Assembly (NCBI GenBank): GCA_003697105.1
Contig: RFFQ01000138.1
Location: forward strand, 1-59,166
Direction: 5' to 3'
DNA from: Gemmatimonadota bacterium
GTDB taxonomy: Bacteria; 4572-55; J002
Length of the DNA: 59,166 nucleotides
Under the pieces are notes generated by a model. That model saw nothing but the letters and a program-made list of their open reading frames with translations. It had not been told where the DNA came from and did not search any database. Positions 1 to 59,166 of the stretch are shown here, one piece after another (the first letter of the stretch is position 1; every line of letters starts with the position of its first letter). Made by a program: the position numbers and the translations under genes.

Positions 1-3000
1 ACCATCAGTTTGACCCACAGCTATGATGCCGACCTCGATATTTATCTGATTAGCCCTGCCGGTACGCGCGTGGAACTCTCCACCGATAATGGCGGGAGTG
101 GTAATGACTATCTCAGCACTGAATTTGATGATGAAGCAAGCACGCCGATTACCAGCGGATCGCCACCCTTTACCGGCACCTTCCGGCCAGAAGGTGCGTT
201 GAGTGCGCTAGATGGGGAATCTATTACCGGGGATTGGACACTAGAAATTACCGACCAATACAACTTGGATGGGGGTACACTAACCATATTTGCCCTCGAC
301 CTCCGTTACATCGACCCGCAACCCGGGACTGCCCTCGATTTTGATGGGATCGATGATGTGGTCACGGTGGCAGATAACAATGTGCTCGATTTAAGTTCCA
401 GCGGAACATTAGAAGCCTGGATTTATCCCACTGTCACCAATAATTATGGCGGGATCATTCATAAAGGGGATCAACCCGATTTTAGCGATGAAGCCTATAC
501 CTTACAACTATGGAATGATGACCGGGTAGCGTTTGCGATTGTCAATTCCGGTGGTACCAGCCAAACCCTATTTTCCACCTCCACATTGACGGCGAACCAG
601 TGGTATCATGTCGCAGCAACGTGGGATGCCAGCGGGATGTCTATCTACTTGAACGGTACATTGGATGCCTCGAACAGTACCGCGATAACGGCACGGAACA
701 GTGCCGGAGGATTGAATATCGGTGCCCAATTGAATGATGCCAGTTATCCCTTTAGCGGGCAAATTGAGGAAGTCCGGTTGTTTAACACCGCCCGCACACA
801 AAGTGAGATTCGCGAAAACATGCATCTGACGTTGGGTGGCTTCGAGACCGGTTTAGTTTCCTATTGGCAGTTGAATGATGCCTCCGGTTCCACTGCCCGC
901 GATGTAAAAAATGCACAGGATGGCACGCTCAACAACATGAACAATGTGGATTGGGTGACCTCAACAGTTGCAACGGGTGGCGGTACCAGCAACACCCAAA
1001 CACCCCCGACTGGTGCCAGTGCTATCACCTTTACCGGCACAGGAATAGTGGCAAATTTTACGGCGAATTCTGCCGCCGACCCCATCGTTGCTACCCGGAT
1101 CAATCTGATGCCATACGCCCCACCAACCGGTCAGGATACCGTTTTTGGCAGTCAGTATTGGGTGATCAATCGCTTTGGGAGTGGCACGTTCAGCGCCAAC
1201 ATGGATTTTACGCTGGCAGATGATCTGAATGCCGTCGATGCCGCCAATCCAAACCGTATCCAACTGTTTGCGCGGGGGAACCGTGAATTTGGTACATGGA
1301 CATTGGTTGCCAACGCCACTGCAGTCAATGAGTTGACCGAAACGGTCACCTTTAACGGGATAACTCAATTTGACCGGCAATTTGTGATCACCCGTTCGAC
1401 AGATATGTATTATGCCAGCAGCACAACAACCCAAAATTCAAATAATGTGTTACAAAACAGTCTCGATCAGCAGATCATTGGGATCGAAATTGTGATGGAT
1501 GGGACAACAAATCCCCTGAGTGTTACCCAGTTTGACCTGAACACCACCGGTACAACGAATACAGCGGACATCGCCAATGCGAAAATCTATTACACCGGTA
1601 CATCCAGCACCTTTTCCACCACCAACCAATTTGGCTCGACCATTGCCGCACCGAACGGTTCGTTTACTATTACGGGGTCTCAGGCACTTAGCGACGGGAC
1701 AAACTACTTCTGGTTGACCTATGATGTTACTGCTGGGGCAACAATCGGGAATCAAATCGATGCGCAGTGTACCGCCTTTGAACTAAACGGTACACGTACC
1801 CCCACGGTCACTGCTCCTGCCGGTGCACGCACCATTGTGGGGACTCCCGATGATTTTCCCGGTTACGCGCTTGATTTTGATGGCGTGGATGATAATGTCC
1901 AAATCCCAGACGATAATTCACTCGATTTAACCAGCACGTACACCGTCGAAGCGTGGATCAATCCGGTCAGTTGGGGTGAAAATAATCGAGGACGGATTGT
2001 AGATAAAAATGTGTACCGGTTTATGCTTCGCAACAATGGCAATTTATGGTGGCGCAGTACAACCGGCGGTTCGGTGCGTACCTCATTTAACAATGTGATT
2101 AATTGGAACCAGTGGCAACATGTGGCGGTCATCTGCGATGGGAGTTCGGTGGAATTCTATGTCAATGGGGTACTTAGCAGTAGCGGACAATCCGCATTAA
2201 CCCTAAGTGCGAGTACCAGTAACCTCTACATCGGCAATAATGGCGGCACTAATAGCACTTTTGAAGGGAAAATTGATGAAGTTCGTATTTGGAATACCGC
2301 CCGCTCGGTGCAAGATTTACGCGAAAATATGCACTTGACCCTCGTAGGGACGGAACCCGGTTTGGTTAGCTACTGGCAGTTTAACGAAGGAACCGGCTCC
2401 ACGACAAGCGACCCCATCAGCGGCAACGATGGTACCCTCAATAACATGGATGCCGCCGATTGGGTAGCTTCTACGGTTGCCACCGGCGCTGGTGCCAGTG
2501 CGACCGCCCAACCAGCAACGGGTGCCAGTACCACCACATTTACTGGGACGGGTGTTTCCATGCGATTCACCACAAACACCGCCTCTGACCCAATTGTGGT
2601 GACCCGAATTGATCGGACACCGAATCTCGTTCCAAGTGGTACGTTCACCGTGTATGATTCGCAATATTGGGTGATCCATCGCTATGGATCCGGCACATTT
2701 GATACCGATTTGATCTTGACCGTTGCCGAAGATTTGACCTCTCTGGAAGCCGCTTACCCCGAACGCCTTAGCCTTTACCGGCGGGATGCCACCTCAGATG
2801 GGGCGTGGACATTAGTCGGTACCGGAACAGAAGTCAATGCGGCAACCGATGAGGTCACGTTTAGCGGTATTACCACCTTTGGGCAATTTTTGGTAGTGCG
2901 AGACATTTATAATGTCAATATTTGTGGGAATGTGACCGCAGATTCCAGTTGGGTTGCAGATACCGTGCGTATCTCCTGTGATGTGACGGTATTGGATGGG

Positions 3001-5775
3001 GTCACATTGACCATTGGCGCCGGTACATACGTGGAATTTCAGGATCATTATAAATTGAATGTCCAAGGGCGACTTTTAGCCAGCGGTACGGCGACGGATT
3101 CGATCACCTTTACCGTGCCGGTAGCCCAGCAAAGTACCGGTTGGCACGGTATCCGGTTCGATCAAACACCCGCAACCAACGATACCTCGCGCATTCAGTA
3201 CTGCAAATTTGAGTACGGTCATGCCACCGATGGGAATCCGAATTATCCCGATACAGAAGATGATCATGGCGGTGCGTTGTTTGTTAAAGGGTTCTCAAAA
3301 TTGATTGTGGAATACTCGCGGTTTGTGAATAATCAAGCTGAATTTGGCGGCGCAATCATGTTGCGTGATACGTCTAACATTGTTATTCGCAATTGTACGA
3401 TTAGCAACAACCAAGCAACCAGTTCCCTGCCGTTTTTTGGATCGATGGGGGGTGGCATTTTTTGCTATCGCTCCAGTCCAATTCTCAGCTATAACACGAT
3501 TGTCAATAATTCGGCAGATTGGCATGGAGGTGGTGTTGTCTGCCATAGCGGATCAAATGCAACGATTACCAACAATACAATCGGGTATAACGTCGCCAAT
3601 GCCTTTTATGGAGGCGGTCTCGCGTGCTTTTTCGATTCCGATCCCGTTTTGACCAATACAATTCTATGGGGCAATACCTCTGCCGCTCTGGATAGTAACG
3701 AGGCATACATTGCCGAATTTGATTCCGATCCGCTCTTCATCAATTGCAACGTACAAGGCGGTATTTTTGACCCCGAAGGACGCCGGATCAAATCCAATCG
3801 AGCCACATTACGAGGAGGACATTTACGCCACGCCGATAATATCGATGCCGACCCCATGTTTGTCCGCCCACCCGCCGGAGCAGGTGTTGATTATAATGGC
3901 TTAGCCGCCGATTGGTCGTTAGTGGCAGAATCCCCCTGTATTGATGCCGGTTTTGAAGGTGATGTGCCACCCCCCGGCGGAGAACCCCGCGTTGATATGG
4001 GTTCGTATGAGTTTGTTCCCGACCGGTCCCAGTCAGTACAGGGCTTGGGCACCTCACTCGATGAAAATTTCATCCGCGGTACCGGATCAGCCATTGCCGC
4101 CACGGCTGGAACAATAGATGCCAACGTGGAATTAGTATTGGAAGACCCCCCGTTGCCGGAGTATCTCCCTCATGTGGCGCGGTTTTGGCGAGTCGAGATC
4201 GATCAGCACTTACGAATATCGCCGTGCGCCTATTTACGATTTTATTATCCAAGGAATGCCTCCGCGGCATTTGAAGGCGCACCTACCATCTATCACCGCC
4301 ACGGTAAAATCTGGTATCCCCTACCGACTTCCACGGAGCAAACCGTCGGACAGTCACATTATGTCCAAACGCTCCAACCCGTTTGTTCGTTTTCTGAATT
4401 TACTGTTGCGGATCAGCCGCCAATGTTTGATATTAGGGTCGATACCGAACCCTTGCTGGATCATCCATCGTCCGGTCAAGTGGAGCATTGTTTAGCCGTT
4501 GAGGTTGATCAACAAGGCATTATCTATGAAACTACCATCACCGACCCGGTTGTCGATGTGAATTACTACGTCTCACCGGATTCTATCGTGAACGTAACGG
4601 ATATGGTGACGGTCAGCGCACCGGCAACGATGGATGGTTTAAGCACCATCTGCCTTATGTATGACTTGAATGACCCTCGCTTGCCGGAAACCGACTACGT
4701 GACCCTACGAGGCGAATTTCAGATAGCTGGGCTGAATTTGTCACCCCAAACAGTTGACTTTCGGATTTTTGTCCTAGATGCCGAGAACGAATTTCAAATT
4801 GCGGATTTCAACGGGGATGGCTGTGTGGAAAGCACAGATTTGCTGACCTTGCTTTACGCTTACGGCTCGCAACCGGCAGATGACAATTGGAATTCGCAGG
4901 TAGATATTGGGGTCGCCGGTGTATATGATGTTATCGGGCGTGATGCCCAAGTGGGCTTTGCGGATTTACTCCGCTTTGCCAGTTACTATGGGATGTGTGA
5001 TAATGCGCCGTTGGTGTGGCACATGGCGCCCGAAATGATGCCGGCAAAACATGCCGGTACAACGAAAAGCGCGCTCCCGCATCTGAATCTGCAACCCCAG
5101 CGGGTCTCCCCCAACCGCATGAGCGTGGATCTGGATGTGGCGGCAGTTACAGACCTGTATGGAGCAAGCCTCAACCTCCACTACCCAGCGGAGCAATTGC
5201 GCGTGGTGCAGGTCACAGAAGGGGATTTCTTGCAGGCAGAGGGTGTCCCAACCTTCTTTTACCAGCAGGCAGAAAATGGTGTCATTCAAATCGATGTCGC
5301 TCGGTTGGGGAATGTGAGCGGCAAGCCGGGAACAGGCACGTTGGCACGGGTCACCTTTGACGTGTTACGTGGCGGCGAATGGTCATTAGAGGTCCAAGCG
5401 GTAAATGCAGTAAATGCGGATTTTCAATCGCTAAACCTGCAAAGCTATCGCTTACAGGGTAATGCCGGTGAGCCGCTAAAACCGGCAATCCCCCAACAGT
5501 ATGGTCTCGCCCAAAATTACCCGAACCCATTCAATCCGGTGACAACAATCCGGTACCAACTCCCGCAGAATGATGTGGTCACGTTGCATGTGTACGATAT
5601 TGCCGGGCGGCTGGTGCGCCGGTTGTTGGAACGCGAAGTTCAGGAGGCGGGCTACTATCGGTTACAATGGGATGGAACGGATGACCGTCACCGCCCGCTT
5701 TCATCGGGTATGTACATTTATCGCTTGGAAACACCGCAGTTTCAATCGACAAAAACCATGATGTTACTCCGTTAA
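1..5775 (+). CDS. Giant multidomain surface/secreted protein with T9SS sorting tail (5' partial)
   Basis: The frame is open from base 1, so the true start lies outside the window; the first possible start here, TTG at 10, falls inside a domain. Counted from base 10 the modules are: end of a proprotein-convertase P domain (residues 1-100, LDIYLISPAGT); a LamG/concanavalin-like domain (about 108-265); a beta module (350-466); a BNR-type N-terminal module (475-600); a second LamG (620-770) and second beta module (to 970); a right-handed beta-helix (971-1290); a dockerin-like Asp-rich segment (about 1596-1665); a cohesin-like domain (1698-1795); and a C-terminal tail with NYPNPFNPVTTIRYQLP and a FlgD-like fold (1831-1921). 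That tail is the known signal for type IX secretion or surface anchoring in FCB bacteria. The two LamG-plus-beta units are clearly duplicated (SYWQ...DGTLNNM...DWV.STVATG in both). Role in adhesion or glycan binding is inference. A 14-nt gap to the radical SAM gene suggests co-transcription. Confidence 0.85.
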   Translation, partial: TISLTHSYDADLDIYLISPAGTRVELSTDNGGSGNDYLSTEFDDEASTPITSGSPPFTGTFRPEGALSALDGESITGDWTLEITDQYNLDGGTLTIFALDLRYIDPQPGTALDFDGIDDVVTVADNNVLDLSSSGTLEAWIYPTVTNNYGGIIHKGDQPDFSDEAYTLQLWNDDRVAFAIVNSGGTSQTLFSTSTLTANQWYHVAATWDASGMSIYLNGTLDASNSTAITARNSAGGLNIGAQLNDASYPFSGQIEEVRLFNTARTQSEIRENMHLTLGGFETGLVSYWQLNDASGSTARDVKNAQDGTLNNMNNVDWVTSTVATGGGTSNTQTPPTGASAITFTGTGIVANFTANSAADPIVATRINLMPYAPPTGQDTVFGSQYWVINRFGSGTFSANMDFTLADDLNAVDAANPNRIQLFARGNREFGTWTLVANATAVNELTETVTFNGITQFDRQFVITRSTDMYYASSTTTQNSNNVLQNSLDQQIIGIEIVMDGTTNPLSVTQFDLNTTGTTNTADIANAKIYYTGTSSTFSTTNQFGSTIAAPNGSFTITGSQALSDGTNYFWLTYDVTAGATIGNQIDAQCTAFELNGTRTPTVTAPAGARTIVGTPDDFPGYALDFDGVDDNVQIPDDNSLDLTSTYTVEAWINPVSWGENNRGRIVDKNVYRFMLRNNGNLWWRSTTGGSVRTSFNNVINWNQWQHVAVICDGSSVEFYVNGVLSSSGQSALTLSASTSNLYIGNNGGTNSTFEGKIDEVRIWNTARSVQDLRENMHLTLVGTEPGLVSYWQFNEGTGSTTSDPISGNDGTLNNMDAADWVASTVATGAGASATAQPATGASTTTFTGTGVSMRFTTNTASDPIVVTRIDRTPNLVPSGTFTVYDSQYWVIHRYGSGTFDTDLILTVAEDLTSLEAAYPERLSLYRRDATSDGAWTLVGTGTEVNAATDEVTFSGITTFGQFLVVRDIYNVNICGNVTADSSWVADTVRISCDVTVLDGVTLTIGAGTYVEFQDHYKLNVQGRLLASGTATDSITFTVPVAQQSTGWHGIRFDQTPATNDTSRIQYCKFEYGHATDGNPNYPDTEDDHGGALFVKGFSKLIVEYSRFVNNQAEFGGAIMLRDTSNIVIRNCTISNNQATSSLPFFGSMGGGIFCYRSSPILSYNTIVNNSADWHGGGVVCHSGSNATITNNTIGYNVANAFYGGGLACFFDSDPVLTNTILWGNTSAALDSNEAYIAEFDSDPLFINCNVQGGIFDPEGRRIKSNRATLRGGHLRHADNIDADPMFVRPPAGAGVDYNGLAADWSLVAESPCIDAGFEGDVPPPGGEPRVDMGSYEFVPDRSQSVQGLGTSLDENFIRGTGSAIAATAGTIDANVELVLEDPPLPEYLPHVARFWRVEIDQHLRISPCAYLRFYYPRNASAAFEGAPTIYHRHGKIWYPLPTSTEQTVGQSHYVQTLQPVCSFSEFTVADQPPMFDIRVDTEPLLDHPSSGQVEHCLAVEVDQQGIIYETTITDPVVDVNYYVSPDSIVNVTDMVTVSAPATMDGLSTICLMYDLNDPRLPETDYVTLRGEFQIAGLNLSPQTVDFRIFVLDAENEFQIADFNGDGCVESTDLLTLLYAYGSQPADDNWNSQVDIGVAGVYDVIGRDAQVGFADLLRFASYYGMCDNAPLVWHMAPEMMPAKHAGTTKSALPHLNLQPQRVSPNRMSVDLDVAAVTDLYGASLNLHYPAEQLRVVQVTEGDFLQAEGVPTFFYQQAENGVIQIDVARLGNVSGKPGTGTLARVTFDVLRGGEWSLEVQAVNAVNADFQSLNLQSYRLQGNAGEPLKPAIPQQYGLAQNYPNPFNPVTTIRYQLPQNDVVTLHVYDIAGRLVRRLLEREVQEAGYYRLQWDGTDDRHRPLSSGMYIYRLETPQFQSTKTMMLLR

Positions 5776-5789
5776 TTGAAAGGATAGGC

Positions 5790-7349
5790 ATGGCAAATTA
5801 CCCGTATCAAATCACCACGGAACTGTTTCAAATTCCCCATGAGGATACGTTTTTACTCTATTCCCCCCTCAAGCGGGTGGCATTTCGGGTCAACGAGGCG
5901 ACAATTGACCTGTTAGTGCGTATTCAACGGCAGGAAGAACTTCCACAAACGCCGTCGGTGCAAAAAACCCTCACGTTTTTTGAAGAGATTGGGATTCTGA
6001 ACGGTGAGCCAGACCAACGACCCGCTCATGCCGCCCCACCGGGGAGTGAGTTTCGTCCTACGACCGTAACGCTCTTTCTCACATCGGAATGTAATCTGGG
6101 TTGTGTGTACTGTTATGCCAATGCCGGTGTACAAAAGCTGTTTTTATCGTGGGATATCGCCAAAGCCGCCATTGATTGGGTAATTGAAAATGCACGAGCC
6201 ACGGAAAAAGATAAAATTTTGCTCGATTTTCATGGCGGGGGTGAACCAACCCTCTGTTGGGATGTACTCACGCGGAGTGTGGAATATGCCGAAGCGGAAA
6301 CCCAAAAGTATGGGCTAAAGCTGGATGTATCATTGGCATCGAACGTAATGATCAACCACAAACAGGCACAATGGATTGTAGAACATGTCCACTCCATGAC
6401 CGTTTCGATGGATGGAATGCAAGACATTCAGGACTTACAACGCCCAACAGTTGCCGGAAACGGCTCATTTGAGCGCGTGGTGAGCATCCTTAAGTTTTTT
6501 GATACCCATGATTTTAACTATGGCATCCGAGCAACCATCACCCATTACAATGTGGAGCGAATGACCGAAATGGTGGAATTCTTCGCGGCGACATTCAAAG
6601 CCACTCAATGGAATTTTGAACCCATGTTTGCCGCCGGTCGGGCGTTAGTCACCGGTTCCCCCGAACCGTTTGAAGAGGTGTTTATTCGGGAGTTTCGGCG
6701 GGCACGGGAACGCGCGAAAGAACTGGGACGAAATCTCGCCTATTCCGGGAATATGATCGAACGTATCTCCAACACGTTTTGTGGTGCGCCGGGCAAAAAT
6801 TTCTCGATCACGCCGGATGGCTATATCAGCGCCTGTCACGAAGTCAATAAAGCCACCGACCCCAAAGCCAATCTGTTTATTTATGGGGAGTACGACCCAG
6901 AAAAAAAGACATTTGTGATCCATACCGATAAACTGGATCGCTTGCGCACGTTTACGGTCGATCAGGTCGAATATTGTGACGGCTGCTTTGCCAAATGGCA
7001 CTGCGCTGGAGATTGTGTGGTTAAAGTGGTCAAAACAACGGGGGATTATCACAAACGCACTTCAGAATACCGCTGCCAAATGAACCGGGAATTGACTAAA
7101 GACCGCATTCTGGAACTGGCAAACCACCGGATTATGGTTTCTTTGGAAGAAGATGATGTGTTTTTGCTAAACCCCACAGCGGCTCAGGTACACCAATTGG
7201 TCGAACAAGGCTATCCTCGGGAGGCAATCATCGATGAAATGTGTTCCTTCTATCCAGAGATGTCCCGAGATGTGATCGAGGCAGATGTCGGTGAAATTTT
7301 AGCAGACCTTGCCGAAATTGGTATGTTATCGGATATTTCAACATTGTAA
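5790..7349 (+). CDS. Radical SAM/SPASM peptide maturase with C-terminal PqqD (RRE-like) domain
   Basis: 519 aa; ATG preceded by AAGGATA. The N-terminal ~75 residues resemble a small winged-helix/PqqD-like domain. The radical SAM core carries CNLGCVYC (C101, C105, C108), which binds the SAM-cleaving 4Fe-4S cluster. A SPASM region with extra iron-sulfur ligands follows: FCGAPGKNFSITPDG near residue 330 with ACHE after it, then YCDGCFAKWHCAGDC near 396-410 and YRC further on. The last ~75 residues (VFLLNPTAAQVHQL...DVGEILADLAEIGML) read as a PqqD domain, the RiPP recognition element that binds leader peptides. SPASM radical SAM proteins modify ribosomal peptides (thioether or C-C crosslinks) or activate sulfatases; the fused PqqD and the Cys-rich neighbour favour peptide modification. 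The exact chemistry cannot be read from sequence. Confidence 0.9.
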   Translation: MANYPYQITTELFQIPHEDTFLLYSPLKRVAFRVNEATIDLLVRIQRQEELPQTPSVQKTLTFFEEIGILNGEPDQRPAHAAPPGSEFRPTTVTLFLTSECNLGCVYCYANAGVQKLFLSWDIAKAAIDWVIENARATEKDKILLDFHGGGEPTLCWDVLTRSVEYAEAETQKYGLKLDVSLASNVMINHKQAQWIVEHVHSMTVSMDGMQDIQDLQRPTVAGNGSFERVVSILKFFDTHDFNYGIRATITHYNVERMTEMVEFFAATFKATQWNFEPMFAAGRALVTGSPEPFEEVFIREFRRARERAKELGRNLAYSGNMIERISNTFCGAPGKNFSITPDGYISACHEVNKATDPKANLFIYGEYDPEKKTFVIHTDKLDRLRTFTVDQVEYCDGCFAKWHCAGDCVVKVVKTTGDYHKRTSEYRCQMNRELTKDRILELANHRIMVSLEEDDVFLLNPTAAQVHQLVEQGYPREAIIDEMCSFYPEMSRDVIEADVGEILADLAEIGMLSDISTL

Positions 7350-7381
7350 CGGGCTGTAACCACCCTAAATTTGAGGTAGGC

Positions 7382-7972
7382 ATGTCTGATGAAAAACGAC
7401 CTGATGATCGGTTAGGTCGCGTTGAAAAATCACGCGCTCCAGCAGATCGTCCGCGGGATCGGCAAACCCCTGCCCCCCCGGAGCAAAAATCGCTAGAGCG
7501 TGACCCGCGCTTACATCGCCGTGAGGAGGAACGGCGCCCCCCCCGCCGGGAGTATATCCGCAAACGCGAACACGACACCAACCCTCGCCGGGATTATCTG
7601 CCGGATTGGCAGGATCAAGATGTCCCGCGTGACCCCAGACAACACCCGGCTTTGGAACGAAACGTAACCCCAGAGCCGTTGGAGCGGGAAGCAGAACCCC
7701 GTCCCGGAGGCCGCCCCCGTTACGAAAAACCAACGGTACGGCGGTATAGCGGTCCCAAACGCGGTGAAGGTGATATCCGGTGCAGTGTTTACTGTGCCAG
7801 TCACGCGGGTGATTGGCAGGTTCCGTGTCCGCCGCAGTGTTTGTCGGTGAACTTTTGCCCCACACAATGCGGATATTATGTTTCCTGCCCCTCTGATGCC
7901 CCGGGCGGCGGCTGCTCTCCACAGGTGATTTGTAGCCCGGATTCATGTAGCCCAGTTTGTGCCTCGAATTAG
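7382..7972 (+). CDS. Candidate RiPP precursor: charged Arg/Pro/Glu-rich leader and Cys-rich C-terminal core
   Basis: 196 aa; ATG with TTGAGGTAGG just upstream, 32 nt after the maturase stop. Residues 1-113 are low-complexity, strongly charged (Arg, Glu, Asp, Pro) and lack cysteine. Residues 114-122 read YEKPTVRRY, matching the YxxP motif that RRE/PqqD domains recognise in many leaders. From residue 134 to 193 there are 11 cysteines (C134, 138, 149, 153, 159, 163, 169, 178, 184, 189, 193) among small residues, Ser, Pro and Gly. I recognise no family. The layout, with all Cys in the C-terminal third beside a radical SAM/PqqD enzyme, is that of a thioether-type RiPP precursor. It is long for a precursor, so a Cys-rich structural or metal-binding substrate protein is the alternative. 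An antisense frame overlaps the whole gene but looks like a compositional shadow. Confidence 0.7.
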   Translation: MSDEKRPDDRLGRVEKSRAPADRPRDRQTPAPPEQKSLERDPRLHRREEERRPPRREYIRKREHDTNPRRDYLPDWQDQDVPRDPRQHPALERNVTPEPLEREAEPRPGGRPRYEKPTVRRYSGPKRGEGDIRCSVYCASHAGDWQVPCPPQCLSVNFCPTQCGYYVSCPSDAPGGGCSPQVICSPDSCSPVCASN

Positions 7973-7983
7973 TGGCAACCGTC

Positions 7984-8823
7984 ATGGTGAATCTGTATTT
8001 CCGGTTTTGGGATTTACAACTACGCCTCTGTTTGGGGGATAACCACCTGAAACCCTTTCTGGTGGCACTGTGGGGAATGTATCAAAAAACCGTGTTGCAG
8101 TCCGGTGTGACGACACTAACCTACCATCTCCAAACGGATTCATCCGACGGACGAACACGCTATGCTCTACAAGTTGAGGAGAATGAGCCTAGCCCGTGGG
8201 TCTCTTTTGATGATATTTTTGGGTTATTAAACCATCAATTAAGCTATAACTTGATTAATACCTGTGTGTCCCGGTGCTTGTTTCACAGTTCGGCGATAGT
8301 AACCCCGGACGAACAGGTGATCATGTGTGTGGGCGATGAAGAACAAGGGAAAACATCTCTCGTATTAGGGCTTGTGGAGCGAGGCTATCGCTTTTTTAGT
8401 GATGATATTGTCGCGTTAAACCCTGAAACCACTCAGGTAGAACCCCTTTTAGTCGGTTTGCCGGTGGAAAAGCACACTCTGGAACGATTTCCGTCATTTG
8501 CCGGTCTGAAAACGAAAATGCCGTTTCTCCAGTTGAATCACGGGATTCCCTGTGCCGAACCGGCGGCTTATCCGATTTCCCGTGTGATTTTTGTCGAACG
8601 GGCAATGGAAGGGGAAACGCAACTAAAACCGGTCTCCCTAGCGGAGGCTGCCGGGTTGTGGTTTCAAAATTGGCGCAACCATTATCTCTACCGGCAACCA
8701 CCGCTGGATGTGGTAGCCGGTCTCGCCCAACAGACCCCGGCATTTCGATTAACACAGGTTGATTTGAACCATGCCGTGGAGCAGATCGAACAACTCGAAA
8801 CCGGTAGGGGATTTTTGCCCTAA
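7984..8823 (+). CDS. HPr kinase/phosphorylase-like protein (HprK-related kinase)
   Basis: About 280 aa from ATG 7984; GTG 7972, overlapping the previous stop (TAGTG), is an equally possible start, and neither has a strong ribosome site. The protein shows a P-loop GDEEQGKTSL near residue 117, followed by RGYRFFSDDIVALN, which matches the HprK pattern in which a GxxxxGKS/T loop is followed by a conserved SDD segment. Canonical HprK phosphorylates HPr on Ser. Truncated HprK-like proteins instead occur in lasso-peptide clusters (peptide Ser phosphorylation) and in polysaccharide-linked cassettes with PqqD and nucleotidyltransferase proteins. Here it sits directly after the Cys-rich precursor and before a nucleotidyltransferase-family gene, so a peptide or carrier kinase is more likely than sugar regulation. 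Substrate is inference; the precursor is rich in Ser. Confidence 0.75.
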   Translation: MVNLYFRFWDLQLRLCLGDNHLKPFLVALWGMYQKTVLQSGVTTLTYHLQTDSSDGRTRYALQVEENEPSPWVSFDDIFGLLNHQLSYNLINTCVSRCLFHSSAIVTPDEQVIMCVGDEEQGKTSLVLGLVERGYRFFSDDIVALNPETTQVEPLLVGLPVEKHTLERFPSFAGLKTKMPFLQLNHGIPCAEPAAYPISRVIFVERAMEGETQLKPVSLAEAAGLWFQNWRNHYLYRQPPLDVVAGLAQQTPAFRLTQVDLNHAVEQIEQLETGRGFLP

Positions 8824-8829
8824 TAACTC

Positions 8830-10071
8830 TTGTTGGGGGTCTATACCCGTGATTTTTACCGCGCCTTTTCCGCCGGGGGTTGGATGTCTGGTCTTGCCCA
8901 AAACCCAGAATTAGCAACGATCTTTTTGCTGGCTCAACCCCAACGCCGTGAAGAGACCTATCAACAGCTTGTTCAATACGTACAAGTGGGATTAAATTGG
9001 CAGCGTTTTTTACGGCAGGTCGAGGTGTTACGGTATGCCGCATGGTGTGGTCATCAATTTGCAGGATATGGTCTGGAGAAAGCAATACCAGCAGACGTTT
9101 TGGCATATATTCGTGACCAATATGTCTGGAATGCCTACCGGGGCAAGGTGCTTCTGAATGCCGCAAACGCGGTGACGGACACGTTGAAATCCGCCGGGTT
9201 AGATGTTCTCTGGTTAAAAGGAATTGCCGCGGCTTCGTTATGTTACGGGGATATACGCCTCCGGCCCATGATGGATGTTGATCTCCTCATCCGGGAGGAC
9301 CAGATACATCTGGCACACGATCTGTTAATAAATGCCGGATGGGGGTATGCGGGAGCACCGCGCGACGTTTGGCACTATCGATCTTATCAGATACATACGT
9401 ATAATCATGCTTATCAACGGGTTGTGCCGGTGGATTCTGGAATGGAGCGGGTTTGGGTGGAACTCCACTGGCGTCCGGCAAGCCAACGGCTTGTCCCCCA
9501 ACTGCCTCCAGACGCATTTTGGGACGCAGTCGGTGTGGCTAAGGATACCCAGCACATGGAAACCCTTTCTCCCGAAAATTTTTTGATACATCTATGTATT
9601 CACCAAGCAAAATCAAATTTTCGCGCGCACTTGAGCCGTTTAGACCTCGCACTGCTGGTGGATCAATATGTCATGGATTGGGATCAAGTTGCCCGCAAAG
9701 CAGAAAAATGGGGATTACAACGGATGGTCACCGCCGCATTAACAGATGTGCAAGTGGTATTCGGAAGTAAGATTCCGCCGATCGACCAATCAGCGAGGCT
9801 ATCGCTTGGGGTGAGATACCTCCAGCAACAAGGACGGAAAGCCACTTACACGTTGTTAGATCGATTTGACATTACCCCCTACCAATTGCTCTTTTTGGAG
9901 AGATGGTCAGACCGATTTCGGTTTTTGGGGTCCGTGTTGTTTTACCCCAATTCACATGACCTAAAGCGATGGGCATTATCCCCCTCAACTCAAATATTAT
10001 ATATGATCATAAAACCGGTTCGTTTATGTGTTACGCTTTTCGTGAGGATTTTTAGCTTTGTATTTCGGTAA
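8830..10071 (+). CDS. Nucleotidyltransferase-family protein (NTP_transf_5 type)
   Basis: 413 aa from a TTG start six nt after the kinase stop; no ATG is available before residue 19, so the start is uncertain. The recognisable core is LDVLWLKGIAAASLCYGD followed by RPMMDVDLLI (around residues 120-152), matching the uncharacterised nucleotidyltransferase family with its K-G...DxD pattern. Further on, ELHWR and NFLIHLCIHQ are also typical of this family. These proteins accompany lasso-peptide and HprK/PqqD cassettes and are thought to transfer a nucleotide or modify a peptide or sugar, but no general function is established. It overlaps the tyrosine autokinase gene by 14 nt, implying translational coupling. 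The grouping with PqqD and HprK-like proteins mirrors known cassettes near exopolysaccharide genes. Confidence 0.75.
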   Translation: MLGVYTRDFYRAFSAGGWMSGLAQNPELATIFLLAQPQRREETYQQLVQYVQVGLNWQRFLRQVEVLRYAAWCGHQFAGYGLEKAIPADVLAYIRDQYVWNAYRGKVLLNAANAVTDTLKSAGLDVLWLKGIAAASLCYGDIRLRPMMDVDLLIREDQIHLAHDLLINAGWGYAGAPRDVWHYRSYQIHTYNHAYQRVVPVDSGMERVWVELHWRPASQRLVPQLPPDAFWDAVGVAKDTQHMETLSPENFLIHLCIHQAKSNFRAHLSRLDLALLVDQYVMDWDQVARKAEKWGLQRMVTAALTDVQVVFGSKIPPIDQSARLSLGVRYLQQQGRKATYTLLDRFDITPYQLLFLERWSDRFRFLGSVLFYPNSHDLKRWALSPSTQILYMIIKPVRLCVTLFVRIFSFVFR

Positions 10072-12520
10072 TGGTAAGAATTATCCAGTAGAAGTCACAA
10101 CATCGTCATATCTTGAGGCGGATTTTGATGTCCGCAAATATGTACGGATGTTGTGGCGACGGCGGTACATCGTATTGCTGTTATTTGTGCTTATTTTTGG
10201 GTTTAGTACTTATCGTGCACTAACCCAAAAAGTAACACCGGTGTATCGATCGACGGTTTATCTCGAAGTGGATGAAAAAGAGACGAATATCCGTCTTTTG
10301 CCGCAGTTCAGTTCGGTGCGGCAACAGTCCATTTATTGGGGGAGTCCGGAAGGAAAAATTATTGCGGAGGTGTTGAGTACTTCTGTCATTGAAGAAGTCG
10401 TTCAAATGCTGGATTTGGATAAAGCCGTGCATTCCATCTCGCCCAATTTATCCTTTTCGATGACGAATATTCAGAGCCACAATGCCCCGTTGGGGACCTA
10501 TCGCGTCCATATTTTAGATAATCAGCATTATGTGGTTTACGATACCGCCAATCGCGAACTGGGGCGAGGCATCAGCGGGGTACCCTTTCAGCATGAATTT
10601 TTTGAGTTTACCATTTCCAACATTGAGGGACCGCCCCAAAGTGAATTTTATTTTACGTTGTACCCGCTTCAGCGAGCGGTCAATTCGGTGAGAGCCGCCA
10701 CCCATGCCCAAGCAACAACACGGGCGGCAATTCAGGATAATGTTGCTGGCGGAGGAATCGCCGGAGCCGCCAGTGCCAAGCGCTCCCGTAAAGATGCGGC
10801 GATTCAGGATGCGGGCATTGTTCAAGTGGATGTGTATTGGCAAGACCCCGAAACGGCTACCCAAATCGCCAATGCTCTGGCAGACGTGATCCGGCATCGC
10901 GAACTCGAAGATAAACGGTTAGAACATACCAAAACTCGGGAATATATCGAACGTCAGTTGAACACTTATACCCAAAAATTGAAGGCGTCAGAAGAAGCAC
11001 TCCAGACCTATAAAGAGCAAAATCGAATCTATGAATTGGATGCAATTGCTCGGGATGTCACCTATAAAGTGTTTGATATTGAAGCTGAAATCAGCCAAAT
11101 TCAAGCCGAACGAGAACGAATTAAGCTCTTTCGGGAAAAAGTTACCAGTGGCTTACAACCGGAAGATTATTTGTTGATTAGTGCGATCCCATTTCAAGAT
11201 GAGGAAGGTTACGGATATTGGGATGTACTCAGCCAATTGACCTCGCAATTGATGGAGCTTGAAATCCAACTTCCGCTAAAGTTAGAGGAAATGACCGAAA
11301 ACCATCCCGACATTATCGCCTTAAAAAATCAGATCCAACAAGTTCGGTTGCGATTGCAACAGCAAGTTGATGCGCGGCTTACGATGCTGGATTCCCGCGA
11401 AGAAAGCCTCCGGCTACAACTGTTGCCGTACCAACAGCAACTGGAAACCTTTCCGTTGAAAGAGGTTGAACTCGCCCGGTTGGAACGCGAATTTCGACTC
11501 AATGAGGAGATTTATTCCCTCCTCACCCGCCAGCATGAACAAACCCGGCTGGCAGAAGCCGCGATTGTTAATGATATTCAGGTGTTAGATTATGCCAGTA
11601 TCCCAACCGCCCCGATTGGTGGGGGACCCAATCGCCAAAAAGCCATTTTACTGGGGGCACTATTGGGGATCGGTGTGGGGTTAGGGGTCGCATTTCTCCT
11701 GGAATTTCTGGATAATACCATCCGTGAAACGGATGAGATTGAACGCCACATCCAATTACCGGTTTACGGTATGATCCCCCAAATAGAATCTATCAAAAAT
11801 GGCCGGCGGACTCATAAAGCAAAAGCAAGATTTGAAACACTGGTTACGCATCTAGCACCAAAATCGATACCGTCTGAAGCGTTCCGATCACTTCGAACGA
11901 ATATTCAATTTTTTGATCTGTCACGCCAGTCCGAAGCAATTTTGATCACCAGTGCCGTTTCAGAAGAGGGAAAATCCACAACGTGTGCTAATTTAGCAAT
12001 TACTACCGCTCAAGTGGGCCGGAAAACGCTTTTAATTGATGGAGACCTGCGTAAACCGGTTATTCATCACCTCTTTGAGGCACCCAGTGAACCCGGTCTG
12101 ACCGATGTCTTATTGGGCCGATACACATGGCAGGAGGTCATTCATTCTACCTCCGTGCCGGGCTTAGATATTATATGTTCCGGGACCCAGCCACCAAACC
12201 CTTCCGAATTGCTGAGTTCACCAGAATTGAAATCCCTGATTACCACCCTTAAAGAGCACTATGATATGATCTTATTCGATTCACCACCGGTAATACCGGT
12301 TGCGGATAGTGTTGCGTTGAGTACCAATGTGGATGGGGTATTATTAGTGGTATCCGCGGGTAAAACAGACCGTCATGCGCTCCAGCGCACACGTGATTTA
12401 TTGCACAATGTAAATGCCCGGATTATGGGAGCTGTGTTGAATAATGTTCGCATCAACGAGATATATGGTTATCAAAAACATTACTATTACTACGACACGA
12501 AAAAACCGGTGAAGGTATAA
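10058..12520 (+). CDS. Wzz/BY-kinase fusion, polysaccharide biosynthesis tyrosine autokinase
   Basis: 820 aa, TTG start overlapping the previous gene. It has an N-terminal Wzz chain-length domain with a first membrane segment near residues 33-50 (YIVLLLFVLIFGFSTY), a long periplasmic coiled-coil region (about 270-500), and a second membrane segment near 526-548 (ILLGALLGIGVGLGV). The cytoplasmic kinase follows with Walker A SAVSEEGKSTT, Walker A' LLIDGDLRKP and Walker B DMILFDSPPV. It ends in a tyrosine cluster (YGYQKHYYYYD), the autophosphorylation tail of BY-kinases. Such proteins control polymerisation and export of surface polysaccharide. No glycosyltransferases, flippase or polymerase lie nearby, so in this operon it may serve the peptide/surface system or act on a distant polysaccharide locus. 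A Gly/Ala-rich insertion with basic residues near 215-245 is unusual. Confidence 0.88.
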   Translation: MYFGNGKNYPVEVTTSSYLEADFDVRKYVRMLWRRRYIVLLLFVLIFGFSTYRALTQKVTPVYRSTVYLEVDEKETNIRLLPQFSSVRQQSIYWGSPEGKIIAEVLSTSVIEEVVQMLDLDKAVHSISPNLSFSMTNIQSHNAPLGTYRVHILDNQHYVVYDTANRELGRGISGVPFQHEFFEFTISNIEGPPQSEFYFTLYPLQRAVNSVRAATHAQATTRAAIQDNVAGGGIAGAASAKRSRKDAAIQDAGIVQVDVYWQDPETATQIANALADVIRHRELEDKRLEHTKTREYIERQLNTYTQKLKASEEALQTYKEQNRIYELDAIARDVTYKVFDIEAEISQIQAERERIKLFREKVTSGLQPEDYLLISAIPFQDEEGYGYWDVLSQLTSQLMELEIQLPLKLEEMTENHPDIIALKNQIQQVRLRLQQQVDARLTMLDSREESLRLQLLPYQQQLETFPLKEVELARLEREFRLNEEIYSLLTRQHEQTRLAEAAIVNDIQVLDYASIPTAPIGGGPNRQKAILLGALLGIGVGLGVAFLLEFLDNTIRETDEIERHIQLPVYGMIPQIESIKNGRRTHKAKARFETLVTHLAPKSIPSEAFRSLRTNIQFFDLSRQSEAILITSAVSEEGKSTTCANLAITTAQVGRKTLLIDGDLRKPVIHHLFEAPSEPGLTDVLLGRYTWQEVIHSTSVPGLDIICSGTQPPNPSELLSSPELKSLITTLKEHYDMILFDSPPVIPVADSVALSTNVDGVLLVVSAGKTDRHALQRTRDLLHNVNARIMGAVLNNVRINEIYGYQKHYYYYDTKKPVKV

Positions 12521-12600
12521 TCAATCCCCCCCCTTCGGACTTGCGGCTTCGGGGGGCTTCGTGCCACCGGCGCAACGTGTCAATAATCCCCTCGTATAAA

Positions 12601-12644
12601 TAAAACCCTTAGGAGAATTGAATACACCTAAGGGTTTTATTATC
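12601..12644. terminator. Bidirectional rho-independent terminator
   Basis: A perfect 13-bp inverted repeat, TAAAACCCTTAGG (12601-12613) and CCTAAGGGTTTTA (12627-12639), with A/T-rich flanks on both sides. It lies between the end of the plus-strand autokinase operon and the end of the minus-strand anti-sigma gene, so it can serve both. A weaker C/G stem with the run CCCCCCC near 12526-12557 precedes it. Confidence 0.85.
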
Positions 12645-12665
12645 AGGGGACTAAGGCATACAAAA

Positions 12666-13952
12666 CTACTTCTGAATAATCTTTTCCTGCCTTAATTCTA
12701 CTTTAATTTTACCGTTATCAACTTCAATGAGGGCGTCATCCGGGTTTTGCCCCGCATCGCGGAGGCGTTGTTCGATGAGGGTTTTGATTTCCGCATCGGT
12801 TTTTCCTTTCAATTCCGCGGGGTCTATCAGCTCTTGGGTGATGTGTAGCTCCGGCTCAGGGGTATCTTCTGCCCCTGCCCCCACAAAGACCCGAACTTCT
12901 TCAGTGTGGACGGTTTGACCCTCATTACCGGTAGAGGAACTAATGGTTTCAATCTGCACATGATCCCCTTTGCGGACGACAATTTGGGGTTCTCCTGCTT
13001 GACCTTCTTCCGTACCGGTCCACTCCCCACCGTTTTGTAACGATTGGGCTTTGAGCCGCTCTGCCACAATCGCCTGAACTTCCGCTTCGGATTTACCTTC
13101 CAAGTCCCCATCATGGAGCATGAGTGAAAATGAATACGCATTTTGCCCATGTTTGGGGTTAGACTCCCCATCCGTGATTGACATCACAATGGTTTGTTGA
13201 CCTTCACGCTCAGGCTGAGGAGGAATCGAAAGCCGCATTCGTCGCTCACCGTTTTCTTCCTCATATTCAACGTGAGCTTCATGAATACCAGCCGCTTCTA
13301 ATTGGCGTTGCATCTCTGCCACCACATCGCTACTGCTCATATGTTGTGTGTTGATTTCGATACGGAATACCGATTTCAGGGCGGCGGCATACATCGGGCG
13401 CGTAACCGTTTCTTGTAAAGGGAGCATTTTTACCTCACTAACTTGGGATAACGATTCTAAATCCTGCCGCCACAATTCCGCTTGTTGGGCGGATACCCCC
13501 ACGGCATTCATCAAATACATTGTGGAGTGCTGACCGTTATTGATATTGTGTGAGACCGACAAATTGGATTCATCCATCCAGTCAAAGTGTGTTACCAGCC
13601 GGTTTGCCGCTTCTGGGGTGTCGTTTACCGTCCATGAAAGGACGTAGCCAACAATATCTTCCTGTTCAACCGGCATGGTGCACGCCACCAAGATCATCAG
13701 CATCAGAACTGCCAAACTGGCAAACCGCAACCGGTGGGATTTAATGTAGGTTATCATAGGGAATGTCCTCCGTTTAAGAGATGATTCGTTCATTCGGGAC
13801 TGATAGGCACTGACCTGACGTAACCAGGCATCCGTTTGGTCAAAGGACGCACGGTGGTCATCATTTTTCAAGGCAGACCAGTACGAACTCCATTTGGAAT
13901 CAGTCCAGTCGCCCGTCGATGTTGACTTTCGCCACCAATTGAAGCGTCTCAT
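12666..13952 (-). CDS. Membrane-anchored anti-sigma factor-like protein, large extracytoplasmic domain
   Basis: About 428 aa from ATG 13952, chosen because GGAG lies nine nt upstream; TTG 13958 is a weaker alternative. It overlaps the 3' end of the ECF sigma gene by about 53 nt, the usual sign of a sigma/anti-sigma pair. An N-terminal cytoplasmic part of ~65 residues rich in Trp, Ser and Asp precedes a hydrophobic segment (LRFASLAVLMLMILVACTM, about residues 73-92). The remaining ~335 residues are hydrophilic and extracytoplasmic. Two similar short motifs occur near the C-terminus (GDLEGKSEAEVQAIVAERL and AELKGKTDAEIKTLIEQRL), an internal repeat. No zinc-finger motif is seen. The segment LVAC also looks like a lipobox, so an internal start at Met-Ile-Thr-Tyr giving a lipoprotein is an alternative. 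Assignment rests mainly on context. Confidence 0.6.
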   Translation of the reverse strand: MRRFNWWRKSTSTGDWTDSKWSSYWSALKNDDHRASFDQTDAWLRQVSAYQSRMNESSLKRRTFPMITYIKSHRLRFASLAVLMLMILVACTMPVEQEDIVGYVLSWTVNDTPEAANRLVTHFDWMDESNLSVSHNINNGQHSTMYLMNAVGVSAQQAELWRQDLESLSQVSEVKMLPLQETVTRPMYAAALKSVFRIEINTQHMSSSDVVAEMQRQLEAAGIHEAHVEYEEENGERRMRLSIPPQPEREGQQTIVMSITDGESNPKHGQNAYSFSLMLHDGDLEGKSEAEVQAIVAERLKAQSLQNGGEWTGTEEGQAGEPQIVVRKGDHVQIETISSSTGNEGQTVHTEEVRVFVGAGAEDTPEPELHITQELIDPAELKGKTDAEIKTLIEQRLRDAGQNPDDALIEVDNGKIKVELRQEKIIQK

Positions 13953-14523
13953 GTTCAATGTCTCCTATCAGGGGTTTAAACGTTGTGGTATGCAACCGTT
14001 GGGACTCTTGAGCCGTCATCCGGCGCCGCATTTTTCGCCGGGCACGGCTCAACCGTGATTTAATGGTGGAGGCGCTCTTTTCCTGCTGAATATGCTGAAT
14101 TTCCTCGATAGAAAATCCGGCGATCTCAAACAGCAAAATTGCCGCACGCTCTTTGTCAGACAAGCTACTGAGGGCTTGCCGCAACATCAGTTTTGTTTCA
14201 TCGGATTCCGCCCGATCATACACTGGGGGCATCTTCGGTAGATTCTCATCATCTGTTGCCGGAAATTCCAGCGGTAAAAATCGCTTCCAGAAGTGACGTC
14301 GTACTACCGAATGAAACTCGTTGGTGATTATCTGAAAGAGCCACGGTTTAAATCGGGTTGGGTCTCGTAAGGTATTAAACTTTTCGTACGCCTTGAGTAG
14401 GGCTTGCTGGAGCACATCTTCTGCTTCTTCCGCCGAAAAACGGGCGCACAAGGAACGGCAATAAGTTAATGCCTCGGAGTAATGTGGCTTTAACGCCTCA
14501 CTAAAGTGATCCACAAGGGACAT
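13900..14523 (-). CDS. ECF-type RNA polymerase sigma factor
   Basis: 207 aa. Region 2 is visible around residues 25-90 (AEDVLQQALLKAYEKF, then FKPWLFQIITNEF), the signature of sigma-70 family ECF factors that bind core polymerase and melt the -10. Region 4 around 125-175 holds LSSLSDKERAAILLFEIAGFSIEEIQ followed by STIKSRLSRARRKMRRRM, the -35 binding helix-turn-helix. No region 1 or 3 is present, as expected. The downstream overlapping gene encodes a membrane protein likely to be its anti-sigma factor. A CGAC...CGTCTA-type promoter 54-84 nt upstream fits autoregulation. The C-terminal ~30 residues beyond region 4 form a short extension of unknown role. The inducing signal is unknown. Confidence 0.9.
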   Translation of the reverse strand: MSLVDHFSEALKPHYSEALTYCRSLCARFSAEEAEDVLQQALLKAYEKFNTLRDPTRFKPWLFQIITNEFHSVVRRHFWKRFLPLEFPATDDENLPKMPPVYDRAESDETKLMLRQALSSLSDKERAAILLFEIAGFSIEEIQHIQQEKSASTIKSRLSRARRKMRRRMTAQESQRLHTTTFKPLIGDIEHETLQLVAKVNIDGRLD

Positions 14524-14576
14524 GGTTCAAATCCGGATTTGAGTTAAGAGAATCAACGGTTGCTTCTGAACTCACT

Positions 14577-14607
14577 CTTTAGACGAAGAACAGCCTTGAA
14601 AAGTCGC
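14577..14607 (-). promoter_or_regulatory. Candidate ECF sigma autoregulatory promoter
   Basis: On the minus strand GCGACTTTTC (14607-14598) and CGTCTAAAG (14585-14577) are separated by 12 nt, a layout like known ECF promoters with a CGAC/GAAC-type -35 and a CGTC-type -10. It lies just upstream of the ECF sigma gene that starts at 14523. Activity is inferred from the motif only. Confidence 0.5.
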
Positions 14608-14646
14608 AAAAAAATTAACGTGGTTTTTTTGAGGAGGAAAGTTAGG

Positions 14647-15462
14647 TCATCGCGGTTCACAACGCGCTTCTAAATGTGCCATAAAATCGGTAATGGCATG
14701 TTGCGTTTGCTGGTAGCATTCCTGTAAACGCGGTAAAAGAGCTTTTATCTCCGTGATACCGTCCATGTGTTCCGTTTGTTCGCATAAAATGGCTAGACAC
14801 TTCACCCCCAAATTGGAACTGGAGCCTTTTAAGGAATGCAACATCCGGCGGGCGGTTTTGAGATCACCTTCGGCTAGGCTTTTTTCAGTTTTAACTAGAT
14901 ACTCTTCGGCTTCGGGCAAATACATTTGGAGCAGTTCGATCAAAAAATCAGGACTACCATTACCCATGGAAAGGATGTCATCTAGGATATGATAATCTAA
15001 CAGGTCGCGTGGGGGGTGGGGTTTGGCGGTAGCATGGGTGTGGCTCTCAGTGACGTGGTGTCCCCAGCGTTCTAAAACTTGCACCAGTTCCATCAGTTGA
15101 ATAGGCTTACTAAGATAATCATCCATTCCGGCGGCTAAACAGCGCTCCCGGTCTCCCTGCATGGCATTCGCCGTCATGGCAATAATGTGAGGTCGGTTTT
15201 CTGGGGGATATTGTTCAAGGATGCGTTTCGTTGTTTCCAGACCATCCATTTCGGGCATCTGCATATCCATAAAAATAAGGTCATAGGGTTGGCGCTGCAG
15301 TGCCTCTAAAACCTCGATGCCGTTGCCGGCAACATCTGCCCGATAACCCATTTTTTCCAACATTCGCTGTACCAATCGCTGGTTGACGGCATTATCTTCC
15401 GCCAATAGAATATGCATAGGTAGGCGTTTCGCCAACGTTTTGTCAAATCGGGTCTCGACCAC
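14647..15462 (-). CDS. Receiver-HPt C-terminal part of a frameshifted hybrid histidine kinase
   Basis: 271 aa from a GTG at 15462, but the frame is open further upstream and reads [21 protein letters not shown], the expected continuation of the kinase gene that overlaps it. It holds a receiver domain ([14 protein letters not shown], phospho-acceptor Asp in [15 protein letters not shown], Lys in DYLSKPIQ) and a histidine phosphotransfer domain ([16 protein letters not shown] with the phosphorylatable His) at about residues 165-265. It is almost certainly the C-terminal half of the protein encoded upstream, separated by a one-base deletion near 15525. Whether it is translated separately from the internal GTG is unknown. 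As part of a phosphorelay it would accept phosphate from the upstream kinase and pass it through the HPt domain. Confidence 0.8.
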
Positions 15463-17006
15463 CTTTTGCGGTTGGGGGCGGAAAATGCGGGTATCCGCAA
15501 AGACAGCAATAATGGTATCAAATAGTGTGATAATTTCACCGGTTTCGTGATTGCCGCCTGAAATAGCTCACGCATACCACTAGTAAGTGTCGTCGAACTG
15601 AGGAGGATCAGCGGAAGGCGATGTCGAGGGAACGTCTCCCGGATGTGGTGGGCAAGCTCTAACCCGTCCATTCCCGGCATGTGTAAATCAAGAATTGCGA
15701 GGTCAAATACCGCATCCTGAAGGGCTTGAATCGCCTTTTCACCGGATGCCACCGCATGGGGACGCATCTTCCACCGTTCAAATTGGCGTGTTAAAATCCG
15801 GCAATTGGTGGGGTTATCATCCACGATCAGAATGCGTTTACCCGCCAATTCGGGGGCATCATCCACCGGAAACCGGGAAGCTTTGACCTCGGCGGATTGT
15901 GTGGGAAGGGTAAAATAGAAGGTTGATCCACTACCCAGACGGCTCTCCACCCAGATGGTGCCCCCCATCAGTTGAACCAAACGGGAACAAATGGCCAGCC
16001 CCAAACCAGTGCCGCCAAATTTACGGGTGATGGAGGAATCCACTTGCGAAAAGGACTGAAACAACCGGTCAAGCCGGTCTTCTGGAATACCGATTCCAGT
16101 ATCTCGCACGGCAAATTGAAGCACGACACCCGTTTCGGTACGGGAAGCAACCGTGACTGAAACAAACACTTCCCCTTTTTCTGTGAATTTAATCGCATTC
16201 CCCACCAAATTGACCAACACTTGCCGTAGCCGGGTAATGTCACCTGTAATACCGGTCGGAACATCCGAATCGATCAGATACAGCAGATCAAGCCGTTTTT
16301 CTAAGGCTTTGGTAGAGAGGAGATCGAATGTCTCTTCAATGCACTGGTGCAGATCGAAGGGCACATGCTCCAATTCCATTTTGCCGGATTCGATCTTGGA
16401 AAAATCAAGAATATCGTTGATGATCGCCAGCAAGGTTTCACCACTCACCCGGATAGCCTCCACATATTCTTGCTGTTCCGCCGTGAGGGGAGTCCCCCGT
16501 AACAGACTGGTCATGCCGATCACCCCGTTCATGGGGGTGCGGATTTCATGACTCATTGTGGCTAAAAAGCTGGATTTCGCTTTGGTGGCGGCTTCCGCGG
16601 CGGCTTTTGCTTCCCGCAAAGAGGCTTCGATCTGCTGGCGTTCCCGAAGTTCCTGCTCTAAATTTTCGTTCAGTTGCTGGAGCGTACGTGTCCGCTCTTC
16701 TACAAGGTTTTCAAGGTGACGATGTTGTTGCCGTAGTTCTTCCTCCGCTTGCCGGCGATGATAGATATTGTACAGTAGGGCCAGAATCATCAACATAAAG
16801 ACCAAAAACACGCCAATAACATCCCACATCAAATCTTCATAGCGATGAAAGATAAACGTCAGTAGATCGATCAGCCGTTCAACCGGAATTTCGGATATTT
16901 GAGAAGAGTTCCCTCCTGTTTGTGCCTTGCTTGTTGATACTATAGCCAGTAGAATCCAACTAACCCATAACCGCCCAACCTCCCCCATGAAGCGTTGGTT
17001 ATGCAT
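15306..17006 (-). CDS. Hybrid sensor histidine kinase, N-terminal part (frameshifted)
   Basis: Reads as 566 aa from ATG 17006, with GGAG eight nt upstream. A signal-like N-terminus is followed by a short periplasmic loop and a membrane segment near residues 60-80 ([18 protein letters not shown]). Next come a coiled coil, HisKA ([19 protein letters not shown], the phospho-His), HATPase ([17 protein letters not shown]-box; [10 protein letters not shown]-box) and a receiver ([10 protein letters not shown]; Asp in [12 protein letters not shown]). The receiver is normal to [11 protein letters not shown], then the frame runs into [14 protein letters not shown] and non-receiver sequence, while the other frame supplies LFDTIIAVF. 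One base appears missing near 15525. The intact product would be HisKA-HATPase-REC-REC-HPt, a BarA-like layout. No slippery heptamer was seen, so this is a mutation or sequence error rather than programmed frameshifting. Confidence 0.85.
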
Positions 17007-17085
17007 GATATTGACTCCATTATGAAAGAACGGATAATGTCACTTCCCCGGCATTGGGAAAAATGCTTGCCTCTACTATCTTGGT

Positions 17086-17114
17086 ATAGTATCATCCCTA
17101 TGAAACCATGTCAA
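17086..17114 (-). promoter_or_regulatory. Sigma-70 promoter for the hybrid kinase
   Basis: On the minus strand TTGACA (17114-17109) is followed after 17 nt by TACTAT (17091-17086). It points at the kinase start at 17006, in the divergent region shared with the reductase gene on the plus strand, for which no comparably clear promoter was found. Confidence 0.6.
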
Positions 17115-17163
17115 TACCAGAGATTTTGCCAAACATTACAACTTAATTGGATCGGAGAACACG

Positions 17164-18288
17164 ATGTGGAAAATCGATCACCCCACCGGGAAAAGACGTG
17201 TCATTGTGACCAAAGAATTGCCCGGTGAACGTTGGCGCGAAATCCTCCGCGCGGCGGATTGCCGGATCGAGGTCTGCCAATCGCGCAATATTCTCTCTGA
17301 AATGGAAATCCGGCAGCACATTGGAAATCGCTGTGATGGGGCAATTGGGCAACTGACGGAGTTGTGGGGGGAAGTGCTCTTTTCTGCCCTCAAAAACGCG
17401 GGTGGCGTTGTATATAGCAATTACGCCGTTGGCTATAACAACGTGGACGTCGCATCTGCTACAAAATATGGTATTGCGGTAGGCAACACCCCCGGTGTGC
17501 TAACCGAAACCACGGCGGAAATGGCAGTCGCCTTGACCTTTGCCGCAGCCCGGCGAGTCGTGGAAGCGGACTCGTACGTACGCTCGGGGCAATTTACCGG
17601 CTGGCAACCTGACCTATTTTTAGGGAAGCGATTGTACCGGAAAACGGTGGGGGTGATCGGTGCAGGCAGAATCGGCTCGGCATACGCCAAAATGATGGTG
17701 GAAGGGTTCAAAATGAATTTGATTTACCACAATCCAGCGCCCAACGCAGCACTCGAAGCTTATCTAAAACACTACACGGATTTTCGTCACGCTCAAGGTG
17801 ATGATTACCCGACCTTTCGTTATGCCGGTAGCATTGATGAGGTACTCGCACAAGCAGATGTGATTAGCTTACATTGCCCGCTTAATGATGCCACACACCA
17901 CCTTCTCAATGCGGAACGGTTGGCACAAATGAAGCCAAATGCGATCCTGATCAATACCAGCCGGGGTGCCGTGATTGATGAACGTGCCTTGGTGAACCAT
18001 TGCCGGTGCCACCCGGATTTTCGGGTGGGGTTAGACGTGTTTGAAGATGAACCCCGATTGACCCCCGGTCTCGCCGAGTTACCCAATGTGACCATAGTTC
18101 CGCACATTGCCTCTGCTTCCCGCTGGGCTCGGGAAGGGATGGCAACGTTAGCCGCTACCAATGTCGCGGCAATTTTGCGGGGGTTTCCGGTCTGGAATCA
18201 AGAAGATATGTCTCCGTTTGAGGGAGACAACCCGCCTCATGCCGCCCCCAGTATTGTAAATGCTGTAGAATTAGGGCTTTTATCTTGA
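17164..18288 (+). CDS. Hydroxypyruvate/glyoxylate reductase, plant HPR1-like D-2-hydroxyacid dehydrogenase
   Basis: 374 aa; ATG preceded by GGAG. The sequence follows plant peroxisomal hydroxypyruvate reductase HPR1 closely as I recall it: CDGAIGQLTE.WGE.LFSAL, SNYAVGYNNVDV, YGIAVGNTPGVLTETTAE, TVGVIGAGRIGSAYAKMMVE, GFKMNLIY and VPHIASASRWAREGMATLA. The Rossmann NAD(P) loop is VGVIGAGRIGSA (about residues 161-172). Catalytic candidates are Arg in NTSRGAVIDE, Glu in DVFEDEP and His in PHIASAS. The reaction is reduction of hydroxypyruvate to D-glycerate (or glyoxylate to glycolate) with NADH. The C-terminal SIVNAVELGL also matches the family. It lacks a peroxisomal SKL tail, as expected. It stands alone with no serine-cycle neighbours. 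A TTGACA overlapping its stop may belong to the next gene. Confidence 0.9.
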   Translation: MWKIDHPTGKRRVIVTKELPGERWREILRAADCRIEVCQSRNILSEMEIRQHIGNRCDGAIGQLTELWGEVLFSALKNAGGVVYSNYAVGYNNVDVASATKYGIAVGNTPGVLTETTAEMAVALTFAAARRVVEADSYVRSGQFTGWQPDLFLGKRLYRKTVGVIGAGRIGSAYAKMMVEGFKMNLIYHNPAPNAALEAYLKHYTDFRHAQGDDYPTFRYAGSIDEVLAQADVISLHCPLNDATHHLLNAERLAQMKPNAILINTSRGAVIDERALVNHCRCHPDFRVGLDVFEDEPRLTPGLAELPNVTIVPHIASASRWAREGMATLAATNVAAILRGFPVWNQEDMSPFEGDNPPHAAPSIVNAVELGLLS

Positions 18289-18362
18289 CAATTGGCTACC
18301 GGACATATACCCTCAGAAACACGATCAACAATATTTGTCTTCTTTTGCAAGGATGTTGACCC

Positions 18363-20759
18363 ATGAACAAAAGTTTACTTATGGCATTCGGGGGAGTGCT
18401 GGCATTGCTCGGTGTTGGGGTGTATTGGTGGTTTTCCACCCCTCATTCGGCGGCAGAACAACTTGCCCGTGCCACCGCCTATCAGCAAAAAAAAATGGCG
18501 GAACTTGCCGTGTGGGAGGTCCAAGACCCCGAACGATTTGAAGCCACCAAAGACGAGGTGTACCAGAAAATTATCACGGAATACCAACACGTGCAGACTC
18601 GCTTCCCAGAGTCCAATTTGGGAGATGAGGCGCAACTGGCGATTGGTGATTTTTATGCGGATCAACTGGATGACCCAACGGCAGCCCAAGATGCCTACCA
18701 GCAGATCATTGAGCAGTACGCGGGCAGTAATTCCCATGATGACGCCCTCCTCAACATCGCGCGGATCAAAGCATTCCGGCGTGAAGATGATCGCTTAAAA
18801 TTAGAGGCGATCGAAGACTTAAAGACATTGATCCAGACCTTCCCCGATTCCGGACTAGCAGACGACGCCACCTACGACATCGGCCGGATTTACGAAACCA
18901 TTGACGAAGCCGATGCCGCCTTGGAGTGGTATCAGCGAGTGTTGGACGATTACCCAGATTCCGAATGGGCAGATGATGCCCAACTGGCAAAAGCCCGCAT
19001 CTACGAGTTACACAAGGCAGATGCGGAACGAGCCGCAGATGAATACGGCAAACTGGCGAAAGAACACCCGAACAGTGATCTGGCAAAGACCGCTCAGCAA
19101 AAAAAGGATGAACTGAGCCGGAAAGTAATCGAAGATGCCACCCACACTACCCATCCCAGCCGGGGAGGTGGTGGCGGTAGAATGCCCTTCGACTTTATGC
19201 ACCAGATGGAAGCCGCCGAAGTCCTGCGAAATGAAATTATTGCCGCCCAAAAATTGGATGTGTTGGCCTATGACCTCGATATTAAACTCGACCCCAATGC
19301 CAATTCCCTGCACGGTACCGCAAGGGTTACATTGCAAAATCAGGGTGACGAAAAGGACGAGATCAGCCTTAAATTTTGTCAAGGCATCACGATATTGTCG
19401 ATCCGGAACGGTGACCAATTGCTGGATTTTGAACACGAATACGATAAAGTTGCCATCAACCTGCCGGTACCCCTACCCCCCGGAGAAACCTTAACGCTGG
19501 AATTTAATTACAGCGGTGTGGAAAATGACGCCCCCAGTTGGTCTGGGGATCAGATCGACCCCCACGGAAGTTATTTGCGCTTTGAGTCCAAGTGGTACCC
19601 CCAAAGCCATTGGGGAGACCTGTTCACCGTGAATTTGACCCTTTCCGTGCCGCAACCGTACACCGGCGTCAGTATTGGACGCAAAATCAGTGAAACAAAT
19701 ACGGACGGCACGCATACCAGCATCTGGCAAATGGACCAGCCGGTCTTTGCCATTGTGGTGGCAGCGGCGGAATATGAGATTCAAAAAGGGAATTTTGCCG
19801 GTACGCCCCTCACGGTCTATCTGTTTAAGGAGGATAAAGATAAGCTTGGCGATTATCTGCAGCATACCAAACGTATTTTCCGGTTTTATACGGAAACATT
19901 TGGGGATTATCCCTTTGCAAAGTTTGATGTGGTGGAAATCCCATTTTTCCCTGGCGGGTATGGACCGCCTTCAATGGTGATGATCACCGAAAAGTCAGTC
20001 AAAAAGGGGGACGACGCGATTCCACTGCTGGCGCACGAGATCGCGCATCAATGGTGGGGCAACAAGGTTTCCATCACCATGACTGACGATAGTATTCCGT
20101 GGTTGAACGAAGGCTTTGCCACCTATTCCGATGCCCTTTACTTGGAATCGCAGGGAGACCGGGATGACCTCGTTCAAAAATTGGATGAATTGACTGCGGT
20201 TTATTTCAAGGCAATCAAATTTCAGGAAGATGAACCCATTGCCACTTGCAAATGGGGCAACCCCGCTTACCAGCCAATTGTCTATTACAAAGGGGCTAAG
20301 GTGCTGGATATGTTGCGCTTTGTGATGGGAGACAAAACCTTTTTTGAGGTCATGCGTACCTTCGCCGACCGACATACCTTCCAAAATGTGGGGGTAGCCG
20401 ATTTCCGCACAACGTGCGAGACGGTTTATGGGGATTCCCTGAATTGGTTTTTTGAGCAATGGCTTTACCAACCCGGCGCGTTAGCACTGGAGATCGATTC
20501 CACGCAAGTGACGAAGCAAGACGGACAATATCAAATTGAGGTGGTCATCCACCAAGACCCGCCCTATTTTAAGATGCCGCTGGATGTGAAAATCGATCCG
20601 AACATCGCCGAACGGGTCTGGATTGAAACAGGAGATTTGCACTTGCACTTCCGTTCCCCGAAAAAACCGAAAACAATGACCGTTGATGGTGAGAATTGGC
20701 TGTTGAAAATGCCTTCCCAACAGCATCTGAAGCGAGATTTAAGTAACGACGTTTCCTAA
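18363..20759 (+). CDS. TPR-repeat protein fused to M1-family zinc aminopeptidase
   Basis: 798 aa. A hydrophobic N-terminus (MAFGGVLALLGVGVYWWF) acts as signal or membrane anchor. Residues ~55-260 form BamD/YbgF-like tetratricopeptide repeats (PESNLGDEAQLAIGDFYAD, PDSGLADDATYDIGRIYE, PDSEWADDAQLAKARIYE). From ~300 a peptidase M1 N-terminal beta domain begins (YDLDIKLDPNANSLHGTARV). The catalytic domain carries HEIAHQWWG near residue 558 and the third zinc ligand in WLNEGFATYSD 18 residues later; a Tyr-containing YYKGAKVLDML near 640 matches the transition-state helix. M1 enzymes remove N-terminal residues from peptides. Fusion to periplasmic TPR repeats suggests an envelope-bound peptidase that docks a partner. 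A TTGACA at 18285 with a poor TACCCT -10 at 18308 may be its promoter. Confidence 0.85.
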   Translation: MNKSLLMAFGGVLALLGVGVYWWFSTPHSAAEQLARATAYQQKKMAELAVWEVQDPERFEATKDEVYQKIITEYQHVQTRFPESNLGDEAQLAIGDFYADQLDDPTAAQDAYQQIIEQYAGSNSHDDALLNIARIKAFRREDDRLKLEAIEDLKTLIQTFPDSGLADDATYDIGRIYETIDEADAALEWYQRVLDDYPDSEWADDAQLAKARIYELHKADAERAADEYGKLAKEHPNSDLAKTAQQKKDELSRKVIEDATHTTHPSRGGGGGRMPFDFMHQMEAAEVLRNEIIAAQKLDVLAYDLDIKLDPNANSLHGTARVTLQNQGDEKDEISLKFCQGITILSIRNGDQLLDFEHEYDKVAINLPVPLPPGETLTLEFNYSGVENDAPSWSGDQIDPHGSYLRFESKWYPQSHWGDLFTVNLTLSVPQPYTGVSIGRKISETNTDGTHTSIWQMDQPVFAIVVAAAEYEIQKGNFAGTPLTVYLFKEDKDKLGDYLQHTKRIFRFYTETFGDYPFAKFDVVEIPFFPGGYGPPSMVMITEKSVKKGDDAIPLLAHEIAHQWWGNKVSITMTDDSIPWLNEGFATYSDALYLESQGDRDDLVQKLDELTAVYFKAIKFQEDEPIATCKWGNPAYQPIVYYKGAKVLDMLRFVMGDKTFFEVMRTFADRHTFQNVGVADFRTTCETVYGDSLNWFFEQWLYQPGALALEIDSTQVTKQDGQYQIEVVIHQDPPYFKMPLDVKIDPNIAERVWIETGDLHLHFRSPKKPKTMTVDGENWLLKMPSQQHLKRDLSNDVS

Positions 20760-20799
20760 CCTTAAACCGGACGTTGCTCTTTTACCCCCCCCTTAAACT

Positions 20800-21462
20800 G
20801 TGAACATTTTTATTCTTATTCCGGCGTACAATGCGGCGAAAACACTGCCCGATGTGATAGATCGCCTCTCACAAGTGGTCTCCCCCCACCAACTCATTGT
20901 TGTGGATGATGGTTCGACGGATAACACCGCCACAGTCCTTCAACATTACGGCGTGGTAGTTCTCTCCCACCCACAAAATCAAGGAAAAGGCGCGGCACTC
21001 CGTACGGGGATGGACTACGCCCTACGCCACGGTGCCCGAGCAGTAATTACCCTAGATGCCGACGGTCAACACGACCCGCAGGAACTGCCGCAATTTTTGA
21101 AGCATTCATCCGCAGACCTCGTCATCGGTACCCGGGAACATACCCTGAAAAGTACCCCGTTTCATCGTTACCTTTCCAACAGCATTACCTCACTGATCTT
21201 ATCTCTGGTAGCGAAACAGCGCATCCGGGACAGCCAATCCGGCTACCGGTTGCTCTCTGCCCGGGTGATGCGAACAATCAACTTGGTAACCCACCGGTAC
21301 GAAACCGAGTCCGAAATCCTGATCAAAGCGGGGCGACGGGGTTTCTCTATTGACGCTCTGCCTATTCAAACGGTATATTCACGGGAAAATATCAGCCACA
21401 TTCAACCATTGCGAGACACATGGCGCTTTATCGTTCTCATTTTTCGCAGTTTTTTCTGGTGA
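20800..21462 (+). CDS. Family 2 glycosyltransferase (dolichol-phosphate mannosyltransferase-like)
   Basis: 220 aa with GTG start (NIFILIPAYNAAKTLPDVI). A GT-A nucleotide-binding fold is shown by LIVVDDGSTDNT (about residues 35-46), NQGKGAALRTGMDYAL, and the metal-binding ITLDADGQHDPQE around residue 83. DSQSGYRLLS near 140 is typical of DPM1-like polyprenyl-phosphate sugar transferases. There are no C-terminal membrane helices beyond a short hydrophobic end ([11 protein letters not shown]). It would transfer a sugar from a nucleotide donor to a lipid carrier or glycolipid. Its 3' end overlaps the OstA-like gene by 43 nt, and LptB follows, so a role in lipid A or LPS-related glycosylation is a reasonable inference. 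Confidence 0.85.
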   Translation: MNIFILIPAYNAAKTLPDVIDRLSQVVSPHQLIVVDDGSTDNTATVLQHYGVVVLSHPQNQGKGAALRTGMDYALRHGARAVITLDADGQHDPQELPQFLKHSSADLVIGTREHTLKSTPFHRYLSNSITSLILSLVAKQRIRDSQSGYRLLSARVMRTINLVTHRYETESEILIKAGRRGFSIDALPIQTVYSRENISHIQPLRDTWRFIVLIFRSFFW

Positions 21463-22583
21463 TGCTCCTTTTTGCGGCGCGTCTGCTCTACGCCCAACCC
21501 GAAGAGGAGACATGGGATGAGCTAGAATACTTCCAGAACCGGAATGAACCCTATCATATTTTTGCGGATTCGCTGGATTCCCGCGAGCAGTGGAATCAAG
21601 AACGGCTGACAACATTAGTTGGTAATGTCCGGTTAGTGCAAGGTGATTTAACCCTCAAAGCCGATAAAGCGTGGATTTACCATAAAGCAGAACGAACGTT
21701 ATTAGAAGGCAATGTGCACATCATCGATGAGCGGGGAGAAATTACCGCCGACTATGGGACGTATGATCGGGCGAAACGGTTTGCCCGGCTACGTGGCAAT
21801 GTTCACGCCGCTGATTCGGTTTACTCGATAACATCTCAGTTTGCCACGTATGATCAGCCCTCTCAGGTGGCTGTGGCGGATAAACAGGTGCAGTTGACGG
21901 ATACCCAAAATCATATCACCCTCACCGGTGACCGGTTGCGTTACGAACGTACCTTGCAATATGCGGTCATGACGGGCTCTCCCAAATTAGTACGGCACGC
22001 GCCAGAAGATACCAGCACGATCACGATCACGGCTGAAAAAATGGAGTTATTTCAAACTGAGCGCAAAGCCGTCGCCACGGGGAATGTCGTCATTGAGCGG
22101 GATGAGATGACAGCGACATGTCTGGTCGCCACATACTATGATACTGACGAACGGCTGGTGCTGGCTGGCAAACCACAGGCAAAACAGGGACAAAACGAGA
22201 TGGCGGCGGATGAAATCCGTTTCTTTTTTGCGGATCGACATCTAAAACGCGTGGAATTACAGGGGAACAGTCAAGCATTTTATCTACCGGCGGATTCATT
22301 GGCGGGGGAGATTCCACCCAGTACGGTTGCCGGAGATTCCATCGGAATTTTATTTGAAAATGATCAAATTCAGCAGATTGACATTGCCGGACATGCTCTG
22401 AGTGTCTATTTCCCGGATGATCCGGATCAGCGGGGCAATTGGAATCGCTCCCAAGGTGAACACATCCGCTTGCTCATGCAAGACGGCAAGCCAGAGCGGA
22501 TCAAAATTGAGGGAGGTGCGGCAGGAACTTATCAGTTTTTGGAAAAAGGTAATCATGAACGAAACGGCAAATCTCCGTTGTGA
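21420..22583 (+). CDS. OstA/LptA-like lipopolysaccharide transport protein
   Basis: 387 aa; the first ~25 residues form a signal peptide ending near LLYAQ. The body is made of repeated beta strands of the OstA/LptA/LptD N-terminal type: [104 protein letters not shown]. Each strand pair has the 'GNV....' pattern seen in the beta-jellyroll bridge that carries LPS through the periplasm. It is longer than E. coli LptA (185 aa), consistent with the extended bridge proteins of FCB bacteria. It overlaps LptB by 29 nt. I call it OstA-like rather than LptA because the LptA, LptC and LptD N-terminal folds cannot be told apart here. Confidence 0.8.
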
Positions 22584-23286
22584 AAAGCTGGTTAAAGTTT
22601 ACCGTAAACGGACGGTAGTGCGCGAGGTCAGTATAGAGGTCAAGCAAGGTGAAATTGTGGGGCTGCTCGGTCCCAACGGCGCCGGTAAAACCACCACCTT
22701 TTACATGATTGTCGGTATGATTCGCCCCAACCGGGGTAAAGTACTCCTCGATGAAACAGACATCACCAAATTGCCCATGTACCGACGGGCACGGCTGGGG
22801 ATTGGTTATTTAGCCCAAGAATCCTCCATTTTCCGCAAAATGACGGTCAAAGATAACATTTTGGCGATTTTGGAGACGATGCCGCTCTCCCGTTCCGAGC
22901 GAAAACAACGGCTGGAAGAATTGCTGGAAGAGCTTTCCATTGGACATCTGGTCAATAGTAAAGCATACACGCTCTCTGGGGGAGAACGCCGCCGGGTGGA
23001 AATCACCCGGGTACTGGCAACCAAGCCTAAATTTATCCTGCTGGATGAACCTTTTGCGGGCATTGACCCCATCGCCGTGGAAGATATTCAGCAGATCGTC
23101 TCCGAACTGGCAGGGAAAGGGTTGGGGATTTTGATCACAGATCATAACGTGCGCGAAACGCTCTCGATCACGGATCGAGCTTACATTTTATCGGAAGGAC
23201 AAATTCGGCGTAGCGGCACAGCGGAATTTTTAGCGAATGACCCCGAAACCCGCAAGATTTATCTCGGCGAAAAATTCAGATTGTAA
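22555..23286 (+). CDS. lptB: LPS export ABC transporter ATP-binding protein LptB
   Basis: 243 aa from ATG 22555; GGAAAAAGGT lies upstream, and an upstream frame of 51 residues is only the shadow of the OstA-like gene. Walker [12 protein letters not shown]-loop YLAQES, signature [11 protein letters not shown], Walker [14 protein letters not shown] and H-loop ITDHNV are all intact. The segment [12 protein letters not shown] and the FRKM neighbourhood match LptB rather than LivF-type proteins, the other close branch. LptB powers extraction of LPS from the inner membrane together with LptF/LptG, which are not in this window. Overlap with the OstA-like gene supports the assignment. Confidence 0.92.
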
Positions 23287-23306
23287 GCGTTCAGCTTGAA
23301 ATAAAA

Positions 23307-23377
23307 ACTCCGAAGCCATTCGCCGAGAGGCGATAACCCCGGAGTATCTGGGATTGAGTATTGAGAGGAGGTTCTCA
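23307..23377. terminator. Hairpin pair between convergent lptB and the alkylation-repair gene
   Basis: ACTCCG (23307-23312) pairs with CGGAGT (23340-23345), with TCGCC/GGCGA nested inside, followed by a second hairpin TTGAGA/TCTCAA at 23360-23377 directly before the end of the minus-strand gene. T-runs are short, so strength is uncertain. Confidence 0.55.
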
Positions 23378-23381
23378 ATGC

Positions 23382-24053
23382 TCATTTTTTCTTTCGGGCA
23401 CGTCCTTTTTGGATATATTCCACCGCTGATGGCGTTTTACAGCCGGTCTCTCCGTGATCTACTGCGACGGTACCGATACGTTCTGCCACAGCAATAGCTT
23501 TCTCTGCTAAGGCATCACTCCGCAGCCCGAGGGCAATCAAGGCGCCGTTCATCGCGTAACGTATCCGGTTTTTGCTCTGATGAATGCGTGCTTCGATCTG
23601 CGGAAGATACGCTTCAAAATACGCATCGGGTAATTTTTTGTCTTTCATTGCCAAATGTGCCAGCACATTCCAACCGGTTGAGCCAATCCATTCCTCTTCC
23701 GCCAAAACCCACTGTTCCATTTTGGTTTGTGCCAACGCCGTTTTAGCAACATACGCTGATAAGGCATCACAGATAACGTAATTGTTCAAATCCGTCACCC
23801 ACTGGTCCAGTAATGTGTCATCGGCTTGTTGGGGATCGGCGATTTTGGTTGCCAATACTCGGGCATCATGATTACCACTTGCCCACAATGCCGTAGCTAA
23901 GGCATGATCGACCTTAATCTGCTTTTTCAGTTTATCCAGATTGGCGTAACTGACCCCGAACACCGGTTCAGGTACACCGTGCCGCTGATAAACTTTACGG
24001 TTTTGGGCGGTACCGGCGGCTTCCAAGGCATGCATGGCTTCTTCGTAGGTCAT
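23382..24053 (-). CDS. DNA alkylation repair (AlkD-like HEAT-repeat) protein
   Basis: 223 aa, all-helical. YQRHGVPEPVFGVSYANLDKL near residues 23-43 matches the N-terminal hallmark of AlkD-like proteins (RHG..EP.FGV....L), and later segments (LWASGNHDARVLATKIADP, VICDALSAY, WIGSTGWNVLAHLA) match the same family. AlkD-type proteins bind damaged DNA through HEAT repeats and excise cationic alkylated purines, but many bacterial members have no tested activity. The Lys/Arg-rich tail (RARKKK) may aid DNA binding. It sits downstream of glycogen phosphorylase on the same strand and near an Ogt methyltransferase, giving two alkylation-repair genes within 4 kb. Confidence 0.8.
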   Translation of the reverse strand: MTYEEAMHALEAAGTAQNRKVYQRHGVPEPVFGVSYANLDKLKKQIKVDHALATALWASGNHDARVLATKIADPQQADDTLLDQWVTDLNNYVICDALSAYVAKTALAQTKMEQWVLAEEEWIGSTGWNVLAHLAMKDKKLPDAYFEAYLPQIEARIHQSKNRIRYAMNGALIALGLRSDALAEKAIAVAERIGTVAVDHGETGCKTPSAVEYIQKGRARKKK

Positions 24054-24069
24054 GATTTTCCTCTAGCTT

Positions 24070-26556
24070 TTAATCGAATTGAATCGGACAAGGTTTAATT
24101 CCCCAAATTTCCGCCGCATATTGCCGGATGGTGCGGTCGGTGGTGAATTTGCCGGAGTTTGCCACATTCAAAATCGACATACGAGTCCAGCGCGGTTCAT
24201 CCTGATATGCCTTTTCCACCTCTGCCTGACATGCCACATACGCGGCGTAATCTGCCAATAAGCAATAATAATCGCCATCGTGCAACAGGGAATTGACAAT
24301 CGGATGGAACAGATCGCGCTGTTGGGTGCAAAACATCCCGTCTGCGATGCTATCAATCACCCTTTTGAGTTCTGGATTGGACTGATAATATTCCCAAGGA
24401 TTGTAACCATTGTTACGGAGTTCCCGCACTTCGTTTGCTTTTAAGCCGAAGATGAACATATTATCCTCCCCGACTTCCTCCAGAATTTCCACATTTGCAC
24501 CATCCAGCGTCCCAATGGTGACCGCTCCGTTGAGCATGAATTTCATGTTCCCCGTGCCGGAAGCTTCCATGCCGGCGGTGGAAATCTGTTCGGAGAGGTC
24601 CGCGCCCGGGAAGAGAATCTGCGCTTGGGAGACGTTATAATTGGGCACAAACGCCACCCGTAATTTGCCGAGGGTATCGGGGTCGCGGTTGACCACTTCC
24701 GCTACCGAATTTATCAATTTGATGATCAATTTTGCCATATAGTAACCGGGAGCGGCTTTACCCCCGAAAATAACCGTACGCGGTTGAAACGGGGCTTGCG
24801 GGTTCGCTTTGAGGCGGTGATAGAGCGTGATCACATGAAGTACGTTCAGCAGTTGGCGTTTATACTCGTGCATCCGCTTAATTTGAATGTCAAACATGGA
24901 TGCCGGATCGACCTGCACGGCGCATTTCAGTTGGATATGTTTTGCTAAATCCACCTTATTTTGGTATTTCACCTGACGCCACGCCTGCTGAAATTCGACA
25001 TCATCGGCATACGGGATCAACTCTTTCAGTTTATTCAAGTCACGAATCCATCCATCGCCGATAGTATCCGTAATTAAGGCAGATAAGCGTGGATTGGCGA
25101 GGAGCAACCAACGCCGGTGGGTAATTCCGTTGGTTTTATTATTGAATTTTGCCGGAAAAAATTCATGAAAATAGGGGAATACCTCATTTTTGATGATCTG
25201 GGTATGCAGTTCTGCCACACCATTGACGGAATGGCTACCGATAATGCAGAGATTCGCCATCCGCACCCGTTTTTCGTCCCCTTCTTCAATGATGGACATC
25301 TCCCGCAAGCGGTCCACATCGCCCGGATAACGGACATTGATACGATCCAAGAAGCGCTGGTTGATTTCATAAATAATTTGCAGGTGGCGGGGAAGCATTC
25401 GCTCAATGAGCGGCACGCGCCACCGTTCGAGGGCTTCCGGCAATACGGTGTGATTGGTGTAGCCAAAGGTGCGGGTGGTAATGTCCCATGCTTTATCCCA
25501 CGGCACCGCTTCCCCATCGACGAGACGCCGCATCAGTTCCGGGATGGCTAATGCGGGATGAGTATCGTTCAGTTGGACGGATATTTTTTCTGGAAATTTA
25601 TCAAAGGTGTCGTATTTTTTCCGGTAACGCCGGATGATGTCTTGCAATGTTGCCGAAACAAAGAAATATTCTTGCTTGAGGCGTAACTCTTTCCCTCGCA
25701 AAACGGTATCATTGGGGTACAATACGCGGGTAATGTTCTCCGTCTCGTTTTTGTGTTCTACAGCGCCCACATAATCCCCGGCGTTAAAATCGCTGAAATC
25801 AAACTCTCGTGTTGATTTTGCCGCCCACAGTCGCATGGTATTGACCGTGTTACAGCCATAGCCGGCAATGGGCACATCGTATGCCATTGCCATGACATTT
25901 TCGGTATCGACCCATTGGTTATGTATCCGCCCATGAGCATCGCTGTACTGGTGAACTCGCCCGTAAAATTGTACGGGATACAGATATTCCGGGCGTGGAA
26001 ATTCCCAGACATTGCCATAGCGTAGCCAATTATCGGGGGATTCGGTTTGGTACCCATTTTCGATATGCTGGTTGAAAATCCCGTATTCGTAGCGGATGGT
26101 GTAGCCGTATGCGGGCAGTTCTAAGGTTGCCATGGAGTCCAAAAAACAGGCGGCGAGCCGTCCCAAACCACCATTTCCAAGCCCGGCGTCGTTTTCCATC
26201 TGGCGAATGTCTTCTAACCGGTAGCCTAACTCCTGCAATGCCTGTTCGACCTGTTTAAAAATCCCTAAATTGATCAAATTATTACCCAACAATCGCCCGA
26301 TTAAGAATTCTAAGGATAGATAGTAAACCCGTTTTACATCTTGATCGTAATAGGCTTGTTGGGTTTTAATCCAGCGTTCCACCAACAGGTCTCGCACCGC
26401 AAGCGCCACACTCTGATAGCGATCTAAGGCGGTCGCAGAGTACTCATCTTTCGCGATGGAAAAGGTGAGGCGATTGATAAAGGACTGTTTGAGCGACGCG
26501 ACATCCATTTGATGCCGCTTGGGTTGGGGGTATGCTGACTTCGACGCGTTTTTCAT
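24070..26556 (-). CDS. glgP: Glycogen/alpha-glucan phosphorylase
   Basis: 828 aa, the full length of the family. It releases glucose-1-phosphate from alpha-1,4-glucans with pyridoxal phosphate. EASGTGNMKFMLNGA (about residue 670) holds the PLP-binding lysine; RMHEYKRQLLN and NGITHRRWLL are further hallmarks, as are YYLSLEFLIGRLLGNN and NDAGLGNGGLGRLAACFLDS near the N-terminus. Start chosen at MKNASKS; an alternative is MDVASLK 16 residues in. The only other glycogen gene in the window, glgC, is 23 kb away on the other strand. No promoter was obvious in the 29 nt between it and ogt. Confidence 0.97.
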   Translation of the reverse strand: MKNASKSAYPQPKRHQMDVASLKQSFINRLTFSIAKDEYSATALDRYQSVALAVRDLLVERWIKTQQAYYDQDVKRVYYLSLEFLIGRLLGNNLINLGIFKQVEQALQELGYRLEDIRQMENDAGLGNGGLGRLAACFLDSMATLELPAYGYTIRYEYGIFNQHIENGYQTESPDNWLRYGNVWEFPRPEYLYPVQFYGRVHQYSDAHGRIHNQWVDTENVMAMAYDVPIAGYGCNTVNTMRLWAAKSTREFDFSDFNAGDYVGAVEHKNETENITRVLYPNDTVLRGKELRLKQEYFFVSATLQDIIRRYRKKYDTFDKFPEKISVQLNDTHPALAIPELMRRLVDGEAVPWDKAWDITTRTFGYTNHTVLPEALERWRVPLIERMLPRHLQIIYEINQRFLDRINVRYPGDVDRLREMSIIEEGDEKRVRMANLCIIGSHSVNGVAELHTQIIKNEVFPYFHEFFPAKFNNKTNGITHRRWLLLANPRLSALITDTIGDGWIRDLNKLKELIPYADDVEFQQAWRQVKYQNKVDLAKHIQLKCAVQVDPASMFDIQIKRMHEYKRQLLNVLHVITLYHRLKANPQAPFQPRTVIFGGKAAPGYYMAKLIIKLINSVAEVVNRDPDTLGKLRVAFVPNYNVSQAQILFPGADLSEQISTAGMEASGTGNMKFMLNGAVTIGTLDGANVEILEEVGEDNMFIFGLKANEVRELRNNGYNPWEYYQSNPELKRVIDSIADGMFCTQQRDLFHPIVNSLLHDGDYYCLLADYAAYVACQAEVEKAYQDEPRWTRMSILNVANSGKFTTDRTIRQYAAEIWGIKPCPIQFD

Positions 26557-26585
26557 AAAAGCTATTCCTCATTTGGATGGTAAAC

Positions 26586-27056
26586 TCAAATTAACAAAGC
26601 ACCTTCGTGGCGTAATAGCCACTCTTTGCGCCACAAGCCACCCGCATAACCGGTCAGTTTGCCGTTGCTACCAATAACGCGATGGCAAGGGATGACAATT
26701 GAAATTTTGTTTTTGCCGTTTGCCGCTCCCACGGCACGAATCGCTTTGAGATTTCCGAATTGCAAGGCAATATCTTTATAGGTTCGGGTTTCTCCATAAG
26801 GGATTTGGCGCACAATTTCCCACACCTTCTGCTGAAACTTAGTACCATTCAGGACAAGATTCATCTCAAATTCGCGCCGTTTCCCCTGAAAATATTCGTC
26901 TAATTGCAACACATACGGTTCCAAACTGGGGTGCTGTTGGGTATGGTCTACATATTTGCTCTGGACAAAATTCAGCGCCTGCAGGGCATATTCATTACCT
27001 TCCAATTCAATCAGCCCGATGGGTGACGCATAGTACGTTTTATAGGTCGCATCCAT
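26586..27056 (-). CDS. ogt: Methylated-DNA-protein cysteine methyltransferase
   Basis: About 156 aa from ATG 27056 (GAGG nine nt upstream); an upstream start at 27080 adds eight residues. The active-site motif IVIPCHRVIG carries the cysteine that accepts the methyl group from O6-methylguanine or O4-methylthymine. RAVGAANGKN and YGETRTYKDIA form the conserved DNA-binding helix-turn-helix region. The N-terminal ~70 residues are the usual poorly conserved domain. No Ada regulatory domain is present. It precedes glycogen phosphorylase on the minus strand with a 29-nt gap. Confidence 0.95.
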   Translation of the reverse strand: MDATYKTYYASPIGLIELEGNEYALQALNFVQSKYVDHTQQHPSLEPYVLQLDEYFQGKRREFEMNLVLNGTKFQQKVWEIVRQIPYGETRTYKDIALQFGNLKAIRAVGAANGKNKISIVIPCHRVIGSNGKLTGYAGGLWRKEWLLRHEGALLI

Positions 27057-27083
27057 ATTTGAGAACCTCAAAAATCTCAATGA

Positions 27084-27140
27084 CCCCGCCTGTTAGCGGG
27101 GGGATGGCAGGTGTTTCGGCGCGGGTTTGTCTCCCGCGCC
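27084..27140. terminator. Two GC-rich hairpins between the OPT transporter and ogt
   Basis: GGCGCGGG/CCCGCGCC (27118-27125 and 27133-27140, 7-nt loop) lies four nt after the transporter stop on the minus strand, and CCCCGC/GCGGGG (27084-27089 and 27096-27101) follows. Neither has a strong T-run, so they could be terminators or mRNA-stabilising stems. Confidence 0.5.
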
Positions 27141-27144
27141 ACGC

Positions 27145-29100
27145 CTATGTCTCAGTAGAATTTAGACTACTTTTCGCAATCCGCCAAAGCGAGAAGGTTA
27201 AGATGGTAAACGCGAATACTGAGAACAATTTTGCGGTGACTTCTGCTTCCAGCCCAACGATTGCCCCTAAATGGGCAATCCAGCCATCGGCAAATTCCAA
27301 ATTGAACGCACCCAGCCACTGTTCATTTTGCATCCAAGCAATCAGCGCAATTAATACGCCCATCAAGCCTTCGCCCGCGATTAACCCGGAGCTATACAAG
27401 ATGCCTTTTTCAGTCAGGTCTTCTGTTTCCTCCGCGTCATCCTGATCATTTTTGCGATGGAGCACCCATTTGACCAACCCACCAATCATGATCGGTGTAC
27501 TGAGGTGGATGGGCAAATACAACCCGACCGCAAAAGGTAGCACCGGGATACCCAGCAATTCGACGACTAATCCGATGAACACCCCGATAAAGACCAGTGC
27601 CCACGGTAGATTGCCGTTGACGATGCCTTCCACAACCAGTTTCATCAAGGTGGCTTGCGGTGCCGCCAATTCTTTGGAACCAAAGCCGTAGGTGGAATGG
27701 AGCAGATGTAGCACCCAGCCAATCGTCAATGCGGAAACGATCACCCCAATGACCTCACCCACTTGCTGGCGATGGGGTGTTGCACCGACCAAAAATCCCG
27801 TTTTCAAATCTTGTGAAGTATCTCCGGCGATAGAAGCCGCTACACAGATGATCGCACCCACACTGAGCGAGGCGACCATACATTCCATGCCCGTTAAGCC
27901 GGTCATCTTGAAGATAATGGTCGAAAACAACAATGTTGCAATGGTCATTCCCGAAACCGGTAGAGAGGAGCCACCGACAATCCCGACTAACTCGGAAGAA
28001 ACCGTCACAAAGAAGAAACCAAACAATGCCACCATTGCCGCACCCCAAAACCCGATGGGGAACACCGGTGCAATAGCAATCAAAGCGATAATCAAACCCG
28101 TACCGATGATAACCCAAATCATGGGCATATCGCTATCGGTGCGGAGCGAATCACTTTGGGCAAATCCCTGCTTGATACCCCCCAATGCGGTTTGAAAGGC
28201 ATTAATAATGATGGGCAGGGCTTTAATTAGGCTGATAATCCCCCCGAATGCCACCGCACCCGCCCCAATATACCGAATGTAATAATTCCAGATACTCCAA
28301 TGATCCAGTTGGCCGAGTGGCTCGGTCGCGGGGTAAATGGCTTCTGGTACATACTGCCCCAAATAATGAATGGCGGGAATGAGTACCAGCCACCCCAATA
28401 CCGCCCCCGAAAGTAGATATGCACTGATCCGGGCACCGATGATATAACCAACGCCTAATAATGCCGGAATCAAATCGCCGCCAACAACCGCTTTCTCGTA
28501 CTGGGGAATCGGTAACGCCTGATCCACCTCTGAGTGAATCAGTTTGATGCCGGTCAAAAACTTATAAAACATCCCCACCCCTAATCCGACAAATACGGTT
28601 TTGGCACTCACGCCGCCTTTTTCCCCGGCGAGGAGCACTTCCGCACAAGCCGTACCTTCTGGGTAGGGTAACCGGTGATGTTCTTGGATGATCAAAAACC
28701 GGCGCAAGGGTACCATCATCAGGACACCAATAAGCCCACCGGTGAGTCCGATCAGGGCAATGCGCGTCAAGCCGGGGTCAAAATGCCAGAGGAATAAGGC
28801 GGGTACGGTGAAGATGATCCCGGCGGCAAGTGATTCCCCGGCAGAACCAATGGTTTGTACCATGTTGTTTTCAAGGATAGAATCCCGGCGGAGGAACCCG
28901 CGAATAATCGCCATTGAAATCACGGCCGCCGGAATCGAGGCACTGACGGTCATCCCCACTTTTAAGCCAAGATAGGCATTGGCGGCACCAAATACCACCG
29001 CCAGCAACAACCCCACAATTAACGCCGTAGGGGTGAATTCTTTCGGGCTTTCATGGGGGGACACATACGGTTGGATACCAGGGTCTTTATGCGTTGCCAT
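27145..29100 (-). CDS. OPT family oligopeptide transporter
   Basis: 651 aa from ATG 29100 (a TTG at 29112 is possible; GGA lies about nine nt before the ATG). The first ~25 residues are hydrophilic, then FTPTALIVGLLLAVVFGAANAYLGLKVGMTVSASIPAAVISMAI matches the OPT family start (quoted only as overlapping pieces: AYLGLKVGMTVSASIP, EHHRLPYPEGTACAEVL, SSLPVSGMTIATLL). There are about 14 hydrophobic segments along the chain. OPT proteins of this bacterial branch import oligopeptides or metal chelates with protons. Asp/Glu-rich residues near 610 form a cytoplasmic loop. It follows the DHH-CBS gene with a 42-nt gap. No adjacent substrate-processing gene indicates the cargo. Confidence 0.92.
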   Translation of the reverse strand: MATHKDPGIQPYVSPHESPKEFTPTALIVGLLLAVVFGAANAYLGLKVGMTVSASIPAAVISMAIIRGFLRRDSILENNMVQTIGSAGESLAAGIIFTVPALFLWHFDPGLTRIALIGLTGGLIGVLMMVPLRRFLIIQEHHRLPYPEGTACAEVLLAGEKGGVSAKTVFVGLGVGMFYKFLTGIKLIHSEVDQALPIPQYEKAVVGGDLIPALLGVGYIIGARISAYLLSGAVLGWLVLIPAIHYLGQYVPEAIYPATEPLGQLDHWSIWNYYIRYIGAGAVAFGGIISLIKALPIIINAFQTALGGIKQGFAQSDSLRTDSDMPMIWVIIGTGLIIALIAIAPVFPIGFWGAAMVALFGFFFVTVSSELVGIVGGSSLPVSGMTIATLLFSTIIFKMTGLTGMECMVASLSVGAIICVAASIAGDTSQDLKTGFLVGATPHRQQVGEVIGVIVSALTIGWVLHLLHSTYGFGSKELAAPQATLMKLVVEGIVNGNLPWALVFIGVFIGLVVELLGIPVLPFAVGLYLPIHLSTPIMIGGLVKWVLHRKNDQDDAEETEDLTEKGILYSSGLIAGEGLMGVLIALIAWMQNEQWLGAFNLEFADGWIAHLGAIVGLEAEVTAKLFSVFAFTILTFSLWRIAKSSLNSTET

Positions 29101-29142
29101 TGTTCCATCCAATCTAATCTGGGGGTGATAAAATAAGATGTT

Positions 29143-30456
29143 TTATCCGGTGGTTTTGTTGTACAAGTGTTTCAACACATCCGTGCGAGTGATGATCCCG
29201 ACTAATTGGCCGGCATCTAGGACGGGGAGGCGTCCGATGTTATGCATGATCATCAGGGCTTCCGCTTTATCCAGCGTATCCTGCGGGGAAATCGTTTTGA
29301 TCTGTTTCGTCATAAACCCTTTCACGGGAGCATGCATCAATTGGTTGACTCGGGCTTTTTCCACATCCGTCTTGGAGATAATACCCACCAATTCTCCTTG
29401 ATCATTCGTGATCGGCAACCCGTGAATCTGGTTTTTTTCCATGAAATTTTCAACTTCCGAAATGGGTGTATCTATCGAGATACGAGAGACCGGAGAGGTC
29501 ATAATTTCCCCAACCGTAAGTGGGCTAACCGTCACTTTTTTGAGCTGCTGGTACAGCCGGGCTTTTAGGGCAGTCAACGTTCCTTTGGGGATTTGGGCGG
29601 ATGCCGCTCGGGCATGCCCGCCGCCCCCAAAGCCCGTCATCAGTTTACCCACATCGATATTATCGGTCTGACTTTTGGCGATGATGTAAACAATATCGCG
29701 TTGCTGGTCATAATAAAAACAAAAAACAGCATCCGCCTCTTCGATATCGGCTAACCGTTGTGTGACCAACGTCAGGTCATCGATATAATGTTCAATTTCA
29801 ACAGCCCCAATCATGATTTTGTTATTGTTGACTGAAAACTTAACGGCGGAACGAATCAAACGATAAAGTATTCGTTTTTGATCCTGCGTAAAAATGACTT
29901 TCAGGAAGCGTCGGATCGCCGTCACATCTGCGCCTTGGCGGAATAGATAAGCGACGGCTTCCACATCTTCGGCAGTGGTGCGGTTGTAGGTCAAGTTACC
30001 GGTGTCGGCATAAATTCCTAGCGCCATTGCCGTGGCTTCAATCGGAGTAAGCGGGATATTTTTTTCCTTCAGCAACTGGACTAGGATTGTGGTTGTGGCA
30101 CCGACGTTACGAATGATCGCTTCATTTGCTTGGATGGCATGTTCCGGGCGAGGATGGTGATCGTAAATAATAACATCGACATCCCTCTTTGTCAGGATCG
30201 GGGCTAAATTTTCCACGATGGAGAGCGTACTCGTATCCACCAAAATAATGCGGTGAATGCGATCCACGGGAATTCGCTGAATGGGTTGAAACCGGAATAT
30301 ATCGCGGTGTAAGGAAAGGAATTTTTTAACATTCGGTTGGAACGAGCGGAGTCGTACCGGAATGGCATCGGGGTAAAGCTTGTGGGCGGCAATCATCGAT
30401 GCCATTCCATCAAAGTCAATCTTTGTATGGGTGGTGATAATTTCCACAAGAAACAC
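29143..30456 (-). CDS. DHH/DHHA1 phosphoesterase with two CBS domains
   Basis: 437 aa. The N-terminal DHH domain shows TKIDFDGMASM (catalytic Asp residues) and VIIYDHHPRPEH (the DHH motif near residue 95); ADTGNLTY continues the active site, and DHHA1 has GFGGGGHARAASA near 280. The C-terminal ~120 residues are two CBS domains (VGEIMTSPVSRISIDTPI and VKGFMTKQIKTISPQDT), which usually bind adenine nucleotides. DHH-DHHA1-CBS-CBS is the exact N-terminal half of the long CCA-adding nucleotidyltransferases of many bacteria. Here the protein stops after the CBS pair (LKHLYNKTTG), and a separate poly(A)-polymerase-type gene is at 47.9 kb. Likely activities are nanoRNA or 3'-phosphate hydrolysis; the true substrate is unknown. 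Confidence 0.88.
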   Translation of the reverse strand: MFLVEIITTHTKIDFDGMASMIAAHKLYPDAIPVRLRSFQPNVKKFLSLHRDIFRFQPIQRIPVDRIHRIILVDTSTLSIVENLAPILTKRDVDVIIYDHHPRPEHAIQANEAIIRNVGATTTILVQLLKEKNIPLTPIEATAMALGIYADTGNLTYNRTTAEDVEAVAYLFRQGADVTAIRRFLKVIFTQDQKRILYRLIRSAVKFSVNNNKIMIGAVEIEHYIDDLTLVTQRLADIEEADAVFCFYYDQQRDIVYIIAKSQTDNIDVGKLMTGFGGGGHARAASAQIPKGTLTALKARLYQQLKKVTVSPLTVGEIMTSPVSRISIDTPISEVENFMEKNQIHGLPITNDQGELVGIISKTDVEKARVNQLMHAPVKGFMTKQIKTISPQDTLDKAEALMIMHNIGRLPVLDAGQLVGIITRTDVLKHLYNKTTG

Positions 30457-30504
30457 CTTTGAAGAAGGCTCTAAACAGACCTATGGTGAATATGGAAGGT
30501 GAGA

Positions 30505-30789
30505 TTATTCCTCTTGATGGGTTTTAATTAAAGATTTACTACATTTAAACTTGATCATTTTTGTAGCGGGGATATCCACCAACGTGCCTTTTTGAATATT
30601 CCGCCCTTTACGCTGGGGGGTATCTTTTACTTTAAACGTACCCAATCCGCGTAACTCAATGTCTTCAGCGTTGACAACCGATCGTTTCAAGACATCGATA
30701 ATGGCATCTACGGCTCGCTTTGCCTCGTACTTTTTCAGATTGCACTCTTCGGCAATGGCTTCTGCGATATCCTTTTTTGTTAGATTCAT
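30505..30789 (-). CDS. HU/IHF family DNA-binding protein
   Basis: 94 aa from ATG 30789 with GGAGG five nt upstream. MNLTKKDIAEAIAEECNL is the usual dimerisation start; ELRGLGTFKVKDTPQRKGRNI is the beta-ribbon region with the conserved GLGTFxV and RKGRNP-like motif (here RKGRNI). The Pro that intercalates into DNA at the arm tip (NP) is replaced by Ile in this copy, while PATKMIKFKCSKSL matches the C-terminal helix region. It bends DNA and organises the nucleoid. It lies between the PQQ-propeller lipoprotein and the DHH-CBS gene. Confidence 0.92.
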   Translation of the reverse strand: MNLTKKDIAEAIAEECNLKKYEAKRAVDAIIDVLKRSVVNAEDIELRGLGTFKVKDTPQRKGRNIQKGTLVDIPATKMIKFKCSKSLIKTHQEE

Positions 30790-30837
30790 TTTTTCCTCCA
30801 TAGCCAAATGTTTCCATAAAAATTAGTGTCGCCGGGT

Positions 30838-31989
30838 CTAATCTTCCGGCATTTGCGAAGAGAACGCATATAATTTCTGGTCATCGCACCCGAGATATAA
30901 CCGGTTTTGAATGATGACCGGTGATGCTTCAATGGGACCTCCTAATGTGATGGAATCCATAAGTTCCCCCCGCTGTCGATCCAGCACATATAAATGATGA
31001 TCGTAAGACCCAATGAACAGATGAGTTGCGGTTACTGCCGGGGAACTGGTGATAATCCCACCGGTTTGGAACGACCACAACAACATTCCTGTAAACCGGT
31101 TAAAGGCGTAAACCGCCCCATCATTACACCCAACGTAAAGTGCCTCGTCAAAAACCGTAGGTGTTGAAAATATCCGATCGCCCAAATCAACACGCCAGCG
31201 AAGTTCCCCGTTCTGGCGGGCTAATGCCCGAACCGTTTTATCATAACTGCTGATATAAATTAAGGAATCCGTCACAGCGGGGGCACTATAAATACTTCCC
31301 TCAGTTTCGTAGGACCAACGTAACATCCCGTCGGCAAGATTCAACACATACAATCGATTATCCAAAGAACCTACACAAACCAGATCACGATCGATGACCA
31401 CCGGTGCCCGAATGGCGTCATCTGCCTGAAATGTCCATTTTAAATCACCGGTTTGCGTGGTGAAACACGAAACTAGCCCATGTTCATCACCGGTTACAAC
31501 ACGCGAACCTCCAATTGCCGCACTGGATTGCACATCCGGCATCTCTACCCCCCATAAATGCTCGCCGGTTGCCGCATCAAGCGCATAAAATGTATTTTCA
31601 GGGGTCTGAATGCCAATATATACGATATTATCTTGGACAACGGGAGAACCGGTAATAATGCCGGCATACCGGTTGCGCCAAATCGTCTCACCGGTAAAGC
31701 GGTTCGTGGCATATATGAATCGACCCAGCGTTGCCCAGTAAATAACATCGCCAGCCACCGCCGGAGAGGAGATCACTTTACCCCCACCTTTGACAACCCA
31801 TGATATTTCTAATGGAGGTAGAAGCGTCGCCTCAATGCTACCCGTATGTGCTGGGTCACATTGAAAATTAGACCAAACACCGGGAGATACCTCCCCCGAG
31901 TTCGTTTGCGGGACCACCATCGGAGAAGGTAAAATGCGACATCCCACAATAAAAAGAGCCATGCAAATGAACCCGCAAAAAAAACACAT
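30838..31989 (-). CDS. PQQ-binding-like beta-propeller lipoprotein (BamB-like)
   Basis: About 383 aa if started at ATG 31989; the frame is open to 32052, but a clear promoter overlaps that upstream start, so the downstream Met is preferred. The N-terminus has a short hydrophobic stretch ending in the lipobox FIVGC, indicating a lipoprotein. The rest is a PQQ/WD-like eight-bladed propeller with repeated units (GDVIYWATLGRFIYATNRFTG, DNIVYIGIQTPENTFYALDA, RDLVCVGSLDNRLYVLN, EALYVGCNDGAVYAFNRFTG, THLFIGSYDHHLYVLD). No PQQ-dehydrogenase active-site residues are evident, so it is probably a scaffold like BamB, which assists outer-membrane protein assembly. The glmU-type gene lies upstream. Confidence 0.82.
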   Translation of the reverse strand: MCFFCGFICMALFIVGCRILPSPMVVPQTNSGEVSPGVWSNFQCDPAHTGSIEATLLPPLEISWVVKGGGKVISSPAVAGDVIYWATLGRFIYATNRFTGETIWRNRYAGIITGSPVVQDNIVYIGIQTPENTFYALDAATGEHLWGVEMPDVQSSAAIGGSRVVTGDEHGLVSCFTTQTGDLKWTFQADDAIRAPVVIDRDLVCVGSLDNRLYVLNLADGMLRWSYETEGSIYSAPAVTDSLIYISSYDKTVRALARQNGELRWRVDLGDRIFSTPTVFDEALYVGCNDGAVYAFNRFTGMLLWSFQTGGIITSSPAVTATHLFIGSYDHHLYVLDRQRGELMDSITLGGPIEASPVIIQNRLYLGCDDQKLYAFSSQMPED

Positions 31990-32042
31990 CTGAGGTCTCA
32001 GATATGTTTTATCTCCAGTGATTATCTTTCGTATGTTGTTGC

Positions 32043-32071
32043 AAAATAACATTTTTTGCAGATGTTGTCAA
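32043..32071 (-). promoter_or_regulatory. Sigma-70 promoter for the propeller lipoprotein
   Basis: Minus-strand TTGACA (32071-32066), 17-nt spacer, TATTTT (32048-32043). It overlaps the most upstream possible start codon of the propeller gene (32052), so translation should begin further down, near 31989. Confidence 0.6.
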
Positions 32072-32153
32072 TGAGATTTTTACCGTATCCAGTATCAAGG
32101 AAGTAATTTACATTCTAACAAAAAACTATACCTAAGCCAGAACACTACTTATT

Positions 32154-32909
32154 TTAAGGAGTATCTTTCCAAACTTTCCGCGCCCGAAGTTGTGCCTCGG
32201 CAGCTTGCACTTTTGCCCGATTATCAAGCCCCATCACTTCAAATGGATCCTCAATTTTGACCGCACGAATCGACTTTCCGGCTCGGGAAAAAATCTCGAT
32301 GGTATCGGTCAGATACATTTCACCTTGCTGATTTTGAGCATTGATGTGTTGGAGTGCCTCAAACAACTCTGGGGTCCGAAAGCAGATAATACCGGTATTG
32401 ATTTCGGTGATGGCCAGTTCCTCTGGGGAGGCATCGGCATGTTCTACAATTCGGGCAACATGACCATTCGGCAGGCGCACAATCCGCCCGTAGCGAGTCG
32501 GGTCGGGCATATCGACAGTTAAAATGGTCGCGGTGGCGTTTTCTTTTTGATGAACATCGACCAACCGGTGGAGGGTTTCGGGGCGAATAAATGGAACATC
32601 ACCATAAAGCACAACCGTATCGCCGGTAAACTGGCGCAATACCGGTTCTGCCTGCTGGACAGCATGACCCGTCCCATTTTGCGGCTCTTGCCGTACAAAT
32701 GTGGCAGATACCCCGGCAATTTCCGCCTGTACGACCTCGGCGCGATACCCGACCACGATTACGACCGGCTGAAACTGCAATTGCTTAACCGTCTCTAACA
32801 CATGGTGGATCATAGGCTTGCCGCCAACGGGTATCAGCACTTTTGGGAGGTCTGATTTCATACGGGTGCCTTTACCCGCCGCTAAAATTATGGTTGCAAC
32901 AGGTTTCAT
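32154..32909 (-). CDS. glmU: N-acetylglucosamine-1-phosphate uridylyltransferase domain (GlmU N-terminal half only)
   Basis: 251 aa. ILAAGKGTRMKSDLPKVL at the N-terminus is the GlmU pyrophosphorylase signature, with GKPMIHHVLETV, GTGHAVQQAE (residues ~80-90), VVLYGDVPF (metal-binding Asp region) and YGRIVRLPNGHVARIVEH, all matching GlmU. The left-handed beta-helix acetyltransferase domain that makes up the C-terminal ~200 residues in most bacteria is absent; the frame ends normally and no hexapeptide repeats follow. It can make UDP-GlcNAc from GlcNAc-1-P but not acetylate glucosamine-1-P, which must be done elsewhere. Other UTP-sugar transferases are possible alternatives. It lies nine nt after the class V aminotransferase gene. 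Confidence 0.8.
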   Translation of the reverse strand: MKPVATIILAAGKGTRMKSDLPKVLIPVGGKPMIHHVLETVKQLQFQPVVIVVGYRAEVVQAEIAGVSATFVRQEPQNGTGHAVQQAEPVLRQFTGDTVVLYGDVPFIRPETLHRLVDVHQKENATATILTVDMPDPTRYGRIVRLPNGHVARIVEHADASPEELAITEINTGIICFRTPELFEALQHINAQNQQGEMYLTDTIEIFSRAGKSIRAVKIEDPFEVMGLDNRAKVQAAEAQLRARKVWKDTP

Positions 32910-32918
32910 CGTTTATTC

Positions 32919-34070
32919 CTAGAATTTGAGTTGGGTCAAAACGGATTCCAAGCGATCCAAATCATCGCCGTTGTTGAAAAAATGGGGCGAAAACCGGAGA
33001 TGACCATCTCGCAGGGAAATATCCACTTGATGGTCACGGAATTGGTGATAGATAGCTGTCGTATCCCCGGGGGCGGCAACCCGTAAAATTTGGGATCGTT
33101 CATGGGCGGCACGGGGTCCGGCATAGCGGAATCCGTAGGATTCCAACAACGATATTAATTCATGAGTATAGTCCGAGAGGTAGGCTTCAATGTGAGGAAC
33201 ACCTAACGGCAGAAAATAATCGTGCAAAATGGTCTCAAATGCGGCGATAGCAGTATGGGGGAGTGTTCCAACTTCGTAGCGACTGGCATCTGGGCGTAGT
33301 TGGCGGTCTAAAGATCGAAAATCGGTAAAATCTCCCCAATCATAGGCGAGCCACCCCACAAATTGGGGATGGATTTGGGAAAATGCTTCTCGCCGGATAT
33401 AGGCAAAACCGATTCCAAACGGCGTCAACAGCCATTTGGGTCCGCCGCACGTGAGCAGATCAATCTGTGCCGCCCGGACGTTCAATTCTTTAACCCCGAT
33501 ACCCTGAATACCATCCACCACAAACAGGATATTTCGCCGGTGACATTCCGCCCCAATTCGTGCCACATCCATGCAATAACCGGTGGCATAGTCCACAAAA
33601 CTGACTGAGACCACCCGTGTTTGAGGGGTGATCGCGTTTAGAATATCATCCGTCGTGCAATGCTGGAACGTACCCGCAAACTGAATCTCAAATTCATGAC
33701 GGCGGGCATGTTCCAACCACGGGTAGATGTTGCAAGGGAAATCATTTTTAGGCAGAACAACCGTATCCGTGGGTTGCAAATCGATCCCATTCAGCGCAAT
33801 GTTGATTCCCACGGAAGTATTGGGGATAATCGCAATTTCATCCGGTTGGGCGTGGATCAGTTGGGCAAGGTGAGTTTTGAGGTGGAGATAATGTTCTTCC
33901 AAAATCTGGATACGGGGCAGAACCGCATCAATCAGATTCTCCTGATAAAACTGTTGCAATCGCCGATATGCTCCTAGCGGTAACGGGGATTTTGCCCCAC
34001 AATTAAAAAATACGGTCTGTTCGGTCAGTGGGAATTGGTCCCGGAAATGACCGGTCAATGAGGTTCTCAT
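32919..34070 (-). CDS. Class V aminotransferase (cysteine desulfurase/selenocysteine lyase-like)
   Basis: 383 aa from ATG 34070, seven nt after the preceding gene's stop; longer readings extend only through that gene's shadow frame. The PLP-fold shows FFNCGAKSPLPLGAYRRLQQF at the N-terminus, AIIPNTSVGINIALNGID, VVDGIQGIGVKELNV (the Asp that binds the PLP ring nitrogen) and LLTCGGPKWLLTPFGIGF, in which Lys is the PLP-binding residue. Class V members include cysteine desulfurases and isopenicillin epimerase-type enzymes. No catalytic cysteine loop of the IscS kind is visible, so I favour a general lyase or aminotransferase. A related class V enzyme is encoded at 56.6 kb. Confidence 0.82.
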   Translation of the reverse strand: MRTSLTGHFRDQFPLTEQTVFFNCGAKSPLPLGAYRRLQQFYQENLIDAVLPRIQILEEHYLHLKTHLAQLIHAQPDEIAIIPNTSVGINIALNGIDLQPTDTVVLPKNDFPCNIYPWLEHARRHEFEIQFAGTFQHCTTDDILNAITPQTRVVSVSFVDYATGYCMDVARIGAECHRRNILFVVDGIQGIGVKELNVRAAQIDLLTCGGPKWLLTPFGIGFAYIRREAFSQIHPQFVGWLAYDWGDFTDFRSLDRQLRPDASRYEVGTLPHTAIAAFETILHDYFLPLGVPHIEAYLSDYTHELISLLESYGFRYAGPRAAHERSQILRVAAPGDTTAIYHQFRDHQVDISLRDGHLRFSPHFFNNGDDLDRLESVLTQLKF

Positions 34071-34077
34071 AAACCGG

Positions 34078-34479
34078 CTATTCCTCTTCATCGTCACCCA
34101 AGTGCACATCTTCTGCCGCACCCAAGCGTCCATCTTCTGCCATTTGTTGTAAAATAGCTTCGGCTTTACTGACATCTTCTGGGGCAACGAGTACCCGCAC
34201 AATGCTGAAACCGCCGATGGTGGTGACCAACCAATGATCGCGCTGGGAATACATTGTGGCTTCGATCCCCTCTTCCGCGAGAGCTTCGATGACAAATCCA
34301 GCTTCAATTTCCGTACGTGCCAAATATACTGCTACTTGACCTTCAATTAGGGGGTATTCTCCTTTATACAGCACTCGAATATCCACTTCGACTTCTTGAC
34401 CGTCCCTCAGATTTAGGTCTTGATCGAGTTCAATGATGTTACCACTTCGGTATGTGCCACGTACTTTTAATTTCGGCAT
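34078..34479 (-). CDS. DUF104-like N-terminus fused to a DUF2007-type domain
   Basis: 133 aa; ATG with GAGGAG upstream. Residues 1-35 (KVRGTYRSGNIIELDQDLNLRDGQEVEVDI) look like the small DUF104/AF2212 fold seen in antitoxin-like proteins (quoted here as pieces: RGTYRSGNIIELDQ, GQEVEVDI). Residues ~45-120 (VAVYLARTEIEAGFVIEALAEEGIEATMY, TTIGGFSIVRVLVAPEDVSKAEAIL) match DUF2007, a small ferredoxin-like signal-transducing domain. The C-terminus is acidic (DDEEE). I do not know its function. A good sigma-70 promoter lies upstream, and the aminotransferase and glmU genes follow closely, so it probably heads that operon. Confidence 0.65.
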   Translation of the reverse strand: MPKLKVRGTYRSGNIIELDQDLNLRDGQEVEVDIRVLYKGEYPLIEGQVAVYLARTEIEAGFVIEALAEEGIEATMYSQRDHWLVTTIGGFSIVRVLVAPEDVSKAEAILQQMAEDGRLGAAEDVHLGDDEEE

Positions 34480-34532
34480 GATAATATCTCCTCAAAAGGG
34501 TGAAAACAGAGGCTATCTAAATGATATTCAGC

Positions 34533-34562
34533 AGATTAGCATAAATGGACAGGGTTTGTCAA
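34533..34562 (-). promoter_or_regulatory. Sigma-70 promoter for the DUF2007-aminotransferase-glmU operon
   Basis: Minus-strand TTGACA (34562-34557), an 18-nt spacer, TAATCT (34538-34533), upstream of the start at 34479. Confidence 0.6.
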
Positions 34563-34578
34563 GCGCAAACGTTCCCGC

Positions 34579-34716
34579 CCAGCCCTGAAGAATACCTATG
34601 AAACGTGTGCTATATTAAGTGTTTCACGCAGGTATGAAAAAAATGTTTTCGCGCTATTTTGATCTTTTGCCCTTAATATAAGCGATTTCGGGTCAAATAG
34701 TATTCTTCAGGGCAGG
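34579..34716. repeat. Palindromic element with 14-bp perfect terminal inverted repeats (MITE-like)
   Basis: GCCCTGAAGAATAC (34582-34595) and GTATTCTTCAGGGC (34700-34713) are exact reverse complements; with one mismatch the match extends about three bases outward. Inside, GCTATATTAAG (from about 34609) nearly mirrors CTTAATATAAGC near 34674, giving a nested hairpin. The element is ~135 bp, noncoding, and sits between divergent operons. No target-site duplication could be established. A mobile miniature element or a structured repeat both fit. The remainder of the 34480-34879 gap holds only the minus-strand promoter and no gene I can support. Confidence 0.6.
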
Positions 34717-34879
34717 TTCCCGCTATTGGAATTAAAACCGCTTTCATCTGCCAGGGAGTACAGAATACGACAAAATACCCGCCAAAGGCTAAAAAACTCT
34801 TGCTGAATAGTAAAATCCAGTTTAAGTTAAGTTTTATAGTATGCTACTCGTTTTGTCACTCTTGAGATGTGATAGTACG

Positions 34880-36019
34880 ATGAAAACAATTCTTGCCATA
34901 GAAGATGAATACGCCATTCGGGAAGCGATAAAAAGTGTCCTTTCCTATGAAGGATTTGATGTTATCAGTGCCCGGAATGGCTTGGAAGGGGTTGAACTTG
35001 CCAAAAAATACCTACCGGATTTGATTTTATGCGACATCATGATGCCGGGTTTAGACGGGTATGAAGTCATTGCGGAACTCCAGAAATTTCAGGCAACGGC
35101 TACTATCCCTTTTGTTTTTTTGACAGCGAGAGTCGATAAAACAGACCTCCGGCGCGGAATGGAATTAGGCGCAGATGATTATCTGATGAAACCGTTTCGG
35201 GCAGATGAGCTTCTCGCAGCAGTCCGCACGCGTTTAGAAAAGAAAGAGACCTTGATCCAAAATGGCGAGCGCAAACTAAAAACGTTGCGCGGGAACATCA
35301 TCCATGCGTTACCCCACGAGCTCCGCACGCCTTTGACCTCAATTTTGGGATTCTCCAATTTGCTGGTTGAAAACAGTGAGATGCTCGAACCGAGTCAAAT
35401 CAAAGAGATGTCAAAGTCGATCCGCAATGCCGCCCGAAATCTGGAACGGCTTATTCAAAACTTCCTGACCTATGCCCAAATTGAATTGACTTTGGAAGAT
35501 GAAGCTAAACTTACCTACTTGCGAAACCAATATATTGAAAATCCGGTACTAACTATTACAGAACCGTGCCAGCAAAAAGCCGTCGAATTTGGTCGAGGAG
35601 ATGACCTGACACTGGATATTGAGCATGTACCTATCTGGATCGCCAGTAGTGATCTAAAAAAAGTAATATGGGAACTCATGGATAATGCGTTTAAGTTCTC
35701 TACCGCAGGAACACCCATTGTAGTGACCGCTAAATTGGAAACAGGGAATGAGAAGCCCGCCCCAACAGAGCCTAAATATGTAATTGAAATCACAAACCGG
35801 GGACGGGGAATGACGCCGGATCAAATTGCTAATATTGGCGCCTACATGCAATTTGAACGCGCCTTCTACGAGCAAAAGGGGCAAGGAATGGGGCTAATCA
35901 TCGCCAAACGCTTAATCGAATTGCATGAAGGAACATTGCGAATTTTCAGTGTTCCAGAATCGGAAACAACCGTGCAAATCAAATTAAACCCAAAATTGAA
36001 GGACAAAAGCACTTGCTAA
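34880..36019 (+). CDS. Response-regulator/histidine-kinase hybrid (REC-HisKA-HATPase)
   Basis: About 379 aa from ATG 34880 (MKTILAIEDEYAIREAI); an upstream ATG at 34841 would add 13 unlikely residues. The N-terminal receiver domain has LILCDIMMPGLDGYEV (phospho-Asp) and Lys in DDYLMKPFRADE. HisKA follows, with NIIHALPHELRTPLTSILGF (phospho-His), and then a HATPase with IWELMDNAFKFS (N box), RGRGMTPDQI and GQGMGLIIAKRLIELHEG (G box). There is no membrane segment, so it is cytosolic and takes input from the receiver, like orphan REC-HK proteins. It ends just before a strong bidirectional terminator. The 3'-terminal fragment at 58.7 kb is related to its ATPase part. Confidence 0.9.
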   Translation: MKTILAIEDEYAIREAIKSVLSYEGFDVISARNGLEGVELAKKYLPDLILCDIMMPGLDGYEVIAELQKFQATATIPFVFLTARVDKTDLRRGMELGADDYLMKPFRADELLAAVRTRLEKKETLIQNGERKLKTLRGNIIHALPHELRTPLTSILGFSNLLVENSEMLEPSQIKEMSKSIRNAARNLERLIQNFLTYAQIELTLEDEAKLTYLRNQYIENPVLTITEPCQQKAVEFGRGDDLTLDIEHVPIWIASSDLKKVIWELMDNAFKFSTAGTPIVVTAKLETGNEKPAPTEPKYVIEITNRGRGMTPDQIANIGAYMQFERAFYEQKGQGMGLIIAKRLIELHEGTLRIFSVPESETTVQIKLNPKLKDKSTC

Positions 36020-36053
36020 GCGGTATGAAACAGCCCAGGTCCCCCCAACAGAA

Positions 36054-36091
36054 GAAACCCCCCTTTCAGATGCGGCTGAAGGGGGGGTTTC
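36054..36091. terminator. Bidirectional rho-independent terminator
   Basis: GAAACCCCCCTTTCAG (36054-36069) and CTGAAGGGGGGGTTTC (36076-36091) form a 16-bp stem with one wobble and a 6-nt loop. It lies between convergent genes, the REC-kinase and the CoA-transferase. Confidence 0.85.
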
Positions 36092-36112
36092 ATGTTGGAA
36101 TGGCAAATATGT

Positions 36113-37408
36113 TTAAATATAATTGCATGATTGGGCATATTCCAACAGTTCATCCCGAAAATCAGGATGAGCGATTTCTACCAGCGCATTCACCCGTTCT
36201 CGGATGCTTTTGCCATGCAAATAGGCAATTCCAAACTCGGTAACAATGTAATGGACATCCCCTCGAGAAGTCACCACGCCAGCTCCCGGTTTGAGTTTAG
36301 GGACAATCCGGGAAACAGTGCCATTTTTGGCGGTTGAGGGCAAGGCAATAATCGGTTTACCCCCTTTCGAGCGAGCGGCGCCCCGAATAAAATCCACCTG
36401 ACCGCCAATACCGCTGTAAAACCGGCATCCCATTGAATCCGCGCATACCTGACCGGTAATATCCACCTCAATAGCAGAGTTGATCGCAACCATTTTATGA
36501 TTTTGACTTATGATAAACGGGTCATTGACATACTGGGTGGGGTGCATTTCAATAATAGGATTATCATCAATATAATCATAAACACGTTTGGTTCCCAGCA
36601 CAAACCCAGCAACAATTTTGCCCGGGTGTAATGTCTTTTTTTCATTATTTATAATGCCATTATCCACTAGATCAATCACACCATCAGAGAACATCTCCGA
36701 ATGAACCCCTAAATCTTTTTTATCGTTCAAATAGAGCAAAACCCCATCGGGGATACCACCGATGCCCATCTGCAAGGTTGAGCCATCTTCGATTAGGGAA
36801 GCTACATTTTGCCCGATTTTCTTTTGCAGTTCGGAAGGTTGCCCTTGAGGCAGTTCGGAAAGCGGGCTTGATGTTTCCACACAATAATGAATTTTACTGA
36901 CATGAATAAAGCTATCCCCGTGACAACGAGGCATCTGATCATTAATTTCGGCAATAATAACTTTTGCGGACTGAGCGGCGGGCATTGTGACCCCGACTTC
37001 AATCCCAAAACAACAAAACCCGTGTTCATCTGGAGGCGAAACGTTTATGAGTGCCACATCAATGGGCAAATGTCCTTCCAGAAATAAGCTAGGAACTTCA
37101 CTTAGGAAAATTGGAACATAATCGGAGCGTCCTTCTTGCACCGCCTTACGCACGTTCCCCCCGATAAATAAATTCCGAACATGAAAGCTATCGGCATATT
37201 TTTCACTGACATAGTCTGCTTCTCCGACAGTTAAAATATGCACAATTTCCACATCGTTAAGTTCCGGAGCTCGCTGTGTCAGGGCATCTACCAACACATG
37301 GGGCATGGCACAGCCCGCTCCGACATAGACACGTTGCCCGGATTTAATCACTTGAACCGCTTCTTCCGCCGTTACTCGTCGCTCTTGATAGCGTTGATAC
37401 CATCCCAT
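36113..37408 (-). CDS. Acetyl-CoA hydrolase/CoA-transferase family (4-hydroxybutyrate-type CoA-transferase)
   Basis: 432 aa from ATG 37408, with a strong AAGGAGGT seven nt upstream; upstream in-frame residues are not coding. SGQRVYVGAGCAMPHVLVDALTQ opens the CoA-binding N-terminal domain. QMGIGGIPDGVLLYL and LGVHSEMFSDGVIDLVDNG (the catalytic Glu that forms the glutamyl-CoA intermediate) mark the C-terminal domain, and GGIGGQVDFIRGAARSKGGK is present in close form. The family moves CoA between acyl groups such as acetate, succinate, butyrate and 4-hydroxybutyrate; the substrate cannot be fixed. It follows alanine dehydrogenase with a 14-nt gap, so the pair may serve fermentation or assimilation of amino-acid-derived acids. 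Confidence 0.9.
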   Translation of the reverse strand: MGWYQRYQERRVTAEEAVQVIKSGQRVYVGAGCAMPHVLVDALTQRAPELNDVEIVHILTVGEADYVSEKYADSFHVRNLFIGGNVRKAVQEGRSDYVPIFLSEVPSLFLEGHLPIDVALINVSPPDEHGFCCFGIEVGVTMPAAQSAKVIIAEINDQMPRCHGDSFIHVSKIHYCVETSSPLSELPQGQPSELQKKIGQNVASLIEDGSTLQMGIGGIPDGVLLYLNDKKDLGVHSEMFSDGVIDLVDNGIINNEKKTLHPGKIVAGFVLGTKRVYDYIDDNPIIEMHPTQYVNDPFIISQNHKMVAINSAIEVDITGQVCADSMGCRFYSGIGGQVDFIRGAARSKGGKPIIALPSTAKNGTVSRIVPKLKPGAGVVTSRGDVHYIVTEFGIAYLHGKSIRERVNALVEIAHPDFRDELLEYAQSCNYI

Positions 37409-37422
37409 ATCGACCTCCTTCT

Positions 37423-38538
37423 TTAGCGCAAAACATCTGTCAGCGGTTGGTAAGAAACATTTATGGCTTTTGCCATACTTTCGTTGGTGGCATAACCTTG
37501 GTAGGTAAAAACACAATTTGCAAAATAGGGTACTTGCGCAATGACATCCCCCAAACCACAGTCTGCTAATGCCACAACGAATGGGAGCAACGCATTGTTT
37601 AAGGCATGTGTCGCCGTTCGTGCCACCACGGACGGAATATTCGGTACACAGAAATGGATCACATCATGTTTGACATACGTCGGCTCTTCCCACGACGTGG
37701 GGCGGCTTGTTTCAGAACATCCGCCTTGATCGATAGCGACATCCACAAAAACAGATTTGGGTTTCATGGATTTAATCATCTCTTCAGTGAGGACTAACGG
37801 CGCGCGCTGTCCTCGCCGCAAAACAGCACCGATCAGAATGTTCGCAAACTGGACACTTTTACCAATGGTCACGGGGTTCGCATAACTGGTGGTCACCCGA
37901 TGTTGGGTTAGGGCTTCTAATTTCCGCAACTTTTCAACATCGTTATCCAGAACAATCACTTGCGCCGCGTGCATGGCTTTTAAAGCGGCATGTTGTCCGA
38001 CGACACCAGCACCTAAAATTACGACAATCGCCCGAGGAACACCAGCAACACCGTCTAGCAAAATCCCACGACCACCGTAATTATTTTGTAAATATTGCGC
38101 CCCAATTTGAATGCTCAGTGCCCCCGCAATTTCGCTCATTGCATTTAGAATCGGAAAATTTCCATCCTGATCCTGTAATAGTTCGTAACCAAACGTGGTT
38201 ACGTTTTTATCTAACAACCCTTTAACTAACTCTTTTGGTGCAATGGAAAGGTGCATGGCAGACCCGATCATCTGCCCGTCACGAATAAATTCCAAATCTG
38301 GCACCGTCAATGGGGAAATTTTGAGGAGGATATCCGAACGTCTGAAGATTTCCTCTTTGGAGTACACGATTTTCGCACCGGCGGCAATATACTGATCATT
38401 CAGGAAGCCACTTTGTAAGCCGGCATCTTTTTCGACATATACTTCGTGCCCATGCGAGGTCAATACTTGAACTCCCGTTGGTGTCAACGGAACGCGGGCT
38501 TCATGGTGGTGATGCTCCTTAGCAAGTCCAATAATCAT
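37423..38538 (-). CDS. ald: Alanine dehydrogenase
   Basis: 371 aa, full length. The opening motif differs slightly from the usual MIIGVPKE. EARVPLTPTGVQVL, GSAMHLSIAPKEL, TFGYELLQD, MSEIAGALSIQIGAQYL and AIVVILGAGVVGQHAALKAMHA (Rossmann NAD loop) match the family, as does VAIDQGGCSETSRPTSWEEPTYV (quoted as VAIDQGGCSETSRPTS). It interconverts alanine and pyruvate with NAD and ammonia. A close relative is lysine-ketoglutarate reductase/saccharopine dehydrogenase, but length and motifs favour alanine dehydrogenase. A strong promoter lies 61 nt upstream of its start, and the CoA-transferase gene follows. Confidence 0.94.
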   Translation of the reverse strand: MIIGLAKEHHHHEARVPLTPTGVQVLTSHGHEVYVEKDAGLQSGFLNDQYIAAGAKIVYSKEEIFRRSDILLKISPLTVPDLEFIRDGQMIGSAMHLSIAPKELVKGLLDKNVTTFGYELLQDQDGNFPILNAMSEIAGALSIQIGAQYLQNNYGGRGILLDGVAGVPRAIVVILGAGVVGQHAALKAMHAAQVIVLDNDVEKLRKLEALTQHRVTTSYANPVTIGKSVQFANILIGAVLRRGQRAPLVLTEEMIKSMKPKSVFVDVAIDQGGCSETSRPTSWEEPTYVKHDVIHFCVPNIPSVVARTATHALNNALLPFVVALADCGLGDVIAQVPYFANCVFTYQGYATNESMAKAINVSYQPLTDVLR

Positions 38539-38598
38539 TCGTCGGCTCCTTTCACAAAATACAAATCGCCTTTAAAATAGAGTGAAATACTATCTGGG

Positions 38599-38627
38599 AG
38601 TTTAGCTTAACTTTTGGTTTCTGTCAA
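38599..38627 (-). promoter_or_regulatory. Sigma-70 promoter for the ald-CoA-transferase operon
   Basis: Minus-strand TTGACA (38627-38622), 17-nt spacer, TAAACT (38604-38599), 61-89 nt upstream of the ald start. Confidence 0.65.
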
Positions 38628-38751
38628 GTATAAATGATAAAAAAGTCTTTTTTTCTAGGCAGGAGAACCACACCGTTTGTGAGGCTCTCAAAAACAGGTT
38701 ATATCAGGGATGGGACAATGTTTGAAAAGAGACGCTTGGGTAGGTTCACTC

Positions 38752-38788
38752 AAAAAAAAACACCAACGTTGGTGGTTTGCGTTGGTGT
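38752..38788 (-). terminator. Rho-independent terminator after the structured region
   Basis: On the minus strand ACACCAACG (38788-38780) and CGTTGGTGT (38768-38760) form a perfect 9-bp stem followed by nine T residues (38760-38752). It ends minus-strand transcripts from the receiver gene or structured RNA. Confidence 0.85.
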
Positions 38789-39128
38789 GGTAAATGAACA
38801 TTCTGTGAAAAGGTCGATTTGCTCGGGGCTTGCTTTGAAAGGAGAAGGCACCGTCATTTCTCAGCAAAGAGGTTGTAGGAGAAGGCGTGAGCACATCGAC
38901 CTTCCTCACAGAATTTTGTCATGCGAAGAGAATTCCCCAGGGAGGAGAGATTACCGTTTTGCCGGGGGATAAAAGCGGTAATCGAGGAATTCTCGTTCGC
39001 ATAGGTTGTGAAAGAACTTACATTGGGAGAAACCGTCAGGGGATTCCGCATGGGAGGGTCGTCCGCCATAACATCCACTCCCGCTGTTCCTTCAAGAAAC
39101 GCCCCCTGACGGTGTCTTACCGTCAGGG
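38752..39128 (-). ncRNA. Structured intergenic region, candidate noncoding RNA or interspersed repeat
   Basis: On the minus strand, downstream of the receiver gene, a ~375-nt stretch folds into successive long stems. Plus-strand coordinates of the arms: ATTCTGTGA...AAGGTCGAT (38800-38818) with ATCGACCTT...TCACAGAAT (38895-38914); GCGAAGAGAATTCC (38923-38936) with GGAATTCTCGTTCGC (38986-39000), holding an inner ATTACCG/CGGTAAT; and ACCGTCAGGGG (39032-39042) with CCCCTGACGGT (39103-39113). The last arm can also pair with ACCGTCAGGG at 39119-39128, so two stems exclude each other. The tract ends in a terminator. Short minus-strand frames here have unnatural composition. It may be the structured 3' end of the receiver mRNA, an ncRNA, or a repeat family. 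Confidence 0.5.
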
Positions 39129-39590
39129 TGTGGTTTTACTGGCATACATCTCGACCGGATCGGTACTATCGGCGATTCCAGCAGGGGAAGCACCGGTCCG
39201 GTCATCCAGTTCCAAGTCCGTTTCATCCAGAACACGCACCACCAATTCACTAAGCCGGCTCATGGAAAACGGTTTGTAGATGTATTCATCAACACCCAAA
39301 TCTCGGATTCGTTGTTCCATTTTGTGGACATTGTAGGCGGTCATCAAAATGACTTTTGTTTGGGGACTCACCTTTTTTGCAACCGAGATAAATTCCAACC
39401 CACTAATGCCCGGCAATTTCAAGTCCGAAATCAGCAAATCATAGGTCTGATGTTGCATCATTTTCAAGGCATCTTCACCACTATGGGTTGTATGAACCAC
39501 ATAATTTGGGTTTTCGCTCAACTCTTCGGCGAGCAAAAAGGTGAAGATTCGCTCATCATCTATAATCAAGATATATTTCGATGTTTGCAT
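39123..39590 (-). CDS. Single-domain response regulator (receiver)
   Basis: 155 aa; ATG preceded by GAGGGG five nt before. A receiver domain fills residues 1-125: YILIIDDERIFTFLLAEEL (acidic pocket), TYDLLISDLKLPGISGLEF (phospho-Asp), VILMTAYNVHKM and the Lys in DEYIYKPFSMSRL. There is no output domain; residues 126-155 form an acidic, probably disordered tail. It is preceded by a sigma-54-type promoter and lies next to an NtrC-type activator, so the activator probably controls it. It may be a phosphate sink or relay intermediate for the REC-kinase or the hybrid kinase, which is inference. Confidence 0.9.
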   Translation of the reverse strand: MQTSKYILIIDDERIFTFLLAEELSENPNYVVHTTHSGEDALKMMQHQTYDLLISDLKLPGISGLEFISVAKKVSPQTKVILMTAYNVHKMEQRIRDLGVDEYIYKPFSMSRLSELVVRVLDETDLELDDRTGASPAGIADSTDPVEMYASKTTP

Positions 39591-39649
39591 TGCAACCCCT
39601 CAATTCATATCAGTTGAACGGGTATTCGTCGATCTGTAAATTGGCAGAT

Positions 39650-39665
39650 TGCAATGCCTATACCA
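39650..39665 (-). promoter_or_regulatory. Sigma-54 (RpoN) -24/-12 promoter
   Basis: Minus-strand TGGTATAGGCATTGCA (39665-39650) fits the consensus TGGYAYR-N4-TTGCW with the exact GG-GC spacing. It points at the receiver gene 60 nt downstream and is next to an NtrC-type activator gene. Confidence 0.65.
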
Positions 39666-39751
39666 GATTTTTGGAAGGAAGATTCGTAATTACTAACTTA
39701 CTGATATAGTTGATGTTATTGGGATTGGTAAACGGCGTGAGAGGGATAATA

Positions 39752-39857
39752 GGGGCTGAATTTCATTGAAAAGGAAAATTATTCAGCCCCAAAGTCGTAG
39801 GAAGGAAACCTTCTATAGGGTATAACCCTTTATTTATCAGACAAATAAATCGTCTGA
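39752..39857. promoter_or_regulatory. Palindromes upstream of the sigma-54 promoter, candidate activator binding sites
   Basis: GGGGCTGAAT (39752-39761) mirrors ATTCAGCCCC (39781-39790), and TCAGAC (39837-39842) mirrors GTCTGA (39852-39857). They lie roughly 100-200 bp upstream of the receiver's -24/-12 promoter, where NtrC-type enhancer proteins bind. They could instead be stems that end the NtrC-type transcript. Confidence 0.4.
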
Positions 39858-39888
39858 AAAAAAGTTAAAAGGTTTGAAAAGATATTTT

Positions 39889-41385
39889 TCAGACATCGTC
39901 GTTCTCATCGCTGTCCATAATATCTTGACTGCGGATACCGAATTTGTTCATCCGGTAGCGGAAGGATTGGCGGGACACTCCGACTAATTTCGCCGCTCGA
40001 ACCTGATTACCGTGGGTTAAGGCTAAAGCTTGTTCCACAATGGCGCGTTCGGCGATTTCCATCATCTCATTGAATGGCATTCCTTTTTCCGGCAGCCGCA
40101 CATGTACCGGTGTATTTTCATCCAGATAAATGCCTGTGGATTCCGTTTCCTCGGATAAAGCTAAAATGGTATCCGTAGAGGGATGGCTTTCGATTTCAAT
40201 CGGTATCGTTGCCGTATCCAAAAATAGGTGCTCGGGACCAATTTCCGACCCGCTGCACAAAATCACGGCGCGTTCAATCACATTTTTTAATTCGCGGATA
40301 TTGCCGGGCCAGTTATATTCCAGCATTACTTTTTTTGCCGCCTCCGTGAAGCCCCGAATGGTGCGGCCTACCGCTTTGGAGCGTTCATCTAAAAAGGCAC
40401 GGGCAACCAGCAAAATATCTTCTTTCCGGTCTCGTAGAGGGGGCAACTGAATCGGCATAACGTTAAGCCGGTAATACAAATCTTCCCGAAATTCATTGAG
40501 GCGCACCGCCTCTTTTAGATCGCGGTTGGTGGCGGCAATGATCCGCAGATTGACATAAACATCTTTTGTCCCTCCGACCCGCTTGAACTTGCGAGTTTCC
40601 AACACGCGCAATAATTTCACTTGTACATTCGGGTGCATATCGCCGATTTCATCCAGAAAGAGGGTACCCCCATCCGCCAGTTCTAACAGCCCCAATTTCC
40701 GGCGCTTGGCGCCCGTGAAGGCACCCGGTTCATAGCCGAAAAGTTCACTTTCCAGCAAATTTTCCGGGATGGCAGCGCAGTTGATCTCTAAAAAGGCTTG
40801 TTCCGCACGAGGGCTTTGGTAGTGAACTAAATTGGCAATCAGTTCCTTACCGGTGCCACTTTCTCCTTGAATGAGTACCGTCGTGGTGTCGCTCCGCGCT
40901 ACTTTTGCCACGATGTCATACACATACTCCATATTTTTAGAGCGACCGACCACATAATCCATCCCAATTTTGATCTTGCCCCGTTTTTCTTCCCGGAGAT
41001 ACTCCACTTCACGGCGCAGTTTTTCCTTCTCCAGCAATTGCTGAATTGTGATTTTAAGTTTATCTAAATCAAACGGTTTTTCCAGATAGTCAACCGCACC
41101 GATTTTGGTGGCTTGGACAGCACTCCGCACTGAGCCGTGCGCCGTCATGATAATCACTTGGGAATCCAAATGATTGTCTTTGATCTGTTTTAGCACCTCA
41201 ATACCATTCATTCCCGGCAGGACCAGATCGAGCAAAATCACATCTGGGACAATCTTTTTGGCGATTTCAACAGCGTCTTCGCCCGTACCGGCCCCGACGA
41301 CTTCATATTCCAACTGTTTGAGATACCGCTCCAAATTCAACCGGAACGATTCTTTATCATCTACGACCAAAATAACCGGTGACAT
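39889..41385 (-). CDS. Sigma-54-dependent response regulator, NtrC family
   Basis: 498 aa. Receiver (residues 1-120; phospho-Asp in VILLDLVLPGMNG, Lys in DYLEKPFD); AAA+ central domain (GESGTGKELIANL Walker A, GYEPGAFTGAKRR sigma-54 contact loop, DGGTLFLDEIGDM Walker B, RLNVMPIQLPPLRDR); and a Fis-type helix-turn-helix at the C-terminus (QALALTHGNQVRAAKLVGVSRQSFRYRM, in pieces). It is an activator of sigma-54 promoters after phosphorylation. The gene lies downstream of a DUF58 and two related proteins on the same strand, 11 nt after the last one. A -24/-12 promoter just beyond its 3' end is its likely target. Two T/A-rich palindromes overlap the stop region. Confidence 0.94.
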   Translation of the reverse strand: MSPVILVVDDKESFRLNLERYLKQLEYEVVGAGTGEDAVEIAKKIVPDVILLDLVLPGMNGIEVLKQIKDNHLDSQVIIMTAHGSVRSAVQATKIGAVDYLEKPFDLDKLKITIQQLLEKEKLRREVEYLREEKRGKIKIGMDYVVGRSKNMEYVYDIVAKVARSDTTTVLIQGESGTGKELIANLVHYQSPRAEQAFLEINCAAIPENLLESELFGYEPGAFTGAKRRKLGLLELADGGTLFLDEIGDMHPNVQVKLLRVLETRKFKRVGGTKDVYVNLRIIAATNRDLKEAVRLNEFREDLYYRLNVMPIQLPPLRDRKEDILLVARAFLDERSKAVGRTIRGFTEAAKKVMLEYNWPGNIRELKNVIERAVILCSGSEIGPEHLFLDTATIPIEIESHPSTDTILALSEETESTGIYLDENTPVHVRLPEKGMPFNEMMEIAERAIVEQALALTHGNQVRAAKLVGVSRQSFRYRMNKFGIRSQDIMDSDENDDV

Positions 41386-41396
41386 ACATTATCCCC

Positions 41397-42239
41397 CTAT
41401 GGTGTTACCTTGATATAATTTTTTTCCCAAAGATAGTGCAAGATCGGCTCGATGTGATGATAGGGCTGATTCAGAGCCGTGGCAATTTCTTCCCCTGTTT
41501 TTTGACCACGGAGATGAAACAACAAATCGATGCCGGTATTTCCAAATTGTTGGTGATAAGATTGGTAGCTGGGGCTTGTGGGATTCGCCAACTCAAAAGC
41601 GGAGGGGTCACGTACCAAAATTGACGCTCGGAAGTCAATGGTTTGAGGTACGGCGGGACTTGATGGTACGGTTTCAGGCGCTTGGGATGGGGTTGCAAAC
41701 ACGACCATCTGCATATCCGGTTGTTGTGTCATTTCATCTGGGGGTTTAATCGGCAACAATTCAGGGTCATCGTCCCGAAACAGCCCGATCACCCGTCCCA
41801 TTTCCGCAAAAATAACCGCGACATGGGACCCATGTTCCAGACGGATAGCACCACTGCCTTGATTTGCCAGCAATAGCCCCATTTGTAATGGATAATCTCC
41901 GTGGGGATAGTGAACTCCCGGTACAGAAAACAATTTGCGGCAATGATGTGCCACCTCAGGCGATAGCTCATAAAAGGTGACCTCACCCGAACGATGTTGC
42001 GCTTGTGCCAATATCTCGGGTTGCAAAGTTTTTGAAACCTGACGGTTTCCGCTATCTTCCAGAACAGACCCGCCGATGTCGCCCCGGTCAATCAAAATGA
42101 GACTTTCATCAGCCCCGTACTGGAACCTCAAATACCCTGAAAACGCAATCAATTTTAATTTTTTTAAGGTTCGTTCCAGATGAATATAGCGAGTTTCCAA
42201 TCCGGTGTGAAGGACGGTTCCACGTGGTAAAAAAGGCAT
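41397..42239 (-). CDS. Uncharacterised protein related to its upstream neighbour (DUF4388-like)
   Basis: 280 aa of unknown function. Residues 1-90 (LKLIAFSGYLRFQYGADESLILIDRGDIGG) resemble DUF4388-type domains, in which a FSGxLxx..G.....L.F..G.I pattern is found in gliding and chemotaxis-linked proteins (quoted here in pieces: FSGYLRFQYGADESLIL). Residues ~110-145 repeat a similar beta pattern. A Pro-rich linker near 170-195 leads to a C-terminal helical domain of ~70 residues (FHLRGQKTGEEIATALNQPYHHIEPILHYLWEKNYI in pieces) that looks like a winged helix. It is probably a paralogue of the 200-aa gene 15 nt upstream. It lies before the NtrC-type activator, so a signalling role is likely. Confidence 0.55.
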   Translation of the reverse strand: MPFLPRGTVLHTGLETRYIHLERTLKKLKLIAFSGYLRFQYGADESLILIDRGDIGGSVLEDSGNRQVSKTLQPEILAQAQHRSGEVTFYELSPEVAHHCRKLFSVPGVHYPHGDYPLQMGLLLANQGSGAIRLEHGSHVAVIFAEMGRVIGLFRDDDPELLPIKPPDEMTQQPDMQMVVFATPSQAPETVPSSPAVPQTIDFRASILVRDPSAFELANPTSPSYQSYHQQFGNTGIDLLFHLRGQKTGEEIATALNQPYHHIEPILHYLWEKNYIKVTP

Positions 42240-42254
42240 GGTTTTCGTGCCACC

Positions 42255-42857
42255 TTATGCTTTTGCACGATAAATATCGATCAGACAATCCGTTTTTTCA
42301 ATTAATGCGATGATCGGGCTTAAATCCGTTGAAATTTGCCGGTTGGATAGGTGGTATCCGCCCAATAGCTCCCCTTCATTTAACAAAATGCAGGCAATCA
42401 CCCGGTCATTTTGGGCGCACCGGACACATCCGGTGAACGTTTTCTGGTGCAGGGTATGGATCAACGCCGGTAATTCGACCAACTCACTCTCCAGTCCCAC
42501 TTGAACCGGCTCATTGTGGAACAAGGTATATAACGGTGAGATTTTATCGGGGGAGAGTTCACATAGATCAACGACGGCGTGTTCACTTGGGGAATGCAAC
42601 CGGTCGGATTGGTCGATCTCATTGATCGCTTTGATAAATGCCCGTTGACCGACCACCGTCTGGGTACCATACCGGTAATAAATGCCGGGCATATTGCCGG
42701 ACTTGAATAAGATCAGGGCTTCTTCATGAGTGCTGTGGTAATGGATATAGCCGGAAAAGCGCTGTTCGCCCATGTGTGCCACAAATTTACGAAAATCTAC
42801 AAAATCCACATCCAGGTGCTCAAAAAGGATATGTTCCCGCGGCAGGAGAAGCATCAT
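42255..42857 (-). CDS. Uncharacterised protein, paralogue of the next gene (DUF4388-like)
   Basis: 200 aa. It shares the opening LPR, an FSGYIHYHSTHEEALILFKSG segment (piece: FSGYIHYHSTHEEALILF) and a second repeat (FTGCVRCAQNDRVIACILLNEGELLGGYHL, in pieces) with the 280-aa protein encoded next, but it lacks the C-terminal winged-helix part. No membrane segment or signal peptide. The start is directly at the DUF58 stop; the ORFs abut with no gap, so they are surely co-transcribed. Function unknown; the two similar halves suggest an internal duplication of a small alpha/beta module. Confidence 0.55.
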   Translation of the reverse strand: MMLLLPREHILFEHLDVDFVDFRKFVAHMGEQRFSGYIHYHSTHEEALILFKSGNMPGIYYRYGTQTVVGQRAFIKAINEIDQSDRLHSPSEHAVVDLCELSPDKISPLYTLFHNEPVQVGLESELVELPALIHTLHQKTFTGCVRCAQNDRVIACILLNEGELLGGYHLSNRQISTDLSPIIALIEKTDCLIDIYRAKA

Positions 42858-43766
42858 TTATCCCAATCGAATTCGTTTGTTGAGGTAGGCAGTCAGGGCA
42901 AAATCAAAGGGAGTACGTGTGGTCAAGGGAATATAATCAATGGCTTGTTCGCGGCATTCCCGTTGGTACATCGATTTCATCGCGTTAATTTGTTCCCGAT
43001 ATTCTTTCCGGATAGTCCACGGTTGTGTTAAAATCTCTTCGCCGGTTTCCATATCGCGGAAAATGGCTTCCTGCTGAAAAGGAAATTCCACTTCATCATG
43101 ATCCAGAATATGAAATACAATAACCTCATGGTGTTTGTGACGAAAATGCTTCAATCCCAATAACACCTGTTCCGGGTCATCGAAAAAGTCGGAGATAACA
43201 ATGATCAACCCTCGCCGCTTGATGCGCTCTGCCAATTCGTGGAACGCCACCGAAGCATTCGTGGTTTCACTAGGTTGTAACTGTTCCAATGCCACCAGCA
43301 ACACATGCAAATGGCTGCGAATAGAACGCGGGGGAATGTATTGCCGGACATGGTTGTCAAACGTAAGCAACCCGACAGCATCTTGTTGTTTAATTAGCAG
43401 ATACGCTAATGACGCCGCCAAATACGATCCGTACTCTAATTTGCTGACCGTTTTAGGCGCATGATAGCCCATCGATGCACTCGAATCCAACAAAATATAG
43501 GCTTTAAGATTTGTCTCTTCTTCGTATTCTTTGATATAAAATCGATCCGTCTTGCCAAAAACTTTCCAGTCGATATGTTTCAGCGGGTCCCCCGGCATAT
43601 ATTGCCGGTGCTCGGCAAATTCAACACTAAACCCATGATAGGGACTTTTGTGTAAACCCGTGACAAAGCCTTCCACAACTAAACGCGCACGGAGTTCCAT
43701 ATTGCGCAATTTGGAGACAACCTCCGGATCAAGATACTTACGACTGGCATCGTTAGTTTTTGACAT
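42858..43766 (-). CDS. DUF58 domain protein (MoxR-associated, vWA-like)
   Basis: 302 aa; ATG with AAGGA upstream. RNMELRARLVVEGFVTGLHKSPYHGFSVEFAEHRQYMPGDPLKHIDWKVFGKTDRFYIKEYEEE is the DUF58 signature (quoted here only in part: GLHKSPYHGFSVEF, PGDPLKHIDWKVFGKTDR). LKAYILLDSSASMGY matches the vWA-like MIDAS DxSxS pattern, and LIIVISDFFDD continues it. DUF58 proteins usually lie next to a MoxR AAA+ ATPase and assemble envelope or enzyme complexes. No MoxR is adjacent here, which is unusual. It heads an operon of four genes ending in the NtrC-type activator. Confidence 0.88.
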   Translation of the reverse strand: MSKTNDASRKYLDPEVVSKLRNMELRARLVVEGFVTGLHKSPYHGFSVEFAEHRQYMPGDPLKHIDWKVFGKTDRFYIKEYEEETNLKAYILLDSSASMGYHAPKTVSKLEYGSYLAASLAYLLIKQQDAVGLLTFDNHVRQYIPPRSIRSHLHVLLVALEQLQPSETTNASVAFHELAERIKRRGLIIVISDFFDDPEQVLLGLKHFRHKHHEVIVFHILDHDEVEFPFQQEAIFRDMETGEEILTQPWTIRKEYREQINAMKSMYQRECREQAIDYIPLTTRTPFDFALTAYLNKRIRLG

Positions 43767-43787
43767 GCTATTCCTTGAGTGTCTAAG

Positions 43788-43839
43788 GGATCAGGGTTTA
43801 GGGATCAGGAGTTAGAGATTCAAATTTAAACCTTGATCC
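43788..43839. repeat. Inverted repeat in the DUF58 operon leader
   Basis: GGATCAGGGTTTA (43788-43800) mirrors TAAACCTTGATCC (43827-43839) with one mismatch; GGGATCAGG is also repeated directly at 43801. It lies between the promoter at 43879-43907 and the DUF58 start, so it may be a leader hairpin or a small repeat. Confidence 0.5.
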
Positions 43840-43878
43840 GTAAACCTCAATAAAGGTGAAATAAATTTTGTCTTTGGG

Positions 43879-43907
43879 ATAATATGAGATAGAGTACGGA
43901 TTGTCAA
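43879..43907 (-). promoter_or_regulatory. Sigma-70 promoter for the DUF58-NtrC operon
   Basis: Minus-strand TTGACA (43907-43902), 17-nt spacer, TATTAT (43884-43879). This near-consensus pair would drive the DUF58 operon through the leader inverted repeat. Confidence 0.7.
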
Positions 43908-44023
43908 TCGTAAAGTCATCGGGCACACCATCAATTTTAAGTTGGATTCGTGTTTTTATCGGTTGACACGGATTCTCTTCTGTATTACCGTTGGGAAAAA
44001 TTTACCCCAGTTAAAGATAGATT

Positions 44024-45709
44024 ATGTTTTTACCGAGCATTCAGGGCACTTTTCGAGGAATTCGCGACTTACGGCGGGCACAAACCATTTTAGGCGTGCT
44101 TGTCAGCTATGGTTTTGGTTGGTTAGTCGAACGGATCACCCCCGGTTGGCGTGCCAAAAAGGCGTACCCCCTTGAAGAGGACGTGACAAAATTAACGCCA
44201 CCTCAGCGTGTTCGGCGAATGATGGAAGCGCTCGGTCCCTCCTTCATCAAGTTGGGACAAATGCTCAGTTCTCGACCCGACCTCGTTCCCCCGGATTATG
44301 CCGAAGAATTCAAACATTTACAAGCCCATACCACCCCTTTTCCATACCATCAAGTGAAGGAGATCATCCAGAGAGAGTTTAACCAACCTGTGGAAAACTT
44401 GTTTCAGGAGTTTGAGGTCAAACCGTTTTCAGCCGCATCAATTTCACAAGTCCATCGGGCGGTATTGCATTCTGGGGAGCGGGTGGTAGTCAAGGTACAA
44501 CGTCCGAACATCGAACACCTCATGATGTCCGACATTAGTATCGTACGGCGACTGGCGGAATTGATAGAAAAACTCGACCTGTATGAACTCAGTCACTATA
44601 ACCTGACCGGCATTGTTGACGAATTTGAAAAAGTCACTCGCCGGGAGTTGGATTTCACCGTTGAAGGGAAAAATGGTGACCGGTTTCGCGCCAATTTTGC
44701 TGGAAATCCAGCGGTCTATTTCCCCAAAGTATTCTGGGAGCGTACCACGGAGCGGGTGCTGACCGTTGAAGAAATCCGAGGCCAACATCTTTCCGAGGTG
44801 ACCCACTTACTACCATCAGAAAAACGCACGATCACAACCCAACTTGCTCAACTTAGTCTAACACAATTATTTAAACATGGTTTTTTTCATGCCGATCCCC
44901 ATCATGGGAATATTTTTTTGCTCCCCGATAATGTGATCGTGTTGATTGATTTTGGTATGACCGGACGGATCGATTACATGATGATGGACCGGTTAGCAGA
45001 TTTGTTCCTTGGCGTGATGGATCAGGACGCTCACATGTGCGCCCGGGTGGTCGTTGAAGTCGGTGACCCCAACGGAAATGTGGAGATAGACCACCACCGC
45101 TTACGGCTCGACATTGCCGATATGCTAGACCGGCATGCCAGCGGTAGTCTGGATCAACTGAATATTAACCAAATCATCACCGAAACCCTAAACACGATCC
45201 GTAAATATCGCCTTAAACCCCCACCCGAACTGGTGTTGATGAGCCGGGCTTTACTTACATTAGAAGGTGTTGCCCATGATTTTTACCCGGAATTTAATCT
45301 GTTTGAAGAGTTAATCCCTTTTGCCAAAGAGATCATCGCCCGCCGTTATTCCCCCAAACGGTTGGTGAAAAATGCCGGTTACACCGCGTATGATGTGAGC
45401 CAATTACTCCAGATTTTACCGTATGAACTGCGGCAACTCCTGCGAAAATTCCGGCAAGGGTCTATCCGGCAAGAAATCGAACTGCGCGACCTGCGAAAAA
45501 TTTTGAGTGAATTAGAACTCATCACCACCCGGCTCGTGTTTGGTATGATTTTATCGGCACTGATCATCGGCTTTTCACTGATTTTTGCCAGTGGAAAAAT
45601 CAGTGGTGTGCTGGACTTATTCACTTCCATCGGTAGCATCGGGTTTTTGATTGTGACCGTCTTAGGGTTATGGCTGATTATTTCCATCTTACGAGGTGGT
45701 AAAATCTGA
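44024..45709 (+). CDS. ABC1/UbiB/AarF-family atypical kinase
   Basis: 561 aa. LGPSFIKLGQMLSSRPDLVPPDYAEEF (in pieces: FIKLGQMLSSRPDLVP) is the KxGQ motif of UbiB proteins. KPFSAASISQVHRAVL is the AAAS-type A-rich loop (here SAAS), VVVKVQRP holds the ATP-binding Lys, FHADPHHGNIFLL the catalytic loop and VLIDFGMTG the metal-binding DFG. Two C-terminal hydrophobic segments (residues ~510-560) anchor it to the membrane. UbiB proteins are needed for ubiquinone or isoprenoid-lipid handling and act as ATPases; the substrate in this lineage is not known. It stands alone with no ubi gene nearby, so I give no gene symbol. Confidence 0.92.
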   Translation: MFLPSIQGTFRGIRDLRRAQTILGVLVSYGFGWLVERITPGWRAKKAYPLEEDVTKLTPPQRVRRMMEALGPSFIKLGQMLSSRPDLVPPDYAEEFKHLQAHTTPFPYHQVKEIIQREFNQPVENLFQEFEVKPFSAASISQVHRAVLHSGERVVVKVQRPNIEHLMMSDISIVRRLAELIEKLDLYELSHYNLTGIVDEFEKVTRRELDFTVEGKNGDRFRANFAGNPAVYFPKVFWERTTERVLTVEEIRGQHLSEVTHLLPSEKRTITTQLAQLSLTQLFKHGFFHADPHHGNIFLLPDNVIVLIDFGMTGRIDYMMMDRLADLFLGVMDQDAHMCARVVVEVGDPNGNVEIDHHRLRLDIADMLDRHASGSLDQLNINQIITETLNTIRKYRLKPPPELVLMSRALLTLEGVAHDFYPEFNLFEELIPFAKEIIARRYSPKRLVKNAGYTAYDVSQLLQILPYELRQLLRKFRQGSIRQEIELRDLRKILSELELITTRLVFGMILSALIIGFSLIFASGKISGVLDLFTSIGSIGFLIVTVLGLWLIISILRGGKI

Positions 45710-45728
45710 CAGCTCACCAAAATTTATA

Positions 45729-45757
45729 TTGACTTTGGCGAGCCAATCTTCTACAAT
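45729..45757 (+). promoter_or_regulatory. Sigma-70 promoter for the DUF4837 lipoprotein-epimerase operon
   Basis: TTGACT (45729-45734), 17-nt spacer, TACAAT (45752-45757), followed by an untranslated leader of about 115 nt before the start at 45879. Nothing else recognisable is in the leader. Confidence 0.65.
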
Positions 45758-45878
45758 CATTGAAACTCAATACGTTATGTCGCTTTATTTTTGGTGGGTG
45801 GAATGCGTATCCGCTTTAAACCAACAAATGAGGGGGCTTTAGTATTTTTAGGACTATTGAACCCAACATGATTACACC

Positions 45879-46952
45879 ATGAAAATAAAAATAATATTCT
45901 GCTTACTCAGCATCTGGATTCTCTCTTCTTGCAATCCGCGCTTGCCCAAGGACGAAAAAACCGGTAAGCCCATGTCCGTTGGGAGTTATGATCGCATTCT
46001 CGTCCTGATGGATAACGCCGAATGGAATGAGTATGGCGAGGAAATCACTCGCATACTAAGTAAGCCGGTCTATCTTTCCCCCGGACAGTACAATTATGAA
46101 ACCGTATATGACATTATTCGCGGTGATAATTATCAGCTTAAAAATTATCTCGTCCGCAAAAATATGTTCTGGTTTTGTACACTGGATTCAGATGGTCCGG
46201 TTTCCCAACGAGTGCGCGATATTGTGGATGATGGGACGTTAGCTAGAGCGGAGCAACAGGGGGGTCAATTGTTTATCCAACGGGATGCGTGGGCCGCGGA
46301 TCAATTGATGTTTATCTTGATTGCCCGTAATGCCGATCTGCTGATGAAAGCGTTTCACCAATATTATCCCAAAATCGATGAAATTATGGAAGAGGCTTAC
46401 CGGCAGCGTACCCTTGCCGGACTGTATAATTACGGGGAACAGACCGAATTTGCCCGGCATTTTCAATACCAGTACGGGTGGCATCTTCGTATCCCGCGGG
46501 GATATGTCAAGATGAATGAAGTTGTTACGCCTGAAACCGCGGAACACCAACGCGGGTTCACTTGGTTTCGGAAGCGCGTACCGGGGTTAGACCGGATACT
46601 CTTTGTCTATTGGGAGGAAGCCGATAGTACCACGCTAACCCCCGACTACTGTTTCAACAAACGGGACGAACTAACCGGAACATACTATGAAGGGGATAAA
46701 CTGGATCGGGAAATCTCTACAGTTGATACCGTCACCTTTTTAGGAAAACGAGGGTATAAAATCGAGGGATTTTGGGTCAATGAACAGTATGTCATTGGGG
46801 GTCCCATGCGCTCCTACACGTTTTACTCGCCCGAAGATAGGCGCATTTACATGATCGATCTGTGTCTTTATGCCCCCGGTGAAGATAAATACCTAGCCAT
46901 GACCCGGTTAGACTTGATTGCCCATACCTTTTCTACCCAACCCATTCCCTAA
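45879..46952 (+). CDS. DUF4837 family lipoprotein
   Basis: 357 aa. The signal peptide (MKIKIIFCLLSIWILSSC) ends in a lipobox LSSC, so the protein should be a lipoprotein. The remainder resembles DUF4837, a family I know mostly from Bacteroidetes and relatives: IILVLMDNAEWNEYG-like opening (here RILVLMDNAEWNEYG), KNYLVRKNMFWFCTLD, GWHLRIPRGYVKMN, FTWFRKRVPGLDRILFVYWEE (in pieces) and GFWVNEQYVIGGPMRSYTF. Function is unknown. Gap to the epimerase gene is 17 nt, so they may be co-transcribed. Its presence supports an FCB-type organism. Confidence 0.75.
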   Translation: MKIKIIFCLLSIWILSSCNPRLPKDEKTGKPMSVGSYDRILVLMDNAEWNEYGEEITRILSKPVYLSPGQYNYETVYDIIRGDNYQLKNYLVRKNMFWFCTLDSDGPVSQRVRDIVDDGTLARAEQQGGQLFIQRDAWAADQLMFILIARNADLLMKAFHQYYPKIDEIMEEAYRQRTLAGLYNYGEQTEFARHFQYQYGWHLRIPRGYVKMNEVVTPETAEHQRGFTWFRKRVPGLDRILFVYWEEADSTTLTPDYCFNKRDELTGTYYEGDKLDREISTVDTVTFLGKRGYKIEGFWVNEQYVIGGPMRSYTFYSPEDRRIYMIDLCLYAPGEDKYLAMTRLDLIAHTFSTQPIP

Positions 46953-46969
46953 CATTAAGGATTGACGAT

Positions 46970-47914
46970 ATGAATATTCTCATCACCGGTGGTGCCGGAT
47001 TTATCGGTTCTAATGTCGCGGATGCTTTTTTGGCAGAAGGGCATCGTGTCATTATTGTGGATAATCTAAGTACCGGCAAGCGGGAAAATCTGCCACCGGA
47101 AGCGATCTTTTACGAAGTGGATATACGGGATGCAGATCAATTGGAAGCCGTATTTAAACGCGAATCCATCGACATTATTGATCACCATGCCGCTCAGATG
47201 AGCGTTCCGGCATCGGTGGCGGACCCCGTGTACGATGCCAATGTAAATGTCATCGGGTTACTCAACTTGATGCAGTGCGCAGTCAAATACGGCGTGAAAA
47301 AAGTCATTTTTATCTCATCGGGTGGCGCGATTTACGGGGAAAGCGAGACCTTCCCCATTACAGAAGATATGCCGGTTCAACCCGTTTCCCCGTATGCGAT
47401 CACCAAATACGTCTCAGAGCATTATTTGCGTTTCTATTGGCATCAATACAATCTTCCGTACACTATTTTGCGCTATGCCAATGTGTATGGTCCCCGCCAA
47501 ATTCCACATGGCGAAGCGGGTGTAGTTGCCATTTTTATCGAAGCTTTGCTCGCTAACAAAACCCCGAAAATTTTCACCTTCCCGGATATGCCGGAAGGGA
47601 TGATCCGAGATTATGTTTTTGTCGGTGATGTCGTTCAGGCGAATTTACGGGTACTCCAGCATGGGGATGGGGAAGCCTATAATATAGGCACGGGAATCCA
47701 AACCACAACCTTAACCCTTCTGAAAACGATTCAGAATGCAATCGGTACCGGGATAACACCTGTTTTTTCGGAGGCTCGTGCCGGAGATTTGCGCTGTAGC
47801 CAACTAGATATTACCAAAGCCGCCCAACATCTGGGTTGGCAACCGGAATATGACCTTAAAACGGGCATCCAAAAGACCGTAAATTATTATCGAAAGGAGG
47901 AACATCTTCCCTAA
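46970..47914 (+). CDS. NAD-dependent sugar epimerase (UDP-glucose 4-epimerase-like)
   Basis: 314 aa short-chain dehydrogenase. ILITGGAGFIGSNVADAFL is the NAD-binding loop, SSGGAIYGE holds the catalytic Ser/Thr region and SPYAITKYVSEHYLRFY has the Tyr-xxx-Lys pair (Y133, K137 by count). RYANVYGPRQIPHGEAGVVAIFIEALL and RDYVFVGDVVQANL fit UDP-hexose 4-epimerases. It interconverts UDP-glucose and UDP-galactose or their N-acetyl forms; closely similar UDP-sugar enzymes cannot be excluded, so I leave out galE. Its last codons contain a strong AAAGGAGG that may serve the next gene. Confidence 0.87.
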   Translation: MNILITGGAGFIGSNVADAFLAEGHRVIIVDNLSTGKRENLPPEAIFYEVDIRDADQLEAVFKRESIDIIDHHAAQMSVPASVADPVYDANVNVIGLLNLMQCAVKYGVKKVIFISSGGAIYGESETFPITEDMPVQPVSPYAITKYVSEHYLRFYWHQYNLPYTILRYANVYGPRQIPHGEAGVVAIFIEALLANKTPKIFTFPDMPEGMIRDYVFVGDVVQANLRVLQHGDGEAYNIGTGIQTTTLTLLKTIQNAIGTGITPVFSEARAGDLRCSQLDITKAAQHLGWQPEYDLKTGIQKTVNYYRKEEHLP

Positions 47915-47933
47915 GCGTTTAACACATCAGGAG

Positions 47934-49241
47934 TTGGATATTGAGGTGCTAAACCAGATGGGGTTTATCACCGAGGAAACAATTGCATTTATTGAAGCGG
48001 TCAGCATCGTCTCTGTGGAAACCGGTATTGCCGCCTATGCCGTCGGGGGATTTGTCCGCGAGCTTTTTCTGGGGGAAAAAAATGAAGATATTGACATCAC
48101 GGTGGAAGGGGATGCCATCCAATTTGCCAAACAAGTTGCCCGATTATTAAACCTGACAAATGTTCAAACCCATCCCCAATTTCAGACCGCCTCAGTACAA
48201 GCACCCAGTGAAGGATGGATTGATATTGTCACGGCGCGATCCGAATACTATCCCTACCCGGGAGCGTTGCCGGTAGTTAAATCAAGCAATATTACGGAGG
48301 ACCTCCGGCGGCGGGATTTCACCTTTAACGCAATGGCGATCCCCATTCGGGAGCGGAAAATGCTGCCTCTGGTCGATCCATTTTCAGGCTTAAAAGACCT
48401 GCAAAAGGGTCTTATTCGTATTATGCACCCCAAAAGTTTTCATGATGACCCGACACGGATTTTTCGGGCAGTACGCTACCAAACTCGATTGAACTTCCAA
48501 CTGGAAGCGGAAACCAAAGAGGCAATGCAAACCGCCTTAAAGGCAAACGTCTTGGAAACCATTTCCAATGACCGCATCCGTAATGAGCTTATTGCCATCT
48601 TGCACGAGCAATGCCCAAACAATGCCCTGCGTTTATTGGATGAATGGAATATTTTAAAATATATCCATCCGGGATTGACTGCCGTTCATGCCTATAACGG
48701 GCTTATTAGCCAGATTCAGTCCAGCCTGACCCAATTTGCCCTATTGATACCGTTCTATAAAATCGTGAGCTGGGAAGTCTATTTGCTGGGGTTGATCAGC
48801 ATTTTGCAACCGGATGATGCCCAAAATTTTTTAGAACGCTATCATTTCCCCCGGTCGGTTCAAAATAAAATTGATGAATTGCGGGTGGTGCAAGAACGTG
48901 ACTTAATCAATATTTTGGAACAACACGACCATTTAAAACCAAGCCGTCTGGTGGAGTTGCTAGATGGGCTATCCAAAGAGACCTTGCTCTGGTTAATGGC
49001 AAAGGTTTCTACACCGCAAGCGCGGTTTCATATTTCGCTCTATTTACGAACGTTGCGTCATGTTAAACCTCAAATCAACGGGCACACGCTGTTGAAAATG
49101 GGCATGAAACCGGGTAAGGCTGTCGGCGATGTTCTACGCGCGATTCGCAAGGAAAAACTTGACGGTAGATTAATCACGCTTGACGATGAAAAGACGTATG
49201 CTAAAAAATGGATCGATACATACTTAACTGATGGGACATAA
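47934..49241 (+). CDS. CCA-adding/poly(A) polymerase-type nucleotidyltransferase
   Basis: About 435 aa from TTG 47934. The start is uncertain: the frame is open upstream from 47883, no ATG or GTG exists before 47946, and a strong Shine-Dalgarno sits at 47893-47900 at the end of the epimerase gene. The head domain shows YAVGGFVRELFLG and EDIDITVEGDAI (the DxD catalytic Asp pair), and RRRDFTFNAMAIPI; FHDDPTRIFRAVRYQTRLNF is the RNA-binding region. Class II nucleotidyltransferases add CCA to tRNA 3' ends or poly(A) to RNA. The C-terminal ~200 residues are helical. In many relatives this domain is fused behind DHH and CBS domains, which are here a separate gene at 29.1 kb. glgC follows by 12 nt. 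Confidence 0.87.
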   Translation: MDIEVLNQMGFITEETIAFIEAVSIVSVETGIAAYAVGGFVRELFLGEKNEDIDITVEGDAIQFAKQVARLLNLTNVQTHPQFQTASVQAPSEGWIDIVTARSEYYPYPGALPVVKSSNITEDLRRRDFTFNAMAIPIRERKMLPLVDPFSGLKDLQKGLIRIMHPKSFHDDPTRIFRAVRYQTRLNFQLEAETKEAMQTALKANVLETISNDRIRNELIAILHEQCPNNALRLLDEWNILKYIHPGLTAVHAYNGLISQIQSSLTQFALLIPFYKIVSWEVYLLGLISILQPDDAQNFLERYHFPRSVQNKIDELRVVQERDLINILEQHDHLKPSRLVELLDGLSKETLLWLMAKVSTPQARFHISLYLRTLRHVKPQINGHTLLKMGMKPGKAVGDVLRAIRKEKLDGRLITLDDEKTYAKKWIDTYLTDGT

Positions 49242-49253
49242 GGAGGAGGTTAC

Positions 49254-50528
49254 ATGCACCGCGTGCTTGGTATTATTCTGGCTGGTGGCGAAGGTAGCCG
49301 GCTGAATATTCTTTCCGAAAAACGGGCAAAACCTGCCATGCCGTTTGGTGGCAAATACCGCATTATTGATTTTACACTCAGTAACTGTGTCAATTCGGGC
49401 ATTTATAATATTCAAGTGATGACCCAATATCGCCCTCGATCTTTAGATGATCATATTGGTGCCGGTGACCCGTGGGATCTCAACCGATTATATACCGGTG
49501 TGGAACTCTTACAACCGGCTCGCGGTTACGAGGGCGGTTTAGGGGGTTGGTATCGAGGTACGGCGGATGCCATCTATCAAAACATCCAATATGTACGTGA
49601 AAAACCGTGCAGTGATGTGCTCGTCCTCTCCGGCGACCATATCTATAAGATGAATTACGCGAAAATGGTCGATCTACACCGGAAAAAACAGGCAGATTTG
49701 ACCGTCGCGGTGATTCCCGTTCCCCTCAAAGAAGCCTCACGCTTTGGTATTATGCAAACCAATGCAGAGGGCCAGATTATCGACTTTGAGGAAAAACCCA
49801 AACACCCCAAAAGTAATCTGGCATCCATGGGTATTTATGTGTTTGATAAAGAAACGTTACTTCAGGAACTACGTGAGGATGCCCATAAAGAAGGCAGCTC
49901 TCACGATTTTGGCAAAGATATTATTCCCAAGTTAGTCCGGGAACAAAAGCGGATTTTCACCTACCACTTTGAAGGGTACTGGCGCGATGTCGGGACAATT
50001 CAATCCTATTGGGAAGCAAACATGGATTTACTAGCACCTGCCCCAGAACTAAACTTGCATGATCAATCTTGGGTGATCCATACCCGCAGTGAGGAAAAAC
50101 CACCGGTACGGTTGGTGGGGCAGAATGCCGCCATTCGGGAAAGTCTGGTGTCCAATGGGTCTGTGGTACGTGGTAAAGTGGAAAACAGCGTCCTTTCACC
50201 CGGGGTAGTTGTAGAAGAAGGCGCCGTAGTAAAACATTCCATTATTATGAACAACACTCAAATCGGTAAAAATTGTGTGGTGGACCATGCCATTTTGGAC
50301 AAACATATTGTGGTACACCCCAATAGCCGAATTGGGTACGGTGACGATATGACCTCCAATTACCTGTACCCCTCGCACCTGAACACGGGTATCACCATTG
50401 TGGGAAAAAATGCTCACATCCCCGAAGGCATTACCATCGGGCGAAATTGCCGTATCGGTACAGACGTCCAACATGCCGACTTTCAGGGCAAAACCTTGAT
50501 CGCTTCTGGGCAAACGATAGGAGTCTAA
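49254..50528 (+). CDS. glgC: Glucose-1-phosphate adenylyltransferase
   Basis: 424 aa; ATG with AAGGAGGAGG seven nt before. [42 protein letters not shown] is the family signature (quoted in pieces: [35 protein letters not shown]). [14 protein letters not shown] and [15 protein letters not shown] mark the nucleotidyltransferase site; [22 protein letters not shown] and the C-terminal left-handed beta-helix ([20 protein letters not shown] and following) are present. It makes ADP-glucose for glycogen synthesis. Co-directional with the upstream nucleotidyltransferase gene. No glycogen synthase or branching enzyme is in the window. Confidence 0.97.
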
Positions 50529-50618
50529 TGGCTGGCCGGACGGTACGTGCCCCAGTCCAACTAAACATAATAGAGAATGTGATCTATAAAAACCAACTAA
50601 AAAGTATCGAAAAAAATA

Positions 50619-50647
50619 TTGACAAACGCGGCAAAAACCGCTATTAT
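50619..50647 (+). promoter_or_regulatory. Strong sigma-70 promoter of the tRNA cluster
   Basis: TTGACA (50619-50624), 17-nt spacer, TATTAT (50642-50647), 31 nt before the first tRNA. Near-consensus, as expected for stable RNA. Confidence 0.8.
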
Positions 50648-50678
50648 AGCCCACCTCAAAATGAGCTATTTGAACTGT

Positions 50679-50754
50679 GCCTAGGTAGCTCAGTTGGTAG
50701 AGCAGCTGATTTGTAATCAGCCGGTCGTAGGTTCGAGTCCTATCCTAGGCTCCA
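50679..50754 (+). tRNA. tRNA-Thr (anticodon TGT)
   Basis: Acceptor stem GCCTAGG pairs with CCTAGGC; the anticodon stem GCTGA/TCAGC encloses loop TTTGTAA, giving anticodon TGT; T-arm GTTCGAGTC. CCA is encoded at 50752-50754. Confidence 0.95.
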
Positions 50755-50774
50755 CAAAAAGATGATCCATGTGT

Positions 50775-50860
50775 GGGTAGGTGGCCGAGTGGTTAAAGGC
50801 GGCAGACTGTAAATCTGCTCTCGAATGAGTACGGGGGTTCAAATCCCTCCCTGCCCACCA
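50775..50860 (+). tRNA. tRNA-Tyr (anticodon GTA)
   Basis: Acceptor GGGTAGG pairs with CCTGCCC (one G-T wobble); anticodon stem GCAGA/TCTGC with loop CTGTAAA gives GTA. The long variable arm (CTCTCGAATGAGTACG region) is typical of tRNA-Tyr. CCA is encoded at 50858-50860. Confidence 0.95.
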
Positions 50861-50887
50861 TTTCTATTTTTTGGAAGCACTCCACAC

Positions 50888-50964
50888 GCGGGAGTAGCTC
50901 AGTTGGCTAGAGCATCAGCCTTCCAAGCTGAGGGTCGCGGGTTCGAATCCCGTCTCCCGCTCCA
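50888..50964 (+). tRNA. tRNA-Gly (anticodon TCC)
   Basis: Acceptor GCGGGAG pairs with CTCCCGC; anticodon stem TCAGC/GCTGA with loop CTTCCAA gives TCC. CCA is encoded at 50962-50964. Confidence 0.95.
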
Positions 50965-51011
50965 CTCCTTACATTTCCCTCTTATATATTTAGATAACAT
51001 TCATTGCACTC

Positions 51012-51770
51012 ATGGCAAGCCCTCGCATTGTTTTTGGTAACCACAGCGTTAAAGCATTGATCAAGTCTCGCCCCGACCGGATTAACGAACTGCATGTGTT
51101 ATTGATTCATGAGGAGTTGGGTTTCTACCGGAAACATGCCAAACGCCACCGTATTAAGCTGGTTGAACACGTTAAACCCAAAGAACTGGATCGCCTGATT
51201 GGCCATGCGGCGAATCATCAAGGGGTAGTGGCAATTGCCGCCCCGTTTCGATATGTGGAACTGGATGATCTGATCCAGAAATGCCGCCAAAGCCAGCACC
51301 ATCCCACTCTAATTTTACTGGACGGTATTACGGACCCCCAAAATTTAGGTGCGATTCTTCGTTCTGCCGGATTTTACGGAGTTGATGGCATTTTATTACC
51401 TCAAGACCGCTCCGCTTCTGTCACCGATACGGTGTTGAAGATTGCTTCCGGGGCGGCAGAGCACGTCCCCGTCGCTCGCGTCAAAAATGTGATACGCACA
51501 ATGGACATCCTCAAAGATCAGGGCTTTTGGATGGTGGGGTTGGCAGACCGTGCCAAAACCGCCATTTATGAGATCGATTTAAACATGGATACAGTGATTA
51601 TCATTGGCAGTGAAGGCAAAGGTATCCGTCGCTTAGTGCGGGAACATTGCGATTTTTGGGTCAACCTACCCGGTGAAGGCTCTATTTCTTCCTTAAACGC
51701 CGCCACAGCCACCAGTATCGCCCTTTACGAAATTTACCGGCAACGCACCCTTCTACGCAAATCTTCTTGA
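51012..51770 (+). CDS. rlmB: 23S rRNA (guanosine-2'-O-)-methyltransferase RlmB-like (TrmH family)
   Basis: 252 aa. The SpoU/TrmH knot fold is shown by ILLDGITDPQNLGAILRSAGFYGVDGILLP (motif 1, with Asn and Arg), IIIGSEGKGIRRLVREHCD (motif 2) and GSISSLNAATATSIALYEIYRQR (motif 3, in pieces: SSLNAATATSIALYEI). The N-terminal ~75 residues form the RNA-binding domain. RlmB methylates G2251 of 23S rRNA; closely related TrmH enzymes act on tRNA, and here the gene follows three tRNAs with a 47-nt gap, so a tRNA substrate is possible. The assignment to RlmB rests on length and general motif order. Confidence 0.85.
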   Translation: MASPRIVFGNHSVKALIKSRPDRINELHVLLIHEELGFYRKHAKRHRIKLVEHVKPKELDRLIGHAANHQGVVAIAAPFRYVELDDLIQKCRQSQHHPTLILLDGITDPQNLGAILRSAGFYGVDGILLPQDRSASVTDTVLKIASGAAEHVPVARVKNVIRTMDILKDQGFWMVGLADRAKTAIYEIDLNMDTVIIIGSEGKGIRRLVREHCDFWVNLPGEGSISSLNAATATSIALYEIYRQRTLLRKSS

Positions 51771-51891
51771 TTTTTGCCGTCTTTTGCCGGCATATCAGCA
51801 ATGAGTTTAAACCCGGTACCTCTTTTCGGGTCAAATCAAGTAGATCGATAACATCCATTTTCCCCCGAATGTTGAAGACACCGAGTCTGTG

Positions 51892-52449
51892 ATGGTCAGT
51901 GATGAAACGCTTGTTTCCCAATTCCAGAACGGAAATGAACAGGCATTTAATGAACTGGTTAATCGCTATCGCGAAAAAGCGTACCAAATTGCCTATCGCA
52001 TGGTGCGAAATCAGGATGATGCCCTAGATTTAGCACAGGATGCCTTTGTCCGGGCTTATAAAGGTTTACGCAACTTTAAGGGAAACTCCAAGTTTTATAC
52101 CTGGTTTTATCGAATTGTGACCAACCTCTGTATCAATTTTAAAACCCGGAATCGATTTAAAGATGCGGTGTCGCTAGACAACGAAGACGTGCATCTACCA
52201 CTGGAATCCAAAACACGGAGTCCATTGAAAGACGTGATCAATCAGGAACTTAAACAAAAAATTGCCGAAGCCATCGCTCAGTTACCCGCACAACAGCGAA
52301 CCGTTTTTATTTTGCGCTATTACGAAGGATTGACCCATCAGGAAATTGCGAATATCTTAGGCAAATCCGAAGGGGGCATTAAAGCAAATTACTTTCATGC
52401 CGTCAAAAAATTACAATCGTTGCTGGCGGCATACCAGCACGGTTTATAG
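51892..52449 (+). CDS. ECF RNA polymerase sigma factor (RpoE-like)
   Basis: 185-186 aa; GTG 51889 and ATG 51892 are adjacent starts. Region 2 (QNGNEQAFNELVNRYREKAYQIAYRMVRNQDDALDLAQDAFVRAY, in pieces: DALDLAQDAFVRAYKGL and FYTWFYRIVTNLCINF) and region 4 (AIAQLPAQQRTVFILRYYEGLTHQEIANILGKSEGGIKANYFHAV, in pieces: LPAQQRTVFILRYYEGLTHQ, GGIKANYFHAVKKL) are clear. It belongs to the RpoE/SigW-like group that responds to envelope stress. The anti-sigma gene follows 14 nt later and a Spy-like chaperone gene after that. Confidence 0.95.
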   Translation: MVSDETLVSQFQNGNEQAFNELVNRYREKAYQIAYRMVRNQDDALDLAQDAFVRAYKGLRNFKGNSKFYTWFYRIVTNLCINFKTRNRFKDAVSLDNEDVHLPLESKTRSPLKDVINQELKQKIAEAIAQLPAQQRTVFILRYYEGLTHQEIANILGKSEGGIKANYFHAVKKLQSLLAAYQHGL

Positions 52450-52463
52450 AGAGGTGTTGAGTC

Positions 52464-53102
52464 ATGAATCATATCTCAACCGACGATTTAATCGAATTTA
52501 TTGAAGAAACCTTGACTGCCGAACGAATGCGTGTTGTGGAAGAACACATAAAAACGTGCGCGCAATGTCAAAATGCACTTGCCGGATTAAAGCGGACATT
52601 CGATTTGCTGGCACTAGATGAAGTCCCGGAGCTTTCACCCGTACAACTGGGTAATTTTGTACCGCACATCCGGCAAAAAGTGAACACCGAACCGGTCTGG
52701 AAAGCATGGCTACCCCGCGTGATCCCCTCTGTGGGACTGGTGATGGTCTTTTTGCTGGTCTTTACGGTAATCATCCGGCAATACCCGCACTCCCTCCCCG
52801 AACCCGTAAATATTGCCACGATTCCGGATTCGATTTGGGAAAGCTATTTGATCGACTCCGACGTGTTTGCGGGCATTGTGTTGGATACAGAAACACTCCC
52901 GAATGTTTTGACCACCGAAACGTGGGTCGATACCACCGAAACGGACGAACTGTTGGACAATGTAATTGATCCAACCTTTGTACAAAGCATCGATGAGATC
53001 GAGTTTTTTGATGACCCATTTGCCACATTCAATAGCTATTTTGATGATCTAACCGAACCTGAAATAAAATTGATACTCCAACAATTGAACCAACACGGTT
53101 AA
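52464..53102 (+). CDS. Zinc-finger anti-sigma factor
   Basis: 212 aa. EEHIKTCAQCQ near residues 26-36 is the H-x3-C-x2-C motif of zinc-binding anti-sigma domains, which hold the sigma factor at the membrane. One membrane segment (PSVGLVMVFLLVFTVII, about residues 88-105) follows, then an acidic extracytoplasmic tail of ~100 residues rich in Asp, Glu and Thr. The last residues (FDDLTEPEIKLILQQLNQHG) may hold a short amphipathic helix. RBS GAGAGGTGTTGAGTC lies upstream. The pair with the ECF gene supports a regulatory role; signal unknown. Confidence 0.85.
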   Translation: MNHISTDDLIEFIEETLTAERMRVVEEHIKTCAQCQNALAGLKRTFDLLALDEVPELSPVQLGNFVPHIRQKVNTEPVWKAWLPRVIPSVGLVMVFLLVFTVIIRQYPHSLPEPVNIATIPDSIWESYLIDSDVFAGIVLDTETLPNVLTTETWVDTTETDELLDNVIDPTFVQSIDEIEFFDDPFATFNSYFDDLTEPEIKLILQQLNQHG

Positions 53103-53114
53103 AGGAGGGTTGCG

Positions 53115-53657
53115 ATGAAATTCAAACCGGTGTTTTTTGTCATATTTTTTTTAATGGGGGTATGGGGGAGCAGTGTTCTGGCTCAACCACCAGTCGATGA
53201 TATGAGCGGACCTCCCGATAACCATCGTGAACGTCTGCGACAGTGGGTCCAATTCCGCTTGGTGCAGGAATTGGATATGTCCGAAGAACAAAGTTTAAAG
53301 TTTTTCCCTCGCTTCAACGCCTTAGATGATCACCGACAGGAAACCCACAAACAGAAACAACAAAAATTACGCGAATTACACAATTTGCTAAGCACCATTG
53401 TTGATCCGGATCAGCCGGGTGAAGATATGGAACGTCAGATTATAACCGCATTGGAAGAATTGGATACCCTAGAGCAAGAGGCGTTAAAAAAACGGAATGA
53501 ACTCCGCGCGGAAATGATGGAGGTGCTGACCCCGGTCCAAAAGGCGAAATATGTGATTTTTGAAGCGCGTTTTGAACGGGAAATTCGTGAAATGATTCAA
53601 GATGTGCGCAGGCACCGGGGCGGACGCGGGCACGGTTACAATAGAACACAGGATTGA
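53115..53657 (+). CDS. Spy/CpxP-like periplasmic protein
   Basis: 180 aa; strong AAAGGAGGG before the start. A signal peptide (VFFVIFFLMGVWGSSVLAQ) precedes an all-helical body with two acidic/basic heptad regions. MEVLTPVQKAKYVIFE near residues 134-149 contains the LTxxQ motif of the Spy/CpxP/CnrX group, and ELDMSEEQSLKFFPRF is a partial first copy. The C-terminal tail (RHRGGRGHGYNRTQD) is His/Arg/Gly-rich, which could bind metal. It is the third gene of a sigma/anti-sigma operon, so it may be a periplasmic chaperone or metal sensor feeding the pathway. It ends just before a terminator. Confidence 0.8.
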   Translation: MKFKPVFFVIFFLMGVWGSSVLAQPPVDDMSGPPDNHRERLRQWVQFRLVQELDMSEEQSLKFFPRFNALDDHRQETHKQKQQKLRELHNLLSTIVDPDQPGEDMERQIITALEELDTLEQEALKKRNELRAEMMEVLTPVQKAKYVIFEARFEREIREMIQDVRRHRGGRGHGYNRTQD

Positions 53658-53686
53658 GCGGATTGCTGGTAAAACCGGTGATATGG

Positions 53687-53724
53687 AAAAAAGGTGCTCC
53701 TCATTTTTTAGGAGCACCTTTTTT
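53687..53724. terminator. Bidirectional rho-independent terminator
   Basis: AAAAAAGGTGCTCCT (53687-53701) and AGGAGCACCTTTTTT (53710-53724) form a perfect 15-bp stem with an 8-nt loop and T-runs on both strands. It ends both the sigma operon and the minus-strand feo operon. Confidence 0.95.
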
Positions 53725-53896
53725 AAGATTCATCGGAAAGGTAAGACACATCGTGTTGTGGGGTGGCGGAATGGCAGCGACACCCGGAGCGGCACGTTCC
53801 ACTTTTTGGATTCGACCGGCGCCACGCCTCACTAAGCCGCATGATAGAGTATCCCGCAGCGCCGAAAACGATCACCATCACCAGAAACTCTTGCAT
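53723..53896 (-). CDS. FeoB-associated Cys-rich membrane protein
   Basis: 57 aa from ATG 53896 with GGGGAGG upstream, two nt after the FeoB stop. One membrane helix (EFLVMVIVFGAAGYSIM) is followed by basic residues and a Cys cluster (GTCRSGCRCHSA), the pattern of the small FeoB-associated family found after feoB in many bacteria. The role in iron uptake is not settled; the cysteines may bind iron or act in metal sensing. Being short, it is easily missed in annotation. Its stop overlaps the terminator arm. Confidence 0.8.
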   Translation of the reverse strand: MQEFLVMVIVFGAAGYSIMRLSEAWRRSNPKSGTCRSGCRCHSATPQHDVSYLSDES

Positions 53897-53898
53897 GA

Positions 53899-56067
53899 TT
53901 AACCTCCCCAACCAAGCAATTGCCCGCCTTGATAAACGACCAAGGCTCCGATATAGGCGAGTACCGACATGTAGCCGAACATAAAAAGCGGCCATTTCCA
54001 CGAACCGGTCTCACGCCGCACGACAGCCAACGTGGACATACACTGGCACGCTAAGACAAAGAAAACCATTACGGAAACCGCCGTCAGGGTGGAATAATCC
54101 TGCCGCAAATGCTCGCGCAGGTCGGTCGATTCTTCGTCGGCATCCCCAATGCTGTAGATCGTACCCAACGTCGAGACCATTACTTCCCGTGCGGCAAAGG
54201 CGGCAATAATCCCCACACCCAACTTCCAATCATACCCCAACGGCTCAATTACCGGTTCAATCACTTTGCCCAGCCGCCCCGCAAAACTATGGGCGAGGTC
54301 TTCCGCCGCTTGCTGAGCCTCTAACTGCTGAATTTGCATCGCCAGTTGGTCTGGATTCGCCGCCGCGGGTAATTGATCGGTTAAAACACGAATTTGCGTG
54401 GGATAATCCACAGAATACTGCTCTACTTGCGGGTAAGTTGCCAGTGCCCAGAGCACAATGGTTAAGGTCAAGATAATCGTTCCGGCATTCACCAGAAACG
54501 CGCGAGATTGGACCCACATTAAAATAAGCGCGGACTTGAGCGAAGGCAACCGGTAAGAGGGTAATTCGATAATCATGGCCGGTGCTTCGCCTTTCACCAG
54601 CCATTTTCTGAAGAGAATCGCCATCAAAATAGCCGCGACGATACCGGTCAAATACATCCCCAACAGGGTCAATCCCGCTACGGTGAAAATGCCCAATACC
54701 CGCTGATTCGGGATGAAGGTTCCGATAAAAATTACATAGACCGGCATCCGGGCAGAACAACTCATTAATGGGGCAATTAAAATGGTCAAAAGCCGGTCGC
54801 GCTGGTTTTCAATGGTGCGCGTCGCCATAATACCCGGAATGGCGCACGCAAACGAACTGAGCAACGGCACGACAGCCTTCCCTTGTAAGCCAAATTTGCG
54901 CATGACGCCATCCATCATTAGTGCCGCCCGTGGCATATAACCGCTATCTTCCAGCAAAGCCAGAAAGAAAAACAAGAGCAAAATCTGGGGTAAAAAAATC
55001 ACCACGTTGCCAACACCCCCGATCACGCCATCGACAATCAATCCCTGAAGGACACCCTCCGGTAAAACCCCATGGATAATACCGCTCAGCCAACCGAAAA
55101 AGCCATCAATGATGTCCATCGGAAAACTGGCCCAACTGTAAATGGACTGAAATACGAGTGCCATCATACCGATGAAAATCAGGGGACCCGCAACCGGATG
55201 AATCAACACTTGGTCGAGTTTATCGCTTTTGTGGGGCGTCATCCCCACCTCGTACCGGAGAGTCTCTTGACAAATACCCCGTACCCAAGTGTACCGTCCG
55301 GTGATTTCTGCAGATTTCCAATTCACCTCTTGTGATTTGAGGCTTTCTCGCAACTGGAATACACGTTCCCGTAGTTCGCTCGTTTTACCCCCCCACAACT
55401 CCAGCGCACTATCATTGGTGAGAATATACAACGCCTGCGAAAAACAGGCACCCGGTTTCAGGTTCGTGTGTTCGGCAAACCATTTTGTCAGAGATTCACA
55501 GGCGCTCTCCACCTCTGGATGCAAGTTCCATTGCCGCTTTGGCGGAATTTGTTGGTTCAGGTGCTGAATTGCCGCTTTTAACTCCTCAATACCCTTACCC
55601 TTTTTGGCGATAAGCGGTACAACCGGCACCCCTAACGTTGCCGATAATTTATCCAAATCGACCTGAATGTGCCGCCGTTCCACTACATCCATCATATTGA
55701 GAGCAAGAATAGTGGGAATTTCTAAATCCATAATTTGGGTAAACAAAAATAAGTTGCGTTCCAAATTGCTGGCATCAATCACCACGACCACACCATCCGG
55801 CATGGCGGTCCCTTTTTCCCGACCGGTAAGGACATCAAACGCAACTTGTTCATCTATGGATTTCGGATTTAGACTGTATAAGCCGGGGAGATCGACCACT
55901 TCCACGGTACCCGAAGGTAGGGTCATCTGCCCAGTTTTTTTCTCGACCGTCACACCGGGGTAATTTCCGACCTTCTGCTGTAACCCGGTCAGGGCATTAA
56001 AAACAGTTGTTTTGCCGGAATTGGGATTACCGGCGATGGCTATCGTATGTAATTGTGTTGTTGACAT
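53899..56067 (-). CDS. feoB: Ferrous iron transporter FeoB
   Basis: About 722 aa from ATG 56067 (an upstream start at 56124 would add 19 residues that read through a hairpin). The G domain shows AGNPNSGKTTVFNAL (G1), GNYPGVTVEKKTG (G2), VVDLPGLYSLNP (G3) and LALNMMDVVERR (G4). The membrane part has two Gate domains and core segments (VVIFLPQILLLFFFLALLEDSGYMPRAA, quoted in part: LPQILLLFFFLALLEDSG; KAVVPLLSSFACAIPGIMATR). Cytosolic G-protein hydrolysis drives Fe(II) uptake. It lies downstream of feoA and upstream of the Cys-rich FeoB-associated gene. A hairpin lies between feoA and feoB. Confidence 0.94.
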   Translation of the reverse strand: MSTTQLHTIAIAGNPNSGKTTVFNALTGLQQKVGNYPGVTVEKKTGQMTLPSGTVEVVDLPGLYSLNPKSIDEQVAFDVLTGREKGTAMPDGVVVVIDASNLERNLFLFTQIMDLEIPTILALNMMDVVERRHIQVDLDKLSATLGVPVVPLIAKKGKGIEELKAAIQHLNQQIPPKRQWNLHPEVESACESLTKWFAEHTNLKPGACFSQALYILTNDSALELWGGKTSELRERVFQLRESLKSQEVNWKSAEITGRYTWVRGICQETLRYEVGMTPHKSDKLDQVLIHPVAGPLIFIGMMALVFQSIYSWASFPMDIIDGFFGWLSGIIHGVLPEGVLQGLIVDGVIGGVGNVVIFLPQILLLFFFLALLEDSGYMPRAALMMDGVMRKFGLQGKAVVPLLSSFACAIPGIMATRTIENQRDRLLTILIAPLMSCSARMPVYVIFIGTFIPNQRVLGIFTVAGLTLLGMYLTGIVAAILMAILFRKWLVKGEAPAMIIELPSYRLPSLKSALILMWVQSRAFLVNAGTIILTLTIVLWALATYPQVEQYSVDYPTQIRVLTDQLPAAANPDQLAMQIQQLEAQQAAEDLAHSFAGRLGKVIEPVIEPLGYDWKLGVGIIAAFAAREVMVSTLGTIYSIGDADEESTDLREHLRQDYSTLTAVSVMVFFVLACQCMSTLAVVRRETGSWKWPLFMFGYMSVLAYIGALVVYQGGQLLGWGG

Positions 56068-56103
56068 CCTCAATTGCCCAAATGGAAGATTAAAAATATA
56101 AGA

Positions 56104-56135
56104 AAGCCACAAAGCAGAAAACAACCTTGTGGCTT
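56104..56135 (-). other. Intercistronic hairpin between feoA and feoB
   Basis: Plus-strand AAGCCACAAAG (56104-56114) mirrors CCTTGTGGCTT (56125-56135) with one mismatch; on the minus strand it is followed by T-rich sequence. It may lower feoB expression relative to feoA or shield the mRNA. Confidence 0.45.
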
Positions 56136-56161
56136 GCGAAAAATAAAATCGCGAAGGAAAC

Positions 56162-56395
56162 CTATTTTAAGCGATAGGCGGAAATCTGAGAGGCTAAATC
56201 CCGTTGGATGCCCAAACGGGTTTCACCGACACGTAGTACCATCGGGTCCGAGCTTTTTAAGATTTGTACTTCCGTGCCTTCTAAAAAGCCTAGCTCTTGT
56301 AAGCGCAACATATCATTCGCATTTTCGGATTGGATCGCACCGATCCGTAAATGCTGACCGGTTGTACCGGTGGAAAGTGGCATGGTTTGAATCAT
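56162..56395 (-). CDS. feoA: FeoA domain protein
   Basis: 77 aa; ATG with GGGAC upstream, and an ATG at 56383 as alternative. The SH3-like FeoA fold is shown by LRLQELGFLEGTEVQILKSSDPMVLRVGETRLGIQRDLASQI (in pieces: LQELGFLEGTEVQIL and DPMVLRVGETRLGIQRDLAS). FeoA helps FeoB in ferrous iron uptake. The N-terminal Met-Ile-Gln-Thr segment and 20 residues are less typical. It is the first gene of the feoA-feoB-FeoB-associated operon. Confidence 0.92.
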   Translation of the reverse strand: MIQTMPLSTGTTGQHLRIGAIQSENANDMLRLQELGFLEGTEVQILKSSDPMVLRVGETRLGIQRDLASQISAYRLK

Positions 56396-56429
56396 TGATG
56401 AGTCCCTTTATTATACCGTGTTTATAATT

Positions 56430-56482
56430 GTTTGGGTTATCAAACTTGCGTTATATCTAATCAACTGAAGCGATATTGTCAA
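56430..56482 (-). promoter_or_regulatory. feo promoter with a downstream palindromic operator candidate
   Basis: Minus-strand TTGACA (56482-56477), 17-nt spacer, TAGATA (56459-56454). GTTTGGGTTATCAAAC (56430-56445) just downstream is GTTTG-N6-CAAAC, a spaced palindrome where a metal-dependent repressor could bind. It does not match the Fur or DtxR consensus well. The rest of 56483-56620 holds nothing I recognise. Confidence 0.45.
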
Positions 56483-56620
56483 GAGAAAAAACGATAAAAA
56501 TAGAGATAAAATTCTTTTTTTAGCGATGGTAGCTGCAGATAAGGCAGGAAGGAGAACAGGCAGTCATGTAACCCCAATATCCCATAACGCGGACACTTCG
56601 TAAATAATCAAAATCACGGG

Positions 56621-57889
56621 CTAAACGGATTGATTCCGGACGGTATCACCTAACAGATGGATGCTCTCGATCAATTGATCATCCGAAAGATAGGGTGCGG
56701 GACCGAGCCGCAAAATATTCGCCCGCACATCCGTCAAGAGACCGCGATCATGTAATTTGCGCTGGATTTCCGTTGCCTGAGGTGAAGTCAGCGCTAAAAA
56801 TCCACCTAACTGGGAACGCGGAATGTCGCGGTTACGGTCGATCTGGGCGGGGTCCAGATCAAGCTGGTCAAATTGGTCGATTAACACACCGATCTGATGT
56901 TGGCTCACCTCGCGTAAAAATTCCGGTGTCAAATTGAGTTCCTCAAAAAAATGGAAGACTTCTGCAGCGCGATAATGGCTGGTGGGGTCATAGGTCGCTC
57001 CGGCAAAACGGAGACCACTATTGCCGTAGAGCACGCGAGAGTTGCGCTTTCCCTGAGATAACTGGTCAAATTCAGCGAACCAACCGGTGATAATGGGGCG
57101 TAATTGGCAATCCGGTGGTGTCCGCAAAAAGCAGTTGCCTTCCCCCAATTGGCAATATTTGTAACCACCCCCCAGTACAAACGCCGCTTCCAACCCTTGT
57201 TGGGGGAGGGAAAAGGGCACCACATTCAAGGCATGGTAGGCATCAATCAGGAGTTCCGCCCCCAGATGCTGGCAGCGTTCTAACACACCAGCTAAATCCG
57301 GTACAATTTCCGCCGATTGAAACAACACTGCGGAAACCAACACCACCGCCGTTTTTTCATCGATCTCGTCAACCAATCGTTGGGCAAGCTCATTCGCTGG
57401 GGAGGCCGGCACCCGGACGATTTCTAACAGAGATTCTTCTGCGAACCGGTCTATCTGCCGCCGGATGGTATGAAATTCCCCATCGGTGGTGATGATTTTA
57501 GGACGGTGCATCAGGGGCAAAGCAGATAAAAACCGGATCAGGAGATCGTGCGTGTTGGGGGCAAGGGAGTACCAGCCGCCGGAGTCATCTAGCAGGCGAG
57601 CAAAACCGCGTTGTACCCGTTCCGCCATGTGGAACGCACGCTCCCACTTGTCATCGACGTAGTCCGCGGCATCTTTCCACGCATGTAAATGCCCGATGAG
57701 GGCGACATCGGGCCACGCTTGATGAGAATGTCCTGTAAGGAGCAATCGTTTGTGGACGCGAAACTGGGAATAAGCAGGGGCTAACCGGTTCGGAGATTGG
57801 CGGATCGTCTCCAGCGTGATATGTGCGGGGTCCGGTTTAACAAATTGGTCATACATTTGGGCGACAAAACTGCGTACCGTTGTACTCAT
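56621..57889 (-). CDS. Kynureninase-like class V aminotransferase-fold enzyme
   Basis: 422 aa. LLLTGHSHQAWPDVALIGHLHAW and KWERAFHMAERVQRGFARLL (in pieces) open the PLP fold. ELLIDAYHALNVVPFSL holds the Asp that contacts the cofactor, and FVLGGGYKYCQLGEGNCFLR the PLP-binding Lys (YK). RSQLGGFLALTSPQA and DVRANILRLGPAPYLSDDQ fit the kynureninase C-terminal part. Kynureninase cleaves kynurenine to anthranilate and alanine, but related lineages include other class V hydrolases, and no other tryptophan-degradation gene is nearby, so I stop at 'like'. Its ATG overlaps the thioesterase stop (TGATG), so the two are translationally coupled. Confidence 0.7.
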   Translation of the reverse strand: MSTTVRSFVAQMYDQFVKPDPAHITLETIRQSPNRLAPAYSQFRVHKRLLLTGHSHQAWPDVALIGHLHAWKDAADYVDDKWERAFHMAERVQRGFARLLDDSGGWYSLAPNTHDLLIRFLSALPLMHRPKIITTDGEFHTIRRQIDRFAEESLLEIVRVPASPANELAQRLVDEIDEKTAVVLVSAVLFQSAEIVPDLAGVLERCQHLGAELLIDAYHALNVVPFSLPQQGLEAAFVLGGGYKYCQLGEGNCFLRTPPDCQLRPIITGWFAEFDQLSQGKRNSRVLYGNSGLRFAGATYDPTSHYRAAEVFHFFEELNLTPEFLREVSQHQIGVLIDQFDQLDLDPAQIDRNRDIPRSQLGGFLALTSPQATEIQRKLHDRGLLTDVRANILRLGPAPYLSDDQLIESIHLLGDTVRNQSV

Positions 57890-58647
57890 CAGACCTTCCT
57901 CCAGATAGTGCGCAACCGGGTGATTTCCTGATCATCTTCTTTTCGCCGTACCTGATGCAAAAAATGATGCCCATCCGGTTGGGGCAGATGCTGGCATTGC
58001 GAGATCACCCGATCCCCGTAAAAACATTCCGCCCGAAAGTGAACTTCCACCGCCCGGAGTTGGTGATACTCCCAAATGAGCGGCGGTACGGCTTCCATTG
58101 CCCAGTCGATATAGCTGACGTGATTGACATGCTGATTGACATCCAGATCGCTGTGGCGCACGGTAAATACTCGATGATGATCGACTTGATTCAGTTGAGG
58201 TAATTTAGGGAAGGAATCATCTATTGCTCGTCCGCGGAATGTCTCCGCAGCGTCTTCCACCTGTGGTGGAATGCGCACGGGACGCCGCGTTTCTAAATTG
58301 AACATCGCCCATGCGGTGGTGGCGCGCCCCAAAAGGGTGCCTGTTTTATCCCGGATGCGAAAATCACGGATGCCATATAATCGATTGGCACCGGAGGGCC
58401 ATGTTTCGACGGTTAGCAGCTCTTTCCACTGCGGATATCGCTCCATCTGAACATGCAAGCGTGAAAGCACCCACGTTCGTTTTTTATCCAGCATGTTGTT
58501 CATGGAAAACCCCAGATGGAAGGCGTTATTTTCTGCCACGTCCTGCAAATAATTACAAATCGTCAAGATAGACGCCTGTCCGGTAGGGTCAAGTTCGTAT
58601 GTACGTACCGTAAAGTGCTCTTGCCAAATGGGTTTTTCGGTGCTCAT
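57889..58647 (-). CDS. Acyl-ACP thioesterase (FatA/FatB-like)
   Basis: About 252 aa from ATG 58647, with AAGGAAG upstream; a longer start at 58686 is possible. It shows two hot-dog domains: HFTVRTYELDPTGQASILTICNYLQDVA at the N-terminus (in pieces: RTYELDPTGQASILTICNYL), MERYPQWKELLTVETWP, and RATTAWAMFNLETRRPVRIP. The second domain has SDLDVNQHVNHVSYIDWAME, matching the catalytic Asn/His block of plant and bacterial acyl-ACP thioesterases. It hydrolyses acyl-ACP to free fatty acids. It heads a short operon with the kynureninase-like gene and follows the kinase-ATPase gene fragment on the same strand. Confidence 0.9.
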   Translation of the reverse strand: MSTEKPIWQEHFTVRTYELDPTGQASILTICNYLQDVAENNAFHLGFSMNNMLDKKRTWVLSRLHVQMERYPQWKELLTVETWPSGANRLYGIRDFRIRDKTGTLLGRATTAWAMFNLETRRPVRIPPQVEDAAETFRGRAIDDSFPKLPQLNQVDHHRVFTVRHSDLDVNQHVNHVSYIDWAMEAVPPLIWEYHQLRAVEVHFRAECFYGDRVISQCQHLPQPDGHHFLHQVRRKEDDQEITRLRTIWRKV

Positions 58648-58692
58648 GGGGAACTTCCTTTTATCTTCGGAGACCGGTTTGTGCAAACTCGC

Positions 58693-59139
58693 TTATGATG
58701 CGGCATCATTCGCTAACGGGAGACAAATCTCAAAATAGTGCTGGTTCGGGGTAGTTTCATGGGTCATTTCTCCACCGTGTAGCTCCACAATGCGTCGTGC
58801 CAACCGTAGTCCCAAATGCATCGGGAGGTCGTCATTGGCAGGCACGTAACCGCTACTTTCTAGCCGCAATTTGTACACGTCGTACTGGGCATGACCCTTA
58901 ACTTGCAGCAGGGAGCCTTCAGGCGATCTTTCCAGAAGCAGGTCGGTTAATTCCACAACCAATTTACCCAGATTATTTTTGGAAATCGCCACCGTTGCCG
59001 GTGTGAGGTCTAATGCTAAATCTGCTTGGCGATGCTGATCATAGGCACGTTGGCGGCAATAGTGAGCAATAATTTTGTCCGGCTGAGATGTCGCATGTTG
59101 CCGCAAGTTCGCTATTTTTTCGGGATTAAGCGCAACCAT
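58693..59139 (-). CDS. Histidine-kinase-like ATPase domain protein (possible 5'-truncated or frameshifted)
   Basis: 148 aa from ATG 59139. The N-terminal part (KIIAHYCRQRAYDQHRQADLALDL) resembles a dimerisation/linker segment, and ISKNNLGKLVVELTDLLLERSPEGSLLQVKG resembles a HATPase N-box region in which the canonical N-D pair is degenerate (in pieces: NNLGKLVVELTDLLLERSPE). The end MHLGLRLARRIVELHGGEM is a G-box-like GLxxARRIVELHGG. It most resembles the C-terminal ATPase part of the REC-kinase at 34.9 kb. A stop closes this frame at the window edge, but another minus-strand frame there (NYQYYAFLEWLRLIPK) looks coding, so an upstream portion may lie in a shifted frame outside the window. Confidence 0.55.
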   Translation of the reverse strand: MVALNPEKIANLRQHATSQPDKIIAHYCRQRAYDQHRQADLALDLTPATVAISKNNLGKLVVELTDLLLERSPEGSLLQVKGHAQYDVYKLRLESSGYVPANDDLPMHLGLRLARRIVELHGGEMTHETTPNQHYFEICLPLANDAAS

Positions 59140-59166
59140 TCTAAAAAGGCGTAGTATTGGTAGTTA

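Follow-up and report, generated by a model that had tools for sequence, protein, structure and literature searches.

A candidate peptide-maturation cassette with a PqqD-fused radical SAM enzyme in an exopolysaccharide export operon of a Gemmatimonadota bacterium

The window analysed here, a whole stretch of 59,166 nucleotides, opens on a row of genes in which a radical SAM enzyme with a fused PqqD-like domain is followed by a Cys-rich protein, an HprK-like kinase and a nucleotidyltransferase, and the question raised by this locus is what such a combination makes and where the product goes. On balance, the genes are read as a peptide-maturation cassette of RiPP type that lies within an operon for exopolysaccharide export. 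The product would then, by a modest preference, be an RRE-guided Cys-rich peptide that is cross-linked by the radical SAM enzyme, phosphorylated, probably glycosylated, and exported with or attached to the surface polysaccharide.

The features are listed in Table 1; the ORF check reproduced the coordinates and lengths of the four ORFs given in an earlier sequence-only reading of this DNA. Contig C48 of the same genome carries the first 1032 bases of the gene for the large secreted protein, and was joined to the window by a single overlap of the contig ends (99 bases, exact and unique in the genome). It contributes Wza, two free PqqD proteins and the start of the secreted protein, and the joined gene order is wza, pqqD, pqqD, large secreted protein, rSAM-PqqD maturase, Cys-rich precursor, hprK-like, NTP_transf_5, wzc, with three PqqD domains (two free and one fused to the maturase). 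The genes are tightly packed, with overlaps, such as that of the Wzc-like gene (its protein scoring above the TIGR01007 cut-off of 108 bits) with the 3' end of the nucleotidyltransferase gene. The genes from wza to wzc form an exopolysaccharide export operon, and the secreted protein and the maturase are probably encoded in one operon, since 14 bases separate their genes. The polysaccharide-export context had been overlooked in the earlier reading, with Wzc directly downstream and Wza and two PqqD proteins past the contig end. No second case of the full gene combination was found among the genomes searched.

Table 1. Features of the operon within the window
Feature	Position	Strand	Basis
2235-aa secreted protein, 3' part	1..5775	+	P-domains, Laminin_G_3, beta-helix, FlgD-Ig/Por_Secre sorting tail
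rSAM-PqqD maturase, 519 aa	5790..7349	+	ORF, Pfam, NCBIfam, 23-row alignment, AlphaFold2
Predicted N-terminal RRE-like domain of maturase, residues 13-66	5826..5987	+	AlphaFold2, beta-beta-beta-alpha-alpha
Radical SAM CxxxCxxC motif, C101/C105/C108	6090..6113	+	Invariant in 23-row alignment
SPASM auxiliary cluster Cys 331, 349, 396, 399, 405, 409, 429	6780..7076	+	23-row alignment
C-terminal PqqD/RRE domain of maturase, residues 448-513	7131..7328	+	PF05402 E 3.1e-9
Cys-rich candidate precursor, 196 aa	7382..7972	+	ORF and codon analysis
YEKPTV, residues 114-119 of precursor	7721..7738	+	Fits RRE-binding motif [Y/W]xxPx[LVIFA]
Cys-rich core, 11 Cys, residues 134-193	7781..7960	+	Sequence inspection
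HprK-like kinase	7957..8823	+	TIGR04352 HprK_rel_A E 3.2e-12
NTP_transf_5 nucleotidyltransferase, PsmN/LppN-like	8830..10071	+	PF14907 E 2e-44
Wzc-like polysaccharide co-polymerase with BY-kinase domain	10058..12520	+	TIGR01007 195.6 bits; Pfam Wzz, GNVR, AAA_31

Among the SPASM radical SAM enzymes, the maturase resembles CteB; an RRE-like fold is predicted at its N-terminus, and a PqqD domain forms its C-terminus. The Pfam E-values were 1.8e-9 (Radical_SAM), 3.1e-9 (PqqD) and 0.014 (SPASM), the weakness of the last being offset by the seven SPASM cysteines, all invariant in the 23 rows of the alignment; the SPASM and PqqD-like domains recognised in the earlier reading are thereby confirmed. 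In the AlphaFold2 model (pTM 0.80; input alignment without one plasmid-record protein row) the N-terminal RRE-like block has a pLDDT of 84-93. The closest solved structures are those of CteB (5why/5wgg), and the best PDB match of the PqqD domain is the lasso RRE TbiB1 (E 0.0026). Relatives with 30-40% identity occur in many phyla. The C-terminal PqqD fusion was seen in none of them: no relative's alignment covers the PqqD domain, and no match extends past residue 472 in 386 relatives and in samples of 246, 297 and 388 genomes from the phyla of the Nitrospirae (L014), Acidobacteria (L022) and Verrucomicrobiota (L013) loci. In a search of its own phylum, covering two genomes, the other genome had neither the maturase nor the precursor. 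Candidate free PqqD genes adjoin the relatives' maturases in L014, L023, L032 and L034 (21-24 bits to PF05402, of which only L023 passes the cut-off of 23.4 bits), and a clear one does so in L025 (51 bits). In a tree, the fork at which the maturase branches had no support.

The 196-aa protein matched no Pfam or NCBIfam family. Its leader of 133 residues is free of Cys, charged and Pro-rich, and is followed by the tail with 11 Cys (positions 134, 138, 149, 153, 159, 163, 169, 178, 184, 189 and 193), so that the Cys-free charged half, the YEKP at 114-117 and the Cys cluster at 134-193 described earlier all stand. A leader of about 130 residues is unusual. The layout fits the leader and core plan of a RiPP, a comparison made from one sequence only. 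YEKPTV agrees with the published RRE-binding motif (PMC13381572), which supports the earlier suggestion that YxxP is a putative RRE-binding site; because 9% of shuffled leaders contain such a motif by chance, it is weak evidence when taken alone. The synonymous-codon score of the ORF, 0.166, is on a par with the 0.161 of the maturase, and GAGGT stands 5' of its ATG; the overall codon score is low, mainly from the Cys-rich half. An antisense ORF of 206 aa over the same gene, with a synonymous-codon score of -0.046, was rejected as a gene on codon usage. No homologue of the precursor, and hence no conservation of its Cys spacing or YxxP, was found in the genomes searched. Homology to the Cys-rich peptides of the relatives was rejected (best BLAST E 6e-4, composition uncorrected, Cys-rich tail only), the alignment with the relatives' substrates showing compositional similarity only. 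The start MSDEKRPDDR resembles MSDKPDDRP of L013, which is suggestive and too short for use.

The HprK-like kinase (Pfam Hpr_kinase_C 5.9e-4) keeps H110, GxxxxGKT at 126-133 and D149, and the NTP_transf_5 protein keeps K130, G131, R145, D149, D151, H213 and D272. The families of these two neighbours of the precursor had thus been named correctly, and their role as predicted tailoring enzymes is supported. The hprK-like gene possibly starts at GTG 7972, an alternative start in TAGTG that overlaps the precursor stop. A plasmid search gave no match for the kinase and one distant archaeal match for the nucleotidyltransferase. The combination of PqqD, HprK and nucleotidyltransferase is a widespread and already known module: among 40 sampled NTP_transf_5 loci, 19 contain both HprK and PqqD, and 80 rSAM-centred loci yielded one HprK match and six PqqD matches. 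It is present in paeninodin-type lasso clusters (PMC8498205, PMC9266682) and also belongs to the systems for linear polyphosphorylated peptides (LPP; PMC13381572). The kinase role was shown experimentally in lasso systems and in LPP, the sugar-adding role in lasso systems. To speak of a new peptide class, as had been done, is therefore too strong. Regarding the modifications then proposed, phosphorylation is retained as likely; nucleotidylation is replaced by glycosylation on the precedent of pseudomycoidin, and the NTP_transf_5 protein is a possible phosphoglycosylation enzyme.

The SynChlorMet cassette also unites a radical SAM/SPASM enzyme, a PqqD-like and an HprK-like protein (models TIGR04248 ScmD, TIGR04249 ScmC and TIGR04250 ScmE), and one L097 PqqD matches ScmD best. 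The scores fell below the cut-offs (ScmD 34 bits on that PqqD, cut-off 100; ScmE 47 on the maturase, cut-off 400), ScmC was not among the NCBIfam matches of the kinase, and the present operon differs by its one fused maturase and by NTP_transf_5, Wza and Wzc. The paeninodin and pseudomycoidin lasso clusters share a PqqD-type B1-like RRE, the HprK-like kinase K, the nucleotidyltransferase N and a [Y/W]xxPx[LVIFA] leader motif, whereas the macrolactam cyclase and B2 protease are absent among the joined-operon ORFs, as had been stated earlier, and a Cys-rich core and a radical SAM enzyme are present instead. Regarding LPP, with the lpp system of Paenibacillus alginolyticus (2026; PMC13381572) as reference, the likeness comprises a YxxPxV precursor motif, a capsular/exopolysaccharide locus and the combination of HprK-like kinase, NTP transferase and discrete RRE, the last found as discrete PqqD on contig C48. 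Differing from LPP, the ORFs from wza to wzc include neither an SpI-type peptidase nor an MsbA-like transporter, a radical SAM maturase to which an RRE is fused and a core with 11 Cys are added, and only the YxxPxV part (YEKPTVRRYSGPKR) of the motif YxxPxVLxHQxIxFETxxS is found, HQxIxFETxxS being absent.

Another reading has two side-by-side functions, in which the maturase and the Cys-rich protein form one pair and the two PqqD proteins, HprK, NTP_transf_5, Wza and Wzc a separate LPP-like system with its own, unrecognised precursor. Such a division is rather unlikely, although HprK and NTP_transf_5 are missing from the neighbourhood of most maturase relatives, the NTP_transf_5 locus L193 holds in a row signal peptidase, PqqD, NTP_transf_5, MsbA-like ABC, HprK, Wza and Wzc without this maturase, and the two free PqqD proteins would be surplus otherwise. 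Against it, the precursor gene lies between the maturase and kinase genes and may overlap hprK in TAGTG, its product is the sole recognised short protein with YxxPx[LVIFA] in the operon, and one relative locus, L025, independently unites the maturase family with HprK and PqqD. For the kinase and the nucleotidyltransferase, a target other than the Cys-rich peptide is also conceivable.

The partners of the maturase relatives bear on the identity of the substrate. A Cys-rich frame adjoins the maturase family in 28 of 40 loci (background: 10 of 50 other radical SAM loci and 5 of 40 NTP_transf_5 loci), which is well above background; with Cys-rich partners beside the relatives of the maturase, the refutations named in the earlier reading were not borne out on this point. 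In many relatives the Cys-rich tail belongs to a large protein that has a Tat-like twin-arginine leader and contains WD40-like repeats, and the gene next upstream of the maturase here encodes the 2235-aa secreted protein; both would suit a surface protein with a structural or metal-binding role (disulfide-bonded, of envelope or matrix), with the target of the maturase elsewhere, e.g., in the large secreted protein. This is improbable, given the excess of Cys-rich partners, short peptides included (L013, L014, L021 and L029), and given that the 196-aa protein bears the RRE motif and is charged from its first residues, with no recognisable signal peptide. The family (L013-L040/L049; 30-39% identity to the maturase over residues 6-445) resembles the present locus in its adjoining Cys-rich peptide or twin-arginine/WD40-like protein with CxC tail, and sometimes in a PqqD-like neighbour. 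It differs by the missing C-terminal fusion, by HprK with a clear PqqD in L025 only, and by short leaders that carry [KR]PG[LM][KE]T[FY]F in place of YEKPTV; none of the three members scanned reached an NCBIfam equivalog.

The best NCBIfam matches of the maturase include the thioether-forming SCIFF and PapB families at 129 bits, below the curated cut-offs of TIGR03974 and NF047865 (425 and 340 bits), as every matching model is far under its cut-off. Shared with the SCIFF/ranthipeptide enzymes (CteB, PapB) are the SPASM fold, the 3 + 7 cluster Cys, the N-terminal RRE-like domain and a Cys-rich partner; besides these scores, the differences are the extra C-terminal PqqD, the EPS operon with its kinase, and a precursor with a far longer leader and no SCIFF likeness by NCBIfam. 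Another known linkage (C-C cyclophane, epimerisation) or sulfatase-type maturation is very improbable, for although cyclophane and sulfatase maturases are among the weaker matches, CteB is the top match by sequence and by structure, the partners are Cys-rich, and the sulfatase maturase model reaches 72 bits, on which score that reading, likewise anticipated as a refutation, was dropped.

In the favoured cassette, YEKPTV would first be bound by a PqqD/RRE domain, either the maturase-fused or a free one. The CteB-like enzyme would then abstract hydrogen and join Cys of the tail to residues close by, thioethers being the likeliest links; the earlier proposal that the SPASM maturase, with the help of PqqD, modifies the neighbouring Cys-rich protein is to this extent supported. 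The kinase, with its catalytic residues in place, may phosphorylate core Ser, to whose phosphate the NTP_transf_5 protein would add a sugar, as for pseudomycoidin. Neither a peptidase dedicated to the leader nor a dedicated transporter was found in the operon, so the long leader may stay on or be removed by a general protease. The product may leave with, or decorate, the polysaccharide that Wzc and Wza move. Against this reading weigh the unusually long leader, the chance rate of the motif, the lack of a precursor homologue in the genomes searched, the absence of an SpI- or B2-type peptidase and of an MsbA-like exporter among the operon genes, the PqqD fusion that no relative shows, and the single overlap behind the contig join. 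Very doubtful is a stricter version, in which the cross-linked, phosphoglycosylated peptide is covalently bound to the exopolysaccharide as a protein anchor or primer, with maturation and export as one pathway through Wzc/Wza.

The biological roles of LPP are described as unknown and a link to biofilms as untested (PMC13381572). Here the PqqD/HprK/NTP_transf_5 module stands in one operon with the exporter (Wza, Wzc), a radical SAM maturase and a Cys-rich substrate, which makes the operon a specific candidate for the production of a peptide that travels together with polysaccharide. If this is true, radical SAM cross-linking extends to a kinase-tailored precursor. The locus also draws attention to a maturase family, broad and so far without a name, that is paired with Cys-rich tails on WD40-like proteins with twin-arginine leaders.

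The sequence-only reading had described a radical SAM maturase, a Cys-rich substrate, an HprK-like kinase and a nucleotidyltransferase as a new RiPP-like peptide class; all features it named were found in place, and its anatomy is sound. The genes of the operon follow one another with almost no gaps: within TAGTG the stop codon of the 196-aa, 11-Cys precursor overlaps what may be the kinase's GTG start codon, and the ORFs of the nucleotidyltransferase and wzc overlap. The Cys-rich ORF is preceded by a good ribosome-binding site, has genome-like synonymous codon usage and outscores its own antisense ORF. The window starts at the end of contig C14, and an identical stretch of 99 bases, with no other occurrence in the genome, ends contig C48 of the same genome; joining the two yields a single uninterrupted secreted protein of 2235 aa. 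We infer the join from this 99-base overlap of the contig ends. Since the joined contigs bring in Wza and two PqqD genes, the cassette would sit in an exopolysaccharide export operon; the joined operon holds three PqqD domains, one fused to the maturase.

Features of the operon, and large twin-arginine/WD40-like partners in loci of other genomes
Feature	Position	Strand	Evidence
Maturase	5790-7349	+	ORF
Cys-rich protein	7382-7972	+	ORF
HprK-like	7957-8823	+	ORF
NTP_transf_5	8830-10071	+	ORF
Wzc-like	10058-12520	+	ORF
Two PqqD proteins	C48, upstream of 2235-aa gene	same direction	PF05402 5e-13 and 3e-15
Wza-type export protein	C48, upstream of 2235-aa gene	same direction	PF02563 6e-25
Large partner, L017	8320-9732
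Large partner, L028	8329-9672
Large partner, L030	11988-13442
Large partner, L035	3213-4568
Large partner, L049	1425-2828
Large partner, L199

The CxxxCxxC motif and the seven SPASM cysteines showed no variation in a 23-row alignment. The top NCBIfam matches of the maturase were peptide maturases (SCIFF, nif11-like and PapB, 129 bits each), with the sulfatase maturase model lower at 72 bits, all models scoring well below their respective cut-offs. The closest solved structure, in sequence and in fold, was CteB. The AlphaFold2 model (pTM 0.80) has an RRE-like N-terminal domain of three strands and two helices and, in the C-terminal PqqD domain, three helices, with low confidence for residues 447-461, the expected site of the PqqD strands before the helices. 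The isolated PqqD domain matched TbiB1, a lasso RRE (E 0.0026).

Genome contigs, scanned along with a sample of over 1,300 whole genomes, yielded about 40 maturase relatives (30-40% identity across residues 6-445) from Verrucomicrobiota, Nitrospirota, Acidobacteriota, Chloroflexota, Actinomycetota, Bacteroidota, Cyanobacteriota and other phyla. None of their alignments extended beyond residue 472; to date, then, the PqqD fusion seems to be particular to this locus. Candidate PqqD-like proteins adjoin the maturase in L014, L023, L032 and L034 (21-24 bits, around the Pfam cut-off), and L025 has one of 51 bits together with an HprK-like gene. No publications on this family were found in the literature searched.

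Under a uniform rule (a 60-residue stretch with at least eight closely spaced Cys), which takes frames of both strands and thus some non-genes, in controls equally, a Cys-rich frame adjoined the maturase in 28 of 40 relatives, versus 10 of 50 loci centred on other radical SAM genes and 5 of 40 NTP_transf_5 loci. Some partners are short peptides (e.g., L013, L014, L021, L029) with a common segment [KR]P[GS][LM][KE][TSA][FY]F ahead of the Cys region, which is absent from the 196-aa precursor. Others are large, opening with a Tat-like twin-arginine leader and carrying WD40-like repeats that end in a CGSPIPPGAVCTCNCVPG-like tail (L017, L028, L035, L049). Such large partners are widespread in the family, their Cys-rich C-terminal tail reading CGSPIPPGAVCTCNCVPG...CTCNQICTCVPV, and none of those scanned reached an NCBIfam cut-off. 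Upstream of further relatives lie Cys-rich proteins, one in L104 (at ~855) and two copies in L106 (at ~550 and ~1028), that have CxCE.KPGxGC-like repeats and, downstream of these, resemble one another in a block DILEVVSNPVFREVV.G.DI. On Edwardsiella tarda plasmid pEtSC002-4 (L012, 3992-7433) genes for a 59-aa peptide with CCRGGGVSMGGGLGGGGRW at its end, an ABC transporter and a peptidase of the S8 family come after a distant maturase relative; this cluster, beside a colicin operon, looks like a bacteriocin type.

YEKPTV is the sole match in the precursor to [Y/W]xxPx[LVIFA], the motif bound by the RREs of lasso peptides and of linear polyphosphorylated peptides (LPP) (PMC13381572). It starts 20 residues ahead of the first Cys, behind a Pro-rich, highly charged stretch (residues 1-113); the protein ends in ...CSPVCASN, whose serines are candidate acceptors. 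Shuffling the leader produces the motif by chance 9% of the time, and the case for YEKPTV therefore rests on its co-occurrence with the three PqqD domains of the operon. The 196-aa protein is the most likely substrate. No homologues of it were found in the genomes searched, which is the main weakness. On contig C9 of genome G000 (L098, 1195-3905), a PqqD gene (PF05402 2.6e-14) precedes genes for an ATP-grasp protein and a PLP-dependent decarboxylase whose N-terminus, MKKIYEKPVFIKLESG, carries the RRE motif as YxxPx[F]; this may be an RRE-tagged enzyme or else a case of a fused leader.

NTP_transf_5 occurs widely, in 81 of 290 genomes. Among 40 of its loci, an HprK-like gene occurred in 22, a PqqD gene in 21 and both in 19, compared with 1 hit for HprK and 6 for PqqD across 80 radical SAM-centred loci. 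Partners vary: read by eye, apparent lasso-type asparagine synthase and B2 genes in L159, and radical SAM enzymes in L164 and L166; in L193, signal peptidase, MsbA-like ABC, Wza and Wzc. L193 (7358-14979, from a single-contig assembly) is a compact LPP-like set (archaeal-type signal peptidase, PqqD, NTP_transf_5, MsbA-like ABC, HprK-like) running directly into Wza and Wzc, which makes it well suited for comparison where the polysaccharide link is concerned. Catalytic-looking residues among the most conserved of the kinase and nucleotidyltransferase sets are all retained at the present locus. In paeninodin-type lasso clusters the C-terminal Ser is phosphorylated by the kinase, and in pseudomycoidin one or two hexoses on that phosphate require PsmN (PMC8498205, PMC9266682). 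In LPP systems the same PqqD/HprK/NTP_transf_5 trio, with SpI and MsbA, gives polyphosphorylated linear peptides; these systems often lie within capsule loci, their role being given as unknown (PMC13381572).

Since this trio is known from LPP and lasso systems, the proposal of a new peptide class is scaled down to that of a new combination. Within an operon for polysaccharide export, the locus unites a ranthipeptide-like maturase and a module of the LPP/lasso type for recognition and tailoring; its Cys-rich peptide would be crosslinked, phosphorylated, glycosylated and linked to the polysaccharide.
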